From: an uncultured Pseudomonadota bacterium | GTDB lineage: Bacteria > Pseudomonadota > Gammaproteobacteria > Steroidobacterales > Steroidobacteraceae | NCBI GenBank assembly: GCA_903828595.1 | Contig: CAIKMS010000023.1 | Span: 1 to 64,000, forward strand | Direction: 5' to 3' | Length of the DNA stretch: 64,000 nucleotides | Shown here: piece after piece, positions 1 to 64,000 of the stretch | Layout: the number at the start of each line of letters is the position of its first letter | Position numbering within the stretch: the stretch's first letter is position 1 | Made by a program: the position numbers and the translations under genes | Notes under the pieces: model-generated | What the model saw: only the letters and a program-made list of their open reading frames with translations | The model's database searches: none | Told to the model about the DNA's origin: nothing

Positions 1-47
1 GGCCTGCAAAGCCGTCTACGCCGGTTCGATTCCGACCCTAGCCTCCA
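1..47 (+). tRNA. tRNA-Cys (GCA), 3' part
   Basis: The window opens inside a tRNA. Positions 4-10 read as the anticodon loop CTGCAAA with anticodon GCA. They are followed by the 3' side of the anticodon stem (GCCGT), a short variable loop, and a T arm (GCCGG, loop TTCGATT, CCGAC, one mismatch). The 3' acceptor strand CCTAGCC, discriminator T and encoded CCA end at 47. A U73 discriminator and the GCA anticodon are the usual identity marks of bacterial tRNA-Cys. The 5' half lies outside the window. Confidence 0.9.
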
Positions 48-177
48 TTCCTCAGTTTCCTAGACGCCGATAGGTTACCGGATTGCTATAACGCAGTCCG
101 TAGCCGGCCTTTGTCAGCGCTTTTCCATCCGGTGCGCTTAACATTCATCGGTCTGGTGGATTGCGTGACGAGGTGGT

Positions 178-1794
178 GTGTTGGGGAGGTGGCACAAAGC
201 TGGCCGTTGGGCTGCATGGCGCGTCGCCGCGCCGATGGCGGTGCTGCTCTTTCTCGCCGCCTGCGTGACGACCGCGGGCAGGGGCGGGCAGACATCGGTG
301 TCACCGGCCGATCTCGCCTGGCTTGATCGGCTAACCTTCGGTGTAGACAGCCGTATGCTCAGCAACTTTCAGGCCGGCGGCCGCGACGCCTACCTTGCTG
401 CGCAGCTCACGCCGCCCGGTGAGGCGCTGCCACCCGAGGTGGCGGCAGCGATCAGCCGTTTGACCACGGCCGGTCGTTCGCTGACCGACACCTACGCCTT
501 CGTGCAGGCCGAGGAAGCGAGGATCGCGGCGTTACCGAACGACGAGGCAAAGAGCGAGTCGCGTAATGCCCTGCGACGCGCCGGTCATGACGCGGCGACC
601 GAGGCCAAGAGCCGTCTGCTAATGCGCGCGCTCTACGGCCAGGACTCGCTGAACCAGCAGCTCGTCTGGTTCTGGTTAAACCACTTCAGCGTTTTTGAAG
701 GCAAGGCGAGGATCGGCTTCTGGCTCGCCGATTACGAGGCACACGCGATCCGCGCGCACGCGCTCGGGCACTTTCGCGACCTCGTGCTCGCGACCGCGCA
801 GCACCCGGCGATGCTCGAGTATCTCGACAACGCACAAAACGCTCAGGGTCACATCAATGAGAATTACGCCCGAGAGCTGCTCGAGCTGCACACGCTCGGG
901 GTCAACGGGGGTTACACCCAGAGCGATGTCGAAGCCCTGGCGCACGTGCTGACCGGTTTTGGCCTTAGAGGGGCGCAGCAGCCTAAGGGCAATCCGCGTC
1001 TGGGTAAGCTGCCACGCACGGACGGCGTGTTTTTGTTCAATCCTGGGCGCCATGACTATGGGCCTAAGCGGCTGTTTAGTCAGCCGCTTCGCTCGCGCGG
1101 CTACGATGAGCTCATCGAGGCGGTCGATCGGATCGTCAAGCAGCCCGCGTGCGCCGAGTTCATCGTACGCAAGCTTGCGGTGTATTTCGTGGGTGACGAC
1201 CCGCCGCCCGCACTCGTGGCGCGGGGGGTGGCGACGTTCCGTCGCACCGACGGTGACATCCGCGAGGTGCTGCGCACGCTGTTGACCGCGCCGGAGTTCC
1301 CAGCTTTGCTCGGGCACAAGTACAAGGACCCGATGCACTTCGTCACGAGTGCTTACCGTCTGGCCTATGATGGGCGCGCCGTGACCGATACAAAGCCCTT
1401 GCAGGAGGCGCTTCGCACGCTGGATCAGGGCCTATTCGGCCGTCAGACTCCGGACGGCTACCCGCTAACGTCCGGTGCCTACACGAGCTCGGGACAGCTC
1501 GCCAAGCGAATCGAGGTCGCGCGCGCCATCGGCGCAGGCGCGCTCGCCGCCGTGCCCGTCGCAATTTCTATGGTGGCGGGAAAAAGCCCCGGGACTGGTC
1601 CGGGGAGTGACCGTAGTATCGCGTCTACCGCGTCTGCCGCGAACGGTGGCTTCGCCCAGCTGTCGAACCGACTCTACTTCCAGGTAATCGAGCCTAGGCT
1701 GACGGCACAAACCAGACACACGCTCGGCGAGGCGCGCAGTGCGCAGGAGTGGAATGCGCTGCTGCTCGCCTCCCCGGAGTTTAATTACTACTGA
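178..1794 (+). CDS. DUF1800 family lipoprotein
   Basis: Predicted secreted lipoprotein of 538 residues with a GTG start. Residues 1-29 form a signal sequence ending in the lipobox LAAC, which would make Cys29 the lipidated residue. The body matches DUF1800 (PF08811) as I know it: an Arg/Leu-rich helical region, the motif LHTLGVNGGYTQSDV near residue 235, and HDYGPKRLF near 291. Residues of roughly 460-500 form a low-complexity Ser/Gly/Ala linker. The biochemical role of the family is unknown. It is commonly paired with DUF1501, as here, 48 bp downstream. Leucine is mostly CTC and arginine CGC, unlike genes further right, which suggests a different history. The exact start is uncertain, with GTG 178, TTG 181 or ATG 235 possible; only the first two keep a full signal peptide. 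Confidence 0.85.
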   Translation: MLGRWHKAGRWAAWRVAAPMAVLLFLAACVTTAGRGGQTSVSPADLAWLDRLTFGVDSRMLSNFQAGGRDAYLAAQLTPPGEALPPEVAAAISRLTTAGRSLTDTYAFVQAEEARIAALPNDEAKSESRNALRRAGHDAATEAKSRLLMRALYGQDSLNQQLVWFWLNHFSVFEGKARIGFWLADYEAHAIRAHALGHFRDLVLATAQHPAMLEYLDNAQNAQGHINENYARELLELHTLGVNGGYTQSDVEALAHVLTGFGLRGAQQPKGNPRLGKLPRTDGVFLFNPGRHDYGPKRLFSQPLRSRGYDELIEAVDRIVKQPACAEFIVRKLAVYFVGDDPPPALVARGVATFRRTDGDIREVLRTLLTAPEFPALLGHKYKDPMHFVTSAYRLAYDGRAVTDTKPLQEALRTLDQGLFGRQTPDGYPLTSGAYTSSGQLAKRIEVARAIGAGALAAVPVAISMVAGKSPGTGPGSDRSIASTASAANGGFAQLSNRLYFQVIEPRLTAQTRHTLGEARSAQEWNALLLASPEFNYY

Positions 1795-1804
1795 AGGACC
1801 AACC

Positions 1805-1846
1805 ATGCACGACCGAACTCGGCTAGCCAACGGGCGCCGCCCATGA
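1805..1846 (+). CDS. Possible 13-codon leader ORF coupled to the DUF1501 gene
   Basis: An ATG at 1805 has a good Shine-Dalgarno sequence (GAAGGA, six bases before it) and opens a 13-codon frame. Its stop TGA overlaps the ATG of the DUF1501 gene as ATGA at 1843. The DUF1501 start itself has no purine-rich site in front. This arrangement would fit translational coupling, with the short frame delivering ribosomes to the second start. The alternative is that the short frame is accidental. Confidence 0.35.
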   Translation: MHDRTRLANGRRP

Positions 1847-3033
1847 AGCGGCGCGCGGTTCTGACGGCGCTGCCGCTCGCCGTCGCGGGACTGTCTGTCA
1901 GCGGCCGCCTGCTCGCGGCGCCCGCAGGCTCAGCCAAGCTCCTCGTCGTGTTCCTGCGCGGCGGCTATGATTGCGCCAACGCGCTCGTGCCCTACGCCAG
2001 CCCGTTCTATTACGAATCCCGGCCAACGATCGCTATCCGTGCCGGTGCCGCGGAAGACCCAAGCCTCGCGCTGCCGCTCGATGCAAGCTGGGCGCTCGCA
2101 CCCGCACTCAAGCCCGCGTTCGGCCCGCTGTGGCTAAGTGGCGAGCTGGCCATCCTGCCGTTCGCCGGCACCGACGACCTGTCCCGTAGCCACTTCGAGA
2201 CGCAGGACGACATCGAGCTCGGGCTCGCGGCCAACGCCGGCCACCGCTTTGGCTCGGGTTTCATGGCACGACTCGCGACCGAGCTCACCGGCGCACGGCC
2301 TATCGCCTTTACCTCCGGTGTGCCGATGACCTTCGCCGGTCTTGCGGACGTACCGAGCATTGCGGTTCGTGAGGCTGGACGCATACCGCTCGATCCTACC
2401 GCGAGCGCCTTGTACCGTGAGCTCTATCGCGGCACGCCGCTCGAGGGCGCGGTCAACGAGGGGCTCAACCTGCGCGCCGAAGTGGCCGCTGATCTGGCCC
2501 AGGAAATGAAGGATGCCGGTCGCAAGGGTGCGAGCGCGCGCGGCTTTGCCAACGACGCGGCCCGAATCGGCACGCTGATGAAGGACGGCTACTCACTGGG
2601 CTTCGTTGACCTCGGCGGCTGGGACACGCATGTCAACGAGGGTGGTGCGGACGGGGCGCTCGCGCGCAACCTCGCCTCGCTCGGCGATGGGCTCCTCGCG
2701 TTCAAAACCGCCCTTGGCAGCGACTGGGCCCACACCACGGTGGTCGTGCTGTCTGAGTTTGGACGGACCTTCCGTGAGAACGGCAACCACGGTACCGATC
2801 ACGGTCACGGCAGTGTGTACTTTGTGCTGGGCGGGGGCGTGCGCGGCGGTCGTATCGTCGGCCGCCAGGTGGCCGTCGCCCGCGGCCAGCTCTTCCAGGA
2901 CCGGGACTATCCGGTGCTGAACAACTATCGCGACGTGCTCGGCGGGTTGTTCGCCAGTCAGTTTGGCTTGAGCGCCCGGGCGATCAATGCGGTGTTTCCA
3001 GGCGCCAAACCACAGGCGCTCGGCCTTGTGTAA
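1843..3033 (+). CDS. DUF1501 family protein, Tat-type signal
   Basis: Predicted exported protein of 396 residues in the DUF1501 family (alkaline phosphatase/sulfatase-like fold). The N-terminus carries a twin-arginine pair followed by a hydrophobic stretch ending near AxA, which suggests folded export by Tat. Conserved motifs are GGWDTHVNEG near residue 258 and EFGRTF...NHGTDHGHG around 304-322. The Asp and His residues in them are the expected metal ligands of this superfamily. It forms a pair with the DUF1800 lipoprotein upstream, a recurrent neighbourhood in proteobacteria whose substrate is not known. Codon use is as GC-rich as that of its partner. The start at 1843 is chosen because KRR directly precedes the hydrophobic region. 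Confidence 0.85.
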   Translation: MKRRAVLTALPLAVAGLSVSGRLLAAPAGSAKLLVVFLRGGYDCANALVPYASPFYYESRPTIAIRAGAAEDPSLALPLDASWALAPALKPAFGPLWLSGELAILPFAGTDDLSRSHFETQDDIELGLAANAGHRFGSGFMARLATELTGARPIAFTSGVPMTFAGLADVPSIAVREAGRIPLDPTASALYRELYRGTPLEGAVNEGLNLRAEVAADLAQEMKDAGRKGASARGFANDAARIGTLMKDGYSLGFVDLGGWDTHVNEGGADGALARNLASLGDGLLAFKTALGSDWAHTTVVVLSEFGRTFRENGNHGTDHGHGSVYFVLGGGVRGGRIVGRQVAVARGQLFQDRDYPVLNNYRDVLGGLFASQFGLSARAINAVFPGAKPQALGLV

Positions 3034-3352
3034 CGATGCCGGCAGTGGCCAGCCTGGGGTTCTTACCGTCACCGGACACGACCTATGACACTTACCGCTT
3101 CCTAACCCACTGGATTAACAGCGCCCGCACTGATGAACTTGCTCAACAGGGCCAGGGCCAGGGCCTGCCCTGCGCGGCTGACGTTGTGCGTAATAAGCCA
3201 GATCCGTCTGATCAACCTGAAGCGGACCCTAGGGTGAATGAGTCCGCCAACAAGCTCTGCGAATGGTTTAGCCAGCCCGGACGCGGCAGCCACCTCGTTT
3301 AGTGGCCTAGCAGGCCGTAAAGGAGAGCATCGATGCCTGGGTGCTGTGGAGC
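3034..3352. other. Intergenic region without a supported gene
   Basis: This 319-bp stretch separates DUF1501 from the convergent ypfJ-like gene. It contains a short AGGGCC direct repeat (about 3148-3166). The open frames across it (for example 3036-3302 on +) have no recognisable domain and look random in composition. I see no convincing terminator. Confidence 0.5.
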
Positions 3353-4216
3353 TCAGGCACCGTTGGCGGAGAAGGTGTCACAGGCCTTGATCTGGCCAGC
3401 GTCGAGCCCTTGCTTGAACCAGTGCATGCGCTGCTCTGAACTGCCATGGGTGAAGCTCTCTGGCTGTACGTAGCCGCGCGCAGCACGCTGCAACCGGTCA
3501 TCGCCGACGGCGGCCGCCGCGCTCATCGCTGACTCGATATCGCCCGCCTGAAGGACATTTTTCTGAGCCTGTGTGCGCGCGGCCCAGACACCCGCAAGGC
3601 AATCAGCCTGCAGCTCCAGCCGTACCGAGAGCGCATTCGCGCGCACCTTGTCGGTGCGCTGTTGGGCGTTGTGCACTCGGCCGGATACGCCGAGCAGGTT
3701 CTGCACGTGATGGCCTACTTCGTGTGCAACCACGTAGGCACGAGCGAATTCGCCCTGAGCGCCCAGACGGTTTTGCAGCTCGTCGAAGAAGCTAAGGTCA
3801 AGGTACACCTTCTGATCGGCCGGGCAGTAAAAAGGACCCATGGCGGATTGGGCGGTGCCGCAGGCTGACTGCGAGACATCACGAAACAAGACGAGCTTAG
3901 GCTCCCGGTAGGCCGCGCCGCCTTCACGAAATACCGAGTTCCACACGTCCTCGGTGTCAGCCAGCACCACACGAATGAAGTGATTTTGTTGTGACTCGGC
4001 CGCTGACTCCTGAATCGGGCCTGTGGCACGCGGCTGCGGCGTGGGTGCCGCCATGCGCTGGGCGTTAAGCACCATACTGGGATCACCGCCTAAGAACATC
4101 ACGACCAAGGCCAGTACCAGAGTGCCTAAGCCGCCTCCAACCACCGCGGTGCGGCCCATACCGGAACCACGCCGATCTTCTACATTGTCGCTTTCGCGTC
4201 GACCTTGCCAATCCAC
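3353..4216 (-). CDS. ypfJ: Neutral zinc metallopeptidase, YpfJ family
   Basis: Protein of 287 residues, the usual length for the YpfJ/zinc-metallopeptidase family (PF04228). A single membrane segment at about residues 22-43 anchors it, with the catalytic part predicted in the periplasm. The zinc-binding helix reads HEVGH at 165-169 (HEXXH: two His ligands and the catalytic Glu), followed by HVQNLLG, which is typical for the family. The start is GTG at 4216, supported by an AGGAG sequence seven bases upstream; a nearby ATG is out of frame. The physiological substrate of YpfJ is not established. It is transcribed alone, convergent with the DUF1501 gene. Confidence 0.9.
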   Translation of the reverse strand: MDWQGRRESDNVEDRRGSGMGRTAVVGGGLGTLVLALVVMFLGGDPSMVLNAQRMAAPTPQPRATGPIQESAAESQQNHFIRVVLADTEDVWNSVFREGGAAYREPKLVLFRDVSQSACGTAQSAMGPFYCPADQKVYLDLSFFDELQNRLGAQGEFARAYVVAHEVGHHVQNLLGVSGRVHNAQQRTDKVRANALSVRLELQADCLAGVWAARTQAQKNVLQAGDIESAMSAAAAVGDDRLQRAARGYVQPESFTHGSSEQRMHWFKQGLDAGQIKACDTFSANGA

Positions 4217-4744
4217 GGATCATCTCCTGGTAATGACTACGGTGGATGCTCCGGCCGACGGCCGTATCCCCAAAGCCGCCTCCAATATAACCCAAGGTGC
4301 TGACCAATCGCCTGCGCAACGGCCTGGCGCGAGCCTGTTGCGCGCTGGGTCGCACGGCCGTGGCCGAAGCGCCGATGATTTCATGTCAACGTCAACCTGA
4401 AGATGCTCGTTAGGGCCATATCCAGGCAGCCTTTGCGTCACGCCCCTTACATTCAAATGTGTGATGATTAGACGAGTAGATAGTGTCCTGGTCGCGCTTT
4501 CAGAGCCGCTATGAGGTCACTGGAGTCTAAGGACGGTCCATTGGTTGGAGCGTCTTGGATTGTCCCTTAGGACACCGCACCCTGGGGCAAGCGCTGGCGC
4601 AAGAGGTCAGACACAAGCATCCAAGGGTTAAATGAACGCTAGGTTTATCAACCTAAGAGTGGCAGGTCTAGTGCACGATTTATTCCTTGTGCGCTGCGTA
4701 CAAAGAACTAAAGTTAGCGTATGCGAAGTCTGGTGGGAGTGCAG
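4217..4744. other. Gene-free divergent intergenic region
   Basis: About 530 bp between ypfJ (leftward) and the Sel1 gene (rightward), so promoters for both should lie here. Two symmetric elements are visible. One is a long-range pair GTGTCCT (4483-4489) with AGGACAC (4569-4575), which could close a structured RNA of about 93 nt. The other is a short dyad TAGGTT-TATC-AACCTA at 4640-4655. No protein frame is supported. Confidence 0.4.
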
Positions 4745-5935
4745 ATGTTATCGGTGGTCAAGTGGGTCATGACGGGGATGGTTGCGCTGTCTTGCCTAAG
4801 CGCGCGTGCCGAACCCTCCAGTTTGATCGATCAGTTCAATTTGCAGATCGCCAAACTTGAGGCGTCCACCGGCAGTGCCACGGCCGCTTTGGGTTTGGCG
4901 GTTCGTTACTATCGCGGCGAGGGCGTGCACCAAGATTACACGCTGGCGGCAAAATATTTTAGGCAGGCGGCCGAGCAGGGTGATGGAGATGCACAGCATG
5001 CGATGGCTACGCTCTATCGCCATGGACAGGGTGTGCTTAAGGATTTTAATCAGTCTATTTTTTGGGAACGTAAAGCCGCCGATAAGGGGATTACTCTGGC
5101 TGAATACAACTTAGGCGTGATGTATGCCGAGGGTATTGGAATGCCTAAAGATCCGACCCAGGCTTTTGGTTGGTATCATCGTGCCGCCGAATCCGGGCTG
5201 GCTGACGCGCAGAACAATTTAGGCATTTTGTATTTGCAAGGGCGAGGCGTGGACAAGGACGCATCTCAAGCCTTCGCGTGGACTCATAAAGCCGCTCTAC
5301 AAGGTTATCTACCGGCGTTGGCGAACGTTGGTGAGATGTATCGCGATGGGATTGGCGTGCGCCAAGATGATGCTCAGGCCGTAGCGTGGTTTCGCAAGGC
5401 GGCCGAGCACGGTAATGCTGCGGGGCAGAATAGTCTGGCTTTCATGTACGTCTTTGGTCGTGGCGTAACGCTAGATTTGGCCCAGGCTGCCGCGTGGTTT
5501 CGTAAGGCGGCGCAAGCGGGTGATGCCTTGGCGCAGCACAATCTGGGCTTAAGCTATCGCGACGGCCGGGGCGTTCAACAAGATCTGGCTGAGGCGGTTG
5601 TTTGGTTTCGTAAGGCAGCCGAGCAGGGTAACGCGCCGGCTCAAGGTGATTTAGCCTACCTGTACGAACGCGGTGAAGGGATCGTCAAAGATGAAGCCCA
5701 ATCTGCCGCGTGGTATCGAAAAGCGGCTGATCAGGGATTGGCGTCAGCGCAGTTTGGTCTAGCCTTGCAGTACGCTACCGGCCGTGGTGTGGCCAAGGAC
5801 ACGGTCATGGCGAGGGATTTAATGCGTCAGGCTGCCGCTCAAGGGTTTGTGCCGGCGATACAGGTGCTGTCGGGTTCGACAAAAAAAAACCAGGCAAAAT
5901 CTTCACCGAAAACTCCAACGGATCGGAACCGATAA
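4745..5935 (+). CDS. Secreted Sel1-repeat (tetratricopeptide-like) protein
   Basis: Protein of about 396 residues with a signal peptide (hydrophobic stretch ending ARAEP). It is followed by roughly nine 36-residue Sel1-like repeats, recognisable by the recurring A..WFRKAAEQG..AQ..LG..Y..G.GV..D pattern. Such repeats form solenoids that bind other proteins, so a periplasmic scaffold or adaptor role is likely; the partner is unknown. The start is set at the ATG at 4745 because GGGAG lies just upstream, whereas the earlier in-frame ATG at 4721 has no such site. The C-terminus is a short Lys/Ser-rich tail with an A-run at 5881-5889 in the gene. No operon partner is evident. Confidence 0.88.
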   Translation: MLSVVKWVMTGMVALSCLSARAEPSSLIDQFNLQIAKLEASTGSATAALGLAVRYYRGEGVHQDYTLAAKYFRQAAEQGDGDAQHAMATLYRHGQGVLKDFNQSIFWERKAADKGITLAEYNLGVMYAEGIGMPKDPTQAFGWYHRAAESGLADAQNNLGILYLQGRGVDKDASQAFAWTHKAALQGYLPALANVGEMYRDGIGVRQDDAQAVAWFRKAAEHGNAAGQNSLAFMYVFGRGVTLDLAQAAAWFRKAAQAGDALAQHNLGLSYRDGRGVQQDLAEAVVWFRKAAEQGNAPAQGDLAYLYERGEGIVKDEAQSAAWYRKAADQGLASAQFGLALQYATGRGVAKDTVMARDLMRQAAAQGFVPAIQVLSGSTKKNQAKSSPKTPTDRNR

Positions 5936-6063
5936 GCGTAACTTGGTGTCTCAAAGGGCAGAAGTTTGGCGAGTGGACTGTTAAGGCTAATTGAGGTTGA
6001 GCGCTTAGCTCACTACCGTTCTTAAGGATTCAAAGCCCGTTTACGTTAGGAGCTAAAGCGACC

Positions 6064-7788
6064 GTGTTACTGCTTATGATTGCCTTTATGGGTGGTGCGT
6101 TAACCATCTTAAGCCCGTGCGTTTTACCGGTCTTGCCCTTTGTATTCGCCCGTGCAGGGCAGTCGTTTTGGCGTTCAGCGCTGCCCCTGTTAATGGGCAT
6201 GATGCTCACCTTCATTGCCGTGGCTACACTGGCTGCCGTGGGTGGCGCTTGGGTGGTGCGAGTCAATGAAGCGGGCCGCTACATCGCGATGGCCGTATTG
6301 GCGTTGTTTGGGTTGGCGTTGTTATCGCCAAGCTTGTCGAATCGTCTTTCACAACCGGCTGTTGAACTTGGTAACCGTTTGTTGAATACCCAGGGCTCAT
6401 CGGGTGGGGGCTCGGAGTTTTGGGGTTCGATGCTGCTCGGGGTGGCTACAGGCTTACTGTGGGCGCCGTGCGCGGGCCCGATTTTAGGCCTCATTCTCAC
6501 CGGTGCCGCGTTGTCGGGTCCGAGTTCCAAAACCGTCCTGCTTTTGCTTAGTTACGGTGCGGGCGCGGCCCTGTCTTTAGGTCTGGCAACACTCGCTGGC
6601 GCACGGGTGTTTGCGCTTATGAAGCGTAGCTTGCATGCCGGTGAGTGGCTGCGTCGCGGCTTAGGCGTGGCCGTGTTGGCCTCGGTGGCCGTGATTGCTC
6701 TGGGCTGGGACACCGGTGTGTTAAAACGTTGGTCCTACTCCGGCACCACCTCGTGGGAGCATTATTTATTACAGCGACTAGGCGCCGGTGCCAATGACAT
6801 GCCTATGGGCTCGGTTTTGGCATTGCAACCGGCAGCCAGTTCACCGCTGGCGTCTTTTACGGGTGAGCGCACCTGGTTGAATTCGCCGGCGCTGAGCGTG
6901 GGTGATTTATCCGGTAAGGTGGTTCTGGTTGATTTCTGGACTTACTCTTGCATCAACTGTTTGCGCACGCTTCCCTCCGTCAAAGCGCTGGCCGATAAGT
7001 ATCGCGATCACGGCTTGGTGGTGGTGGGTGTGCACAGTCCGGAGTTTGCCTTTGAGCGCGATGAGGACAATGTACGGCGAGCCGTTCACGACTTAGGTAT
7101 TCAATATCCGGTGGTACTCGATAACGATTACGCTCTGTGGAAGCGCTTTGGCAATCGTTATTGGCCCGCCCATTTTCTTATGGATGCGGCGGGTCGCATC
7201 CGTGCGCACCAATTTGGTGAGGGACATGAACGCGATACCGAGGCAGCATTGCGCTTGCTGTTGACTGAGGCGGGTTATCACGATCTTCCGGTTATGGCTA
7301 CGGGTACACCAAGCCCCGTGACCACATCGAGTCGCTCGCCGGAGACCTACCTAGGCATTCATCGGGCGGCGCGCTATGCCGGTCAGCCTGCGCTAACCCT
7401 GAGTCAGGTTTTGAATTATCAGACCTCTAACGTGTTGTTGGCTGATCAGTGGGGCCTATCTGGAGCGTGGACGGTGGAGTCTGAGCGCGTGGTGTCGGCG
7501 GGTAATAACGCCAAGATCAGTTTTAACTTTCGTGGGCGAGCGCTGCATTTAGTGCTCGGTGTTGCCGACCCGGCGACCCGACCGCTGGGCTTTACGGTAC
7601 GACTAGATGGCGCAGATCCTCAGCTACAGCACGGCGAGGACACTGATGCACACGGCCAGGGCACTGTCAGTGATCAGCGTTTGTATCGGCTGATTCACCT
7701 GACGGATGGCGACGCGTCTTCGTCCCATCAAGTCACTATTGAGTTCAGCCAACCGGGTGTTGCCGCTTACGCGTTTACCTTTGATTAA
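6064..7788 (+). CDS. DipZ-like CcdA-thioredoxin fusion, disulfide reductant transporter
   Basis: Protein of 574 residues with three parts. Residues 1-225 are a multi-helix CcdA/DsbD-type membrane domain with the two expected cysteines (SPCVLP, C19; WAPCAGP, C136). Residues of about 265-400 form a periplasmic thioredoxin-like domain with the redox motif CINC at 296-299. The last 150 or so residues form a beta-rich domain like that seen at the C-terminus of DipZ proteins. Such proteins carry electrons from cytoplasmic thioredoxin across the membrane to periplasmic disulfides. The GTG start is preceded by TAGGAG. It stands alone but could feed the CcmG/CcmH thiol pathway encoded at 16-23 kb. The Cys-X-X-Cys pair with Ile-Asn inside is typical for the DipZ group. 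Confidence 0.87.
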   Translation: MLLLMIAFMGGALTILSPCVLPVLPFVFARAGQSFWRSALPLLMGMMLTFIAVATLAAVGGAWVVRVNEAGRYIAMAVLALFGLALLSPSLSNRLSQPAVELGNRLLNTQGSSGGGSEFWGSMLLGVATGLLWAPCAGPILGLILTGAALSGPSSKTVLLLLSYGAGAALSLGLATLAGARVFALMKRSLHAGEWLRRGLGVAVLASVAVIALGWDTGVLKRWSYSGTTSWEHYLLQRLGAGANDMPMGSVLALQPAASSPLASFTGERTWLNSPALSVGDLSGKVVLVDFWTYSCINCLRTLPSVKALADKYRDHGLVVVGVHSPEFAFERDEDNVRRAVHDLGIQYPVVLDNDYALWKRFGNRYWPAHFLMDAAGRIRAHQFGEGHERDTEAALRLLLTEAGYHDLPVMATGTPSPVTTSSRSPETYLGIHRAARYAGQPALTLSQVLNYQTSNVLLADQWGLSGAWTVESERVVSAGNNAKISFNFRGRALHLVLGVADPATRPLGFTVRLDGADPQLQHGEDTDAHGQGTVSDQRLYRLIHLTDGDASSSHQVTIEFSQPGVAAYAFTFD

Positions 7789-7791
7789 TCT

Positions 7792-7833
7792 TAAGCCTAA
7801 GCCTAAGCCTAAGCCTAAGCCTAAGCCTAAGCC
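7792..7833 (+). repeat. Tandem hexamer (TAAGCC)x7
   Basis: Seven perfect copies of TAAGCC follow the stop codon of the DipZ-like gene by three bases, with a diverged eighth copy (TGAGCT) after them. A related palindrome CCTAAG-G-CTTAGG lies at 7874-7886. As a six-base repeat outside a gene it can change length by slippage; a function is not evident. Confidence 0.95.
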
Positions 7834-7965
7834 TGAGCTTGGATGTTGACGCGATCTCGGTGTTATCCGATCGCCTAAGGCTTAGGGAAAATCCGGTGTG
7901 TGTTACCCGGGACGATGACGATTACCACGGGTTCGTGATGAATTCGTTAGGCAGCTTGGCTATTA

Positions 7966-7988
7966 GGCGGTATTTTACACCGCCTTTT
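7966..7988 (+). terminator. Candidate intrinsic terminator
   Basis: GGCGGT (7966-7971) pairs with ACCGCC (7979-7984) across a seven-base loop and is followed by TTTT. It lies downstream of the DipZ-like gene and just before the ALDH-like gene. The stem is only six pairs and the T-run is short, so it may be weak. Confidence 0.45.
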
Positions 7989-8074
7989 AAGGCCGATAGT
8001 TGACGGTCTGGCTGATCGGTCGGGTTTTTTGTGTGGGCGTAAGTTTAGGACTCTGTTTGGCGTGTGGTATTGGT

Positions 8075-9424
8075 ATGAATGAGCAGATTGCCGGGGTTTT
8101 GTCAGGTACGCAGGTTGAGGTGATCTCTCCTGCGAATCTCAAGCCCGTGGGTACGACGCCTCAGGTGGATGCTCATGCTGTACAGCAGGCCGTTCGGACT
8201 TGCCTTGAAGCTCATCGTGCCTGGTCATCGGTGACTCGAGAGCATCGGTGCGCTCAACTCGCGGTGATCGCCGGTCGTTTACGGGCTGAGTGCGCCGCCT
8301 TTGCATTGTTGTTGTCGCAGGAGACAGGCAAGCCGCTGCGTGAGGCGCAACATTGCGTTACGGCGGTGATCGAGTGCTTCGAAAACCCCGAGGTCACCGC
8401 CCATCATCAAAGTTTATGGGCTGTGTTTCCGGCCCCGGCCTTCCCGCTGTGGTCTATGGCACTGCAAGTGGCTCCGGCTCTGGCGTCGGGGGCTAGCGTT
8501 ATCGTGTGTGCGCCCAGCACGGCCTTAACGCTGTTGAAGTTTGCCCAACTGTGTTGTCCGGTGCTTGCCGACGCGTTTTGGGTCTTAAGCGGTGGTTTAG
8601 AGGCTGCGCTGAGTCTGGCTAGCCACGTCGCGATTCAAGCCGTCTGGGTGGCTCGCGGCCGACCGGATCAGGAGCTGCTGCGCGAGGCAAGTCGGGCGCC
8701 GTGTCAGCTCTACGAGGTGTCGTTGGCAAGGCCCGGGCCTTTTATCGTCTGTGCCGATGCGGATGTTGATCAGGCAGTGGCCTGTATTGCATGGTCATGC
8801 CTAACCCAGTCCGGGCAAGTCACCGGTGTGTATCGCCAGGTGTTGCTCACTCCACAGGTTATGGATGCCTTTGTGGTGAAGTTACACGGCTATGTCGGCC
8901 TGCTCGAGGTGGGCAATCCTGTCACTTCCGACACTGACATCGGCCCGTTAGTGTCGTTAGAAGCCTTAACTCAAGTGGAGGCTCAGGTACTGGGGCTGTT
9001 ACGTGCCAAGGCGACCTTAGTCATGGGCGGTCGTCGATTCAGCCCTGGTGGACTGCGAGGGTGGTTCATGCAGCCTACCGTACTGAGCGACGTGCCGTGG
9101 GATCTCACCTTGGGACCGAGCTGCATTAACGGTCCGGTCATTCTTTTGAGTCTGGTGCGTGATCTGGATGAGGCTCTTTTGGCCGCTGAGGTTATTAGTG
9201 CGGGTCAGGGAGCGGTTATTTTTACCAACAATCTTCCGGCTCTAGGCGTTGCTCTAGCTACGCGATCAACCGGCAACTATTTTGTTAACGATCCAGAGCT
9301 TTCCGGTTCGCCTTTGATCGGGCGAGGTCAGACCCTGCGGTTGACCGATCAGCCCCAGATCTTCCAGGCCGCGGCGATTACCGCTAAGCCCTGGTGGTTT
9401 CCCTACGGCCAAGCCCGCGGCTAA
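8075..9424 (+). CDS. Aldehyde dehydrogenase-fold protein lacking catalytic residues (AstD-like)
   Basis: About 449 residues of recognisable aldehyde dehydrogenase fold, closest by eye to succinylglutamate semialdehyde dehydrogenase (AstD). It keeps SQETGKP early and an ADADVDQAV segment in the middle. The residues of catalysis look lost: the motif normally holding the nucleophilic Cys reads SGQVTGVY (Thr at about 250), the PxNFP-type oxyanion Asn region reads FPAPAFP, and the EE.FGP motif reads LGPSCINGP. The Glu of the E-L-G-G motif may remain (YEVSLARPGP). It is therefore a probable pseudoenzyme or a protein with a new role rather than an active dehydrogenase. The frame extends upstream to a TTG at 8000 that would add a hydrophobic N-terminus; ATG 8075 is preferred but its ribosome site is weak. 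Confidence 0.75.
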   Translation: MNEQIAGVLSGTQVEVISPANLKPVGTTPQVDAHAVQQAVRTCLEAHRAWSSVTREHRCAQLAVIAGRLRAECAAFALLLSQETGKPLREAQHCVTAVIECFENPEVTAHHQSLWAVFPAPAFPLWSMALQVAPALASGASVIVCAPSTALTLLKFAQLCCPVLADAFWVLSGGLEAALSLASHVAIQAVWVARGRPDQELLREASRAPCQLYEVSLARPGPFIVCADADVDQAVACIAWSCLTQSGQVTGVYRQVLLTPQVMDAFVVKLHGYVGLLEVGNPVTSDTDIGPLVSLEALTQVEAQVLGLLRAKATLVMGGRRFSPGGLRGWFMQPTVLSDVPWDLTLGPSCINGPVILLSLVRDLDEALLAAEVISAGQGAVIFTNNLPALGVALATRSTGNYFVNDPELSGSPLIGRGQTLRLTDQPQIFQAAAITAKPWWFPYGQARG

Positions 9425-9452
9425 GCGCCGGTCGATGCCGGCTGACAATGCG

Positions 9453-9491
9453 GGCTAGTCATTTCGGCTAGTCATTCCGGCTAGTCATTTC
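9453..9491 (+). repeat. Three tandem 13-bp repeats
   Basis: Units GGCTAGTCATTTC, GGCTAGTCATTCC and GGCTAGTCATTTC are joined head to tail at 9453, 9466 and 9479, one base different in the middle copy. They lie in the intergenic region between the ALDH-like gene and the PQQ dehydrogenase gene, about 210 bp before the latter's start. Confidence 0.9.
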
Positions 9492-9698
9492 GGCGTTCAC
9501 GCTGCGCTGCGATATGCACACCCGGGGTCTGGCTCTGACTTTGTTATCTCAGGTGAGGCTGCACAACCCGCGTCGGCATGACCGAGTGGTCGCTCGCAGA
9601 CTACGTTCCGGATGCAGAGCGCGTTATAGTTGAAAGCCGTAGGAGTTTGACGCGCAGGCGTCACTGTTTTTTGTGCGTTCGATACCGGGAGTGGCTTT

Positions 9699-11891
9699 AT
9701 GCGAATGATTAAACCGTGGCAGCTGGGGGCGATGGTGCTGGTGGCCTTAGGGCTCGGTGCCTGTCATCAGTCGACAACGCCCAACGCGGTGGTAGCTCCG
9801 GCACCCGTGGCGGCTGGTGCGATCGATGCGGCCCGGTTAGCCAAAGCAACCAGCGAACCGGATCAGTGGCTAGCCACCGGCCGAGACGCGGGTGGCACTT
9901 ACTTCAGTCCCCTGACGGATATCAATGCCAGCAACGTGTCGAAATTGGGGTTTGCTTGGGAACGCAAGCTCGGCACCCACCGCGGGTTGGAGGCTACCCC
10001 GGTAGTCGTCGACGGTGCGCTTTACACCACCGGCGTGTTTGGCTGGGTTTACGCGGTCGATGCCGCCACCGGTAAAGAGTTGTGGACCTATGATCCGAAA
10101 GTTGATGGGCAATGGGGTCGCTATGCCTGTTGTGATGCGATTAACCGCGGTGTCGCCGTTTGGCAGGGTCGAGTTTATGTGGGTGCTCTGGACGGTTATC
10201 TGCACGCCATTGATGCCGCCACCGGCAAGCAAATTTTTAAGGTTGATACGTTGCCAGCGCGCGGACCTAAGACCCCGTACACGCTTACAGCGACACCGGT
10301 CGTGGCCGGTGACGTCATTATTGTGGGTAGCGCGGGCGCTGATTTTGCGGGTGCGCGTGGTTATATTGCCGCCTACGATTTAAAGAGTGGGGCTTTACGC
10401 TGGCGCTTTTACACGGTGCCGCACGATCCTAAGGATGGGCCTCAGGACCAGCCGCACCTGGTAGAGGCGGTGAAGACTTGGGATCCTCGACATCGTTGGG
10501 ATCAGGGCAGTGGTGCCACGGTTTGGGACGGCATCAGTTACGACCCTAAGCTGAACTTGGTGTACATCGGAACTGCCAATGGCGCACCGTACAACATCAA
10601 GGCAGATGGGCGTGCCGGTGGCGATGATTTATACAGCGCGGCGATTGTTGCCGTTCACGCCGATAGCGGTCAGTTGGCCTGGTTTTATCAGACCACACCC
10701 GGGGATCGCTGGGACTTCGATAGCACGCAGAAGATGGTACTGACGGATCTGGATTTGGGGCAGGGCCCTCAGCCCGTGCTGATGCAGGCGGCCAAAAACG
10801 GTTTTTACTACGTGTTAGACCGCGTCACCGGAAAGTTGCTGTCCGCCGACAGCTATGCCTACGTCAATTGGTGCAAGGGTATTGATCCGGTCACCGGACG
10901 GCCGATTCCGAACCCAGCTGCCGAGTATTTGAAACAAGCTCGATTGATGTTCCCGGCCAATGCCGGTGCGCACAGTTGGCAACCCATGTCCTACGATTCG
11001 CAGACCCGACTGACCTACATCCCGTCGATGGAATGGCCCATGGTTTACATGGATTCGGCCAAACAAAGAGCGGGCATGATCGAGGGTTTTTTCACCGTGC
11101 CGGCTTTCCCCAGCGAAGACTACGTGCCCAAAGATTTGGAGAGTCTGTACGGCAAGTTGCCGCCCTTAGCGCAATTAGCAAAAGGCGGGCCAGAGCCTAA
11201 ACCCATGGGCTTTTTGCGTGCTTGGGATCCGGTCAAGAAGAAATTAGCTTGGGAGGTACAAACCGCCAGCAACTGGGATGGTGGCGTGTTGTCGACCGCC
11301 GGCGGCCTGGTCTTTCAGGGGGACTCAGCGGGCTATCTAAACGTCTACAAGGCACAGGACGGCACCAAACTCGCCAGTGTTCATGTCGGCACCGGGATCA
11401 TGGCGGCACCGGCCACCTATCGCGTCGGTGGAGTCCAGTACGTCGTGGTGATGGCCGGCTTTGGCGGTAACTACGTGGGCTATCCACTCAGAAAGCAGCA
11501 CGCGGCGTATAACTACGAGAACGAAGGTCGAATTATCGCCTTCAAACTCGACGGCGGGGCCGTGCCCTTGCCGACCGAGTTGAAAGATGAGCCATTCCCA
11601 CAACCCCCTCAGCGAGAGGGAAGTGCCAAGACCATTGCGCAGGGTGAGGTGCTGTACAACCGTTATTGCATGCGCTGCCACGAACTCGGTCGTGGTGTGC
11701 TCCCCGATCTGCGCCGCTTAACGGCCGCTAAGCACGAGATCTTCTACGATATCGTGCTCGGTGGAGTGCTCAAGGCCAAGGGCATGGCGCAGTGGGACGA
11801 TGTCTTATCTCGCGGCGACGCCGAGGCCATTCACGCCTATATCGTTGACGAGTCCTGGAAGGCTTACAGCGCCCAGCAAACCGCGCATTGA
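9699..11891 (+). CDS. PQQ-dependent alcohol dehydrogenase, quinohemoprotein lipoprotein
   Basis: Protein of 730 residues. The first 22 residues end in the lipobox LGAC, so Cys22 would be lipid-anchored in the periplasm. The main body is an eight-bladed PQQ propeller with repeated W-motifs. It has the adjacent cysteine pair at 144-145 that forms the vicinal disulfide over PQQ, and WDFDS in the region of the catalytic Asp. A single C-terminal cytochrome c domain carries CMRCH at 657-661. This makes it a type II quinohemoprotein, oxidising an alcohol or similar substrate and passing electrons to its own heme; the substrate cannot be read from sequence. Heme attachment would depend on the ccm operon in this window. 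No PQQ synthesis genes are present here. Confidence 0.9.
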   Translation: MRMIKPWQLGAMVLVALGLGACHQSTTPNAVVAPAPVAAGAIDAARLAKATSEPDQWLATGRDAGGTYFSPLTDINASNVSKLGFAWERKLGTHRGLEATPVVVDGALYTTGVFGWVYAVDAATGKELWTYDPKVDGQWGRYACCDAINRGVAVWQGRVYVGALDGYLHAIDAATGKQIFKVDTLPARGPKTPYTLTATPVVAGDVIIVGSAGADFAGARGYIAAYDLKSGALRWRFYTVPHDPKDGPQDQPHLVEAVKTWDPRHRWDQGSGATVWDGISYDPKLNLVYIGTANGAPYNIKADGRAGGDDLYSAAIVAVHADSGQLAWFYQTTPGDRWDFDSTQKMVLTDLDLGQGPQPVLMQAAKNGFYYVLDRVTGKLLSADSYAYVNWCKGIDPVTGRPIPNPAAEYLKQARLMFPANAGAHSWQPMSYDSQTRLTYIPSMEWPMVYMDSAKQRAGMIEGFFTVPAFPSEDYVPKDLESLYGKLPPLAQLAKGGPEPKPMGFLRAWDPVKKKLAWEVQTASNWDGGVLSTAGGLVFQGDSAGYLNVYKAQDGTKLASVHVGTGIMAAPATYRVGGVQYVVVMAGFGGNYVGYPLRKQHAAYNYENEGRIIAFKLDGGAVPLPTELKDEPFPQPPQREGSAKTIAQGEVLYNRYCMRCHELGRGVLPDLRRLTAAKHEIFYDIVLGGVLKAKGMAQWDDVLSRGDAEAIHAYIVDESWKAYSAQQTAH

Positions 11892-11909
11892 TTACGGCCG
11901 AACGCCACA

Positions 11910-11939
11910 TTGGCCTGGGTGTTTGCACACCCGGGCCAA
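11910..11939 (+). terminator. Strong hairpin after the PQQ dehydrogenase gene
   Basis: A 13-pair stem (TTGGCCTGGGTGT with ACACCCGGGCCAA, one G-T pair) closes a TTGC loop, starting 18 bases after the stop. There is no T-run on the + strand, so it may act in 3' end protection or Rho-aided termination. Confidence 0.5.
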
Positions 11940-12113
11940 GGAGATGGAAAATGCCGGAATTGAATTTTTTGTGATCGCGATGGACAACGTCGTCTTTTTA
12001 AGGGTTAACTGAAACGCAAGCCGTCGGCGGTCCTTTTCAAACGAGGGCCTAAGGTTGATGGCCAGCCCGTGAGGATATCGAGTACGTAAGATCGCAACGT
12101 CGGGAGTGAGTCG

Positions 12114-12719
12114 ATGGACCCAAAGACTACGGCGCTCGTGTTGGTGGGTTACCAAAACGATTATTTCGCTAGTGACGGAATCCTTCGTGGCGTGGTCGAA
12201 AATCAGGGCCGCGTGGATACGGTCCTTAAAAACACCGTGGCGTTTATCGACTCTATTGCATCGTTAGAGGTTGCGGTATTCGCTACACCGTTTTTTCATG
12301 ATCCCAACTATCGAGATCAGGCGGCGACAGTGGGGATTTTGCATTCCATCAAAGAGTCAGGCGCCTTTAGGCTCGGCACCACAGGTGCTCAGACCATTCC
12401 GGAATTGTTAGCGATGGCCGACCGAGTGACCTATCTCGAAGGCAAGTGTGGCTTTAATGCGTTTGCCACAACGACACTCGATGCAGCATTAAAAGCCCGT
12501 GGCATCAAAGACGTGCTTGTTGCGGGCATGATTACCTCGTTATGCATCGATTCAACGGCGCGAGCTGCATATGAATTGGGCTATACGGTCAGCATACTGT
12601 CGGATTGCACCTCGGGTCGTACCGATACTGAGCAAGAGTTTTATTGTGACAAGGTGTTCCCGTTGTACGGCCGAGTGGTCAATAGCCCGGTGCTGACGGC
12701 GGAGTTGCGTGCGGGCTAG
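12114..12719 (+). CDS. Isochorismatase-like cysteine hydrolase, catalytic Asp replaced
   Basis: Protein of 201 residues with the isochorismatase/nicotinamidase fold. The expected catalytic Cys lies in MITSLCID (Cys144) and the Lys in EGKCGF (Lys111). The first triad residue, an Asp in the usual VD.QNDF motif, reads Gly12 in VGYQNDYF. The protein may therefore use another residue, or bind without hydrolysing. The start ATG is preceded by GGGAG. The gene is followed 20 bp later by a hybrid kinase in the same direction, so the two could be cotranscribed. The substrate is unknown; relatives act on amides, ureas or isochorismate. Confidence 0.82.
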   Translation: MDPKTTALVLVGYQNDYFASDGILRGVVENQGRVDTVLKNTVAFIDSIASLEVAVFATPFFHDPNYRDQAATVGILHSIKESGAFRLGTTGAQTIPELLAMADRVTYLEGKCGFNAFATTTLDAALKARGIKDVLVAGMITSLCIDSTARAAYELGYTVSILSDCTSGRTDTEQEFYCDKVFPLYGRVVNSPVLTAELRAG

Positions 12720-12739
12720 CGATTAATGCGGTGTCTGTC

Positions 12740-15148
12740 ATGAGTGAATCGGACCTTGAACTGGCAGCGGCAAGACGCTCGGATCTCGGCGTCGAGGTCA
12801 CTCATCGCCTGGTGGAGGCCTTGGTTGAGTCGGAGCAACGCATGCGCCGGCGCCTCGATCAGATCTCAGAAGTCGTGTTTGAAACCGATGTTTCTGGTCG
12901 CTTGGTCTTCATCAACGGTGCGTGGACCCGCCTGACGGGTTTGAGCATTGATGAGTGCGTAGGTCGCAACCTAACTGACTATGTCGCTGATGAGTACCGC
13001 GAGATCATCACACGGCACTTGGCAACCTCTACCATTGATCAGCCTCGCGTACGAGTCCGCCTGAAATTCCCAGTCGCTAGTCCGTTGTGGGTCGACATGC
13101 ACGGTGTCGCCTTAAAAGGGGTAGGCACGGTGGGCTCTTTTTATGACTGCAGCGCGGAGAAAAAAGCGCAAGATGAGCTCATCAAGTTGTCGATTGTGGC
13201 GAGCTCGACCGACAACCTGGTTGTCATTACTTGTCCTGAGGGGCGAATTGAATGGGTTAATGAGGCCTTTTCGCTAACCACCGGGTATCAGCTCGAAGAA
13301 GTCATTGGCCGCAAACCCGGGCAGTTTTTACAGAGCGAGTTGACCGATAAGGAAGCTGTAGCTCGTATTTCACAGGCACTGAAGTCCGGCACTTCGGTGT
13401 ATGAGGAACTTCAAAACTTTTCCAAGGATGGCACACCCTACTGGGTCGCACTGCAGATCAAACCTATCTTTGATGCGCAGGGTCGCGTAGAGCGATTCAT
13501 CTCGGTGCAAACTAATTCCACGGCCAGTAAGCGCCGACAGGAGAAAGTGCTTCAGCAGAAAAGTGAGCTTGAGCAGCGCGTAATGTTACGTACGGCTGAA
13601 TTAGCGCGCGCGACTCGGCAAGCCGAGCAGGCTGCACAAGTGAAGAGCGAGTTTCTGGCTAATATGAGCCATGAGATTCGTACGCCACTGACCGCGATTA
13701 TTGGATTCATGCGTTTGTGTCTGAATACCAACCTAGATAACCAGCAACACGACTATATTGCTAAAACAGAAATCGCCACCCGCAATCTGGTGCATATCGT
13801 TAACGATATTCTGGACTTTTCAAAGATTGAGGCGGGTGCCGTGGAGTTTCTTGCTGAGCCTTTCTCGGTAGTCTCGGCGCTGCGGCACGTGGAGATGCTG
13901 CTGGGTAACGCCGCAAGGGATAAACACCTGGAGTTTTTGGTTGATGTCGCACCCAATGTTCCGCGTGCTTTGGTGGGTGATGCGCTTCGATTAGAACAAG
14001 TGTTGTTGAACTTAGTTTCCAACGCGCTTAAGTTCACCCATGAGGGCGGAGTTTTTATACAGGTGACGGTGATCTCCTGCGACAACCAGTCGGTCCGCCT
14101 GAAGTTTGAAGTTCGTGATACCGGTATAGGCCTGAGTTCGCAGCAGATAGGGCGGCTGTTTACTGCTTTTTCTCAGGCTGATAGTTCGACCACTCGGCAA
14201 TTTGGTGGTACGGGTCTGGGGTTGGCCATCAGTCAGCGTTTGGTCGCGCAGATGGGCGGCCAGATCGTGGTGCACAGTGCGCCAAGCCAGGGAAGCATTT
14301 TTGCCTTCGAATTGACTTTTGATACCGTGCCCGGCGAATTGCTTGACCAGATGGATAACGCCACGATCCCTCGAATGGTGCAACCGCGTTTACGCGATGC
14401 ACGTATTTTGCTAGCCGAAGATAACCCGTTTAATCAGCAAGTCATTGCCGAATTGCTCGAATCGGTGGGCGCTAAGGTCACTGTGGCGAATAACGGACGC
14501 GAGGCTATTGATATTCTGCAAGGGGCGAATAGCTTTGATCTGGTCTTGATGGATATGCAGATGCCTCAAATGGACGGTGTTGAAGCCACACGGCGCTTGC
14601 GTGCCGATCCGCGCTTTGAGAAGTTGCCTATAGTCGCGCTCTCGGCCAATGCGTCGCGCGCTGATCACATGCGGTGTCTAGAGGCCGGCATGAACGACTT
14701 CGAGGCCAAACCCATTGAGCCTGGACAGTTATACGCAACTCTCAGTAAATGGCTTCCCGCGCAGGCGCGCGCCTCGGGCGCTGCTCGCCCGCCGGTCGCG
14801 GTTAAGGCCAGCCTGGCGCCAGCGGCTGATATCGGTGCCCTAGGCGCGTTTGTAAAGGGCGATCCGATTAAAGTGCGTAAGCTCGTTGACACGTTCGTAG
14901 AAAGTTCGTACCGCATGTTGGCGGAGATCCAGGCGGCAGCTGCGCAACAGCAGTGGCCTGAGGTTTCGCGCGGAGCGCATTTTCTTAAAGGTGCCGGTGC
15001 GATGGTTCAGGCCGAGCGTTTAGTGAGTTTATGCAGTCGGTTGGAGGCGGCGGCTCTGCAGCCACAGGCCGCCGAGGTTCAGGAGTGCGTGATGGCCATG
15101 CCGCAGTCGATCGCCGAGGTGGTTGACGCGTTGAGGATGGAGGCCTGA
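12740..15148 (+). CDS. Hybrid sensor histidine kinase PAS-PAS-HisKA-HATPase-REC-Hpt
   Basis: Cytoplasmic protein of about 802 residues with no membrane segments. In order: PAS at about 30-140; a second PAS/PAC at about 150-270; a coiled coil; HisKA with the phosphorylated His in MSHEIRTP near 310; HATPase with the GTGLGL box near 490; a receiver with LMDMQMP near 605; and an Hpt domain with AHFLKGAGA near 750. It holds the complete His-Asp-His relay in one chain and needs only a final response regulator, which is not adjacent. The second PAS has GRKPGQFLQ where light-sensing LOV domains have GxNCRFLQ, so the flavin Cys is absent. The start is either ATG 12740 or GTG 12731. Confidence 0.92.
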   Translation: MSESDLELAAARRSDLGVEVTHRLVEALVESEQRMRRRLDQISEVVFETDVSGRLVFINGAWTRLTGLSIDECVGRNLTDYVADEYREIITRHLATSTIDQPRVRVRLKFPVASPLWVDMHGVALKGVGTVGSFYDCSAEKKAQDELIKLSIVASSTDNLVVITCPEGRIEWVNEAFSLTTGYQLEEVIGRKPGQFLQSELTDKEAVARISQALKSGTSVYEELQNFSKDGTPYWVALQIKPIFDAQGRVERFISVQTNSTASKRRQEKVLQQKSELEQRVMLRTAELARATRQAEQAAQVKSEFLANMSHEIRTPLTAIIGFMRLCLNTNLDNQQHDYIAKTEIATRNLVHIVNDILDFSKIEAGAVEFLAEPFSVVSALRHVEMLLGNAARDKHLEFLVDVAPNVPRALVGDALRLEQVLLNLVSNALKFTHEGGVFIQVTVISCDNQSVRLKFEVRDTGIGLSSQQIGRLFTAFSQADSSTTRQFGGTGLGLAISQRLVAQMGGQIVVHSAPSQGSIFAFELTFDTVPGELLDQMDNATIPRMVQPRLRDARILLAEDNPFNQQVIAELLESVGAKVTVANNGREAIDILQGANSFDLVLMDMQMPQMDGVEATRRLRADPRFEKLPIVALSANASRADHMRCLEAGMNDFEAKPIEPGQLYATLSKWLPAQARASGAARPPVAVKASLAPAADIGALGAFVKGDPIKVRKLVDTFVESSYRMLAEIQAAAAQQQWPEVSRGAHFLKGAGAMVQAERLVSLCSRLEAAALQPQAAEVQECVMAMPQSIAEVVDALRMEA

Positions 15149-15248
15149 GGCCCGCGCCGGGCGCGGATAAAAAAATTCGCCATCCACACGGGACCTAGTT
15201 GATACGCAGATAACCCAGAAGCCTAAAGATCGCTATACTAGGGGAGGA

Positions 15249-15334
15249 GCCCCGGTGGCGAAATGGTATACGCAGCAGACTTAAAATCTGCGGTCCTTAC
15301 GGGCGTGCCGGTTCAAGTCCGGCTCGGGGCACCA
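15249..15334 (+). tRNA. tRNA-Leu (TAA)
   Basis: Complete 86-nt class II tRNA. The acceptor GCCCCGG pairs with TCGGGGC and CCA is encoded. The anticodon stem GCAGA/TCTGC encloses CTTAAAA, giving anticodon TAA. A long variable arm (about GGTCCTTACGGGCG) and the T loop TTCAAGT follow. The long variable arm, A73 and anticodon identify leucine. Confidence 0.96.
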
Positions 15335-15339
15335 AGCAA

Positions 15340-15371
15340 GCCGCGTGTCAGTGCGCGCGGCGGCGGCTTTT
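15340..15371 (+). terminator. Candidate terminator of the tRNA-Leu gene
   Basis: GCCGCG (15340-15345) pairs with CGCGGC (15356-15361), and the GC-rich 3' side runs into TTTT at 15368-15371. It starts six bases after the tRNA CCA. Confidence 0.45.
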
Positions 15372-15405
15372 AGGCCACACACACCTTGGTTTGACACCCT
15401 TTTGC

Positions 15406-15783
15406 ATGCGTAAGACTCCGGCCTCCGGCAACACGCTGGTTTACAGCACTGACAGTGGTCGACTTTGCGCCGGGTGTTCACGCCCCATTGCCGGGTGTCA
15501 ATGTCGTCAAGCCTCTGCTTCGACCCGGCTATCGCCTTCAAAGTCAGGCTCCGTCTATGTCAGTCGCCAAACCAAAGGTCGGGCTGGTAAGGGCGTGACG
15601 GTCGTCGAAGGTTTGGCGCTTGGCGATGAGGAATTGGCGAGTCTTGCCCGGGATCTCAAAGCGCGATGTGCCACCGGAGGCACCGTGCGCGACGGCGTGA
15701 TAGAACTTCAGGGTGAGCACCGGGACGCCTTAGTGAAAGAACTGACCAAGCGCGGCTTTGCGGTTAAAAGGTCAGGCGGCTGA
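15406..15783 (+). CDS. yciH: SUI1-domain translation factor YciH
   Basis: Protein of about 125 residues ending in an eIF1/SUI1 domain (residues of roughly 45-125), with TKGRAGKGVTVV and a conserved GGTV turn. Before it is a short segment with a Cys cluster (LCAGCSRPIAGCQC), which is the usual N-terminal layout of bacterial YciH and could bind a metal. E. coli YciH affects start-site fidelity and is linked to stress translation; the same is inferred here. ATG 15406 is chosen over TTG 15391. The gene is directly followed by a flavodoxin-like gene, with one base between stop and start. Confidence 0.9.
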   Translation: MRKTPASGNTLVYSTDSGRLCAGCSRPIAGCQCRQASASTRLSPSKSGSVYVSRQTKGRAGKGVTVVEGLALGDEELASLARDLKARCATGGTVRDGVIELQGEHRDALVKELTKRGFAVKRSGG

Positions 15784-15784
15784 C

Positions 15785-16246
15785 ATGTCGCGGTTGCTAT
15801 TGGTCTACGCTGGGCAGCCGGGTGGTCGCATTCATCGCATGGTGAATGCTCTGCAGCGGATTATTAGTGATTCGGGTGAACCGATCACTCTGGTGGTTCG
15901 CCCGGCACTGCAGGCTACGGCTGCCGACCTATTGGATGCGAGCGGCTTGCTGCTAGCCACCCCGGAACATTTCGGGTACATGGCCGGCGCCCTGAAAGAT
16001 TTTTTCGATCGAACTTTTTATCCGGTTGAGGGCAAGACAACGGGGCTGCCGTATGCTTTGTTGGTCAGCGCCGGTACGGATGGGACCGGGACTTGTCGGG
16101 CGGTTGAACGCATCGCACGGGGTTACGGCTGGCGCGAGATCGCTGCACCGCTGATTGTGGTGGGCGACATCACCGACGAAGCCTTGAGCCAAGTAGCCGA
16201 GCTGGGGGTGACTCTGGCGGCTGGGCTGGCGGCCGGTATTTTCTAA
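15785..16246 (+). CDS. Flavodoxin-like / NADPH-dependent FMN reductase family protein
   Basis: Protein of 153 residues with a flavodoxin-type fold. A beta strand followed by a phosphate-type loop (VYAGQPGGRIHR) is at the N-terminus, and TPEHFGYMAGALKDFFDRT at about 58-77 resembles the FMN-contact region of NADPH:FMN reductase-like proteins. It could reduce quinones or FMN, but no substrate is indicated. The start at ATG 15785 sits one base after the yciH stop, so translational coupling is likely. Length is slightly short for the family, but both ends look intact. Confidence 0.75.
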   Translation: MSRLLLVYAGQPGGRIHRMVNALQRIISDSGEPITLVVRPALQATAADLLDASGLLLATPEHFGYMAGALKDFFDRTFYPVEGKTTGLPYALLVSAGTDGTGTCRAVERIARGYGWREIAAPLIVVGDITDEALSQVAELGVTLAAGLAAGIF

Positions 16247-16347
16247 GCAAGCGACAGGCCGCGCTTTTTGTTCGCAGTTTGGGGCTGAGTGCTCACCGGC
16301 TCGAGCACTGCGGTATCATCACTCCATGTGGGTTTACTCTTTTTGCC

Positions 16348-16995
16348 ATGTCAGTCACTGACCCGGTTTTATCGGTTCAGGGGGTACATTTGTGGCGTGG
16401 CGAAACGCACGTGCTGCGTGGGGTGGATTTGCGTGTGCAGTACGGTGAGGCCGTGCATTTGCAGGGCCATAACGGCGCCGGCAAAAGCTCCCTCCTGAGG
16501 GTTATTGCTGGCCTGCTGTGGGCAGAGCAGGGGAGCATTCAATGGAAAGGGCAATCGTTGTCGGCGGATAGCGACGAATTTTTCAGAAACCTCGTCTATT
16601 TAAGCCACGATAATGCTCTGAAGCTGGATTTGACGGTTAGTGAGAATCTGTCCTGTTTACTGGGTATGCGGCAGTGGGTGGATCCGATGTTGGTGTCTGG
16701 GGTTATCCAGCGCCTGGGTCTGAGCGGTCTTAACCAACGTGCGGTACGCGAGTTGTCGGCGGGTCAGAGGCGTCGCGTGGCGTTGGCTCGGGTGTTTTTG
16801 AGTCCAGGCGGCCTGTGGTTGCTCGACGAGCCCCTCACGAATCTGGATGCTGCCGGCGTGGCGACGGTCTGCGCTTTCATGGAGGAGCACGTGGATCGCG
16901 GCGGTAGTGTGCTATTCACCGCGCACGGTGAGGTCTCTTTGAATGGCAGAACGCGCGTGGTGACACTGCCGTCTGGTACTTTGGAGCGCATGTGA
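16348..16995 (+). CDS. ccmA: Heme exporter ATP-binding protein CcmA
   Basis: ABC-type ATPase of 215 residues, first gene of the cytochrome c maturation operon. Walker A is GHNGAGKSS, the signature is LSAGQRRRVALAR, and Walker B is LWLLDEP. With CcmB it drives release of heme-bound CcmE from CcmC at the inner membrane. The start is placed at ATG 16348 because the homologous N-terminus (short strand then LWRGETHVLRGV) begins there; the frame extends further upstream without homology. Its stop overlaps the GTG of ccmB (GTGA), consistent with coupling. Confidence 0.95.
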   Translation: MSVTDPVLSVQGVHLWRGETHVLRGVDLRVQYGEAVHLQGHNGAGKSSLLRVIAGLLWAEQGSIQWKGQSLSADSDEFFRNLVYLSHDNALKLDLTVSENLSCLLGMRQWVDPMLVSGVIQRLGLSGLNQRAVRELSAGQRRRVALARVFLSPGGLWLLDEPLTNLDAAGVATVCAFMEEHVDRGGSVLFTAHGEVSLNGRTRVVTLPSGTLERM

Positions 16996-17690
16996 AAGCG
17001 CAGTCCGGCCAGACGGTTAGCTTCAGTTCGGCCTGTGCGACCCTTGCGCTACGAGACGTCAGGCTTGCGGTGCGACGATTAGGTCAGGTAGTCCAACCGG
17101 TGGTGTTTTTTTTAATGGTAACGACCTTGTTTCCACTGGCATTAAATCCCCAGCCGTCGTTGATGCGGGAAATCGCTCCGGGCGTGCTGTGGGTGGCTGC
17201 ACTGTTGGCTTCAATGCTGGCTCTTGACTCGTTTTTCAGGTCTGATTTTGACGATGGTACGTTGGAGCAACTGGTTATCTGTGGGCAACCACTCAGTGCG
17301 TTGGTCGCCAGTCGCATGCTGGTTCATTGGTTGATCATCGGGATGCCGTTAGTGCTGGCATCACCGTTGGTCGCGCTAGCGCTGTACGTGCCTTTGGCGG
17401 CGGTTCCGAGCTTGATGCTTTCATTGCTTTTAGGTACCGGCGTACTGATGTTCGTCGGTGCGATTGGCGCCGCGTTAACGCTAGCCTCGCGCCGGGGTGG
17501 AGTTTTGTTATCACTGTTGATCTTGCCGTTGGTGATGCCGGCCTTAATTTTTGGCGCACGTTCAACCGATCTGGTTATCCATGGCGAACCTGCGGGTGGC
17601 GGCATCTGGTTGTTGGCGGCGATGTTGGTGCTCTCGCTGACCTTTGCGCCGCTGGCAGCAGCGGCAGCTATCCGTATCTGCTTGGAGTGA
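16992..17690 (+). CDS. ccmB: Heme exporter membrane protein CcmB
   Basis: Integral membrane protein of 232 residues with six predicted helices. It begins with the family pattern ALRDVRLAVRR before the first helix and has the FRSDFDDGTLEQL segment after the second. It is the permease partner of CcmA in the CcmABCD complex. Length and order are normal. The start GTG 16992 overlaps the ccmA stop; ccmC follows after three bases. Confidence 0.95.
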   Translation: MKAQSGQTVSFSSACATLALRDVRLAVRRLGQVVQPVVFFLMVTTLFPLALNPQPSLMREIAPGVLWVAALLASMLALDSFFRSDFDDGTLEQLVICGQPLSALVASRMLVHWLIIGMPLVLASPLVALALYVPLAAVPSLMLSLLLGTGVLMFVGAIGAALTLASRRGGVLLSLLILPLVMPALIFGARSTDLVIHGEPAGGGIWLLAAMLVLSLTFAPLAAAAAIRICLE

Positions 17691-17693
17691 TTC

Positions 17694-18437
17694 GTGACTG
17701 ATTGGACATGGTTTCATCGCTTGGCCTCACCACCGTACGTTTATCGCACGGCCGCGCGCTTGCAGACATGGTTTACGGCGTTGGCCGGTCTTTTGGTGGG
17801 TTATGGATTATTCGCCGGGCTTTTTGTGGCGCCGCCCGATTATCAGCAGGGCGATGCCTTTCGAATTATCTACATCCATGCGCCCAGCGCGTGGCTGTCG
17901 ATGATGTGTTATTCAACGATGGCAATAGCCGCCGGCGTAGGCCTGATCTGGCGCATGAAGATTGCTCATGCCGTTGCGGCGGCCAGTGCGCCTATCGGCG
18001 CCAGTTTTACGTTTCTTGCGCTGCTGACCGGGTCTTTGTGGGGACGACCCATGTGGGGTACGTGGTGGGTCTGGGATGCCCGCTTAACGTCCGAGCTGAT
18101 TTTGTTGTTTTTGTATTTAGGCTACATGGCGCTACGCACTTCTTTTGATGACCGTACTCGAGCCGATCGGGCCAGTGCGGTGCTAGCGATAGTCGGTGTG
18201 ATAAACCTGCCGATCATTCATTTTTCGGTCTACTGGTGGAACTCACTGCATCAAGGTTCAACAGTGATGAAGTTTGATAAACCCTCAATGCCTGCTTCAA
18301 TGCTGTGGCCATTGTTAGCTTGCCTGTTGGGGTTTAGCTTTTTGTATGCGGCTTTGTTGTGCGTACGACTGCGTGCGGAGATTTTGCTACGCGAACGTAA
18401 TGCCTCGTGGCTGGCTGGTGTGGTGGAGTTACGATGA
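17694..18437 (+). CDS. ccmC: Heme lyase/exporter protein CcmC
   Basis: Membrane protein of 247 residues, six helices, with the periplasmic tryptophan-rich heme-handling motif WGTWWVWDARLTSELIL near residue 122. Conserved His residues in the neighbouring loops (IIYIHAPSAW and INLPIIHFSVYWW) serve as heme ligands in this family. CcmC transfers heme to CcmE. GTG start. The stop overlaps the ATG of ccmD (ATGA). Confidence 0.96.
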   Translation: MTDWTWFHRLASPPYVYRTAARLQTWFTALAGLLVGYGLFAGLFVAPPDYQQGDAFRIIYIHAPSAWLSMMCYSTMAIAAGVGLIWRMKIAHAVAAASAPIGASFTFLALLTGSLWGRPMWGTWWVWDARLTSELILLFLYLGYMALRTSFDDRTRADRASAVLAIVGVINLPIIHFSVYWWNSLHQGSTVMKFDKPSMPASMLWPLLACLLGFSFLYAALLCVRLRAEILLRERNASWLAGVVELR

Positions 18438-18631
18438 TGGGTCGCAGTTTTTCTGACGTTATTGCAATGGGCGGATATGCCGGATTCGTCTGGACCGCTT
18501 ATGGTGCTTGGTTGGTGGTTATTGTTTTAAATATCTTGGCCGCCCGAAAGGCTCATGCCGATGCTTTAAAACAGGTTCGTCGACGTTTGGCGATGCGTGA
18601 TCCTGCCAATGTTGAAGTGGATCGGTCATGA
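18434..18631 (+). CDS. ccmD: Heme exporter protein CcmD
   Basis: Small protein of 65 residues: short periplasmic N-terminus, one membrane helix (about 10-32, ending in [17 protein letters not shown]), then a charged cytoplasmic tail. Size, topology and position between ccmC and ccmE identify it, although CcmD is weakly conserved. It stabilises CcmE in the CcmABC complex. The start ATG 18434 overlaps the ccmC stop, and its own stop overlaps the ATG of ccmE. Confidence 0.92.
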
Positions 18632-19068
18632 CGCCACGCCGTAAACGACTGATGCTCGTGGTGGGGATTTTGCTGGGTGTTAGTTTAGCGACCCTGTTTG
18701 CCACCCGCGCTTTGCGAGAAAACCTGTCGTATTTTTACGATCCGACTCAGGTCGCTCAAGGCGAAGCTCCGCGCGGCCGCAGCATTCGCGTGGGCGGTAT
18801 GGTCACCAAAGGCAGCGTTAAACGAGAGTCGGGGAGTTTGGAAGTCAAGTTTGACGTCACTGATTTTCGTCACACGGTGACCGTTAGTTATCGTGGGGTC
18901 CTGCCGGATTTGTTCCGCGAGGGACAGGGCATCATCGCTCACGGCCAGCTTGCGAGTGATCGGGTATTTGTTGCCGATGAAGTGTTAGCAAAGCACGATG
19001 AAAAATACATGCCGCCTGAAGTGAAGCAGTCGCTTAAAAAGCCAATGAATGAAGGAGCGACTCCATGA
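18628..19068 (+). CDS. ccmE: Heme chaperone CcmE
   Basis: Periplasmic heme chaperone of 146 residues: N-terminal membrane anchor (about 8-28), an OB-fold beta barrel, and the heme-binding motif [13 protein letters not shown] near the C-terminus. The His makes the covalent bond to heme vinyl and the Tyr is an axial ligand. It carries heme from CcmC to CcmF. ATGA overlaps join it to ccmD and to ccmF. Confidence 0.97.
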
Positions 19069-21020
19069 TTCCTGAGATTGGGCATCTGGCTTTGATACTG
19101 GCGCTGGTAATGGCAGGCCTGCTGGTTTTTTTTGGTCTATTGGGGGCATGGCTTGAGAAAGTTACCTGGCTGGCGGTAGTGCCATTCGCGGTGGCCGGCC
19201 AATGGATCTTTGTGGCGACGGGCTTTGGCTGTTTGACCTATGCCTTCGTAGTTCACGACTTTTCCGTGGCCTATGTTGCGGATAACTCCAATTTGCAACT
19301 GCCGCTTTTGTACCGAATTGCGGGCGTCTGGGGTGCTCATGAGGGCTCGTTGCTGCTGTGGATTCTGATTCTGGCGACGTGGACGCTGGCCGTTTCTCGG
19401 TTGTCGGGCGGCTTGCCGGATCGGTTTAGGGCGCGAGTGCTAGGCGTGTTGGGCTTAATTGGCTTTTCTTTTCTGAGCTTTTTATTGTCTACCTCGAGCC
19501 CGTTCTTGCGACGCGTGCCGGTGCCTGACGGGGCGGACTTGAATCCACTGCTGCAGGATCCGGCGCTGGCGATACACCCGCCGATGCTATATGCCGGATA
19601 CGTCGGCACTTCCGTGGCCTTTGCTTTTGCGGTGGCCGCAATGCTGGAGGGTCGGCTTGACGCTTCATGGGCGCGCTGGACTCGGCCTTGGACCACCATT
19701 GCTTGGGTGTTTTTAACCTGTGGGATCGCGCTGGGAAGCTGGTGGGCTTACTACGTGCTGGGTTGGGGCGGCTGGTGGTTTTGGGATGCGGTGGAAAATG
19801 CCTCGTTTATGCCTTGGCTGGCTTCAACCGCGCTCATTCACTCTCTGGCAGTGACTGAAAAGCGTGGATTGTTTAAGAGTTGGACACTGCTGCTGGCAGT
19901 GTCAGCCTTCTCTTTAAGCTTGTTGGGCACGTTTTTAGTCAGATCGGGTGTGGTTGTCTCCGTGCATGCTTTCGCCTCCGATCCTTCCAGAGGCATATTC
20001 ATCCTGGCATTGCTCGGGTTTTTTATCTTAGGCTCGCTGTTGCTCTACGCGTGGCGCGCGCCCACCTTAGGCTCCGAGGGTGGCTTTGCGTTGGTCTCGC
20101 GCGAGTCTTTTTTGCTGATGAATAACGCGTTATTACTGGCCTCAGCGGGTGTGGTGTTGCTGGGCACATTGATGCCGATGTTCATGGATGCTTTTTCGTT
20201 AGGAAAGATTTCGGTAGGCCCACCGTTTTATAACGTGGCATTTTTGGTACCGACTTTGCCGCTGATTCTGCTGGTAGGCGTGGGTATGCATGCGTCGTGG
20301 AAGCAGGCTCATTTGCAGCGAGTGGGTATGCGCTTGGCGGTTTTTTTCGCCGTGGCGGCCGTGTTGTCGGTTGCGGCCCTGGCCGTTGCATACGGTTCGT
20401 TTTCCGTGATGACTTTATTAGGCTGTGCGTTGGGCTTATTCATTGTGGTCTCCAGCTTGAGCGTGCCCTGGAAAAAAATACGCCATCGCGAGACTCTGTC
20501 TCGCTCCGTGCTGGGTATGTGTATCGCTCACATGGGCCTTGGCATCTTTGCTTTGGGTGTGACGGTTGCGCAATCCTATAAGATTGAGAAAGACATCTCG
20601 CTAGCTCCGGGTGAGTCCTACTTGCTGGCCGGCTATCGGTTTAGCTTTGAGTCTTTGCACGATGTTACGGGTGCCAATTGGGATGGAGTCGAAGCGAAGA
20701 TGGTGATCTCGGCCGCTGATCGGCGGGTCGCTGTTTTGTATCCGCAAAAGCGTGTTTACCGTGTTCAGCGAAATCCGATGACCCAGGCTGGCATCTCGGT
20801 CGGTCCAACCCGTGACCTGTTCGTTGCGTTGGGTGAGCAGTTGGGTGAAGAGCGCTGGAGTATGCGTTTGCAGTACAAGCCCTTCATCCGCTTTATTTGG
20901 ATTGGTGCGTTGGCGATGGCCATTGGTGGCCTGATCAGCGTAACGGATCGACGCTACCGCCGTCCTGCTGCCAAAAATCCCGGCCTGCCGGGTGGTTTAG
21001 GAGTGGCACATGACAACTGA
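19065..21020 (+). CDS. ccmF: Cytochrome c heme lyase CcmF
   Basis: Large membrane protein of 651 residues with about fifteen helices. The heme-handling motif reads [18 protein letters not shown] near residue 233, and conserved His residues (for example [16 protein letters not shown]) match the family. CcmF receives heme from CcmE and ligates it to apocytochrome with CcmH and CcmI. Length is normal. The downstream ccmG start lies 11 bases inside this gene. Confidence 0.97.
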
Positions 21021-21606
21021 GACCTCTCAATCCGGCTCGGGTCGCTTTAGCGCCTTTGTGCCCGTGCTGCTGTTTGCGGTTTTGTTGATCGTGTTCGCTA
21101 TTACGCTCATTAAAATTGGCAGTAATCGCTTGGATATTCGAGAGATCAAATCTCCCTTAATCGGTAAGCCGGTGCCGGCATTTGATTTGCCCTCATTGAA
21201 TCAGCCGGGTGCTCGTGTCAGTAACGCCGGCTTGTCAGGTCGAGCTTACGTGGTCAACGTCTGGGGAACCTGGTGTCCTGAATGTCGCGCAGAGCACGAG
21301 ACGCTACTGCGGATTGCCAAGGATGGCCAGGTATCACTGATTGGCATTGATTGGAGTGACGATGCGCAATTAGCGCAACGCTGGTTACAGCAATTAGGTA
21401 ACCCCTACGAGCAGGTGGCGAGCGATGTCGAGGGTCAGGCGGCGGTGGATTTTGGTGTCTATGGTGCTCCTGAGACATTTTTGGTCAGTGCCGACGGCGT
21501 TGTGCTTCATAAGCACCTGGGCGCGCTGAGTTGGGAGGATTGGCAGAAGGAATTTGTTCCTTTGATGGTGGCAGCAGCTAAGCCTGTCGCGGGATCGTCA
21601 TTATGA
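21010..21606 (+). CDS. ccmG: Thiol:disulfide interchange protein CcmG/DsbE
   Basis: Membrane-anchored periplasmic thioredoxin of 198 residues. It has one N-terminal helix (about 15-36) then a thioredoxin fold with the redox pair in WGTWCPECRAEH and a cis-Pro region in GVYGAPETFLV. It keeps apocytochrome or CcmH thiols reduced before heme attachment. It overlaps ccmF and ccmH. Its own electrons normally come from DsbD or CcdA; the DipZ-like gene at 6064 is a candidate donor in this genome. Confidence 0.96.
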   Translation: MTTETSQSGSGRFSAFVPVLLFAVLLIVFAITLIKIGSNRLDIREIKSPLIGKPVPAFDLPSLNQPGARVSNAGLSGRAYVVNVWGTWCPECRAEHETLLRIAKDGQVSLIGIDWSDDAQLAQRWLQQLGNPYEQVASDVEGQAAVDFGVYGAPETFLVSADGVVLHKHLGALSWEDWQKEFVPLMVAAAKPVAGSSL

Positions 21607-22055
21607 AGTTGCGTTACGGTTGGCTGCTGGTAATCGCCAGCCTTTGGTTCTCCTTAGCTAGTGCGGTAGATACTCAGGAGGCCTTTACGGATCCGGTGAA
21701 ACAAGCCCGTTACGAGGCTATGACCCATGAGTTGCGCTGTCCGAAGTGTCAGAACAATTCCATCGCCGATTCTGACGCCGGTATCGCGTCGAACTTGCGT
21801 GTTCAACTCAAAGCGCTCATTGCGGCCGGTAAAAGTGACGAAGAAATCCGCGCCTACATGACGGCTCGCTATTCTGACTTTGTTTTGTATAACCCTCCCG
21901 TGACACCGAGAACCTACCTGCTTTGGGCGTCGCCACTATTGTTAGTGTTAGGTGGCTTAGGCCTTGCGGCCCGATCGATAGTCAAACGCGCGCGCATGAT
22001 CGATGACGGTGAAGCTATTGAGGATTCCGATTCAGCAACGGAGCAGGGCTCGTGA
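21603..22055 (+). CDS. ccmH: Cytochrome c maturation protein CcmH
   Basis: Protein of 150 residues with a signal sequence, a short three-helix domain with the redox motif LRCPKCQNNSIADSDA near residue 40, and a membrane helix at about 103-122. It corresponds to the short, single-domain CcmH (CcmL type). The TPR part, fused to CcmH in E. coli, is encoded separately as ccmI. It binds apocytochrome thiols for heme ligation. Overlaps of four bases with ccmG and ccmI. Confidence 0.96.
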   Translation: MKLRYGWLLVIASLWFSLASAVDTQEAFTDPVKQARYEAMTHELRCPKCQNNSIADSDAGIASNLRVQLKALIAAGKSDEEIRAYMTARYSDFVLYNPPVTPRTYLLWASPLLLVLGGLGLAARSIVKRARMIDDGEAIEDSDSATEQGS

Positions 22056-23143
22056 CGTTATTTCTTCTTATTGCTGCGGCCTTGGTCGGACTGGCCGTTT
22101 TGCTGCTGACCTGGCCGTTGTTGCAGACCCCTAGCGGGGTAAAGCCTGCGCTGTGGAGTGCGCTAGCGATTGGATTTTTGCTTCCCGTGGGAGCAGGGCT
22201 CCTTTACTACCGATTGAGCAATTACGACTGGACTCAATCCGATCTTGAGGCTGGCGCGGGTGTACCCTCGAGCGTTGAGGAAATGGTCGATCGTTTAGAA
22301 AAACGAATGGCCGAAAATCCGACGGATCCGGTCGGTTTTGCCATGCTGGGACGTTCCCAGTTAACGCTAAAGAACTACCCTAAAGCGGTTGCGGCTTTTG
22401 AGAAAGCCTATGCGTTGACGCAGGGTAAGGACGCTGAAATTGACGCCCGATTGGCCGAAGCTCTGGCGATGGCAGATCCGCAGTCCTTAAGTGTGCGCGG
22501 TGCTCAATTGCTCAGTGAGGCCCTTAAGGCCGATCCCAATAACCCACGAGCGTTGTGGTATGGCGGTGTGGTGGCGTTTAGTCAGGGAGATAAAAGCCTT
22601 GCTCGCACTCGTTGGATGACGCTGCTGGAATTGCACCCGCCGGCGGACGTGGTTGCGGTGTTAGTCAAGCAAATCCGGCAAATTGATGCGCAGTTAGGCA
22701 GCCCTGCTGATCCGCGATTGGCCGCTTTGGAAAGCAATCAGCAGGCAGCCTCTGAGGCTAGTGCAGATACGTCGAGTGCCAGTGCGACACAGGACGGCGT
22801 GCGAGTGAGGGTGCGTGTGAGCGTAGCGGATAAACTCTCCGACAGACTCAAAGGACCCGGCACGCTGTTTGTCTTCGCCCAAGATCCACAGTCTCCAGGT
22901 CCGCCGCTGGCGGTTAAAAGGTTTCCTGCAGGCACGCCGCTACCGTTGGACGTGGATCTGTCTGCAGCCGACGCCATGATCCCCAGTCGCAGTTTGGCGC
23001 AAGTGACGCAAGCTAAAATCGTGGCGCGTTTTAGTGTTAGCGGGCAACCCATTGCACAGCATGGCGATGTCTATGGAGAGTTGAGCTACCCGACTAACCG
23101 CACAGATCGCGCCAGCTTGGTGCTAGACCAGTTGGTTCCTTAA
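22052..23143 (+). CDS. ccmI: Cytochrome c biogenesis protein CcmI
   Basis: Protein of 363 residues. Two membrane helices at the N-terminus (about 1-20 and 33-51) flank a cytoplasmic loop. A periplasmic TPR region follows (about 85-215) and a C-terminal beta-rich domain (about 250-360) with a low-complexity Ser/Ala linker between. CcmI is the apocytochrome chaperone that hands substrates to CcmFH. The GTG start overlaps the ccmH stop. It is the last ccm gene; the next gene starts 42 bases later and could be read through. Confidence 0.93.
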   Translation: MTLFLLIAAALVGLAVLLLTWPLLQTPSGVKPALWSALAIGFLLPVGAGLLYYRLSNYDWTQSDLEAGAGVPSSVEEMVDRLEKRMAENPTDPVGFAMLGRSQLTLKNYPKAVAAFEKAYALTQGKDAEIDARLAEALAMADPQSLSVRGAQLLSEALKADPNNPRALWYGGVVAFSQGDKSLARTRWMTLLELHPPADVVAVLVKQIRQIDAQLGSPADPRLAALESNQQAASEASADTSSASATQDGVRVRVRVSVADKLSDRLKGPGTLFVFAQDPQSPGPPLAVKRFPAGTPLPLDVDLSAADAMIPSRSLAQVTQAKIVARFSVSGQPIAQHGDVYGELSYPTNRTDRASLVLDQLVP

Positions 23144-23184
23144 GGCCCGGTGGCATGGCGCTGGCAAGGTTAGGTTAAAGGACT

Positions 23185-24441
23185 ATGCGGTCGCGGGTAG
23201 GGTCTATAGGGGTTGGCGAATGGCGCCCCTTGCTTTGTTCATTTTTTGCTTTCTTGTTGTTGCTGGCCAGTTATTACCTACTGCGGCCGGTGCGTGATGC
23301 CCTAGCTGTTAATTTGGGCTCTGACTCTATTAAGTATTTAAGCAGCGCCGTCTTTTTTGTGATGCTGCTGTTAATTCCTATCTTTGGCTGGTGCGTGGCG
23401 CGAGTCTCTGGCGGACTTTTAGTGCCTGGGACGTACGCGTTTTTTATCATTAACCTTGGCATCTTTGCGATGGGATTTTCTCATACGCGCGGCGACGGCA
23501 ATCCGGACCCACTCTGGGCTGCGGCTTTTTACGTATGGGTCACCGTCTTTAATCTGTTTGCGGTCTCTGTTTTTTGGAGCCGAATGGCAGAGTTGTGGAG
23601 CGAGTCGCAAGGACGGCGTTTTTTTGGCTTCGTCAGTGCCGGTGGCAGTTTAGGTGGCCTGGTGGGACCATTGCTAGCGCGTAACCTCGCTTCAATGTTA
23701 TCGCTAAGTCATCTGGTTTGGATCAGTGCGCTGCTCTTGACCGGTTCGGCAATCTTGCTGTTCTCACTGGCTAAAGATGATAAGACCAAGGCTTTGGCTG
23801 TTGTGCAACCTCAACGTAGCCAGCCAAGCGCGCTGCGCGGATTGTCCTGCATTGTGAGATCTCCCTTTTTGTTGGGTGTCGCCGGACTGGTTTGTTTAGG
23901 GTCGTTTTTAGGGATGGTTGTTTATATCGAGATGGCGCGTTTGGTCGGGCTAACCTTTGAAAATGCCGCGCAAAGAACAGCTTTTTATGCCAGCAGAGAT
24001 CTTTGGGTGAACGCAGTTTCTTTTGTTCTCCAGTTGGTCCTAGTCGGGCAAGTCACCAAGCGATTAGGGGTGGGTGCCGCTTTGTGGCTGAGCGCGATGA
24101 TTGCTTTAGTGTGCTTTGTGAGCGTAGGCCTAAGCCCGACGTTATTGACGCTGACGGTAGCTAGCGTTGTCCTGCGTTGCTCGGAGTTTGGGCTAGCCAA
24201 GCCGGCACGCGACATGTTGTATACGGTCTTGCCGAGTGAAGAAAAGTATCAATCTAAGAACATCATAGATACGGCCATTGCGCGAGGTTCTGACATGACG
24301 TCCGGCTGGATTCAGTCGCTTATTGGGCGACTGGGTATGGGGCTGGCCGCGTGGGGCTGGTTGGCTGCGTTGATCGCCGCCACTCTGGGCGGGCTGGCGC
24401 TGACGGTAGGCCGCGGCTACCGCGCCCGCGGTGGGCGTTAG
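23185..24441 (+). CDS. MFS-like transporter, nucleotide (NTT/AmpG-like) family
   Basis: Membrane protein of 418 residues with about twelve helices. The N-terminal SYYLLRPVRDALAVNLG, GRRFFGFVSAGGSLGGLVG in the middle, and SEFGLAKPARDMLYTVLPS in the second half are the pattern I know from the group of bacterial MFS proteins related to plastid/Rickettsia ATP-ADP carriers. Substrate cannot be assigned; most free-living bacterial members are uncharacterised. It may be cotranscribed with ccm. It is convergent with the SulP gene, and the two stop codons overlap (TTAG at 24438-24441). Confidence 0.82.
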   Translation: MRSRVGSIGVGEWRPLLCSFFAFLLLLASYYLLRPVRDALAVNLGSDSIKYLSSAVFFVMLLLIPIFGWCVARVSGGLLVPGTYAFFIINLGIFAMGFSHTRGDGNPDPLWAAAFYVWVTVFNLFAVSVFWSRMAELWSESQGRRFFGFVSAGGSLGGLVGPLLARNLASMLSLSHLVWISALLLTGSAILLFSLAKDDKTKALAVVQPQRSQPSALRGLSCIVRSPFLLGVAGLVCLGSFLGMVVYIEMARLVGLTFENAAQRTAFYASRDLWVNAVSFVLQLVLVGQVTKRLGVGAALWLSAMIALVCFVSVGLSPTLLTLTVASVVLRCSEFGLAKPARDMLYTVLPSEEKYQSKNIIDTAIARGSDMTSGWIQSLIGRLGMGLAAWGWLAALIAATLGGLALTVGRGYRARGGR

Positions 24442-26114
24442 CTTGAGTTCTGTGGACGGTGGGTGGCTCGAATCAGGGCCTGGGCTAAGCCCGATGTATT
24501 GTTATTAGGGCCGACAAGTTCCAGGACGCCTGAGTGTTGTAACTTTTGCAATACCCGTGGGTTGGCCTCACAGAGTATGACGATTACCTGACGCCGCTGC
24601 AGCGCTTCGATGGTCTGTATCAAGGCGGTTAATCCGGTGAGATCCATAAAAGGTACGGCTTTAAGCCGAATGATCAGGTGGTGCGGATCAGACTGCGCGT
24701 TGGCCAGGGCGTTCTCGAAGGCTTGCGCGGCGGCAAAAAACAGCGGGCCCTGTACTGAATAAACTACCGTGTCGGGGCTAAGGCGGGTTAATCCGGCGGC
24801 CTTTAACTCGGCGGTCATATCCTCAAGTGGAGTCTGGATCACTTCGACCGTTGAAGCCATGCGGCGCATAAACTGCAGCGTCGCTAAAATCACTCCGATG
24901 TTCACCGCGACAACGATGTCAGCAAACACGGTTAATAAAAAGGTAACTAAAAGGATTACGCGATCGGCGTTGGGGGCACCACGGGCGGTTTTTACGCAGG
25001 TTTGCACATCACTCATGTTCCAGGCGACGACGAGTAAGATGGCCGCCAGTGCGGCTAAAGGGACATGGCGGGCCAGCGGTGCGCAGAACAGTAAGACGAG
25101 TATAAGAACGAGGCAGTGAACCAGACCCGAGAGTGGGCCGGTAGCTCCGTTTCGAATATTGGTTGCCGTACGGGCGAGGGCACCCGTTGAGGCAAAGCCA
25201 CCCAAGAAGGGTGCGCACAGATTAGCCAAGCCCTGGCCAATGAGTTCCTGATTGGAGTTGTGCCGAGTTCCGGTCATGCCATCGGCGACAACGGCCGACA
25301 GCAGGGACTCTATGGCGCCTAGCATCGCAATGGTAAATGCCGGACCGATCAATTCTATGCATTGGCCCGGGCTAGTCATGGGCCAATGCACAGCTGGTAA
25401 TCCGCTGGGTAGTCCGCCATACGCTACGCCAATGGTGCGAATGGAAGGGAATTGCCACAAAGTCTGACACACCGTAGCAAACACCAAGGCGCTCAGCGGT
25501 CCGGGGATACGGCGCAGGAAACTTATCCGCGCGCTTCCTGCAACGATCAGGAGTGATACCAGGGCTAATACGGTTGTAGGCAGATCCAGCGATGGCAAGG
25601 TGGCCAGCAAGTGCAAGAGCTTTCCCACAACATGCGGGTCGGCGTTGTCAGGCAGCCCGAAAAACTCGCCACCTTGACCAACCGCAATGACCACGGCAAC
25701 GCCGGCGGTAAAACCCAGGATGACCGGTTGCGGGATGAAGCGAATAATCCCGCCCAATCGCGCCACGCCTAAACTGATTAAAATAAGGCCCGCCATCAGG
25801 GTGGCAACTTGCAGTCCCTCGATGCCGTAGTGACGGGTAATGCTCGATAAAACCACAATAAAGGCGCCGGTGGGGCCCGCGATTTGCCATCGGCTCCCAC
25901 CCAACGTGGAGACGATAAGCGCCGCTATGATCGCCGTGTAGATACCTTGCTCGGGTCTGGCACCGCTGGCAATCGCAAACGCCATCGCTAGCGGCAGTGC
26001 AACAATGCCCACCACCAGACCTGACAGCGCATTGGCCAGCCATTGATTCGGATGGAGATACCCGTTTCGGTAGGCTGTAATCAGCGCCGTCTGGTTTAAA
26101 TTGATAAAGCGCAC
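24438..26114 (-). CDS. SulP family anion transporter with STAS domain
   Basis: Protein of 558 residues. About fourteen helices form the SulP/SLC26 transport domain, with the family motif GLANLCAPFLGGFASTGALARTATN split over residues near 290-315. A C-terminal STAS domain (about 440-550) follows. The family moves sulfate, bicarbonate or dicarboxylates; the substrate here is not evident and no carbonic anhydrase is adjacent. The start is ATG 26114, with the promoter in the 175-bp divergent gap to the cupin gene. Its last base triplet shares bases with the stop of the convergent transporter. Confidence 0.92.
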   Translation of the reverse strand: MRFINLNQTALITAYRNGYLHPNQWLANALSGLVVGIVALPLAMAFAIASGARPEQGIYTAIIAALIVSTLGGSRWQIAGPTGAFIVVLSSITRHYGIEGLQVATLMAGLILISLGVARLGGIIRFIPQPVILGFTAGVAVVIAVGQGGEFFGLPDNADPHVVGKLLHLLATLPSLDLPTTVLALVSLLIVAGSARISFLRRIPGPLSALVFATVCQTLWQFPSIRTIGVAYGGLPSGLPAVHWPMTSPGQCIELIGPAFTIAMLGAIESLLSAVVADGMTGTRHNSNQELIGQGLANLCAPFLGGFASTGALARTATNIRNGATGPLSGLVHCLVLILVLLFCAPLARHVPLAALAAILLVVAWNMSDVQTCVKTARGAPNADRVILLVTFLLTVFADIVVAVNIGVILATLQFMRRMASTVEVIQTPLEDMTAELKAAGLTRLSPDTVVYSVQGPLFFAAAQAFENALANAQSDPHHLIIRLKAVPFMDLTGLTALIQTIEALQRRQVIVILCEANPRVLQKLQHSGVLELVGPNNNTSGLAQALIRATHRPQNSS

Positions 26115-26290
26115 GGCAGCCAGTATACGGTGCAGTTGGCGACCGGCCAGTCGTGGATTTCCACTGCGTTGGGCGTCAAGAGCCTTGCTGTTGCTACGAG
26201 CGTGCCACGGGCAGGCACCGTGGATAGCCCCGGTCTGTGAAGCTCGCCGGATTCCAGTTATGCTCTGGGCGGTTTTAACCGGGGAGTACG

Positions 26291-26707
26291 ATGATGAGCG
26301 TTATTGAAAAAGGTGAGTCGTTGACTACGGGCAGCGCGGCGGCGGGTAAGGCTGTGCATTATCGATGGCATGATTTGGTAGCCGAGCCTATGAAGGGCAC
26401 GATTACTCGCAAGCTGATCACCTCAGAGCGCATGATGATTGCGCATGTATTTTTGAAAAAGGGCGATGACGTCCCGTTGCACTCGCACGAGAACGAGCAG
26501 ATCACCTACATCCTAAGCGGCTCCCTGCACTTTTGGTTAGGTGCCAACGGTGAGGAGGAAGTGGTGGTTAATGAGGGTGAGGTGCTGGTCATCCCATCTA
26601 ACCTGCCGCATCGGGCTTTGGCACTCGAAGATACGTTGGATTTAGATGTCTTTAATCCACCGCGTCAGGACTGGATTAACGGTACGGATGCCTACTTACG
26701 TCGCTGA
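26291..26707 (+). CDS. Small cupin-domain protein
   Basis: Protein of 138 residues with a single cupin barrel. The first motif has HSHENEQITYILSG (two His and a Glu as metal ligands) and the second has PSNLPHRALA with the last His. Such one-domain cupins bind a divalent metal and act as isomerases, dioxygenases or sensors; no substrate can be assigned. Two tandem ATG codons at 26291 and 26294 could both serve as start. It lies 69 bp before the aminotransferase gene and may be cotranscribed. Confidence 0.88.
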   Translation: MMSVIEKGESLTTGSAAAGKAVHYRWHDLVAEPMKGTITRKLITSERMMIAHVFLKKGDDVPLHSHENEQITYILSGSLHFWLGANGEEEVVVNEGEVLVIPSNLPHRALALEDTLDLDVFNPPRQDWINGTDAYLRR

Positions 26708-26776
26708 AATAGTGGCTTGAGGATGGGTTGAGCCATTGTCTTGATGCGTTTCATCTGAAAAAAGGTAGGAACACGA

Positions 26777-27832
26777 ATGTCGACGTATAAAACCGCTCCG
26801 GGGGTAGAGGCCGCTTTGGCGGGCTACCGGCTTCCGGAGAAACTAGGATTTGGCCTTTCAACAGCGCCGGTGATGTTTAGCGCGTTGTATGCAAACGGAG
26901 CCTGGGACGAGGGCGAGCTGTTACCGCATGGGCCGGTTGAAATCTGGCCAGGCGCTCGCGTGTTGCACTATGCCGAGCTCGTCTTCGAGGGTATGAAAGC
27001 CTATCGGGTAGGCAACGACACCCCCAGCCTGTTTAGGCCACAGGCGAATTATCAGCGTCTGGTGCGCTCGGCGACTCGGCTGGCGATGCCGGCCCCTAGC
27101 GAAGCGCTCTTTATGACGGCGCTCACGGCGATAACCAGAGCTTGCACGCCATTTATCCCACGAGTCAGCGGGCAATCGCTGTATCTACGTCCCTTTATCT
27201 TTGGCACGGAGCCGGGCTACCAGATTCGTCCGTCGCTAACGGCGCGGTTTTTGGTCATCGCTAATCCTGCTGAAGTGTATTCCGCAGGTCCCATGCGCGT
27301 GTCGATTGAGCGTGATGACTCGCGAGCCAGCCCCGGCGGAACTGGAACGGCTAAGACCGGTGGCAACTACGCCGCGTCCCTGCGCGCGACCCAAGTGGCT
27401 AGCGAGCGCGGCTACACGGTGGCCTTGTGGCTGGACGCTGGCACGCGGCAGTTGATTCAGGAACTGTCCGGCATGAATCTGTTCGCGGTCATTGACGGCA
27501 CGCTACATACCCCGTTGCTGGATGGATCCATTCTGGAGGGTATTACGCGAGACTCCCTGCTGACTCTGGCGCGGGCGAGGGGTCTGACCGTGGTTGAGCG
27601 GCCGATGCGAATCGACGAGTTGCTGGAGCAAATCCGCAGCGGCGTGTGCACCGAGGTTTTTGCTTGCGGCACGGCGGCGATCGTCAGTCCTATCGAGTTG
27701 CTTGGTGAGCGCGATGGAACCGAATACCGCCCGCGCGACGTAGACGTGGTCGCCGCCAGTCTGCGCGAGGGGCTTCTGGCGATCCAGGAGCGGCGCGTCG
27801 AAGACCCGTTTGGTTGGGTGCAGCCCGTTTAA
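26777..27832 (+). CDS. ilvE: Branched-chain amino acid aminotransferase
   Basis: Protein of 351 residues of the fold-type IV PLP aminotransferases, in the longer subgroup related to eukaryotic BCATs. Landmarks are VFEGMKAYR, LYLRPFIFGTEPGYQI, the PLP-binding Lys in AKTGGNYAAS near residue 194, ELSGMNLF and the C-terminal CGTAAIVSPI. It interconverts Leu, Ile and Val with their 2-oxo acids using glutamate/2-oxoglutarate. An SD (AGG) precedes ATG 26777. A pair of AzlCD exporter genes for branched-chain amino acids lies 3 kb downstream. Confidence 0.92.
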   Translation: MSTYKTAPGVEAALAGYRLPEKLGFGLSTAPVMFSALYANGAWDEGELLPHGPVEIWPGARVLHYAELVFEGMKAYRVGNDTPSLFRPQANYQRLVRSATRLAMPAPSEALFMTALTAITRACTPFIPRVSGQSLYLRPFIFGTEPGYQIRPSLTARFLVIANPAEVYSAGPMRVSIERDDSRASPGGTGTAKTGGNYAASLRATQVASERGYTVALWLDAGTRQLIQELSGMNLFAVIDGTLHTPLLDGSILEGITRDSLLTLARARGLTVVERPMRIDELLEQIRSGVCTEVFACGTAAIVSPIELLGERDGTEYRPRDVDVVAASLREGLLAIQERRVEDPFGWVQPV

Positions 27833-27849
27833 CTTAAGGCGGTCATCAC

Positions 27850-27881
27850 GGGGTGTTGGCCGAGTGGATGGCCAATACCCC
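27850..27881 (+). terminator. Hairpin after ilvE
   Basis: A 12-pair stem GGGGTGTTGGCC / GGCCAATACCCC (one G-T pair) with an eight-base loop, starting 18 bases after the ilvE stop. No clean T-run follows, so a Rho-independent role is uncertain. Confidence 0.5.
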
Positions 27882-27983
27882 GGCTTAGTTATGGAAACTG
27901 TGAACGGCTGACTGGAACGGCAGTGCCCTAAACGGCGATAACCTGAGTATGAGCGGCACCAGCCGGTCACCCTCAAGGAAGCC

Positions 27984-30707
27984 ATGGCCCGTTTTGTGAT
28001 TCCGCCGCTGATGTCATCCCTTCGTGCGTCGACCGTGGCCAGTCTTTTAGCGCTGTTCGCTTTGTTGGCTTTGGCGCAGAGTGGGTTGGTGAGTGGCGCG
28101 TATAACGCGAACGTAGAGCAGACCGAACGCCGGGACGAATTATTGCGCGCCCGTCAGGCACAAGCCTTGTTGCAGGCCTCGCTCGAAGACTTAAAGCGGC
28201 AGAGTTGGGACAGTGCAAACTGGGACGAGGCATATGCCTACGTTGAAGGTCGCAATCCGCGCTTTCTTGAGAGTAACTTTAGTCCCAATTCCTACAATAC
28301 CCGAACACTCGATGTCATCGCGGTCTTAACTTCAGACCTGCAAATTCTAAACGTGCGCTCTTTTGATCACCCGCACGGACAACTGCAGCCCGTGGACTCA
28401 GTGATACCGCAATCGTTGGGCCCGCATCATCCCGTCGAGCAGTTGCTCTCCCTGCACGAGCCCCGGTCCGGCTTTTTACAGATCGGTTCGCAGATCTTTA
28501 TGGCCGCGGCAGCGCCCATCACACTGGATGCAGAAAAAGGCAATCCCGTCGGATGGTTTATTGCGTTGAGACGAGTGGATCAATCTTATCTGGACTACCT
28601 GTCCGATTTGATAGGTTCGCAAGTTAATATTCACACAGCTCCCTTAAGAACTAGATCTGGCTTGATTCCGCTAACGCAGCTCAATGAGAGCGATATGCAG
28701 CTGGAATTTTTATCAGACCGGCAGTTGGCCTCTCATCATGCCGTAGGAAAGACGGATGATGAAAACGTGGTGGTGATGACCATGCGGTCGTCGCGTACCT
28801 TGTATCTTGCGGCTAAAACCAATGCCCGAAATCTGGTGTTTCTGACACTTCTGGTTGGAGCGCTCACGGCCTGTATCGCGGTGTACTTTATTTCTCACCG
28901 TTTGTTATCGCCTTTGAACCGTATCACCAAAGCATTAAGCCGCATCAGCGGGCCTGGCGATTTTTCAGAGCGACTTGATCAGCCGTTGCGTGAGGATGAG
29001 TTCGGCTCTCTCACGCACAGTGTGAATGACATGTTAGCCCGAATTGAAGATCATGAAAAACAGCTGCAGATCAGTCGTGACGCGGCCGTATCGGCGAGTC
29101 TTCTGAAATCCGAGTTTGTCGCCAGGATGAGTCACGAGATTCGTACACCGATGAACGGTGTTCTGGGTATGACTGAGTTGCTTCAGCGTACGCACTTGGA
29201 CAGCCGCCAGGCTAAGTTTTGCGACACCATTTATCGCTCTGCCAAAAGTTTGTTAACCATCGTTAACGATATTTTGGATTTTTCAAAAATGGAGGCGGGA
29301 CGACTTTTATTACAGCCTACACGGATGTCGCTTCAGGAAATCACGGATGGTGTGGTGGACCAGTTGGCTGCGCGCGCACACGACAACGGCACCGAAATCA
29401 TTGTGGATATCGATGACGGTGTACCCGGTTGTGTCCTGTGCGATCCCGACCGCTTGGGTCAGGTCTTAACCAACTTGGTAGGCAACGCGGTGAAATTTAC
29501 CCAAAATGGGGAAATTGTGGTCCGTGTGACTAGCCAGCCGGCTGACGAGGGTTTCTTGTCGCTGTTGTTTGAGGTTAGCGATACCGGGATTGGCATTAGT
29601 CGACAGGCCTGCGCGACCATCTTTGAGTCTTTCAGTCAAGGCGATAACGATCCGTCAATCACTATCAAGGGAACTGGCTTGGGATTGGCGATTGCTAAAC
29701 AGTTAATTGAGCTGATGGGCGGCTCGATCGCTGTTCGCAGTGAATTGGGCCGGGGCTCTGTGTTTTCATTCAACGTTTTGGCCAGCGCTACGCCAGAGGC
29801 GACCTTGGGTCAGCCCAATACGCTGAGTCTGTATGGGCAGCGCGTGCTTGTTGCTGATAACAGTAAGGCGGCCGGCGCCGCCTTGGCGCGCCATCTGACG
29901 CGATTGGGCGCTTCGGTGATGCTGGTGACCGACGCGGAGTCACTGCTGAGTCGGTTGAGTGGACCGCAGATTTCGTTTTACGACTTACTGATCGTAGATC
30001 AGGACTTATTTGTCACGCCGGTTAAGCATCAGTTGGAGGGGCTGCGGTTAGCCGAGCAGGGCGCGTGCCCACGAGTCATGCTTTTATCGACGCTCCCGGC
30101 GTTAGTCGGTGACTCCATTAGCGTGCTGGAGCCTGTGGATATGACCCTGCCTAAGCCGGTGTCGTACCGGGCCTTAACCGAGTGTGTGCCCCGCGTATTG
30201 AGTTTGCGGGTAGTGCCTAGCATTGATCCATCAGCCACCGGAATATTTGAGACCCCACGGCGTAGCCTGGGCCTTCGCGTCCTCGTTGTGGAGGATAATG
30301 CGGTTAATCGGGAAGTCGTCCTTCGCATGTTGGAGATATTAAATTGCTCCGTCGAGGTGGCAACAAATGGCGATGAAGCCTTAGGCCTTCTCGAGCAGAG
30401 CGTCTTTGATTTGATTTTAATGGATCAGCAAATGCCGGTTCGAGACGGGCTTTCAACGACTCGACTGTGGCGACTGCGTGAGATGGCGTTAAAGCGTAGT
30501 CCGATACCGATACTGGGTCTAACCGCTAACGTATTGCCCGGCGCTAGAGCGGCGTGTCTGGCGGCGGGAATGGACGATTTGCTACTCAAGCCTTTCGCCT
30601 TTGATGATTTGTCTCGACGCTTAGCGCGGATCGCCCGCCGTCGCGGCGACTCGCGCATTACCCAGATCCTGTCTTCATCCACTATCCCGCAGGCGCGCCT
30701 CGGCTAA
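27984..30707 (+). CDS. Membrane hybrid histidine kinase CHASE4-HAMP-HisKA-HATPase-REC-REC
   Basis: Protein of 907 residues. A membrane helix at about 15-38 is followed by an extracytoplasmic CHASE4-type sensor (about 45-260), a second helix (about 280-300) and HAMP. HisKA carries MSHEIRTPMNG near residue 385, HATPase carries GTGLGLAIA near 565, and two receivers follow. The first receiver (about 620-740) is diverged in its acidic pocket but keeps an Asp (LLIVDQD); the second (about 765-885) is canonical (VVEDN, LMDQQMP, LLKPF). There is no Hpt domain, so a separate phosphotransfer protein is needed. The signal sensed is unknown. The start ATG lies 20 bases after an AAGGAAG stretch in the leader. 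Confidence 0.9.
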   Translation: MARFVIPPLMSSLRASTVASLLALFALLALAQSGLVSGAYNANVEQTERRDELLRARQAQALLQASLEDLKRQSWDSANWDEAYAYVEGRNPRFLESNFSPNSYNTRTLDVIAVLTSDLQILNVRSFDHPHGQLQPVDSVIPQSLGPHHPVEQLLSLHEPRSGFLQIGSQIFMAAAAPITLDAEKGNPVGWFIALRRVDQSYLDYLSDLIGSQVNIHTAPLRTRSGLIPLTQLNESDMQLEFLSDRQLASHHAVGKTDDENVVVMTMRSSRTLYLAAKTNARNLVFLTLLVGALTACIAVYFISHRLLSPLNRITKALSRISGPGDFSERLDQPLREDEFGSLTHSVNDMLARIEDHEKQLQISRDAAVSASLLKSEFVARMSHEIRTPMNGVLGMTELLQRTHLDSRQAKFCDTIYRSAKSLLTIVNDILDFSKMEAGRLLLQPTRMSLQEITDGVVDQLAARAHDNGTEIIVDIDDGVPGCVLCDPDRLGQVLTNLVGNAVKFTQNGEIVVRVTSQPADEGFLSLLFEVSDTGIGISRQACATIFESFSQGDNDPSITIKGTGLGLAIAKQLIELMGGSIAVRSELGRGSVFSFNVLASATPEATLGQPNTLSLYGQRVLVADNSKAAGAALARHLTRLGASVMLVTDAESLLSRLSGPQISFYDLLIVDQDLFVTPVKHQLEGLRLAEQGACPRVMLLSTLPALVGDSISVLEPVDMTLPKPVSYRALTECVPRVLSLRVVPSIDPSATGIFETPRRSLGLRVLVVEDNAVNREVVLRMLEILNCSVEVATNGDEALGLLEQSVFDLILMDQQMPVRDGLSTTRLWRLREMALKRSPIPILGLTANVLPGARAACLAAGMDDLLLKPFAFDDLSRRLARIARRRGDSRITQILSSSTIPQARLG

Positions 30708-30827
30708 TCAGCGCCTCAATTGATGCACCGAGGTGTGCCCCTTTCGTCTCTTGCGATTCAGGTGAGCTTTTAGCATGCGCACGCTATAGTAGGCGTCCTT
30801 TACGGTTGATGGGACGAGAGCGTTGAC

Positions 30828-31547
30828 GTGCTAAGTCGTGACGAGCAACGAAAGGCCTTTAAGGCTGGCGCTAAAGAGATGCTGTCGCCAATTCTGGGCA
30901 TTGCTGCATGGGGATTGGTTACCGGTGTGGCGATCGCGCAGTCGACTCTGACCACCTGGCAAGCCGTGGTTTTTTGCGTTTTGTCTTTTGCAGGATCAGC
31001 CCAATTGGCGGCCTTGCCGCTCATCGTTGCCTTTGCGCCTATCAGTATCGCGGTGCTGACCGCACTGGTCGTTAACCTTCGCTTTGTGATCTACAGTGCC
31101 GCGCTGGCACGTCCGTTGGCTCATTTAACCTTTAGACATCGTCTCTGGTTGAGTTATTTAGTCGGTGACGTACCCTTCGCTTTGTATACCCGGCGTTTTT
31201 CTCACGAACCTCATTCGCCGATTCGCGTGGCCTACCTAACGGGTATTGTGGTCACCAATTATCTGGGTTGGCAGACCTCCATCCTGGTCGGATTGGCGTT
31301 AGGTGCCAGCGTGCCGCGTGAATGGGGCCTGGAGTTGGCGGGTACCTTGGCGCTACTGGCCATTCTTATCCCCATGATTGAGCGTAATCGTCACACCGCA
31401 GTGGGGGTACTGGTGACCGCTGTGGTAGCCGTTCCGAGTAATGTGCTGCCGCTGCATTTAGGCGTCTTGGTATCGATCGCCTGTGGTGTTGTAGCGGCAT
31501 TACTCTCAGATACGTGGAGTTTTCGCGGTCACCGGGCGAGCGTATGA
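30828..31547 (+). CDS. azlC: Branched-chain amino acid exporter, AzlC subunit
   Basis: Membrane protein of 239 residues with seven or so helices. The pattern GAKEMLSPILGIAAWGLVTGVA near the N-terminus and FAGSAQLAALPLI are typical for AzlC (PF03591). With AzlD it exports branched-chain or related amino acids. GTG start. Its stop overlaps the ATG of azlD (ATGA), which supports a coupled two-subunit transporter. Confidence 0.92.
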   Translation: MLSRDEQRKAFKAGAKEMLSPILGIAAWGLVTGVAIAQSTLTTWQAVVFCVLSFAGSAQLAALPLIVAFAPISIAVLTALVVNLRFVIYSAALARPLAHLTFRHRLWLSYLVGDVPFALYTRRFSHEPHSPIRVAYLTGIVVTNYLGWQTSILVGLALGASVPREWGLELAGTLALLAILIPMIERNRHTAVGVLVTAVVAVPSNVLPLHLGVLVSIACGVVAALLSDTWSFRGHRASV

Positions 31548-31891
31548 CGGAGTTTGAACAATGGATCTACGTGTGGACTGCCATTATTGGAGTGAGTCTA
31601 ACGACGCTGCTGACCCGCGGTAGTTTTATCTTATTTGGTTCTCAATTACGGTTGCCTAAAATCGTTGATAAGGCACTAGCCTATGCGCCGGCTTGTGCGT
31701 TGGCCGCTATTATGGTGCCGGATCTGCTGTGGTTTAAAGGCCAGTTTCATTTAGATGCTGCAAACCTTCGCCTGTTAGCCGCGTGCGCCGCGGCATTGGT
31801 TTTTTTTATCAGTCGCAGCCTGGTGCTGACGATTGTGATGGGCATGGTCGCTTTTTCGGTGCTCCGACTCTGGGCGACCTGGGTGCTGTAG
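31544..31891 (+). CDS. azlD: Branched-chain amino acid exporter, AzlD subunit
   Basis: Small membrane protein of 115 residues with four helices, including TLLTRGSFILFGSQLRLPKIVDKALAYAP split over the second loop, which is the AzlD pattern (PF05437). It is the obligate partner of AzlC. The start ATG 31544 overlaps the azlC stop; an upstream in-frame start at 31514 lies within azlC and is not needed. Confidence 0.9.
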   Translation: MTEFEQWIYVWTAIIGVSLTTLLTRGSFILFGSQLRLPKIVDKALAYAPACALAAIMVPDLLWFKGQFHLDAANLRLLAACAAALVFFISRSLVLTIVMGMVAFSVLRLWATWVL

Positions 31892-32113
31892 CGAGCAGGC
31901 GTTTTAAGAGGGCGTTTCGCACCGAGCGCAGTGTTTGTAAAAAGCGTAGGCTCCGCGGTTATTCGCCGAACGAACTGCCTTGGGTAAGCTAGACGGGCTT
32001 AACCGGCGAGCGGTGGGGGCTTGTGCCTTATCCTTATCGCATCTTATTTATCTAAGGGCAGCGTATCGGTTGCCGAGTAGCTACCATACAAGATCATTGA
32101 AAGGAGCCAGAGC

Positions 32114-33148
32114 ATGCAAGACCTACCTTCCGTTAACCGCCGTATCGTGCTGGTTAGTCGCCCCGCCGGTCTGCCCGAGGCCAGCAATTTCCGTCTAGAG
32201 TCCACCGACATACCGGCGGTGGCTGACGGGCAGATGCTGCTGCGAAATGAGGTTTTATCGCTAGATCCCTACATGCGCGGACGTATGAGTGAGGCTGCTT
32301 CCTATGCCGAGCCGGTAGCGATAGGTGGCACTCTTATTGGTGGCACGGTCTCGGTGGTTGTAGAGTCCAGACTTTCTCAGTTTGCCGTTGGTGATAGGGT
32401 CTTGGCGTATGGTGGCTGGCAGGACTATGCGCTTTCCCATGGTGAGGGTGTGGTGCGCCTGACGCCTGAACTTACCCATCCGTCGTACGCCCTGGGTGTC
32501 TTAGGAATGCCGGGATACACCGCTTATCATGGCTTGCTGCGCATCGGTGAGCCTCGTACGGGTGAAACCGTGGTGGTCGCGGCTGCCACCGGCGCGGTGG
32601 GTTCGGTTGTGGGTCAGATTGCCAAGCTCAAGGGCTGTCGGGTGGTTGGGATTGCCGGCGGTGAGGCTAAGTGCCATTACGCCACCACCGAACTTGGCTT
32701 TGATGCCTGTATCGACCATCAGGCGGCTGATTTTGCTGAAAAGCTTCGTGAGACCTGCCACTCCGGCATCGATGTGTATTTTGAGAACGTCGGTGGTGCG
32801 GTGTTTTCGGCGGTGCTGCCGTTACTCAACACCGGTGCTCGCGTTCCGGTATGCGGTTTGATTGCCCTGTATAACGCGCAGGGTCTGCCACAAGGTCCGG
32901 ATCTGACGCCTGTGTTAATGCGCTCGGTGCTGGTCAAGCGTCTGCGAGTACAAGGATTTATTATTTCCGATCATTACGATGCCGGACACACGCAATTTTT
33001 GAATGAGATGAGCGGCTGGCTGGCGAGTGGTCGGATCCGCTACCGCGAACACTGGACCCAAGGACTGGAGAATGCGCCGGCAGCTTTTAAGGAGCTCATG
33101 CTGGGCGGTAACTTCGGTAAGGCTTTAGTCCGTATTGGTGGCGGCTAA
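32114..33148 (+). CDS. NADP-dependent double-bond reductase, CurA/PTGR family
   Basis: Protein of 344 residues of the zinc-free medium-chain reductases (leukotriene B4 dehydrogenase/CurA-like). It has the N-terminal PLDPYMRGRM-type motif (here SLDPYMRGRM), the nucleotide-binding AAATGAVGSVVGQIAK near residue 155, and the GGVVFENVGG-type segment (VYFENVGG). These enzymes reduce alpha,beta-unsaturated ketones or aldehydes. The gene has GAAAGGAGC before its ATG. It is convergent with modA, 11 bp apart. Confidence 0.9.
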   Translation: MQDLPSVNRRIVLVSRPAGLPEASNFRLESTDIPAVADGQMLLRNEVLSLDPYMRGRMSEAASYAEPVAIGGTLIGGTVSVVVESRLSQFAVGDRVLAYGGWQDYALSHGEGVVRLTPELTHPSYALGVLGMPGYTAYHGLLRIGEPRTGETVVVAAATGAVGSVVGQIAKLKGCRVVGIAGGEAKCHYATTELGFDACIDHQAADFAEKLRETCHSGIDVYFENVGGAVFSAVLPLLNTGARVPVCGLIALYNAQGLPQGPDLTPVLMRSVLVKRLRVQGFIISDHYDAGHTQFLNEMSGWLASGRIRYREHWTQGLENAPAAFKELMLGGNFGKALVRIGGG

Positions 33149-33159
33149 AAACCGCGCTG

Positions 33160-33936
33160 CTAGTTTAGTGGCTTGAATCCCCAGCGTTGAAAAATGGCGC
33201 GTGCTTGCGGGCCCATCAGAAAGCCGTAAAAATCTTTGGCCTCGTTGCTTGCGTCGGGTAGCAAGGCCAAGGGGTACACAATCGGTGGGTGGGTATCAGC
33301 CGCGAAGGTATCCACGACTTTGACGCGCGCGTCGCTGAGCGCGTCGGAGGCGTAAACAATCCCCAGCGGCGCTTCTCCCAAAGCGACGAAACGCAAGGCG
33401 CCTCGCACGTTATCCGCGCGTACCAGATGTAGCTGGAGTTCTTGCCACTGGCCCAAATGTAACAGAGCCCGTTTGGCGTATTGGCCGGCTGGCACACTGT
33501 CGGGGTCCGCGATAGCCAGTCGACCGCCGCCTAAGGCCGCGGCGAGGCCTGCCTTGCCGTTTAAACGCAGCGAGATGGGGCTATCAACCGGGGCGATCAG
33601 GACCAACTCATTACCTACCACGTCGCGTCGCGAGGCCGGATCAGTGAGGCCGCGCTTAGCGGCGTAATCCATCCACGATTCGTCGGCGCAAAAAAACAGA
33701 TCGGCAGGGGAGCCTGCCTCCAGCTGTCGCGCCAACGCGGAGCTGGCCGCGAGTGATAATTGCACGGGTGTTCGCGTGCGCTGGGTGTAGGTGGCGGCGA
33801 TTTGTCTTAGCGCATCGGACAGTGAAGCCGCCGCGTAGACGGTCACCGGCCTAGTCGCCGCGGCGAGGCCCGGGGGCGAACACAGCAGCAGGATCGTCGC
33901 GGTTAGGGCTGTGATCCAAAGATTTCTCAAAACCAT
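33160..33936 (-). CDS. modA: Molybdate ABC transporter substrate-binding protein ModA
   Basis: Periplasmic binding protein of about 258 residues. A signal peptide ends at LAAAT, followed by the ModA hallmark VTVYAAASLSDALRQIA with the oxyanion-contacting Ser residues, and later LFFCADESWMDYA and GIVYASDA. It captures molybdate or tungstate. The start is set at ATG 33936, the normal signal peptide start; the frame runs 14 codons further into an AT-rich promoter-like region. The membrane and ATPase subunits (modB, modC) are not present in the window, so it must work with distant genes. Confidence 0.88.
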   Translation of the reverse strand: MVLRNLWITALTATILLLCSPPGLAAATRPVTVYAAASLSDALRQIAATYTQRTRTPVQLSLAASSALARQLEAGSPADLFFCADESWMDYAAKRGLTDPASRRDVVGNELVLIAPVDSPISLRLNGKAGLAAALGGGRLAIADPDSVPAGQYAKRALLHLGQWQELQLHLVRADNVRGALRFVALGEAPLGIVYASDALSDARVKVVDTFAADTHPPIVYPLALLPDASNEAKDFYGFLMGPQARAIFQRWGFKPLN

Positions 33937-33944
33937 TCCTCGAA

Positions 33945-34020
33945 AGACTATTAATAAATATAAATTAATATAAAACATTAGGTTATTATTGTTTACTAAT
34001 GTAAAAAATTAGTTAATTAG
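33945..34020 (-). promoter_or_regulatory. AT-rich region upstream of modA with repeated ATTAG boxes
   Basis: This stretch is far more AT-rich than its surroundings. It contains the dyad ACATTAG (33975-33981) and CTAATGT (33996-34002), plus two further ATTAG boxes at 34008-34012 and 34016-34020. It is probably the modA promoter with an operator. It does not look like the E. coli ModE site that I know. Confidence 0.5.
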
Positions 34021-34098
34021 CCCCCGCAATTAACCCGATTGTGCCGGCCCTATGAGTTTTTCGTGCGTGTTGTTTACAGGGCAAGCAACCCCAGCCTC

Positions 34099-34455
34099 CT
34101 AGCGCCGATCCCAATGACCTTCGCGTAGGCGCCAGCCCTCTTCGTGCCTCACCCAGGTGTGGGGCACCCAACGATAGCCCGGGTAGGGTGGTGCATCCCA
34201 ATGTCCACCGACCCAGACATGACGCTCCCCCACCCAGTTCCAATACCCGCTAACCCAGACATAGCCAGGCTGTGGCGCGATGCCAACCGTTTCAACGATG
34301 GGAGCCGGAGGCGCGGTTACAACGATAGGCGTTATAAAAGCATAGCGGGGTGGTCGAACGACGACCCGGGCCGGTTCGACTACACAACCGGCCAGCGCGG
34401 CGCCCAAGGCGCAAGCTAAGGTCAGTACCGCGGTTAACTTTAGAGCTGGACGCAT
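34099..34455 (-). CDS. YXWGXW-repeat lipoprotein
   Basis: Short exported protein of 118 residues with a lipobox LAGC after the signal sequence. Its second half carries Tyr/Trp-rich repeats (PGYVWVSGYWNWVG, HVWVGGHW, PGYRWVPHTWV) of the YXWGXW type (PF12779), found in many proteobacterial envelope proteins of unknown role. The start at 34455 gives the signal peptide MRPALKLTAV; an upstream in-frame start at 34524 would precede it with a non-signal stretch. Confidence 0.85.
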   Translation of the reverse strand: MRPALKLTAVLTLACALGAALAGCVVEPARVVVRPPRYAFITPIVVTAPPAPIVETVGIAPQPGYVWVSGYWNWVGERHVWVGGHWDAPPYPGYRWVPHTWVRHEEGWRLREGHWDRR

Positions 34456-34753
34456 GGGTGACTCCCTAACAGTCGGCTTAGACCGTATCATAACGCCGCA
34501 GAAACATAATCGCTGACTCAGCACAGAACGTTTCAGCGTGAAGTATCTGACTTGGCTCTATCACGAGGGGAGCCAGACCAGCTAGGTCGTGCATTTAAGC
34601 GCAGGCGACGTTCGAGCCGCCCGAGTTCTGCGCAGAGCACCTCACGATTCTTTGCCGTTGCTTGACGCGCCGTTACGTCAGCCAGACCCACCTGGGCGAC
34701 GTTAAAAGCTAGCATTCTTGTTGCTTAACAAACCAAGGGAAGGACACCTCATC

Positions 34754-35245
34754 ATGAATCTGCGATTTCAGCTTCCAGCCGTTTTATTGATGGCCAGCTT
34801 CGGCTGTGGCGCACTGGGCGTGGCGGCGTGGGCCGATGAGCCCCAGGTCAGCCCAGCGGCACGAGCTTGGCACTCACACGCAATGCCCGGTGAATTTATG
34901 GGTGGGCTAGGGCGTGTACTACCCGCATTGGCATTAACGTCTGAGCAAAAGACTCAAGTGCAATCGCTAATGGCCCAAGTTAAAGCCGAGCATGAAGCCA
35001 GTCACGCCAGTTCACAGGCCAGCCACGAGGCCTTTATGGCGGCTGATCCCATGGATGCTAATTATCCGGCGATGTTGGCGGCGGAGAAGGCGAATGCGGC
35101 GGCACGAGTGCAGGCAATGAGTGACACCAAGACGCAACTTTATGCCATTTTAACCCCAGCACAAAAAGCGCAGATTCCGGCACTGCTCGCCGCAAATAAA
35201 GCCGATCGTCGGGCGAAAAGGGCGGCCTGGATGCACGCTCACTGA
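34754..35245 (+). CDS. Spy/CpxP-like periplasmic protein
   Basis: Protein of about 163 residues with a signal peptide ending AWADEP, then an all-helical region with two LTxxQ motifs (LTSEQKTQV, LTPAQKAQI), the mark of the Spy/CpxP family (PF07813). Relatives act as periplasmic chaperones or sense metals and envelope stress. It is rich in His, Ala, Met and Lys; His may bind metal. ATG 34754 has GGGAAGGA upstream and fits a signal peptide, so it is preferred over the earlier 34718 start. Confidence 0.85.
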   Translation: MNLRFQLPAVLLMASFGCGALGVAAWADEPQVSPAARAWHSHAMPGEFMGGLGRVLPALALTSEQKTQVQSLMAQVKAEHEASHASSQASHEAFMAADPMDANYPAMLAAEKANAAARVQAMSDTKTQLYAILTPAQKAQIPALLAANKADRRAKRAAWMHAH

Positions 35246-35270
35246 AGGTTCAGGATTGGCGACTTAGGCT

Positions 35271-35307
35271 GCAGCCCCGCCAGGGGCTGCCTTAGGTCGG
35301 GGTTTTT
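35271..35307 (+). terminator. Intrinsic terminator after the Spy-like gene
   Basis: GCAGCCCC (35271-35278) pairs with GGGGCTGC (35283-35290) around a GCCA loop; TTTTT follows at 35303-35307. The region 35246-35541 otherwise shows no gene. Confidence 0.6.
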
Positions 35308-35541
35308 GCTGGCCGAAACACTTAAGTGCGCTGAGCGCGCCAGCAGCTGGGGATGTCAGCGGCTGTCCGTGGTCACATGCCGCCGAGTTGGCAAGCTGTG
35401 CTCGACTCTATCGGCATTTAAAACCGCCGTCACAGGTCATCGTTTAGACTATCTCACCGACGTCGAGCCTTGTCGTATTCCTCACGGCGAGCGAACGCGC
35501 CGCTGCAGGCGGGCCGACGCAGGCTTTGAGAGAAAAGCGCT

Positions 35542-37734
35542 ATGGATGATTTTCGGCAAGCCGTTGCTTTATTCGGTCAGGGGGACCTGCTGCAGGCCTT
35601 GCGCTTAGCCAGCCAATATCATGCGCAGCATCCAGAGCATGTAGAAACTCTGTTATTGCTGGCCGAGATTCAAGCACGCAACTCCGACAGTCCGTCGGCC
35701 ATAGGCTACTTGCAGGCCGCATTAACCCTACAGCCGGCGCAACCGGCCGCATGGCGCCGACTGGGACAGATGCAGGTGGACAACGCGGACTGGGTAGAAG
35801 CGCAGCGCAGCTTTCAAGAAGCTATCCGTCACGCGCCTTCCCATCCTCGCGCCTACAACAACTTAGGTAACGTTCAAGAAAAGTTAGGACAGCCGCAGGC
35901 GGCTATGGAAAGCTACCGGCAAGCGATCGCCTGTGATCCAAAGTACGCGCTGGCGTACCAAAATTTAGGCGCGGTGTGCCTTAGCGTGCGCGAGTTCGAA
36001 GCCGCTCGCCACAGCTTTCAGCAGCTCGTCTCCATCAATCCTGATCACACCGAAGGGTGGGCTTGGCTGTCTGAAGCATGGCGCTGCCTCAAGCGTTGGG
36101 AGTTAGCCATTACGGCGGCTCGTCGCGCGGTGGAGATTAATCCGGATTCGGATTACGCATGGTTTGCTCTTTGCCAAGCTCTGTACGGTGCCGGACGATT
36201 GACCGAGTCGTTGTCGGCAAGTGTGAGGGCTTTGCAAATCAAGCCTGATCACGCCGCTGTCCTGATCTTGCAGGCCTCCATTTATTTGAGCCAGGGAGAG
36301 GTGGATCTTGCTCGCGTGCGCTACGAACTTGCCTACCAAATCGATCCGTCCTTAGAGGATGCTCGATTAGGTGCAGTCATGGCCACCATCCCCAATCTTG
36401 CGCTAGATATTCGGGAAGTAGAAACCTCAAGAGTGGCCTTTCATGAAGCATTAGAACGACTCGCAGACGAGTTGCAAGCTCAGCCCTGTCAGAATCCGGA
36501 GTTGTTGGTCGGTTCTTTCCAGCCGTTTTATCTGGCCTATCAGGAGCAAAACAATCGGGAACTGATGAGTTTTTACGGTGATATTTGCGTGCAGGCCTTA
36601 GCCTCGTGGCCTATGCCTGCGGCCATCGCGGCACAGCCAAGGCCTCAAAACCGTGAATCGCGCATGCGAATCGGTATTGTCTCTGCGCACGTGGCGGATC
36701 ATTCTGTGTATCTTGCGATCGTTCGCGGTTGGCTGTTGCAGCTGGATCGCACGAAATTTTCCATTGAGATCTTTGACTTGGGTGTTCATGAGGATCATTT
36801 CACTGAGGAAGCCAAACTGCAGGCGGAGTTTTACATACGTGATCTGCCTGACTTAACGGCCTGGGTGAAAGTTATAAGAGCACGTGATGTCGACGTGCTG
36901 CTCTATCCTGAGTTGGGTATGCACCGCCTGACTTTTCAACTGGCGAGTTTGAGACTAGCACCGCAGCAGTGGACCTCTTGGGGACACCCTATGACCAGCG
37001 GGCTGCCTACGATCGATGCGTTTTTATCGGCCACCCGATTTGAGTCCGCCAGTTCAATCAGCCACTATCGTGAGCGCCTGATTTGTTTACCGAATTTGGG
37101 CACCTATTTAAAACCTACCGCACCCACAACACCGTTACTACCTAAAGCGGCACGCGCCGATGAGCGTCCGTTGTTGATATGTCCGGGTACCCCGTTTAAG
37201 TATTCGCCTCAAGCCGATCAGGTCCTGGTGGCGATTGCAAGGGAACTAGGCGCCTGTCAGTTTTGTTTTTTTAATTATAAAGACGGTAGCTTGTCCCAAC
37301 GTTTGCGTACACGGCTTGAGAGCGCGTTTAAGTCAGCCGGGCTGCAGGCGAACGATTACTTGGTTTTCAGACCCTGGGCGCCGGCCAGTGAGTTTCATGC
37401 GCTGATGGCGCAATCGGATGTCATGTTGGATACCCTGGGTTTCTCAGGATTTAATACCGCACTTCAGGCTTTAGAAAGCGGACTGCCGGTGATCGGTTAT
37501 CGCGGTGAATTTATGCGCGGGCGTCTGGCCTCAGGGTTGCTAGAGCAGCTGGGTATGAGCGATTGGGTAGCCGATACGGCCGCCCATTACGTAAAGCTCG
37601 TGGCAACCGCCATCACGCAGCCAAATTATACTGAATCAGCGCGAGTCAGAATTTTCAAAGCCCTACCGAGCATCTATGGTGATGTAGAGCCCATTCGAGC
37701 TTTGGAGCAAGCACTCCTGGAGTCGCGCTCCTAA
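35542..37734 (+). CDS. TPR protein with SPINDLY/OGT-type glycosyltransferase (GT41)
   Basis: Protein of 730 residues. The N-terminal half (about 1-280) contains tandem TPR repeats with the A.Y.NLG..Q pattern. The C-terminal part (about 370-725) matches bacterial O-GlcNAc transferase/SPINDLY-like GT41 enzymes: IVSAHVADHSVYL near 378, CPGTPFKYSP near 548, and LDTLGFSGFNTALQAL then GLPVIGYRG near 632-655. Such enzymes transfer a sugar from a nucleotide sugar to Ser/Thr of proteins; substrate is selected by TPR. There is no flagellin or adhesin next to it to suggest a target. The gene stands alone, and its ribosome site is weak. Confidence 0.88.
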   Translation: MDDFRQAVALFGQGDLLQALRLASQYHAQHPEHVETLLLLAEIQARNSDSPSAIGYLQAALTLQPAQPAAWRRLGQMQVDNADWVEAQRSFQEAIRHAPSHPRAYNNLGNVQEKLGQPQAAMESYRQAIACDPKYALAYQNLGAVCLSVREFEAARHSFQQLVSINPDHTEGWAWLSEAWRCLKRWELAITAARRAVEINPDSDYAWFALCQALYGAGRLTESLSASVRALQIKPDHAAVLILQASIYLSQGEVDLARVRYELAYQIDPSLEDARLGAVMATIPNLALDIREVETSRVAFHEALERLADELQAQPCQNPELLVGSFQPFYLAYQEQNNRELMSFYGDICVQALASWPMPAAIAAQPRPQNRESRMRIGIVSAHVADHSVYLAIVRGWLLQLDRTKFSIEIFDLGVHEDHFTEEAKLQAEFYIRDLPDLTAWVKVIRARDVDVLLYPELGMHRLTFQLASLRLAPQQWTSWGHPMTSGLPTIDAFLSATRFESASSISHYRERLICLPNLGTYLKPTAPTTPLLPKAARADERPLLICPGTPFKYSPQADQVLVAIARELGACQFCFFNYKDGSLSQRLRTRLESAFKSAGLQANDYLVFRPWAPASEFHALMAQSDVMLDTLGFSGFNTALQALESGLPVIGYRGEFMRGRLASGLLEQLGMSDWVADTAAHYVKLVATAITQPNYTESARVRIFKALPSIYGDVEPIRALEQALLESRS

Positions 37735-37771
37735 CGGCGACGACTCCGATCCTTTAAGCTGTAGACGCTTT

Positions 37772-39331
37772 TTAAGCCGCAGCACTCACTGGCTGGCGTA
37801 TCAGGTACTCAAAGGCACTCAGGGACGCTTTTGCGCCGTCACCCATGGCAATAATGATTTGCTTATAGGGGGTATTGGTGCAGTCGCCGGCCGCAAAAAC
37901 ACCCGGATGTGACGATTGCCCGTGAGCGTTGACCTCGATTTCTCCACGCGGGGATAAAGCGACCACTCCTTTAAGCCAGTCCGTATTGGGCACCAGGCCG
38001 ATTTGTACAAACACCCCCGACAGATCCAGATGGTGAAGTTGGTCTGATTGCCGATCGCGGTATTGCAGGCCGGTTACGCGGGCACCATCGCCAATCACCT
38101 GTGTGGTTTGTGCTCGGGTGATCACGCTGACGTTAGTCAAGCTGTTAAGCCGGTCCTGCAATACCTCATCCGCGCGTAGCGTTTGGTCGTACTCCAGCAG
38201 TGTGACGTGACTGGCCAGACCGGCTAAATCAATAGCCGCCTCAACCCCTGAGTTACCGCCACCAATGACGGCTACGGGTTTGTTCTTAAATAACGGGCCG
38301 TCACAATGCGCGCAGTAGGCAACACCCTTGTTTTTGTATTCCTGCTCTCCGGGCACGTTGATGTCGCGCCAGCGAGCCCCCGTAGCAATAATCAGGCTCT
38401 TGGCTTTGAGCGTAGTACCGCTCGATAGGTGCACGGTGTGCACATCCCCGGTGGTTATTGCCTGAGCTTTGTCGGCGGTCAGGATATCCACGTCATAGGA
38501 TCTGACGTGCTCTTCCAGCGCATGCACCATTTGAGTGCCCTGCGTCTGTGTGACCGAGATAAAGTTTTCGATGCCCAGAGTATCTAGCAGTTGACCACCG
38601 AAGCGCTCAGCAACGATCCCGGTGCGTATACCCTTGCGCGCAGCGTAGATGGCTGCCGCCGCACCCGCGGGGCCACCGCCAATGACCAGTACATCGAACA
38701 TGGGTTTGACACGACTAGGTTCCGGTAGGGCCGACGGGCTGGCTTGCCCTAATTTCATCAGTAATTCACTCATGCTCGAGCGTCCTTGGCTGAAAGCTAT
38801 ATCGTCAACGAAGGTGTTGGGAACTGCGAGAACCTGCCGCTTCTCCACCTCATCCGGGAATAAAGCACCATCGATCATGGTGTGGGAAATTAAAGGGTTC
38901 AAAGCAGCCATCAGATTGAGGGCTTGAACGACCTCCGGACAGCTTTGGCAGCTTAAGGAAACGTAAGTCTCAAAGTGCTGACGTTGGGTCAGGCCGCGAA
39001 TTTGATTTTGTACCTCAGCGCTTGCCTTAGGTGGGTGGCCGCCTGTGTGTAGCAGTGCCAGTATCAGCGAGGTAAATTCGTGACCCATCGGAATACCGGC
39101 GAATGTAATGCGGGGCTGCTCGCCGTGACGAGCCAGTGTGAACCGTGGTGTTCGGCCAGAATCTTTGCCTTCGGTGAGCGTAATCATCGGCGATAGCTCA
39201 ACAAGCTCATGGAGCAGTTCGCGCAATTCCAGGGATGCGGCTGAGGTGTCCAGATAAGCACAAAGCTCAACGGTGGCGCTTAGTTTGGTGAAGTGGCTTT
39301 GCAGTTGACTTTTGATCTCAGGGCTTAGCAT
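37772..39331 (-). CDS. ahpF: Alkyl hydroperoxide reductase subunit F
   Basis: Flavoenzyme of about 519 residues. It has an N-terminal tandem thioredoxin-like domain with SCQSC near residue 130, an FAD domain with [16 protein letters not shown] near 215, the thioredoxin reductase-type redox pair in CAHC near 345, and NADH-binding [16 protein letters not shown]. It takes electrons from NADH and reduces AhpC. The start is set at the Met that gives [10 protein letters not shown], matching AhpF beginnings; two earlier in-frame Met codons at 39397 and 39352 exist. It is downstream of ahpC in one operon. Confidence 0.95.
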
Positions 39332-39410
39332 GGCGACATCTCCGTTGGGCATTTCATCAAAGAAGTGCCGACCTATCGTTTGGGATGCGGTCGGCACAGC
39401 GGGTTGGGTC

Positions 39411-39974
39411 TTAGATCTTTCCGACCAGATCTAACGATGGAGCCAGAGTCTGTGCACCGGGCGTCCACTTAGCAGGGCAGACCTCTCCTGGATGAGACGC
39501 CACGTACTGCGCGGCCTGTACCTTTCGCAGCAGTTCTTTGGCATCTCGCCCTATGCCCAAATCATGAACCTCCATAACTTTGATCTTGCCAGACGGATCA
39601 ATAACGAAGGTTCCTCGCAGCGCAACGCCTTCTTCCTCAATTAAGACTTGAAAGTGCCGCGCTAATACGTGGGTAGGATCGCCGATGAGGGGGTAGCGAA
39701 CCTTGCTAATGGTTTCGGAGTTGTCGTGCCAGGCTTTATGGGTGAAGTGGGTATCAGTGGATATCCCGTAGATCTCTACACCCATTTTCTGGAAGGCCGC
39801 GTAATGATCGGCCAGATCACCCAGTTCAGTAGGGCAAACAAAGGTAAAGTCGGCTGGGTAAAACACCAAAACCGACCAGTGGCCTAAGAGGTCAGATTCA
39901 GTGACTGGCTTAAATTCGCCGTTGTGATACGCGGTTGCCTTAAAGGGCTGTACGGTGGTGTTGATGAGACTCAT
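39411..39974 (-). CDS. ahpC: Alkyl hydroperoxide reductase subunit C (peroxiredoxin)
   Basis: Typical 2-Cys peroxiredoxin of 187 residues. The peroxidatic Cys is in [16 protein letters not shown] near residue 47 and the resolving Cys in GEVCPAKW near 166. It reduces peroxides and is recycled by AhpF, encoded 79 bp downstream. A GGAG ribosome site precedes the ATG. The upstream region has an OxyR-type operator. Confidence 0.97.
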
Positions 39975-40041
39975 GGCGGGATGACTCCGTGAAATAGTTA
40001 GAACACGTCGTCATCATGGCTTCTGGTGAGTTTTTTTTGAA

Positions 40042-40078
40042 ATGAATTGATTCTATTAATTTAATAGATAAAAACTAT
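40042..40078 (-). promoter_or_regulatory. OxyR-type operator upstream of ahpCF
   Basis: Read on the minus strand the site is ATAG-N7-CTAT-N7-ATAG-N7-TCAT. This is the four-element OxyR spacing (ATAG.7.CTAT.7.ATAG.7.CTAT) with three exact elements and a fourth differing at two bases. It ends 67 bp before the ahpC start codon, inside an AT-rich promoter. This predicts peroxide induction of ahpCF. Confidence 0.8.
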
Positions 40079-40093
40079 CGAGTCCGCATAAGG

Positions 40094-40115
40094 AAGGGGC
40101 GCCAAAGCGCCCCTT
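40094..40115 (-). terminator. Hairpin between the OYE gene and ahpC
   Basis: AAGGGGCGC (40094-40102) pairs with GCGCCCCTT (40107-40115) around a CAAA loop, nine pairs. It lies downstream of the OYE stop codon on the minus strand and just upstream of the ahpC operator. No long T-run follows. A second, imperfect dyad lies at about 40129-40163. Confidence 0.45.
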
Positions 40116-40167
40116 CATACGGTGGGAACGACCGAGCAGCCCTTAAAGCTGCCCGATCGGTCTGGCT

Positions 40168-41256
40168 CTACAGAGCAGGGTAGTCGGTATAGCCTTTGGC
40201 GCCGCCGCCGTACAGGGTGCTGGCATCCAAGGCATTGAGCGGGGAATTGTTTTTCAGACGCGCTACCAGATCGGGATTGCTGATGAACGGCCGACCGAAG
40301 GCCACCATATCGGCGTGACCTTGGGCGACGACTTCTTTGGCTAACTCACCGGTGTAGCCGTTATTAACAATCCATAGGCCGGTAGGGTTCTGTGCCTTAT
40401 AGGCGACGCGCAGTGCTTCATAGTCAAAGGCGACGTTGTCACGCGCACCGCCTGTGGTGCCTTCGATGACATGAATAAAAGCCACATGACGTTGGCTTAA
40501 CGCATCAACTAATGTCCCAAACAGCAGCTGCGCATCGCTGTCTTGGTGGGCATCGTTGACCGCCGTTACCGGCGACAGGCGAATTCCGGTGCGACTAGCA
40601 CCGATGGCATTAATGACCGCGTCAACGACCTCGATAACCAGTCGGATTCGGTTCTCAATAGACCCCCCATAGCTGTCGGTCCGGTCATTAATGCTGTCGC
40701 GTAAAAACTGCTCCAGCAGGTACCCGTTGGCGCTGTGAATTTCAACGCCATCAAACCCGGCCGCGATGGCGTTAAGTGCTGCCTGTCGATAGTCAGCAAT
40801 GACGCTTGCCAGTTCATCGGTACGAAGTGCCCTTGGGGTGGATACGTCGGTAAATCCTTCGGCCGTGTAGGTTTTGGCGATGGCCGCCTTGGCCGTGCTG
40901 GAGACCGGAGCCTGACCGTCGGGTAGTAGTGACGAGTGGGAGATACGACCCACGTGCCAGAGCTGGCAGACCATGTGACCGCCCTTGGCATGTACCGCAT
41001 CGGTTACGACCTTCCAGGCGCTAACTTGTTCAGCGCTGTAGATGCCGGGAGTGTCCAGATAGCCTTGTCCCATCGGGCTAATCTGGGTGGCTTCTGAGAT
41101 GATCAAACCGGCTGTAGCCCTTTGCTCGTAATAGTCACGCACCAGTGGAGTAACGGCACGGGTTGGATTGGCTCGGTTGCGGGTCAGTGGTGCCATGGCC
41201 AGCCGATTTGGCAGGGTAAGACCATTAAAGGAAACGGTGTCAAATAACGTACTCAT
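40168..41256 (-). CDS. Old yellow enzyme family alkene reductase (NemA-like)
   Basis: FMN-dependent reductase of 362 residues with the OYE TIM-barrel pattern: PNRLAMAPLTRNRA at the N-terminus, GLIISEATQISPMGQGY, the substrate-binding His/Asn in EIHSANGYLLEQFL near residue 175, and the DRTDSYGGSIENR loop. It reduces activated alkenes or nitro esters using NAD(P)H. Its position upstream of ahpCF in the same direction suggests an electrophile/oxidative stress setting, although ahpC has its own promoter. Confidence 0.93.
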   Translation of the reverse strand: MSTLFDTVSFNGLTLPNRLAMAPLTRNRANPTRAVTPLVRDYYEQRATAGLIISEATQISPMGQGYLDTPGIYSAEQVSAWKVVTDAVHAKGGHMVCQLWHVGRISHSSLLPDGQAPVSSTAKAAIAKTYTAEGFTDVSTPRALRTDELASVIADYRQAALNAIAAGFDGVEIHSANGYLLEQFLRDSINDRTDSYGGSIENRIRLVIEVVDAVINAIGASRTGIRLSPVTAVNDAHQDSDAQLLFGTLVDALSQRHVAFIHVIEGTTGGARDNVAFDYEALRVAYKAQNPTGLWIVNNGYTGELAKEVVAQGHADMVAFGRPFISNPDLVARLKNNSPLNALDASTLYGGGAKGYTDYPAL

Positions 41257-41464
41257 TAGGTAGTCCTCAGGCGGCTGTCAGGTACTGGGCACCACGGGAT
41301 GACCCGCACTGCCAACGATAAGCATCAAATATGAGTCCAGGGTCCCTATGTTAGCTGACGATAGCGCGACTCAGGTTAAGGACTAACCGCATTTTTAGGT
41401 CGGTGCCAGACGTAAGTAATATGGGTTGAGCTGAGCGCCTTAGGTCCCGGCGTTTGATTTCAAC

Positions 41465-41938
41465 CTAGAAGCAGGCGGTTGTGGAGGGCGCGCTGGTTTG
41501 TACGCCCAAGCTATTGACTTGAAACGTTTGACAGTTTGTGTCGGCCGTCTGGGATCCGGTCGCGGTTGCCGTGACGGTAAAGGCGGCGGGGGCGTAGGGG
41601 CTGGTGGTGGCTGCCGTGTAGGTAACGTTCAGGCTGTAGTAAGACCTAGAGCCGCTATTACTCGTCACGGCGACGGGGAACGCGGTGACCGATGCAGCAT
41701 AACCCAGCGCGGAGGGCGAGTTGGTATAGGTATTGTAGGCGCTGTAGTACTGCTCTTCGCGAGCAGCCAGCGCCATGATGGCGTTTTTTGCATCAATACG
41801 ATGCGCTTTGAGGATCTGTGACTGGTAGGTCGATGCCGCGACCACCGTGATTATCGCAAGTATGGCAACCGCTGCCATTAATTCCAGCAACGTGACACCG
41901 AGTTGACGATAAAACTGACGGTTTGTAATAGCGTTCAT
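41465..41938 (-). CDS. pilE: Type IV pilin-like protein PilE
   Basis: Protein of about 158 residues, last gene of a minor pilin cluster. The prepilin peptidase site is QLGVTLLELMAAVAIL: Gly-1, Glu+5, then the hydrophobic helix that inserts in the membrane and packs in the pilus. The conserved Phe at +1 is replaced by Val. Two Cys near the end (DTNCQTF and STTACF) could form the D-loop disulfide. The start at 41938 (MNAITNRQF) gives a normal leader; an ORF start at 41986 would overlap pilX. Confidence 0.88.
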   Translation of the reverse strand: MNAITNRQFYRQLGVTLLELMAAVAILAIITVVAASTYQSQILKAHRIDAKNAIMALAAREEQYYSAYNTYTNSPSALGYAASVTAFPVAVTSNSGSRSYYSLNVTYTAATTSPYAPAAFTVTATATGSQTADTNCQTFQVNSLGVQTSAPSTTACF

Positions 41939-41982
41939 ATCACTCGTTGGGTTGAGGCTGAAATTGATTTCTTGGGTATCCA

Positions 41983-42579
41983 TCACTGCAGGGCTAGATT
42001 TTTGGTGCTGCTGCCGATCTCGTAGGTACTTTCTACCACGGCGATAGCGTCGGGACTGCCACCGTAGCCAACCGCATCAATGCGATACACCTGGCCTAAT
42101 CCGTCCGCGCTGGCGCCCAGTAAGGAAATATAAAACGTGGGGGTCGACCAATAGGTGCCCGCCGCTGCAGTGGTGGTAATGTTCATCCCGGGAGGCAGAT
42201 AGGTGGTACCTATGGGGACCCCGCCTACTACCCAAGGTACTGTTGTTACCGGCACGCTGCCTAAAGCGGTGCTCAGTGCGTTCGTGCAAACCTGACCGGT
42301 CGTACTCGAAGCGGCGATTAAAGCCGTGCAACTCTTTACGAAGGACGTGGCATTGGTGCCTGATGCCAGCCAAAATTCAGCATACTGCAGCGCTGACTGA
42401 GCTGCTTGAAAAGCCCGTTGTTTTTCGCGCACGTTACCGCCAATTTTCTGGTCCACGGCGATGCTTCTGAACAGACTCAGCGCCAACAAGGTCACTACCG
42501 TCAGTAACAGAAGGCTGGCCACCAGCACGAAGCCTTTTTGCGATGTTGGCCCACGGCTTGGGTTGATTCGGTCGTGCAT
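41983..42579 (-). CDS. pilX: Type IV pilus assembly protein PilX
   Basis: Protein of 198 residues of the PilX N-terminal family. SQKGFVLVASLLLLTVVTLL is the membrane helix, and the following IAVDQKIGGNVREKQRAFQAA is the conserved family stretch. It is a minor pilin-like priming component with no prepilin E+5 (GFVLVASL), as is usual in PilX. It starts three bases or so after pilW ends. Confidence 0.88.
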   Translation of the reverse strand: MHDRINPSRGPTSQKGFVLVASLLLLTVVTLLALSLFRSIAVDQKIGGNVREKQRAFQAAQSALQYAEFWLASGTNATSFVKSCTALIAASSTTGQVCTNALSTALGSVPVTTVPWVVGGVPIGTTYLPPGMNITTTAAAGTYWSTPTFYISLLGASADGLGQVYRIDAVGYGGSPDAIAVVESTYEIGSSTKNLALQ

Positions 42580-42583
42580 GGCG

Positions 42584-43342
42584 CTAACTCCCTGCCTTAT
42601 TCATCAGGGCAATGGTGCGCGTGAGGCTGATGGTGTCGGGTCCTACGCCATTGGTCTTCGTGTTATTGAACACCAGTGTGACTTGCACTGAGATCACATT
42701 CAGCCAGTCGGTCGCCGCCATGGAGGATGCCGGCTTGAAGGTGTCTATCGACGTGCTGGTGGCGTTCGGGTTGGTGCGTATGCCATACAGCACTTGCAGA
42801 CTGCTTACCGAATCGGCGATGGGCACAGCGGTGCCCACCGTGGCCCCGGCGGTGACCTTGCAAACCAGCTGATTGGAGGCGTTGATGCTAAACGCGTTGA
42901 TATAAACTTGGGGTGTAGCGCCGGTGGATACGCTGCCATCACAGTTGATCAGGTTGTCGGCCGCCGCCGCATAAAAAGCCACCGATAGGGTGTCACTGCC
43001 TGTGCCAGTGCCGGTAGCGCTTCCGGTACCGGTCACGGATTGACCGGCTGTGGTGAACGGTGCCGATACTAAAAACACAGAGCTTGCCTGCTGTGTAACC
43101 GGGTTCGGGAAATAACCCGTGGAGGTAATCACCTCGTTGAGCACGGTCATAGCAAAGATCTGAGTATCGTTTTGTTGGGACAGATTAGCCTGGGCTTGAA
43201 AGGCCTTTTTATTCATCTGCGTCATGAAGAAAAGTCCGCCGAGTAAAAACACGGACAAGACTAAAGCCACCAGTAACTCGGGCAGAGTAAACCCGCCCTG
43301 CGAGCCTGAGCGACTCAGATGGCGTGGCGCGGCGGTCTTCAT
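42584..43342 (-). CDS. pilW: Minor pilin assembly protein PilW
   Basis: Protein of 252 residues. The prepilin site is GGFTLPELLVALVLSVFLL (G-F-T-L-P-E), followed by a large periplasmic domain rich in Ser/Thr/Gly. PilW is a minor pilin that primes assembly with PilV, PilX and FimU/FimT. Its start overlaps the end of pilV by four bases. Confidence 0.88.
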   Translation of the reverse strand: MKTAAPRHLSRSGSQGGFTLPELLVALVLSVFLLGGLFFMTQMNKKAFQAQANLSQQNDTQIFAMTVLNEVITSTGYFPNPVTQQASSVFLVSAPFTTAGQSVTGTGSATGTGTGSDTLSVAFYAAAADNLINCDGSVSTGATPQVYINAFSINASNQLVCKVTAGATVGTAVPIADSVSSLQVLYGIRTNPNATSTSIDTFKPASSMAATDWLNVISVQVTLVFNNTKTNGVGPDTISLTRTIALMNKAGS

Positions 43343-43920
43343 GGTTCCACGTACAAGGTGAGTGTTGGCGTGGTGATGGCCGAGGTTGTTGCCGATTGGC
43401 TCTCAGCATTCAGCCCCACTAGTTTTTCGGCCCAGGTCAGGGTGATGGTGCAGTTAATGGGCACAGCAACCACGGCTGATGTACAGATGATGGTGGCGGT
43501 GTTGGGCTGTGGCAGCGCTTGGTTGAGCTGGGCTGCCCAGTTTTGCAGATCGTAACTGGCCATTTGGATATTCGTGCAGGGCGCTGAGGTCGCTGGCGCG
43601 CGCGTCGTGCCGATCTCGCAATTTACGACCGTCGATAAGCCACTCGCGGCAGGAATCACCCCGTTAGTCATCACTAAACCGGTAGTCCCCAGCGTGGCCC
43701 CAAACGCACCCGAAGCCCAATAGGCTTTGTTGGCGTGCATGGAGGCGGCAAGGCTGTCGGCCTCAATCGCTGCCATGCTGCGATCGTTCGCGTCGGCCGT
43801 GGACGATAGCGCCAGCGCCTGCATTTTAGCGATGCCCAGTAACCCCAGGCTAATCACGACCAAGGCCACGAGAACCTCAACGAGGCTAAAGCCCTTGGCC
43901 AATACGCGTGGAGACGGCAT
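43339..43920 (-). CDS. pilV: Minor pilin PilV
   Basis: Protein of 193 residues with the prepilin site KGFSLVEVLVALVVISLG (Glu+5 present) and two or more Cys in the C-terminal domain. The start at 43920 is an ATG that overlaps the fimT stop (ATGA); the frame runs further into fimT but a leader of eight to ten residues fits type IV pilins. It is part of the minor pilin priming complex. Confidence 0.88.
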   Translation of the reverse strand: MPSPRVLAKGFSLVEVLVALVVISLGLLGIAKMQALALSSTADANDRSMAAIEADSLAASMHANKAYWASGAFGATLGTTGLVMTNGVIPAASGLSTVVNCEIGTTRAPATSAPCTNIQMASYDLQNWAAQLNQALPQPNTATIICTSAVVAVPINCTITLTWAEKLVGLNAESQSATTSAITTPTLTLYVEP

Positions 43921-44543
43921 CAGGTACATCCGTTTACACCCGACAATTCGGTGATCGTTTTGCCAGCCAGTGTCAGATAGATACATCGCGTCCAGGAGGT
44001 GCCGGTGGGCGTGGTATGCAGCGTGAAAGTCGTTGGGCCAACCAGCCCTGTTGTTGAACCGTTGCGATTGAAGGTTACGGCAGCAACCGGAGCGGTCAGC
44101 GTATCCGTGCCAGTGAAGGATGGGCGATTGTGGCGTATAAAAGGTTTTTCATTGGCGTCTAATACTTGATTGCCATTAAGGTCCGACCAGACCACCCAGC
44201 CGGTGGCCCAGGATGTGGAGCCACCGGTAGCAGAGTTACAGGCAGTGCCGTTTGAGGATGCGCAGATGCTGACGGTCTGGCCTTCTTTGATCGCCTCGGC
44301 TCTGGCGTACTGCATATCTCCCAACAGATCGTTGATCTCGCCGGACACGCGCGCAGAGTTGGTGACATAGCGGAAGGATGACACTCCCATAGTCGACAGG
44401 ATGCCCACGATACTGATGGCGACCATCAGTTGCAGAAGGGTATAGCCCCGCTGGTCTGCCCTGCGGCGAGGCGTACCCGCACCGTGCCGGATCGACGGTG
44501 TGCTTGCCCTGCTAATGCAAGGGATTGTCAGGTGATATGCCAT
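43920..44543 (-). CDS. fimT: FimT/FimU (GspH-type) minor pseudopilin with Gln+5
   Basis: Protein of 207 residues, first gene of the cluster. The prepilin site reads RGYTLLQLMVAISIVGILS: Gly-1 then Tyr, and the normally conserved Glu+5 is Gln. The leader before the cleavage site is unusually long (about 33 residues) and no later start codon precedes the site. The C-terminal GspH-like domain has the expected AEAIKEGQTVSIC pattern. Members of this group bind DNA or prime pilus assembly; neither can be assigned from sequence. Confidence 0.85.
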   Translation of the reverse strand: MAYHLTIPCISRASTPSIRHGAGTPRRRADQRGYTLLQLMVAISIVGILSTMGVSSFRYVTNSARVSGEINDLLGDMQYARAEAIKEGQTVSICASSNGTACNSATGGSTSWATGWVVWSDLNGNQVLDANEKPFIRHNRPSFTGTDTLTAPVAAVTFNRNGSTTGLVGPTTFTLHTTPTGTSWTRCIYLTLAGKTITELSGVNGCT

Positions 44544-44797
44544 AAGCGGTATTCCTTAAGACCGTACTATACCGGGGTGCAGCTCTTGGTGCAGGTTGGG
44601 TGCTCTAAATTGCGACATCCATCCCCTTCAGGGGCCACGCGCTGCGTTTGGGGTGGGCAAAATCGACATTTTTCGCGGTAGAGCCGGGCATTGCGCGGCT
44701 AGGGGGCATGAACTGGCGGCCTGGCGCGTGGGAAAGTGAGAGCCGCAAGCACCGGCAGGCCGTCAGAACCTGCCGTAGAATACCCTGATGTAAAAAG

Positions 44798-44814
44798 TAA
44801 GTGTTTGACACTTA
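44798..44814 (+). promoter_or_regulatory. Perfect palindrome before the Lrp-type regulator gene
   Basis: TAAGTGT-TTG-ACACTTA, seven-base arms with a three-base spacer, ends seven bases before the GTG at 44822. Its position over the transcript start or leader suggests autoregulation, common in Lrp/AsnC genes. Confidence 0.55.
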
Positions 44815-44821
44815 AGGCAGG

Positions 44822-45247
44822 GTGGCTGTGGACGATACCGACCGGGCTTTGATTGCGCTACTGCGTGAGGATGCCCGTACGCCGGTAGCCGAGTTGGCCG
44901 CGAGACTTGGCGTGTCCCGCGGTACGGTCACCAACCGACTTCGCAAACTCGAGCAGGCGCGGGTCATCGTGGGTTATGGCGTTCGCCTTCGCCCGGATGC
45001 CGATGCCGGTGCGATTCGGGCCTGGATGGGTGTGGTGGTTGAGGGTAACCAGACCCGCGCGGTTATCGCCAGCTTGCTTGCCGAACCGGGCGTTTCAGCA
45101 CTGCACGATACTAACGGTCGCTGGGACCTGTTGGCTGAGTTGCGAGTGGACTCTAATGCGGAGTTGTCAGCCGCACTGGAGCGTATTCGGCTCATTAAAG
45201 GTATCGCGACCACCGAAACGAATATCTTGCTGGCTACCTATCGTTAG
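44822..45247 (+). CDS. Lrp/AsnC family transcriptional regulator, probable PutR
   Basis: Protein of 141 residues with an N-terminal winged helix-turn-helix (LAARLGVSRGTVTNRLRKLE, about 23-42) and a C-terminal RAM ligand-binding domain. It is convergent with putA. In alphaproteobacteria and some others a member of this family (PutR) controls putA in response to proline, so that role is inferred. GTG start at 44822, with GTG 44828 as alternative. The palindrome just upstream may be its own operator. Confidence 0.88.
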   Translation: MAVDDTDRALIALLREDARTPVAELAARLGVSRGTVTNRLRKLEQARVIVGYGVRLRPDADAGAIRAWMGVVVEGNQTRAVIASLLAEPGVSALHDTNGRWDLLAELRVDSNAELSAALERIRLIKGIATTETNILLATYR

Positions 45248-45249
45248 GC

Positions 45250-45276
45250 CTCGGTAGGGGCGCAACCCCTACCGAG
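45250..45276. terminator. Bidirectional hairpin between the regulator and putA
   Basis: A perfect 11-pair stem CTCGGTAGGGG / CCCCTACCGAG with a five-base loop lies between the convergent stop codons, two bases after the regulator stop. No T-run is seen on either side. Confidence 0.6.
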
Positions 45277-45285
45277 CAACGGCCA

Positions 45286-48200
45286 TCAGGAGAGGGTCAT
45301 TAAGGTGGCATTGCCACCGGCAGCTGCGGTGTTGATACACAGCGAGCGCTCCAGCACCAAACGTTCCAGCGCCACGTCAGTCTCTCCGCCCAACAGGGCT
45401 GTAAGGCTCACGATGGGCCCAGGCCGGCGGGCAAGCGCCGACGCGGTCACCAGCCAACTGGAGGGCTGGCCGTGGTGAATGACGCCATCAAATACCACCG
45501 CCGGTTGCGACCAGTCTTTAACGAGTCGTATTCGCTCGCGTACGGTTGCTGGCAAGCGCTCGTATAAGCCCTGCGCGCTGGTCGGCCATAGGGCGTGAGC
45601 ACCCACGGCTAAGATTGCGACGAGTTGTGTCAAAAAGTCCTGTTCTTCGCTGCTGGAATCATCCACCAGACAAAGTATCGCTTCACGTGGCCACACCGAG
45701 TACATGTTGGCCTCACCGGTAGGCCCAGCCAATCCTATCCAGTCGCTGATCGGTGATTCAGCGGTCGCTTGATCACATTGAGCCGCCAGTTGGCTCAGTC
45801 CTTTACTCAAGGCCCATGCTTTCAAGGAGCCCATCGCTTCGTTGGTCAGTTCCCCCGGGGCAGTCAGCCCGCGTAGCGGCACGCGCGCCGGAACGTGGTT
45901 ATGGGCAATTGCCAGACGCGCTGCCTGCACAGGCCGTTGCGACAGTAGCCGCAGCAGGTATTGAGGGCCACCGGCTTTGGGACCGGTACCGGAGAGTCCC
46001 TCGCCACCAAAAGGTTGTACCCCCACTACCGCGCCCACCACGTTGCGGTTGACGTAGATATTACCGGCACGAGCGGCATTCACCACTTGGGCGACGGTCT
46101 CGTCGATGCGCGTATGCACGCCATGAGTTAAGCCGTAGCCGGTATCGTTGATTTGCTCAAGAAGCCCCGGCAACTGCTCACGACGGAAACGAATCACGTG
46201 TAGCACAGGGCCAAATACCTCTGCGCCTAAATGCTCTACCCCGGGGATCTCAATGATAGTCGGAGCGACGTAGTGTCCCTGGTCGTTGAGTGCGGCATCA
46301 TGCTCAAGGCGCCAGACTGCACAGCCTTGCTCGCTCATCCGTTGCACATGCGATTCAATCTGGGCTTTGGCTTGCGCATCAATCACCGGCCCCACATCGG
46401 TGCTCAAGGCGCGCGGATCGCCCATTTGTAGTTGCTCAACCGCGCCTTTAAGCATGCTGATTAGGTGCTCGGCGATATCCTCTTGTACGCAAAGCGCGCG
46501 TAGCGCCGAACAGCGCTGTCCCGCACTGTCGAACGCTGAGCTGACAATGTCGCTCACCGCCTGCTCGGCTAAGGCTGATGAATCAACGATCATGGCGTTC
46601 TGACCGCCGGTTTCGGCAATCAGGGGCACCAACTTGCCGTGCTGACTTAGTCGTGTTGCTAGGCTTTGCTGCAGCAGGCGGGCTACTTGCGTGGATCCGG
46701 TGAACAACACACCTTGCGTGCGCGGGTCCTGAACTAAGGACGCACCGATCGTCTCACCGGGGCCGGGTAGCAACTGAAGTGCGCTTTCAGGAACACCACT
46801 TTCGTGCAAAATCTTAACCGCCAGCGTGGCAATTAAGGGGGTTTGTTCGGCCGGCTTGGCCAGAACGGTATTACCTGCCGCTAAGGCTGCGGCGATTTGT
46901 CCGGTGAATATCGCAAGCGGGAAGTTCCATGGGCTGATGCAAACGACCGTTCCTAAGGGAATATGGGTCTGATTAGTAAAGTCGCGACGAATTTCTGCAC
47001 TGTAGTAGCGCAAAAAGTCCACGGCCTCACGCACTTCAGAGATGGCGTTGGCGCAGGTTTTGCCGGCTTCTCGCACTAACACGGGGATTAACGAAACCAG
47101 CGATGCCTCGAACGCATCGGCCGCCGTTTCCAGTCGGGAAGCCCGATCGTCGGGCGTTAACGCCGACCACGTGGGGTTAGCACCCGCTGCAGAACTAAAG
47201 GCGCGCTCCACGTCGTCTGCGCTAGCTGACTGTACGTAACCCACGGCGTCGGATCGATTGGCGGGGTTGGTGATCGCGGTGCTGGCATCACCGGCAGTGC
47301 TGCTGACCACTAAGGGTTTGCTTTTTAGGGTTCGAACCTCGGAGTCAGTTAACGCTTGATTGAGTGCGGCAAGCTGTACTTCATTATTAAGGTCATAGCC
47401 TAGCGCGTTGGCCCGCTTGTTTGGTCCGTCACGGTACAAGTCCGGCGGTAAAGCAATCAGCGCATGCGAGGCCCCTAAGCGGCCTTCCACTTCAGCCATT
47501 TGCGCAACAGTCGCACAAGGATCCTCAATCAGTTCATCTAAAGGAACTTCAGCATCAGCGATGCGATTAACAAACGATGAGTTCGCGCCATTTTCAAGTA
47601 ATCGTCGCACCAAATAAGCGAGCAGCGTCTCGTGAGTACCCACCGGCGCGTAAATTCGGCAAGGACGTCGTGTGGCCGCCGGCACACTAGGATCACTGAC
47701 TTGGGCATACAGTGGCTCACCCATGCCGTGCAGGCATTGGAACTCGTATTGCTCGTTATCCCAGTCAGGACCCGCTAAGGTGTGAATGGCTGCCAGCGTG
47801 TGAGCGTTGTGGGTCGCAAACTGCGCGAACACCGCGTCAGGTGCGGCAAGCAGTTTTTTTGCGCAGGCCAGATAGGCCACATCGGTGTAGGCCTTGCGGG
47901 TGTACACCGGATAGTCGGTTTGTCCTTCGACCTGAGCGCGCTTGATTTCACTATCCCAGTAAGCGCCTTTAACTAACCGAACCATCAGTCGGTGTTGGCT
48001 GCGCCGAGCTAAATCGATTAGGTAGTCAACTACAGCCGGACAGCGTTTTTGATAGGCTTGGATTACTAAGCCGATGCCGTTCCAACCCGCTAGATCAGAC
48101 TCAAAACACAAACGTTCCAGAAGATCTAACGACAATTCCAGTCGCTCAGACTCTTCAGCATCGATGTTGAGGCCGATGTTATAGCGACGAGCAAGGCTCG

Positions 48201-49050
48201 CTAGCGTCAACAGGCGCGGATACAGCTGTGCCATGACCCGCTCGACTTGACTGCGCGCATAACGGGGGTGAAGGGCTGAAAGCTTAATGGAGATACCTGG
48301 CCCATTGATGATACCCCGACCGTTCGATGCCTGGCCGATGGCGTGTATGGCTTTCTCATAGGCGAGGAAGTAACGATGCGCATCGGCCGCAGTCATCGCC
48401 GCCTCACCGAGCATGTCGTAGGAGTAGCGAAATCCCTGTGCTTCTCGGCTTTTGGAATTAACGAGCGCTTGTTCGATAGTTTCGCCGGTAACAAACTGCT
48501 CACCCATCATGCGCATGGCCATATCAACGCCCTTGCGAATCAAAGGCTCACCGCCGCGCGCTAGCAGTCGCTTGAGTGATTGGGTAAGCCCTCGATCGCT
48601 GTGCGTGGCTACCAGCTTGCCGGTCAACAGTAAGCCCCAAGCTGCAGCGTTAACAAACAAAGACGGGCTGCGTCCTAGATGCTCGTGCCAGTTTCCCTCA
48701 CCGATTTTGTCGCGTATCAAAGCGTCGCGAGTGGCCGCATCGGGAATACGCAGCAGTGCCTCTGCCAGACACATCAGCGCCACGCCTTCCTGAGAACTTA
48801 AGGCGAATTCTTGCAGTAATCCCTGCACTAAACCGCTGCGGCCGCTACCGTGTTTCTGCGCACGCACCGCCCCGGCTATCGAATGAGCCAGTTGTTTGGT
48901 CTGTTCGCTCATCGCATCAGATAGCCGGGCTTGCGCTAGTAGCGACGGTAAAATCGCCGGCTCCGCGCTGCGTGTGAGTTCGCCAATGGCTTTGCGCAGC
49001 GTTGAGGTCTGTAGTGCTGGAGTTAATTGCATAAGAATCTTAGCCGGCAT
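45286..49050 (-). CDS. putA: Bifunctional proline dehydrogenase / P5C dehydrogenase PutA
   Basis: Protein of 1254 residues. The proline dehydrogenase barrel (about 190-500) has SIKLSALHPRYAR, LNIDAEESERL and VRLVKGAYWDSEIK for FAD and proline. The P5C dehydrogenase (about 590-1060) has the NAD motifs, ETGGQNAMIV and the nucleophile in SAGQRCSALRALCV, followed by EVFGPVL. A C-terminal domain follows. The protein begins at the helical arm and lacks the N-terminal ribbon-helix-helix DNA-binding part seen in E. coli PutA, so it is probably not an autogenous repressor. It oxidises proline to glutamate with electrons to quinone and NAD. The AsnC-type gene beside it is the likely regulator. Confidence 0.96.
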   Translation of the reverse strand: MPAKILMQLTPALQTSTLRKAIGELTRSAEPAILPSLLAQARLSDAMSEQTKQLAHSIAGAVRAQKHGSGRSGLVQGLLQEFALSSQEGVALMCLAEALLRIPDAATRDALIRDKIGEGNWHEHLGRSPSLFVNAAAWGLLLTGKLVATHSDRGLTQSLKRLLARGGEPLIRKGVDMAMRMMGEQFVTGETIEQALVNSKSREAQGFRYSYDMLGEAAMTAADAHRYFLAYEKAIHAIGQASNGRGIINGPGISIKLSALHPRYARSQVERVMAQLYPRLLTLASLARRYNIGLNIDAEESERLELSLDLLERLCFESDLAGWNGIGLVIQAYQKRCPAVVDYLIDLARRSQHRLMVRLVKGAYWDSEIKRAQVEGQTDYPVYTRKAYTDVAYLACAKKLLAAPDAVFAQFATHNAHTLAAIHTLAGPDWDNEQYEFQCLHGMGEPLYAQVSDPSVPAATRRPCRIYAPVGTHETLLAYLVRRLLENGANSSFVNRIADAEVPLDELIEDPCATVAQMAEVEGRLGASHALIALPPDLYRDGPNKRANALGYDLNNEVQLAALNQALTDSEVRTLKSKPLVVSSTAGDASTAITNPANRSDAVGYVQSASADDVERAFSSAAGANPTWSALTPDDRASRLETAADAFEASLVSLIPVLVREAGKTCANAISEVREAVDFLRYYSAEIRRDFTNQTHIPLGTVVCISPWNFPLAIFTGQIAAALAAGNTVLAKPAEQTPLIATLAVKILHESGVPESALQLLPGPGETIGASLVQDPRTQGVLFTGSTQVARLLQQSLATRLSQHGKLVPLIAETGGQNAMIVDSSALAEQAVSDIVSSAFDSAGQRCSALRALCVQEDIAEHLISMLKGAVEQLQMGDPRALSTDVGPVIDAQAKAQIESHVQRMSEQGCAVWRLEHDAALNDQGHYVAPTIIEIPGVEHLGAEVFGPVLHVIRFRREQLPGLLEQINDTGYGLTHGVHTRIDETVAQVVNAARAGNIYVNRNVVGAVVGVQPFGGEGLSGTGPKAGGPQYLLRLLSQRPVQAARLAIAHNHVPARVPLRGLTAPGELTNEAMGSLKAWALSKGLSQLAAQCDQATAESPISDWIGLAGPTGEANMYSVWPREAILCLVDDSSSEEQDFLTQLVAILAVGAHALWPTSAQGLYERLPATVRERIRLVKDWSQPAVVFDGVIHHGQPSSWLVTASALARRPGPIVSLTALLGGETDVALERLVLERSLCINTAAAGGNATLMTLS

Positions 49051-49097
49051 AAAGAAGTAAAGCGGTGACGCCGCACAACGGGGTAAATGCGCTTACG

Positions 49098-49135
49098 CGC
49101 ACCCCACTGCCGGCAACGCGCCCGGCAATCGGGTG
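49098..49135 (-). terminator. Imperfect hairpin after the cyclodeaminase gene
   Basis: GCCGG (49109-49113) with CCGGC (49122-49126), and an outer CACCC with GGGTG, separated by internal loops. It lies downstream of the ocd stop, before putA on the minus strand. Weak. Confidence 0.25.
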
Positions 49136-49184
49136 GCGGTGGCACTCATTGATGATAGGTTGGGTGCCCTTGCTGCCTTTAGCT

Positions 49185-50288
49185 CTAGCCCAGAGCGACC
49201 TTGCGCAGGGGCGCGATCGCAACGTTAGCTTGCGAGCTAGCCAGCGGTTCACTTAAAAGCCCAAACAAGTTCTTTGGATTTTCAATGCGCGGCACTAATT
49301 CGATTTGCTCGCCTAAGCCCAGTTCGAGTGCTGCGTCGCGCATGTAAACGAGAACCGAATAATCCTCTAACGCAAAGCCCACCGAGTCGAACACCGTGAT
49401 CTGCTCACTATTTTCACGGCCAGCAGCCACGCCGCTGAGCACTTTCCAGAATTCCGTGACAGCAAATTCAGCCGGCATTTGTTGGATATCGCCCTCGATA
49501 CGGGTCTGTGGCTCGAACTCAACGAATACACGGCTGGCCTCTAACACTCCTCGATGCAGTTCGGTCTTACCCGGACAGTCACCGCCGACCGCGTTGATAT
49601 GCATTCCCGGTGCGATCATCTCCGGAGTCAGGATCGTGGCGTTGGTCTTATCCGCGGTGCAGGTCGTGACGATGTCCGCACCATGCACGGCTTCCATGGC
49701 GTTAGCACAACGGGTGATCGCCAGACCCTGACCCTTCAAATTGGCCTCGAGTTTGTCCGTGGCGGCCGGATCGGTATCAAACAGGCGCAGATGGGTAATG
49801 CCGACCATATCGCGGAACGCCAGGGCTTGGAATTCACTCTGCGCGCCGTTGCCAATCATGGCCATCGTCTTGCTCTGCGGACGCGCTACGACGCGCGCCA
49901 CCAAAGCGGAGGTGGCGGCCGTGCGAATAGCCGTGGAAATGGTGAGTTCTGACAGCAAGCGAGGGATGCCGGTGGCGACATCGGCCAGCACGCCAAAAGC
50001 CATCACAGTAGGCAGTCCCCAACGCGTGTTTTTTGGGTGACCGTTGACGTATTTGAAGGCAAAGTCAGATGCATCAGCGATAGGCATGAGTTCAATCACG
50101 CCCTCAGGGGAGTGGCAAGCCACTCGCGGCGACTTATCAAACTCGGCCCAACGAAGAAAGTCCGATTCGATTCGAGCAGCGACACCGGCCAAGCAGGTCT
50201 GCAACGTCTTGCGATGCACGATCTCTACGAGGTGTTCGGTGCTCAGAAACGTGGTTTGCGTGGTCGGGGTATTGGGCAGGTTGGACAT
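49185..50288 (-). CDS. ocd: Ornithine cyclodeaminase
   Basis: Protein of 367 residues of the ornithine cyclodeaminase/mu-crystallin family. The Rossmann motif is MAMIGNGAQSEFQALAF near residue 142, and NAVGGDCPGKTEL with FKYVNGHPKN earlier carry the active site Lys and Asp of the true cyclodeaminases. It converts ornithine to proline and ammonia with bound NAD. It lies just upstream of putA on the same strand, so ornithine can be routed through proline to glutamate. A possible promoter element is described at 50387-50417. Confidence 0.93.
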   Translation of the reverse strand: MSNLPNTPTTQTTFLSTEHLVEIVHRKTLQTCLAGVAARIESDFLRWAEFDKSPRVACHSPEGVIELMPIADASDFAFKYVNGHPKNTRWGLPTVMAFGVLADVATGIPRLLSELTISTAIRTAATSALVARVVARPQSKTMAMIGNGAQSEFQALAFRDMVGITHLRLFDTDPAATDKLEANLKGQGLAITRCANAMEAVHGADIVTTCTADKTNATILTPEMIAPGMHINAVGGDCPGKTELHRGVLEASRVFVEFEPQTRIEGDIQQMPAEFAVTEFWKVLSGVAAGRENSEQITVFDSVGFALEDYSVLVYMRDAALELGLGEQIELVPRIENPKNLFGLLSEPLASSQANVAIAPLRKVALG

Positions 50289-50386
50289 GGCACAGCGTTC
50301 CGTAAACAGGAGTGATTACCCTAGTGTGTCTGGTCCTGACGCTAACGTAAACCGTCAGCTTTCTCACAAATTCGATTGTTTACTGT

Positions 50387-50417
50387 CAAAATGCCAGCAA
50401 TTAATACGCAAAATGTC
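50387..50417 (-). promoter_or_regulatory. Direct repeat upstream of ocd
   Basis: CAAAATGCC (50387-50395) and CAAAATGTC (50409-50417) on the + strand are 22 bp apart, about two helical turns. They lie about 100 bp upstream of the ocd start and may bind an activator; the nearby AsnC-type regulator is a candidate. Confidence 0.35.
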
Positions 50418-50475
50418 ACTGTGAGGTGTGCGGTCGGGGTAAGGCGAGCCGCAGACGGTCAATAGATCCGCCAAG

Positions 50476-51897
50476 CTAATGTAACGCCCGGACTAATCCG
50501 TCAAAGAATAAGGCCTGCTCGTCATACAGCGAGGCCGGTGTTTCGGCTGCCGCCCACGTCGACCACTGGACTAAAACCAGCTTTTCTTTGGGGTTGATTG
50601 CCAGAGTCTGGCCATAGATGCCCTCGGCCCAAAAGGTCTGACGCGCGGTTTCATCGACATGGGCATCACCGCCTCGGCCGGGTTCCACGTTGGAATACCA
50701 CCACTGGTAGCCAAATTGCCCTTGAGGCGCGGCCGGTGTGACCGACCCTTTGGCTTGCGTCCAGTCCGTGGACTGAGCGATCCAGTCGCTATCCAGCAGA
50801 TGCTCACCATTGCGCAACACGCCGCCGCCGGCAACGAACCAGGCAAAACGGCCCCAATCCCTGAGCGTGGCGTTGAAGCCGTGTCCGCCCATATCAATTT
50901 GTCCGGGCACCAGGGCCTGCCAAACGCCATCGTGTTCCATGGCGTAGCGAGACCACAACCGAGACTCTAAATAAGAGGCGATGGGCATACCGGTCGCCTT
51001 CTCGAGGACCCGACCCATGATCCAGGCCCCGGCGGTGTTATAGCTCCAGCGCTCGCCTGGCTTGACTCCCTCCACTCGCAGTAGTCCGCTGATCAGTTTG
51101 AGAACGCAGTCATAGGGCTCGCTGCTGGCCTCGCACCGGGTCAGCTTCGCAAAGTCAGAGTTCGGGTCGGCATAGTGCTCGTTCCAGGCGACGCCCGAGG
51201 TGTGGCGAATTAATTGCCGTAAGCTGACGCCGTCCCAAGCGGTATGACTCAGCTCGGGCAGGTACTGGGTAATCGAATCGTCCATGGAATGGATCAACCC
51301 TTCGTGCACCGCGATGCCGGTTAAAACTGACACGACTGACTTGGCCACCGATCGCGAAGTCCATAAGGTGCGTTCGGTGTTGCCCGCGCCGTAATACTCA
51401 TAAGCGATGCGACCGTCTTTAATAATCAGTAAGCCAGTGACGCTTTGGTCTTTGAGATAGTCAGTCAGTTGCTGCTGATGTCCTTGCCACTGATAGCGCA
51501 CGTTGGATAGTGGCTTTGCCGCTCGCGGCAGTGGGTAGGGTTCTGCCCCGCGAGTGTGAAAAACATCACCCGGATATTGTCGGTAGGTATTTCGAAAGCC
51601 AATCACGCGGGTCTTTTGATCCCACTGCAGCATACTCGCCGGAGCCGGTATCGCTGCGTCAAAAGGTTGCGGGCAGGACGCAAGACCCAAGGCTGCACAG
51701 TTCGGCCCAGGCGCGCGATCAGCTTCAAAGGCTCCGGTTGTTGCCGGTAATCCCAATGAGGGCAGGAGTCCTGCAGCTAAAACCACACACAGCGTGACCA
51801 GTATCCGACTTAATGAGCGGTTAAGTCGGCGGTCAGAGGCGGCTTGATGCGGCGATTGCCGGATGATGGTAGTTATCCAAATAAGGCTGATCGACAT
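50476..51897 (-). CDS. Serine hydrolase of the beta-lactamase/class C PBP family
   Basis: Exported protein of about 473 residues. A hydrophobic segment near residues 25-50 is a signal or anchor. The active-site Ser is in TSRSVAKSVVS (SxxK) near residue 180 and the Tyr in RWSYNTAGAW (Y-x-N). The third motif appears degenerate. Such proteins can be esterases, peptidases or amidases, and a resistance role is not implied. The start could be 51924 or ATG 51897; the latter is preferred because the earlier codons overlap a promoter region. It is divergent from the M48 peptidase gene. Confidence 0.85.
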   Translation of the reverse strand: MSISLIWITTIIRQSPHQAASDRRLNRSLSRILVTLCVVLAAGLLPSLGLPATTGAFEADRAPGPNCAALGLASCPQPFDAAIPAPASMLQWDQKTRVIGFRNTYRQYPGDVFHTRGAEPYPLPRAAKPLSNVRYQWQGHQQQLTDYLKDQSVTGLLIIKDGRIAYEYYGAGNTERTLWTSRSVAKSVVSVLTGIAVHEGLIHSMDDSITQYLPELSHTAWDGVSLRQLIRHTSGVAWNEHYADPNSDFAKLTRCEASSEPYDCVLKLISGLLRVEGVKPGERWSYNTAGAWIMGRVLEKATGMPIASYLESRLWSRYAMEHDGVWQALVPGQIDMGGHGFNATLRDWGRFAWFVAGGGVLRNGEHLLDSDWIAQSTDWTQAKGSVTPAAPQGQFGYQWWYSNVEPGRGGDAHVDETARQTFWAEGIYGQTLAINPKEKLVLVQWSTWAAAETPASLYDEQALFFDGLVRALH

Positions 51898-52064
51898 GTT
51901 GTAGTGCACCAGTGAGTTTGGCAAGGTACCGATTCGATGCTAACAGCGCCTCGTTGGTAAAGCACGATGTATAGGTCAACGCGCTCGCTAAGAACCGCTG
52001 CAGCAGGGTAGAGCGTGATAGGGTGTGTCGAGCGTTCAGTCCTGTCCTTGCAAGGAGAAATGCC

Positions 52065-53354
52065 GTGGATCGTCGCAGTAGAGTTTCAGGGGTTTTAGGG
52101 CTGCCTTTGCTGAGCGCTTTAGTTTTAGGTGTGTTGGTTTGCGATTGGGCCAGTGCAGCTACGGCAGCCTTTGATGCAGAGGTCGCAACCAAAGCCTATC
52201 TATCGACGATTTCGGTGGCGGCGCGAGCTCGCTCTGACGCGTATTTTGAAGGCGGATATTGGCTATTGCTATGGGATCTGCTGGTCACCTTAGGGGTGTG
52301 CTGGTTACTGCTGGTCACGGGAATTTCAGCCTCCATGCGACGCATCGCCCAACGGGTGACCGGCTTACGGTTTGTTCACTCGGTCATTTATGCCGCCCAG
52401 TACTTCGTCGTGGTGGCCGTTTTGACCTTGCCGTGGCTTGGGTATGAGAGTTTCTGGCGAGAGCATCAGTACGGCATGTCAAATCTCACGGCGCTGGGAT
52501 GGCTGGGCGAGCAGGCGAAGGGACTGGGAATAACGCTGGTGTTAGGCAGCTTGGCTGTGGCCGTTATCTATGCGCTGATTCGTCGCTTGCCGGGCAGTTG
52601 GTGGTTATGGGGCGCTGTGGTGAGTTTTGTGTTTATGGGCGCGCTAGCGACCCTTGCGCCTCCTTTGCTGGAGCCAGTGTTTAACCATTTTTATCCCTTG
52701 CCCGATAGCCCGCTGAAGCACGACATTCTTTCCATGGCAAAGGCCAACGGTATCCCGGCGAACCAAGTCTATGCCTACGATGCCTCCAAACAGACCACCA
52801 AAATCAGTGCCCATGTCAGTGGTCTGTTGGGCACAGTCCAAATTAGCCTCAATGACAATTTATTGAATCGTTCGTCACCCGAAGAAATCAAAGCGGTTAT
52901 GGCCCACGAAATGGGTCACTACGTACTTAATCACGGCTATAAAGGTTTGGTGTGGAGCGGGTTGGAGAACTTTGGTGGTTTTGCGTTGTTGTTTTTTGTC
53001 TATCAACGGCTGCAGCGACGTTACGGCCAAGCATGGGGCATCGAAGGTCCGGAGGATGTGGCTGGTTTCCCGGTCTTTGTGGCGATTTTTTCCCTGTACA
53101 GTTTTTTGCTGATTCCACTCGACAACACCGTGACTCGAACCATGGAAACTGAGGCCGATATGTTTGGCTTAAACGCCGCCAGACAGCCGGATGGCTTCGC
53201 GGCAGCCGCCGTGCAATTGTCCGAGTACCGTAAAATGACGCCCGGGCCATGGGAGGAGATCATCTTTTACGACCATCCCAGTGGCTGGAACCGCATTCAT
53301 CGCTCCATGGTCTGGAAGGCGCAAAACCTGCCGTCCGCGCAAGTTTGTCCGTAA
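52065..53354 (+). CDS. M48 family CAAX-protease-like metallopeptidase
   Basis: Membrane peptidase of about 429 residues of the Ste24/HtpX superfamily. It has several helices, the zinc motif HEMGH (in VMAHEMGHYVLNHG) and the third ligand Glu in TMETEADMFGLN. Ste24-type enzymes cleave near CAAX ends or remove abnormal membrane proteins; the bacterial role is unclear. The start is GTG 52065, chosen because AAGGAG lies eight bases upstream; the upstream extension to 52023 has no such site. It is divergently arranged with the serine hydrolase gene. Confidence 0.9.
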   Translation: MDRRSRVSGVLGLPLLSALVLGVLVCDWASAATAAFDAEVATKAYLSTISVAARARSDAYFEGGYWLLLWDLLVTLGVCWLLLVTGISASMRRIAQRVTGLRFVHSVIYAAQYFVVVAVLTLPWLGYESFWREHQYGMSNLTALGWLGEQAKGLGITLVLGSLAVAVIYALIRRLPGSWWLWGAVVSFVFMGALATLAPPLLEPVFNHFYPLPDSPLKHDILSMAKANGIPANQVYAYDASKQTTKISAHVSGLLGTVQISLNDNLLNRSSPEEIKAVMAHEMGHYVLNHGYKGLVWSGLENFGGFALLFFVYQRLQRRYGQAWGIEGPEDVAGFPVFVAIFSLYSFLLIPLDNTVTRTMETEADMFGLNAARQPDGFAAAAVQLSEYRKMTPGPWEEIIFYDHPSGWNRIHRSMVWKAQNLPSAQVCP

Positions 53355-53543
53355 GGCTTGGTCCTCGCCTTATCGGTGATGACTAACTACGCCGGCGCTC
53401 AACTCAGGGCTTCGAGCCTGTTGGGCGCTCGGGCGTAACGTCTGGGGGTTGTCTGAGCATTGAAAATGACGTGATGCTGCCCTGCAAAAACCGGTAGGGT
53501 GCACGCTTCTGGCGTTTCCTGGGCGCCCGTAGTCTCGAGAGTA

Positions 53544-54161
53544 ATGATGATTAGTGATACGGCTTTGTGGCCTCTGCGTCAGGCGCTCGACGCCAAAGAT
53601 GGATTTAGCGTGGCGCGCCATCGCCAACGTACGGCTCGGGTGGCGCAGCGCTTTGCGCATTCGGTGGCCTATTGGGGGTTGCCGCCGGGTGACACCTGCG
53701 TCACTTTCACCTTTAATTTACGTAGCAGCAGCACTTACGTGGGCATCGCTGATGACCCGCGCTGGAATATCTTTGCGGGTGGTAAGTTCATGGACTGGGC
53801 GCTGGCCACGCAGTTGGTGGAGTTAGACGGACCCAGAACCGGCTGCCTGGCCTGTTATTTTGATGATCAGTTATGGACCCATATCGGAATAATGCGTGAA
53901 TCCGGCCGGATCCTGTCGAAGTGGGGAACATTTCCGGTATACGATCACGAAGCCTTTGAGGTGCCGATTAGCTATGGCAAACGGCTGCGTTTTTTTGAAC
54001 CGGTAAAGTTTGACGACTGTTTAGATCTGTTTATACGTTTTGCGAAGCTGTGCGGCATGACCGACGCCGACATACGCGCCGTACGTGGTGGTGCAAAACG
54101 CCGTGCTCAGGCCAGCGCCCGGGTGCTGGCGGCTCGCGAGGCGTGCAAAAGTTCGATGTGA
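53544..54161 (+). CDS. Conserved hypothetical protein, possible papain-like fold
   Basis: Protein of about 205 residues that I do not recognise with confidence. Visible features are a Trp/Gly-rich middle with CVTFTFNLRSSST, GCLACYFDDQLWTHIGI and GRILSKWGTFPVYDH, then an aromatic VPISYGKRLRFFEP, and a basic Ala-rich C-terminal helix. The Cys/His/Asp arrangement and the SKWG-H-VP-YG pattern recall NlpC/P60-related uncharacterised families, but this is only a resemblance. No signal peptide is evident. Two tandem ATG codons at 53544; the next gene starts 25 bases after the stop. Confidence 0.6.
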   Translation: MMISDTALWPLRQALDAKDGFSVARHRQRTARVAQRFAHSVAYWGLPPGDTCVTFTFNLRSSSTYVGIADDPRWNIFAGGKFMDWALATQLVELDGPRTGCLACYFDDQLWTHIGIMRESGRILSKWGTFPVYDHEAFEVPISYGKRLRFFEPVKFDDCLDLFIRFAKLCGMTDADIRAVRGGAKRRAQASARVLAAREACKSSM

Positions 54162-54185
54162 TCCTTTAATCCTACGAGGTGAATT

Positions 54186-54773
54186 GTGAATCTAGTAATG
54201 AATCGTACCTTGCGCTATGCGCTGGTCGTCTCGGGCTTGATGAGCGCAGCGTGCGCGTTTGCGGGATCTGATGTCTATGTAGTGGATGCCGGGCATACCT
54301 TCCCGCGTTTTTCTTACAGCCACTTCGGTTATTCAACCCAATTGTCACGATTTAACAGTACCTCGGGAAAAATCGTTTGGGATAAGGCGGCAAAGACCGC
54401 CTCGGTGGATATCGTGATTGACGCAAAGTCCGTGGACACCGGCAGCACGTTATTTAACGAGCACATCCAAGGCGAAGACTTTTTTGATACCGCAAAGTTC
54501 CCAACCGCCACCTTTAAGTCCACTAAGGCGGTTTTCGATGCCGACAAGCTGGTCGCTGTTGAAGGCAACCTGACCTTAAAGGGCGTCACCAAACCCGTGA
54601 CGCTGACCGTGACTTCTTTCCAAAACATGGCTCATCCGATGCTTAAGAAAGACGCGATCGGTGCTAACGCCTACACGGTAGTGAAGCGCACGGATTTCAA
54701 TTGCGGCAAGTACGCGCCCTACGTCGGTGACGAGGTTCGTATTGATATCGCGCTTGAAGCAGTGCACGAGTAA
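54186..54773 (+). CDS. YceI family periplasmic lipocalin-like protein
   Basis: Protein of 195 residues: signal peptide ending at ACAFAGS, then a beta-barrel with the YceI pattern (YVVDAGHTFPRFSYSHFG, SVDIVIDAKSVDTG, FFDTAKFPTATFKS, NLTLKGVTKPVTLTV). The fold binds isoprenoid lipids such as polyprenyl chains. GTG start 54186 or ATG 54198. It may be cotranscribed with the upstream hypothetical gene and downstream CDGSH gene, 25 bases apart each. Confidence 0.92.
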   Translation: MNLVMNRTLRYALVVSGLMSAACAFAGSDVYVVDAGHTFPRFSYSHFGYSTQLSRFNSTSGKIVWDKAAKTASVDIVIDAKSVDTGSTLFNEHIQGEDFFDTAKFPTATFKSTKAVFDADKLVAVEGNLTLKGVTKPVTLTVTSFQNMAHPMLKKDAIGANAYTVVKRTDFNCGKYAPYVGDEVRIDIALEAVHE

Positions 54774-54798
54774 CTCTCGCTAGAGAAGGATTAAGGCT

Positions 54799-55038
54799 AT
54801 GGCAGATCCCATGATTTCTCAAAAAGCGCCGTTCGCGGTGGATGTGGAGGCGGGTAAAAGTTACTGGTGGTGCTCGCGCGGTAAAAGTGCCAAACAGCCC
54901 TTTTGTGATGGCTCACATAAAGGCAGTAGCTTTGCGCCCGTGGAGTTCAAAGCGGATGTCACGCGTACGGTGTATTTTTGTGGTTGCAAACACAGCAGCA
55001 AGGGCGCGCTGTGTGATGGAAGCCATAGCCGCCTGTGA
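54799..55038 (+). CDS. Double CDGSH iron-sulfur protein
   Basis: Small protein of 79 residues with two CDGSH zinc-finger-like motifs, WWCSRGKSAKQPFCDGSH and YFCGCKHSSKGALCDGSH. Each supplies three Cys and one His to a 2Fe-2S cluster. Tandem CDGSH proteins of this size are common in bacteria and are redox or cluster-transfer proteins of unsettled role. It sits 25 bp after yceI with an AGAAGG site. Confidence 0.92.
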   Translation: MADPMISQKAPFAVDVEAGKSYWWCSRGKSAKQPFCDGSHKGSSFAPVEFKADVTRTVYFCGCKHSSKGALCDGSHSRL

Positions 55039-55207
55039 CGGGCCTGTGACCTTGAAGCGGGCGCGAGCAGCGCCCGCTTCAAGATGCCCTGGCGTTGGTT
55101 AAGGGATCGGTGTTGGCATTGGTAATTGCCACTGGCCTCGGACCCCCCGGGCGTTTAGACTTCCCCGCAGCCGGTAACTCTCGCCGGTGAGCTAGGCCGG
55201 GGGGGTA

Positions 55208-56575
55208 ATGGAAGGCACTTCGAAGCAACTGCAAAAAGACGCCATCGGTTTGGGCGAGTCCGTGATCATTGGTGTGGCAGGTACGGCACCCTCATTCAGT
55301 CTCGCGGCTGCTACCACCACCCTTATCACCGCGGTGGGTGCCTTATCGGCGGGCAGCGTTTTGTATTGTGGCCTGATCATGTTCGGCGCGACTTTCGCCT
55401 TCATGCACCTGAATCACGCCATGCCCAGTGCCGGGGCTTCCTACAGTTGGGTGGGCAAGATTTTTGGGCGAGCCGCCGGCTTTACCGCAGGTTGGTGCCT
55501 GATGGTGGCTGCCACCATCAACATGGTCTCTGGCACCACGCCGGCCGCGAGTGCGACTCTGGTATTGCTCAGTCCCAGCCATGCCATGAGTCCGGCTGCT
55601 ATAGCTTTTGTCTCAGCGATCTGGCTTTTGATCATTACCGCGGTGGTTTTACGCGGCATTAAGCCAACCGCGCATTTGCAAAATGTGATGACCGTTCTCG
55701 AGTTGCTGGTTCTGGTGGTTCTGATCGGTTCGGCTATCGTTCAGTACGGTCCTCATCCTACCCATCCGTTTTTGTGGTCCAGTCTGTCGCTGACCTCATT
55801 TACCCCGGAGTTATTTGCTACCGGCGCGTTAACGTCGCTGTTCCTGTTTTGGGGGTGGGATGTCACGCTTAATTTGAGTGAGGAGACCCGCGACTCGCAC
55901 TCGGCGGGCCGCAGTGCGGTTGCAGCGATGCTCATTGTGATTCTTTTGCTGGTGCTGTTTATGGTCTCTTGCCAGTTGGTATTGACCGATGAGGAACTGG
56001 CTAACGCTAATACCAATATCGTCTTTGTGTTGGCACGAAAGCTGTTACCCGACCCTTGGGGTTACGTGGCGGTGATTAGCGTGATGTTGAGCACCATAGG
56101 CACGCTGGATGCACAAATCCTGCAGTTTACCCGGACGATGTACGCTAAGGGACGTGATGGGGCGCTGCACCCGTTTTTGGCGACCTTGCATCCGCGCTGG
56201 CAAACGCCATGGGTTGCGACCTTGGTCATCTCGGGTGTGGGCTTGGTGCTGATCTGTTTGTCGTCGCTGCTGCCTACCGTCGCCCAATTGATCAAGGTGT
56301 CAGTCAGCGCCATTGGTTTTCAGGTGGCTTGCTACTACAGCTTGGCTGGCTTTGCCTGTGCTTGGCACTTCCGACGAAAGGCCCGTCAGTCGCTGAATAA
56401 TTTCGTGTTTTTAGCCTTATGGCCGACGGTCAGTTCGGTGTTTTTAGTTCTGGTGGCGCTTTACAGCATACCGACCTTTGATTGGTTGACGAACTTAGTC
56501 GGCATTGGCGGTATCGTGATCGGGGCGGTGCCCTACCTGTTGAGCCGGCATCGCACCTCGGTGGTTCCGGCTTAA
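55208..56575 (+). CDS. APC family amino acid permease
   Basis: Membrane protein of 455 residues with about twelve helices. The first helix has GESVIIGVAGTAPSFSLAAATTTL and MPSAGASYSWVGKIFGRAAGF follows in the third; both match the APC superfamily of amino acid/polyamine transporters. The substrate is not assigned. The upstream gap has GGGGG before an ATG at 55208. No operon partner in the same direction follows. Confidence 0.87.
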   Translation: MEGTSKQLQKDAIGLGESVIIGVAGTAPSFSLAAATTTLITAVGALSAGSVLYCGLIMFGATFAFMHLNHAMPSAGASYSWVGKIFGRAAGFTAGWCLMVAATINMVSGTTPAASATLVLLSPSHAMSPAAIAFVSAIWLLIITAVVLRGIKPTAHLQNVMTVLELLVLVVLIGSAIVQYGPHPTHPFLWSSLSLTSFTPELFATGALTSLFLFWGWDVTLNLSEETRDSHSAGRSAVAAMLIVILLLVLFMVSCQLVLTDEELANANTNIVFVLARKLLPDPWGYVAVISVMLSTIGTLDAQILQFTRTMYAKGRDGALHPFLATLHPRWQTPWVATLVISGVGLVLICLSSLLPTVAQLIKVSVSAIGFQVACYYSLAGFACAWHFRRKARQSLNNFVFLALWPTVSSVFLVLVALYSIPTFDWLTNLVGIGGIVIGAVPYLLSRHRTSVVPA

Positions 56576-56630
56576 GGCCATTAGCGGTGTAGTGCGTTGG
56601 GTTTATGCGCACCACACCGCTGGGACAATT

Positions 56631-58463
56631 TTAGAACTCATCCCATTCGGCTTTAGCGGCTCCGCCTACCGCTCGGGAGGTGGCTTTGGGGGCAGGGCGA
56701 CTGGTTTTTACCGCCGTCAACTTGCGGGCTGACGGTGTGCTGGCCTTGCTAGGCAGGCGCGTCACCGCCTCTCGAGCCTGGCCTGTGGCTGACATACTCT
56801 GTCCCGAATCGAGTACGCGGAATCTGCCGATCATTCCGCTCAAACTTTGCGCCTGCTCAAGCAGCGACTCGGCGGCCGAGGCTGCCTCTTCAACTAGGGC
56901 TGCATTCTGCTGAGTGACCTGGTCCATGGAGGTCACGGCCTTATTGACCTGATCGATACCGCTGGCCTGCTCCTGACTGGCAGCGGCTATTTCGGCAATG
57001 ATCGTGGTCACCTTAGTAACCGCGCTAACAATCTCATTGAGTACTTTTCCGGACTGATCAACCAACTGTGTACCCTGTGCGACTCGGCTTACGCTATCTT
57101 GAATAAGAGACTTGATCTCCTTGGCGGCTTCAGCGCTGCGTGATGCGAGGCTGCGGACCTCGGAGGCGACCACGGCAAACCCTCGACCTTGTTCACCGGC
57201 CCGCGCGGCTTCAACCGCGGCATTGAGCGCCAGTAGATTGGTTTGAAAGGCGATCTCATCAATCACGCCGATGATATTGGCGATCTTGTTGCTCGCTGCA
57301 TTAATCCCTTGCATGGCTGATACCGCATCAGCCACCACGGCACCGCCTTTTTCAGCCTGCGATCGGGCTGCACTGGCAAGCGTGCTGGCATTGGCGGCGT
57401 TATCGGCATTCTGGCGCACGGTAGAGGTCATTTGCTCCATGGAGGAGGCGGTCTGCTCAAGGCTGGCCGCTTGCTCTTCGGTGCGTTGGCTTAAATTAAG
57501 GTTGCCCGTGGAAATTTCATCGGCACTGGTGGATACCTCCATCGTGGCGGTTTGAATGTTACGCACCAAGTTGGAGTTTGCTTCCAGTATCGAGTTAACC
57601 CCTGTGGCCAGGGTGGCGAAGAATCCCACTTTGCCTTCTTCAACAATACGCTGGGTTAGATCGCCGGTGTTGGCCGCAGAAACAACCGCATTGACCTCCT
57701 GCTCGGTTGAGTATTCTAAGGAGCGATCAATCCATTGCACCACGGTGCCTAAGCGCTGCCCACCGGCATCGATGACCGGTGTGGCAATAATCTTTAGCAC
57801 GGCTTTGCCTAATTTGATTTCAGTAATGTGGGTGGAGCGCAACTGGCCTAATAAGTTGCGCTGATGCGAGGGTACTTTATGAAAGGCATCGAAGCTCGAG
57901 CCCAAGACTCGATTGGGGTCAAATTGCGGAAGCACACTGCGGATTTCAGCCGCTGCCGTTTGAAACATGGTCGTGACTGACTCGTTCATATAAATGATGT
58001 TGCCATCGGCATCAGCCACCATGACGTTGCTGGCAACCTTGTCTAGAGCGATGCGAACGCGGCTGGCGTCGAGCGCTTGGGCAGTCACATCGGTTGCTAG
58101 CTTGATAATTTTGTAAGTCTTGCCGTTGCTGTCTTTCACCGGGTTATACGTGGCTGAAAGCCATATTTCGCGACCACCTTTGGCAATGCGCTTGTACTGT
58201 CCCACCGTGAATTCACCACGGCGCAGCTGTGCCCAAAAGTCGTTGTAGGCTTGCGAGGATTTATAGGCGGGGTCAACAAACTGACTGTGATGTTTGCCTA
58301 CGATTTCCTCCAGGGAGTAACCCATGACACGTAAAAAATTGGCGTTGGCTGTGAGCACATTGCCGTTGAGATCAAACTCAATCACGGCCTGTGAGCGGTG
58401 TATAGCCTGACTAATGGCCTCTAGTTCGTGGTCAACAAACAGAGTCTTTAAGGGGTTTTGCAT
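56631..58463 (-). CDS. Soluble methyl-accepting chemotaxis protein with two PAS domains
   Basis: Protein of about 610 residues without membrane segments. Two PAS domains (about 15-125 and 130-240), a HAMP-like linker (about 250-300) and the MCP signalling hairpin with [15 protein letters not shown] near the tip are followed by a flexible tail. The last five residues are EWDEF, which resembles the xWxxF pentapeptide that tethers CheR and CheB. The start at 58463 has an AGGAG site; the upstream frame to 58520 lacks one. It probably senses redox or a small ligand in the cytoplasm. No che genes are in the window. Confidence 0.92.
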
Positions 58464-58742
58464 ACCAAACTCTCCTGATCCTTCATAGCTGACAGCCAGT
58501 GACGCCAGTCCTGCACGCACGTGTAGTCAGGCTATCGGACTCACCGTTTTATTCTGAAGAGTAAAAGTCTTAAGCCTTGCTAAATGCAGCGCGTGACGTA
58601 AGCCAAAACCTTAAGGCAAATCTTTATAAAAAAGATTGAGTCAACGCAGCGATTGCCAGGCTTAGGTTGCTATCGGCCTTAAAGCAGCTGGCGGCGTTTC
58701 GCGAACCACGACAGTGTCGCCGTAGAGACAGGTAGGAACGGG

Positions 58743-61364
58743 CTAGCGGCGTCGGTTCAATCGCTTCGACGCTACGCCAAATAGCGCACCGCCCAGTGCC
58801 AGAAACGACCACGCTGGCAATGGACCATCGGAACCCTCCGGGTTGGGAGCAACGCCGGTGCCGGCGACGCTCACGGTAACACTGCTGCCGCCGCTCACGC
58901 CCACGGACAGTGTGGCTGCACGACTCCCAGTGGAGGTTGGGTCAAAGCTCACGTTGAGATAACAGCTCGTTCCGGGGCTTAAGGACAAGCCATTGGTGCA
59001 GGACCCGGATTGTGTGAAGTCCGCGGCCGCGCTTCCGCTAAATCCTACGGCACCTAAAACGACGTTGGCATTGCCGCTGTTGCTGACAAGAATCTTTTGA
59101 ACGGTGCTGTTTTGACCGACAAACTGACTGGCAAAACTTAAGGTGCTGACAGACACCTGCAGCGCGCCGGTATTACCACCCGATCCTGTGCCGGCAGCCT
59201 GTGTAACCGTTAGGGTTTGCGTGTTGCCGCCTGCCGTCACCGTGATGATGCCTTGTCGCGCGTTGGTGGCCGTATTGGTGCTGACACCAAAGGTGAGCGG
59301 TGCGCTGCCCGTGCCGGTAACGGTCTGTAGGCCGTAGCTACCGATGTTACCTACCGCCCCGGCGGTCGATAAGCGCAGCCACGAGGATCCTTTAGTCACC
59401 GAGGCGCTCCAGGTAGTGGTTGAGGCCAGCACCAGGGCTGCGCTACCTACCAACGTACTGCCCAGATTAGTGGGGCTGGCCGGTACGGTCACGGTGGTTG
59501 GCGTGAGGCCTGAGGCCGTGCCCTTGAACTGGCTCCAATTGTTGATTAGCAGGGCCGCGTCGATGGAGCCTAAGCCGGTGGCTAAATTGTAGTTGGGGTT
59601 GGTGGTGGAGGCCGAGTAACCGGCCACGCCGGGTACCGTGTTATTGCCACTTACAATGCGATGAAAGATGCCCGGCCCGCCGGCGACCTGCAGCTCGGAG
59701 AGTCCATAAAGCACGGGATTAAAGTTTCCCAGCCGCCCACCCTGGCGTTGCGCCACCAAAGCGGCAACACCGGCCATTGCCGGTGCAGAGGCAGAAGTAC
59801 CACCAAAGGCTGTTTCCGTACTGGTTTGGGTCGCGTTGTCGGAGGTAAAGACGTAGTAAGTATCGTGAGAGTTGGAGGCGTTGAAGGACACGTCTGGCAC
59901 GTCACGCAACCCATCACTGGGCACGCCGCTCGCGTATTGCCATAGCGGCTTTGTGTAATAACGGCTCGCACCACCGCCGGTGGCATACAAGCCCGACCCG
60001 CTCGTGTTCCATACCGCTTCAGGAATGTAGGATAAAGCCGAGCCACCGTTGGTGGGTGAGTTAGTTGCCGCCCAGTACGTGCTGGGGTTTGAGGCATCGC
60101 CAACAAATTGAGTGCCGCCTACACACGTGCTGTAGGGCGAGCTGCAAAGCGCATTCACGGCCGCACCGTGCGTGGCGGTGCTCACGTTAGCCGCATCACA
60201 CCCGGCGGCTCCGGAATCACCGGAGGCGACAAATACACTGATTCCCTGGGCTGCAGCTTGCTGCCAAAGTTGATTAAAGAACGTGGTTGAGGCGGTTGTA
60301 TCCGTTGCGCTCTCACAACTACCGTAGCTGAGACTGATAATGTCAGCGACGTCGTTGGTGACCGCGTAGCTGGCCGCTGTCACAATGCCATCCGTAGTGC
60401 CCGCGGTCGCGGCAACCACGAAGTTGATGGTCGCACCCGGTGCAATTCCACCCGACCACTGCAGATCCAAATCAGACTCGAGTTGATCGCCGGACACGTA
60501 GCCCGGTTGGCTGCCTGCCAATACCGTCGTAGGCAGTGTCGCGCTAATGCCGGCCTGTTGTCTAAAGCTTAGGATGTCGCCATTGTGAACGTTGGTGCGT
60601 CCAATGACGGCGATGGAGCGGCCAGCGCCGGTAATACCTTGGTTATAAGCAGGATTAAGGTTGTAGATAGTCGCGAAGTCGGCAGGCAACAGGTAATAAC
60701 CACAGCAAGCGCTCGTTGAGGCGGGACGTACCTTGCGTTTGTCGCGTAGAGACAGGGGCTGGGAGGTGAAATCGTGCAGGGAGGCGAAACCAATTACCAC
60801 CGGCGCTAGGGCGGCGGGCAGGGAGGGATTACTGGCCGTGGCCAGATGTCGCTCACCATTGAGCAGATAACGGTGAAAGCGGGTGCCAAAGGAACTGTTC
60901 AGCTGGCCCAGGGTTCCGGAAAAGCTCATCACACGACTGCCCGGTAGCATCTCGATCTGGGCGAATCCGTGACGGATTAACCAGGTTTTTAAGGTTGCCT
61001 GATCTGACTGCGCGATCCCAAATCGCGAGGCGAAGGTCGCGGGTGTCAGCCAGCGATGAAAGTCAGCAGACGAAGGATTTTGCGCATTGACCAGAAACTG
61101 GTTCAGCTCTTGTTCCTGACTGGCGCTGGCGCGCAGTTGCAGAAACATCTTTCCCGTGGGCAGCGTGGGATCCGCATCACCCAGATCCTGAGAACGTTCG
61201 ATGGCCGGGTGTACGTGGCCCTTAAGCTCGACACGTACCGTCTCATCAATAGGTTGAGTCAGGCGGGCGCGCGCGCCACCCTGCGCTACGGCGAGTAACG
61301 GAAGCAATAACGAGAACGCCACGCCGATGACTGGCAGCCCTACACGTGACGCATCTAATCGCAT
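58743..61364 (-). CDS. S53 sedolisin-family protease with BACON-like and C-terminal sorting-type domains
   Basis: Secreted protein of 873 residues. Signal peptide (ends AVAQGG), then a pro-kumamolisin activation domain (about 40-190), and a sedolisin catalytic domain (about 215-600) with ESDLDLQW (Glu/Asp of the triad), SGDSGAAGCD (oxyanion Asp) and GGTSASAPAMAG (nucleophilic Ser). Two beta-sandwich regions follow, the first BACON-like, the second choice-of-anchor D-like. The last 32 residues are GPLPAW, a hydrophobic helix and a basic NRRR end, which looks like an exosortase sorting tail. The gene lies directly downstream of an XrtH-like exosortase pair. It would be an acid-type endopeptidase held at the envelope or released after sorting. 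Confidence 0.88.
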   Translation of the reverse strand: MRLDASRVGLPVIGVAFSLLLPLLAVAQGGARARLTQPIDETVRVELKGHVHPAIERSQDLGDADPTLPTGKMFLQLRASASQEQELNQFLVNAQNPSSADFHRWLTPATFASRFGIAQSDQATLKTWLIRHGFAQIEMLPGSRVMSFSGTLGQLNSSFGTRFHRYLLNGERHLATASNPSLPAALAPVVIGFASLHDFTSQPLSLRDKRKVRPASTSACCGYYLLPADFATIYNLNPAYNQGITGAGRSIAVIGRTNVHNGDILSFRQQAGISATLPTTVLAGSQPGYVSGDQLESDLDLQWSGGIAPGATINFVVAATAGTTDGIVTAASYAVTNDVADIISLSYGSCESATDTTASTTFFNQLWQQAAAQGISVFVASGDSGAAGCDAANVSTATHGAAVNALCSSPYSTCVGGTQFVGDASNPSTYWAATNSPTNGGSALSYIPEAVWNTSGSGLYATGGGASRYYTKPLWQYASGVPSDGLRDVPDVSFNASNSHDTYYVFTSDNATQTSTETAFGGTSASAPAMAGVAALVAQRQGGRLGNFNPVLYGLSELQVAGGPGIFHRIVSGNNTVPGVAGYSASTTNPNYNLATGLGSIDAALLINNWSQFKGTASGLTPTTVTVPASPTNLGSTLVGSAALVLASTTTWSASVTKGSSWLRLSTAGAVGNIGSYGLQTVTGTGSAPLTFGVSTNTATNARQGIITVTAGGNTQTLTVTQAAGTGSGGNTGALQVSVSTLSFASQFVGQNSTVQKILVSNSGNANVVLGAVGFSGSAAADFTQSGSCTNGLSLSPGTSCYLNVSFDPTSTGSRAATLSVGVSGGSSVTVSVAGTGVAPNPEGSDGPLPAWSFLALGGALFGVASKRLNRRR

Positions 61365-61483
61365 GAAACTCTAGTCCATTGAACAAGCAATCGCCGAACC
61401 CGATGTTTAACGCCGATACCTTATCCGTGGCTTATTACAGGTTGATGTGTAAATTAGGACGGTAGAATAGGGCAACTGCTGGG

Positions 61484-62077
61484 TTATTTGATGCGCGATG
61501 TATCGCGAATTCGGGCTAAACCGACCGTTGCGAGCCCCCCCAGACCGGCCAGAGCGATGCGACCTCCGCTTTCCAGTACACGTGTCCAGATCTCCCACGG
61601 CGTCGTGGGAGTCGCTTCCCCCATATAGATCGCGTTAGCTTCAGCAAAGGCATGTAGCAAAGACAGCACGGTGGTTAGCGCATCAAGCAGTAACAACACC
61701 GGCAGGCCCAATAGAAGCCTGCGCCGCCACTCTCGCCAACTGCCGGCCGGCAAAAGCAACACCACACCGATAAAGACAAGCGGGCCTTGCAGCACGGCGG
61801 CGATTTGGATAACGCCCGTGACTGTGGCGAAGCCGTGTCTGTGTAACGTGGGATCATAGACTCGACCGACCAGTTGCAGGGTCCGTGGGTGACCCGGGAC
61901 GCTATCTACAATTTGCACACGATCAACGTACCAGCCTTGGCTGCTGGCAATGAGTTGCGCGGTGAATTGGTAATAGGGGACGGCTACGCGCGCATAGCCA
62001 GGTGCGATCAGGCCGCCCAGCGCCAACAACACGCTACCCAAAATCGCCAAGCGCCAGTGTGAGTGTGGTGCTAACAC
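61484..62077 (-). CDS. Membrane protein paired with exosortase (XrtH-associated type)
   Basis: Protein of 197 residues with three or four helices: residues about 10-28, 97-118, 126-150 and near the C-terminus. A periplasmic beta-rich section lies between the first and second. It starts (GTG 62077) inside the last codons of the exosortase gene, so the two are translationally coupled. A family called exosortase H-associated membrane protein exists; assignment to it is by size, topology and position, not by a motif I can verify. Its likely role is in substrate recognition or assembly. Confidence 0.6.
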   Translation of the reverse strand: MLAPHSHWRLAILGSVLLALGGLIAPGYARVAVPYYQFTAQLIASSQGWYVDRVQIVDSVPGHPRTLQLVGRVYDPTLHRHGFATVTGVIQIAAVLQGPLVFIGVVLLLPAGSWREWRRRLLLGLPVLLLLDALTTVLSLLHAFAEANAIYMGEATPTTPWEIWTRVLESGGRIALAGLGGLATVGLARIRDTSRIK

Positions 62078-62604
62078 GATGGCGGCGCAGGATCACAAGC
62101 GCTGGTCGTTCCCGACCAGTGAAGAAAGTACAGGGCAACACCCAGTACTGGAGTAAGGGGTAGAACCAGTCCGTGCAGGGCTTCCCACGCTTGGGGTGAG
62201 TAGCGTAGCGTTAAAAATAACGCGCTAAGTCGCAATACGCTTAACAGGTAGGTAACCACACTTCCGCAAACTAGGCCAACCGTTCGTTCGCGCGCGCTCG
62301 CCGGATAAGCGAAAAGTGCAGAGATTAATAGCAGCAGCGTCTCCGTGCCGTCACAGCCACGCACCACATTCAGTCGCGTGCTGCCACTGATCAATGAAAT
62401 ACCCTGAGAGTAGACGGTATCTGGTGAAAGCCCGAGCGACAGCAAGGCCGCCGTCGGCTGCAATAAGGCGCTTTGCAGTAAGGCAGGCCAGAGACTGCTA
62501 GTGCGCAACGCTTCAAGCGCGCCCAAAAGTCCGGCAAACACTAAGGCAAAACGCAGGCCAAAGCGCACCGAGGGTGATTGAATCAGTGGGTTGGGTAGTG
62601 GCAC
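62071..62604 (-). CDS. xrtH: Exosortase, XrtH-like
   Basis: Membrane protein of 177 residues with about seven helices. It has the exosortase/archaeosortase triad in order: Cys in NVVRGCDGTETLLLL near residue 83, Arg in SVLRLSALF near 122, and His in WEALHGLVLPL near 140. Its small size fits the XrtH group, which in other species acts on IPTLxxWG-CTERM proteins. These enzymes cut and attach secreted proteins with C-terminal tripartite tails. The linked S53 protease carries such a tail (PLPAW, helix, RRR). The residue usually Asn three before the Arg is Ser here. Confidence 0.82.
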   Translation of the reverse strand: MPLPNPLIQSPSVRFGLRFALVFAGLLGALEALRTSSLWPALLQSALLQPTAALLSLGLSPDTVYSQGISLISGSTRLNVVRGCDGTETLLLLISALFAYPASARERTVGLVCGSVVTYLLSVLRLSALFLTLRYSPQAWEALHGLVLPLTPVLGVALYFLHWSGTTSACDPAPPSC

Positions 62605-62673
62605 GAAGTCTGAGCGCTAAAAAATGTCAGTGTAGCGCTCCTGCGTGACAGTCTGCGGATAAGCGCCTGTCGC

Positions 62674-62699
62674 GGCCTTAAGGTTTTATGCATAAGGCC
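62674..62699. repeat. Inverted repeat upstream of MFS gene
   Basis: GGCCTTA (62674-62680) and TAAGGCC (62693-62699) form seven-pair arms around a 12-base spacer in the divergent gap between xrtH and the MFS gene. Operator or mRNA hairpin are both possible. Confidence 0.35.
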
Positions 62700-62804
62700 G
62701 GTAGTACTTGCTGACTTGGCCCCGTATTATGCCCAGTCCGAGCAAAGTGCTCAGCGCGCCTTGAGTGCCGTCACGCGATCTTTTTGACCTTAGGTGTCAT
62801 ATTT

Positions 62805-64000
62805 ATGGCCCAGCCTTCTGTTACACCCGCGGCGGACACGCCTTTTAAGCGGTCGATGCCCGAGCGTTATCGGCTGTTACTCGTATTGATCGTGGTGTAT
62901 GCCTTCAGCCAAGTGGATAGGCAAATAGTCGGCATTTTAGCGATCGCCATACGCCGTGATCTGGGTTTGACGGACTTGGGGCTGGGCTTGATGGGAGGCT
63001 TGGCATTTGCGTTGTTCTATACGTTTTTAGGTATTCCCATTGCACGCCTGGCTGATCGGCACAGTCGCACGGGTATTATTGCGGCAGCTTTGACCGTTTG
63101 GACGGTCATGACCGCGGTTTGCGGTCTGGCCAGTGGATTTTGGTCCTTGTTTCTGGCTCGAGTGGGCGTGGGCGTGGGTGAAGCGGGTGGCATTGCGCCG
63201 GCCTATTCTCTGATCTGTGACTATTTTCCTGAGCGTGAGCGTGCTCGGGCGCTGAGTGCGTATGCGTTGGGCATCCCTTTAGGGACCGCGGGCGGTGTAT
63301 TGGTGGGTGGGTTTTTGACAGCCTGGCTATCGTGGCGCTGGGCATTTTTTTGGGTAGGGCTAGCCGGCCTTATCGTGGTGCCTTGGGTGTGGCGACTTCG
63401 TGAGCCGGTGCGCGGTGGGTTGGATAGACCTTCGACGTCTAGCGCACCGGGCTCGATTTTTCAGGTGTTGCGGATGCTGTTGGGCAAGCCCGCTTTCTGG
63501 GGACTGGCATTGGGCGCCGCTTGCGCTTCTATTATCGGCTATGGCCTGTTTTTTTGGCTGCCGTCATTTTTTGTGCGCAGTTTTGGGTTGGATATCAAGC
63601 AGGCTTCGATGGCTTTTGGTGGATTGATATTTTTTGGTGGCACAGCCGGCATCCTGTTAGGTGGTGTGATGGCTGATGGGTTGGGGGAGCGCTACAAAGC
63701 AAGCTACGCACTGGTGCCTGCCTTGTCTTTCGTTGCGATCGTACCGCTGTACGTCTGGGGTTTGCTGTCGAGTTCGCTGTGGGTGACTTTGGCCTTATTG
63801 TTGATCCCCACAGCCCTGGGCCTGACTTGGCTGGGGCCCTTATTGTCCGCTGTTCAACACTTAGTACCGGCCGAGTGTCGTGCGACGGCTTCGGCCATTT
63901 TTTTGTTTGTCAATAATCTCATCGGTCTGGGCTTAGGCTCCAGTTTGATCGGGGCTCTGTCCGACGCGTTGCATGCACGCGCCGGATTAGATGCTTTACG
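62805..64000 (+). CDS. MFS transporter, spinster-like (3' end outside window)
   Basis: Open frame of 398 codons without a stop up to the edge, so the gene is partial. It starts at ATG 62805. The N-terminus reads SQVDRQIVGILAIAIRRDL and then GIPIARLADRHSRTGII, with later VGVGVGEAGGIAPAYSLI. This is the pattern of spinster-type MFS proteins that move lipids or organic acids. About eleven helices are visible. The substrate is not known. Confidence 0.88.
   Translation, partial: MAQPSVTPAADTPFKRSMPERYRLLLVLIVVYAFSQVDRQIVGILAIAIRRDLGLTDLGLGLMGGLAFALFYTFLGIPIARLADRHSRTGIIAAALTVWTVMTAVCGLASGFWSLFLARVGVGVGEAGGIAPAYSLICDYFPERERARALSAYALGIPLGTAGGVLVGGFLTAWLSWRWAFFWVGLAGLIVVPWVWRLREPVRGGLDRPSTSSAPGSIFQVLRMLLGKPAFWGLALGAACASIIGYGLFFWLPSFFVRSFGLDIKQASMAFGGLIFFGGTAGILLGGVMADGLGERYKASYALVPALSFVAIVPLYVWGLLSSSLWVTLALLLIPTALGLTWLGPLLSAVQHLVPAECRATASAIFLFVNNLIGLGLGSSLIGALSDALHARAGLDAL

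Follow-up and report, generated by a model that had tools for sequence, protein, structure and literature searches.

The window, that is, the whole 64,000-nucleotide stretch of DNA that was analyzed, carries three genes on the minus strand that we found where the initial annotation had placed them. These genes, and the features recognized within them, were as follows, with the support for each in parentheses.

62071..62604, minus strand: XrtM-clade exosortase, 177 aa, GTG start (TIGR04178, triad, tree)
62353-62355, minus strand: Cys84 of the exosortase, putative catalytic residue (invariant)
62230-62232, minus strand: Arg125 of the exosortase, putative catalytic residue (invariant)
62173-62175, minus strand: His144 of the exosortase, putative catalytic residue (invariant)
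61484..62077, minus strand: exosortase partner, membrane protein, 197 aa (overlap with the exosortase, aligned family A3 of 16)
58743..61364, minus strand: S53 sedolisin/kumamolisin pre-pro-peptidase, 873 aa (Pfam, NCBIfam, kumamolisin alignment, catalytic residues)
61281..61364, minus strand: Sec-type signal peptide of the S53 protein, approximately residues 1-28, boundary approximate (hydrophobic segment)
58809..58826, minus strand: GPLPAW motif of the S53 protein, residues 847-852, proposed exosortase recognition site (13-tail alignment)
58746..58832, minus strand: whole tripartite tail, SDGPLPAW followed by a hydrophobic helix and KRLNRRR (tail profile, leave-one-out)

The partner starts with a GTG codon at 62077, within the last codons of the exosortase gene (GTGTTAG), and the S53 gene starts 119 nt beyond the partner stop. 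These coordinates and the resulting 7-nt overlap bear out the order first proposed, an exosortase, a coupled partner, and an S53 protease. A scan of the locus for promoters and terminators gave results no better than shuffles. The G+C fraction of the locus (0.583) was near that of the window (0.566), and composition thus showed no sign of recent transfer.

The exosortase scored 34.6 bits against the signature TIGR04178 (cut-off, 23), which places it in the exosortase/archaeosortase superfamily, and 21.9 bits against PF09721, under the cut-off of 25.7. C84, R125, and H144 were invariant in relatives (alignment of five sequences), so that a 177-aa exosortase with a Cys-Arg-His triad, as initially annotated, is indeed present. 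A simple scan identified three strong hydrophobic segments, and a low-confidence model was all-helical, as in a multi-pass membrane protein. The best-scoring named family was XrtM (TIGR04300), at 68.9 bits, and because this is under the curated cut-off of 125 we call the enzyme XrtM-clade and not a TIGR04300 member; against XrtH (TIGR04177) it reached 37.1 bits (cut-off, 86). In a tree of 31 rows, several of them on long branches, 16 XrtM-clade rows split from 15 XrtH-clade rows with support of 99/96, and the window enzyme grouped with that of locus L015 (100/99). Two enzymes that exceed the XrtM cut-off, from loci L050 (127.3 bits) and L056 (136.0), fell in the same clade, and the window enzyme therefore groups with accepted XrtM members, apart from XrtH. 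The initial annotation had proposed profile searches with XrtH and archaeosortase models: these kept the protein inside the superfamily, while the scores and the tree assigned it to the XrtM clade and not to XrtH. As judged from this sampling, the XrtM clade is sister to XrtH, and the tree, together with the sporadic distribution, suggests transfer.

For the partner, an N-terminal transmembrane helix, an extracytoplasmic segment (three strands in a low-confidence model), more transmembrane helices, and a conserved GGGR-like signature were predicted. It lay downstream of the exosortase in all 16 XrtM-clade loci examined, L050 and L056 among them. Searches against NCBIfam and Pfam returned no family above cut-off, by which measure the partner family is new to annotation and absent from both collections. 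Identity with the XrtH-associated family (NF041730) was considered and rejected; the profile comparison gave a 46% probability over only 53 N-terminal columns, and as this match is weak we claim no kinship with the XrtH partner. AlphaFold models of the exosortase (pLDDT 47) and the partner (pLDDT 62), each built on two sequences, were too poor for triad geometry to be read from them, and PDB sequence-profile searches identified no solved relative of either protein.

The S53 protein carries a pro-kumamolisin activation domain (PF09286, 81.5 bits; cut-off, 23.5), and its residues 105-601 align to kumamolisin, with E296, D300, D383 (the oxyanion Asp), and S524 at the catalytic positions, so that the Ser-Glu-Asp residues are intact. 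Its linkers contain BACON-like and choice-of-anchor D/HYDIN-like domains. A hydrophobic segment at residues 8-26 lies in the predicted signal peptide (MRLDASRVGLPVIGVAFSLLLPLLAVAQGG), and the protein ends in the tail SDGPLPAWSFLALGGALFGVASKRLNRRR (58746-58832). The genome contains 11 DNA matches to the PLPxW pattern, and because only the one in the S53 gene is C-terminal and followed by a hydrophobic helix and a basic terminus, we do not regard the tail as a chance occurrence. In a scan of the genome with a tail profile that includes the window tail, the S53 tail was the sole significant match (8.9e-12; the next had E = 0.14), and with the window tail left out of the profile it still scored 29.9 bits (iE 2.1e-8 over 1199 ORFs). 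None of the curated sorting-signal models recognized the tail above cut-off: IPTL-CTERM (TIGR04174 / PF18203; cut-offs, 20.5 / 20.8 bits) matched neither the protein nor, even at E = 10, the tail, and the tail was absent from the PEP-CTERM (PF07589) matches in the genome up to E = 10. The domain, the catalytic residues, and the tail scans thus agree with the S53 protease and its GPLPAW, helix, and basic tail as first described, and the lack of an IPTL match agrees with the description of a motif distinct from IPTLxxWG that keeps P, L, and W. The other tail-bearing proteins that had been sought were not found, the genome-wide profile and pattern searches revealing no second protein with such a tail, and a second S53 protein (contig C26) is without one. 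This single-target outcome fits a dedicated system; single targets of rhombosortase likewise tend to adjoin their enzyme.

Enzyme-partner-tail neighborhoods were observed directly in separate lineages. A related tail, P-x(0,1)-[LI]-[PS]-x-W, was present on a neighboring gene in 12 of 16 XrtM-clade loci (gaps of -63 to 909 nt), versus 1 of 15 XrtH-clade loci. Clan-SB peptidases (S8 or S53) made up 8 of the 14 tail-bearing neighbors, and the carriers across loci were S53, S8, 5'-nucleotidase, RHS-like, LRR, and toroid proteins; this pattern supports the proposal of a dedicated exosortase-peptidase pair. P and W were invariant in the alignment of 13 tails. When tails were withheld one at a time, each still reached 10-30 bits with a profile made from the others. 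At L015, where the enzyme is 41% identical to that of the window, a DGPLPLW tail is carried by an S8 subtilase, from a different peptidase family than S53. L050 and L056 had no such tail nearby, and a tail-profile scan found none significant in their genomes.

Tails and enzymes, whose co-occurrence had been put forward for testing, also occurred together in other genomes. Across 369 genomes, which are not phylogenetically independent, 12 of the 13 with tails carried XrtM or XrtH (p = 6e-15), a count made with a profile built from exosortase neighbors; only the leave-one-out scores and the figures with training genomes excluded (5 of 6 tail genomes with XrtM/XrtH, p = 1e-6) are therefore free of circularity. 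The main fact contrary to a dedicated unit is a fragmented assembly of the same genus (G001), with two DGPLPPW tails and no exosortase of any kind detected. Another fragmented assembly (G200) had one tail, with the enzyme not detected. In a comparison within the genus, aimed at recognizing a clean insertion, genome G002 had an S53 protein 56% identical to that of the window beside a different upstream gene, and the G002 contig ends before the tail position.

Taken together, the three genes probably constitute a dedicated XrtM-partner-substrate sorting unit through which an acid protease would be anchored at the cell surface or released there. As the pairing recurs in other bacteria, mostly with other proteases, the exosortase/partner/tail set seems to be a genuine protein-delivery system that has not been described before. 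We infer that the exosortase acts on the S53 tail. Under this model, Sec would export the protease, and the C-terminal helix would hold it in the inner membrane with its Arg/Lys end cytoplasmic. The exosortase, helped by the overlapping membrane partner, would attack the [DN]-G-P-L-P-x-W tail via Cys84, with Arg125 and His144 assisting, and would then remove the helix and pass on the C-terminus thus created; the most likely acceptor would be a lipid containing an amino group or some other component of the envelope. Once the helix was gone and the C-terminus transferred, the acid protease would no longer be tied to the membrane and would be exposed at the cell surface or shed from it.

Two other exosortases of the genome, both large and of the PEP-CTERM type, are encoded on contigs C25 and C30. 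Roughly ten PEP-CTERM/VPxPA-type proteins are also present, and the window tail, with its PLPAW, has a superficial likeness to VPLPA tails; one of the large enzymes might thus read it, the small enzyme having another target. We consider this unlikely, as PLPxW tails recur beside XrtM-clade enzymes in many genomes and the PEP-CTERM model omits the window tail even at E = 10. That the tail is a permanent C-terminal membrane anchor, with nothing cleaved and the neighborhood an inherited gene block, is a still less probable reading. A helix followed by Arg can serve as a stop-transfer anchor, and G001 and G200 have such tails with the exosortase not detected, but the retention of a short motif on unrelated carriers speaks against a plain anchor, which needs neither a motif nor an exosortase neighbor.

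The tail of one XrtM-clade locus (L052) passes the Pfam IPTL-CTERM cut-off, and the tails at L052, L055, and the XrtH locus L072 grade into IPTLxxW tails; with the two clades as sisters, the locus could be read as a drifted XrtH/IPTL-CTERM system and not a distinct one. We judge this very improbable given the higher XrtM than XrtH score of the enzyme, the at most weak partner match, and the unmatched window tail.

The proposed sorting unit can be compared with several known systems. XrtM is its best-scoring family, and L050 and L056 share both clade and partner with it, but the window enzyme is below the cut-off, and those two loci have no recognizable tail nearby. It has in common with XrtH/IPTLxxWG-CTERM a small enzyme, an overlapping or adjacent membrane partner of ~200 aa (NF041730 in the case of XrtH), and a tail with P, L, and W; it differs in its separate clade, its only weakly matching partner, and a tail one residue shorter. 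In our literature search, neither the substrates nor the partner of XrtM proved to be described, and no substrate paper for XrtH or IPTL-CTERM came up. In the rhombosortase/GlyGly-CTERM system (VesB, Vibrio cholerae), single targets tend to adjoin the enzyme (PMC3237569), like the lone target here, although rhombosortase is a rhomboid serine protease unrelated to exosortase and its motif is unrelated. Archaeosortase A, from a superfamily homologous to the window exosortase, is archaeal and its tail motif is PGF; in the model for Haloferax volcanii the active-site Cys becomes joined to the substrate, which a lipid ethanolamine then attacks (PMC7157517). XrtF of Flavobacterium johnsoniae is likewise a variant exosortase with an adjacent partner, and both are reported, as cited in PMC12188702, to be needed for biofilm formation and surface colonization, the XrtF targets being given there as unknown; the window locus, unlike XrtF, has a proposed target.

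More tentatively, the XrtM clade and its partner may represent a compact, horizontally mobile sorting module whose substrates are chiefly secreted peptidases (S53, S8, and perhaps M10), families that would each have acquired the same short P-x(0,1)-[LI]-P-x-W tail, making it an exosortase counterpart of rhombosortase-VesB. The targets and chemistry of small variant exosortases are largely unknown, and this locus brings together a single enzyme, a single partner, and a single substrate that is itself an assayable enzyme, encoded by three neighboring genes, so that recognition, cleavage site, acceptor, and partner role are directly testable. It also adds a sorting-signal variant and a partner family, both new, for annotation. 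If the peptidase bias holds, it would suggest a general way for Gram-negative bacteria to keep digestive proteases at their surface.

The initial annotation described an exosortase with a Cys-Arg-His triad, a coupled partner and an S53 (sedolisin) protease with a tripartite sorting tail, encoded in that order on the minus strand, and this arrangement was recovered in full.

62604-58743, minus strand, exosortase, partner (a membrane protein) and S53 sedolisin, in that order

The exosortase (177 aa, GTG start) scored 34.6 bits against the exosortase/archaeosortase signature (cut-off 23), and its C84, R125, and H144 showed no variation across relatives. Its best named family was XrtM, at 68.9 bits and below the cut-off of 125, followed by XrtX (43.1 bits) and XrtH (37.1 bits), the family to whose targets the tail had been likened. 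The partner gene (197 aa) starts inside the exosortase gene with a 7-nt overlap (GTGTTAG), and its product exceeded the cut-off of no family in Pfam or NCBIfam; the S53 gene starts 119 nt past the end of the partner gene. The sedolisin encodes a signal peptide, a pro-kumamolisin domain, and a catalytic domain in which E296, D300, D383, and S524 are all in place when aligned to kumamolisin. Its linker region carries a choice-of-anchor D domain and a BACON-like match slightly below its cut-off, and the C-terminus reads SDGPLPAW, then a helix, then KRLNRRR. A single transcript for all three genes is plausible; promoter and terminator scans at the locus were uninformative. Elsewhere in the window, positions 1-4000 have a G+C content of 0.645, versus 0.54-0.58 in the rest, and contain long ORFs at 178-1794 and 1843-3033.

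Within its own 3.09-Mb genome, the window tail stood alone. Of 11 matches to a PLPxW DNA pattern, only that in the window lies at a C-terminus before a hydrophobic helix and basic end. A 29-position tail profile, which includes the window tail itself, gave a single significant match (8.9e-12; next 0.14), and with the window tail omitted from the profile it still scored 29.9 bits (iE 2.1e-8 over 1199 ORFs). None of the curated sorting-signal models matched it above cut-off (VPAMP-CTERM, 17.0 vs 32), and IPTL models, which describe XrtH-type tails, gave no match. The genome encodes two further exosortases, both large. Its PEP-CTERM or VPxPA-type proteins number about ten, a set from which the window tail is absent. 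The genome also encodes a second sedolisin, which stops right after the catalytic domain, with neither linker domains nor tail.

G000:C26:176036-177205 (850-2790 of fetched locus L156), minus strand, S53 sedolisin without a tail, same genome as the window

Two neighboring 172-aa PEP-CTERM proteins in this genome (G000:C11:13092-13913, minus strand; L075, L076) have near-identical C-termini, apparently through tandem duplication.

An exosortase profile search of 369 class genomes revealed 27 places in 25 genomes, the surroundings of which were retrieved. A 31-row tree separated 16 XrtM-clade from 15 XrtH-clade sequences (support 99/96), with inner branching order unsure because of several long branches. 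The window exosortase grouped at 100/99 with that of L015, a locus found by genome scan in a bog gammaproteobacterial MAG (41% identity); the two sequences passing the XrtM cut-off (L050, 127.3 bits; L056, 136.0 bits) belong to the same clade. Three sequences from the window's taxonomic family (L020-L022) fell in a subclade other than that of the window and L015, which suggests that XrtM-clade exosortases were transferred between lineages. The same partner lies downstream of the exosortase in 16/16 XrtM-clade loci; in L066, representing the XrtH clade, the known XrtH-associated protein takes its place (117.6 bits, cut-off 35). The two partner families matched weakly and only N-terminally, and we therefore do not claim their homology. 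L050 also carries, ~7 kb from its full-length pair, a second, short XrtM-like frame (1599-1898, plus strand) with its own intact partner gene (1876-2487, plus strand).

In 12/16 XrtM-clade loci, a neighboring gene -63 to 909 nt from the exosortase encodes a tail composed of P-x(0,1)-[LI]-[PS]-x-W, a helix and a basic end, versus 1/15 XrtH-clade loci (L072, a true IPTL tail; Fisher p = 1.4e-4, for loci that share descent). One of the 12, L055, has its IPTL-type tail mid-frame (near 13010-13090) in a long RHS-like frame (9914-14485, plus strand) adjoining the exosortase, probably through gene fusion or a lost stop. Leave-one-out scores against the remaining tails were 10.0-29.9 bits, the lowest being L052, a standard IPTL tail. 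Forms ranged from short (GPLPAW, GPLPLW, GPIPLW, DIPIPAW, VPLPPW) to longer (IPxLPxW, IPTLxEW); judged by sequence, the XrtM-clade tails form a continuum into the XrtH signal.

Tail-bearing neighbors of XrtM-clade exosortases (n = 14)
S53, 3: window, L020 (DGPIPLW), L060
S8 (subtilase), 5: L015 (convergent to its overlapping partner; C-terminus DGPLPLWAYGLLALLMGLVARRRLGRLAPA), L051, L053 (two genes), L059
Toroid (squalene-cyclase-like), 2: L051, L052
RHS-like, 2: L021 (small; NGPLPLW), L055
5'-nucleotidase-like, 1: L022 (DAPLPLW)
LRR, 1: L054

The S53 and S8 carriers make 8/14 clan-SB serine peptidases (probability about 3e-13 at an assumed 1% background, with imperfect independence). The proposed dedicated enzyme-peptidase pair is supported by the tailed neighbors and frequent peptidase carriers at the other loci, with the enzyme assigned to the XrtM rather than the XrtH clade. 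Squalene-cyclase-like toroid proteins repeatedly adjoin XrtM-clade exosortases (L051 8551-10041, plus; L052 5664-7043, minus; L056 about 9568-11318, minus, where the neighboring frames appear broken). In L022, a VPLPA-CTERM protein (8119-8946, plus strand) lies between the exosortase and the nucleotidase-like gene, placing two sorting signals side by side.

Further tailed proteins, absent at significance from the window's genome, did occur in relatives. At E of 1e-4 or better, 13/369 class genomes were tail-positive: eight carried XrtM-clade enzymes, four XrtH, and one (G200) neither. Tail and an XrtM or XrtH enzyme co-occurred in 12/13; without the seven genomes that supplied profile tails, carriers made up 5/6 tail genomes vs 18/362 overall (p = 1e-6). 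There were counterexamples: two genomes with XrtM-clade enzymes (G132, G187) had no significant tail by profile. Away from exosortases, tails occurred on an S53 fragment (L103) and matrixin-type M10 proteins (L098/L099, L117). A further counterexample is G001, from the window's genus, which encodes two proteins ending in DGPLPPW tails: an M10 matrixin and a protein with a HELAE motif.

L117 649-1590, plus strand, DGPLPPW protein
L120 475-1587, plus strand, DGPLPPW protein

Neither profile nor signature detected any kind of exosortase in G001; because this assembly is split into 420 contigs and contains a PEP-CTERM-like tail, again with no exosortase, assembly loss is possible, if unproven.

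The association of exosortase, partner, and tailed protease is real and not due to chance. The exosortase superfamily and the tripartite-tail principle are already known; in the tools and literature consulted, we found no earlier description of this tail form, partner family, or peptidase bias. Cleavage of the window tail by the exosortase is predicted. Given homology with archaeosortase A and analogy with rhombosortase, the likeliest course is that the protease would be exported by Sec and kept in place by its C-terminal helix, that Cys84 would attack at or near PLPAW, and that the new C-terminus would be handed to an acceptor, the protease then being displayed or released; the partner's role may be to place the substrate or to provide the acceptor. 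Being a sedolisin, the protease is expected to mature in acid conditions. For the homologous archaeosortase A, a Cys-linked intermediate attacked by lipid ethanolamine has been proposed (PMC7157517). Rhombosortase, the analogy for this enzyme and its S53 protease, acts on the serine protease VesB by cutting its tail, which leads to glycerophosphoethanolamine conjugation and surface display of VesB (PMC6219818). XrtF, a different variant exosortase likewise with an adjacent partner, is described in work cited in PMC12188702 as needing that partner for function in Flavobacterium. According to Haft and Varghese, an enzyme with one target forms a dedicated system, in which enzyme and target are usually adjacent (PMC3237569), and the window locus fits this pattern.
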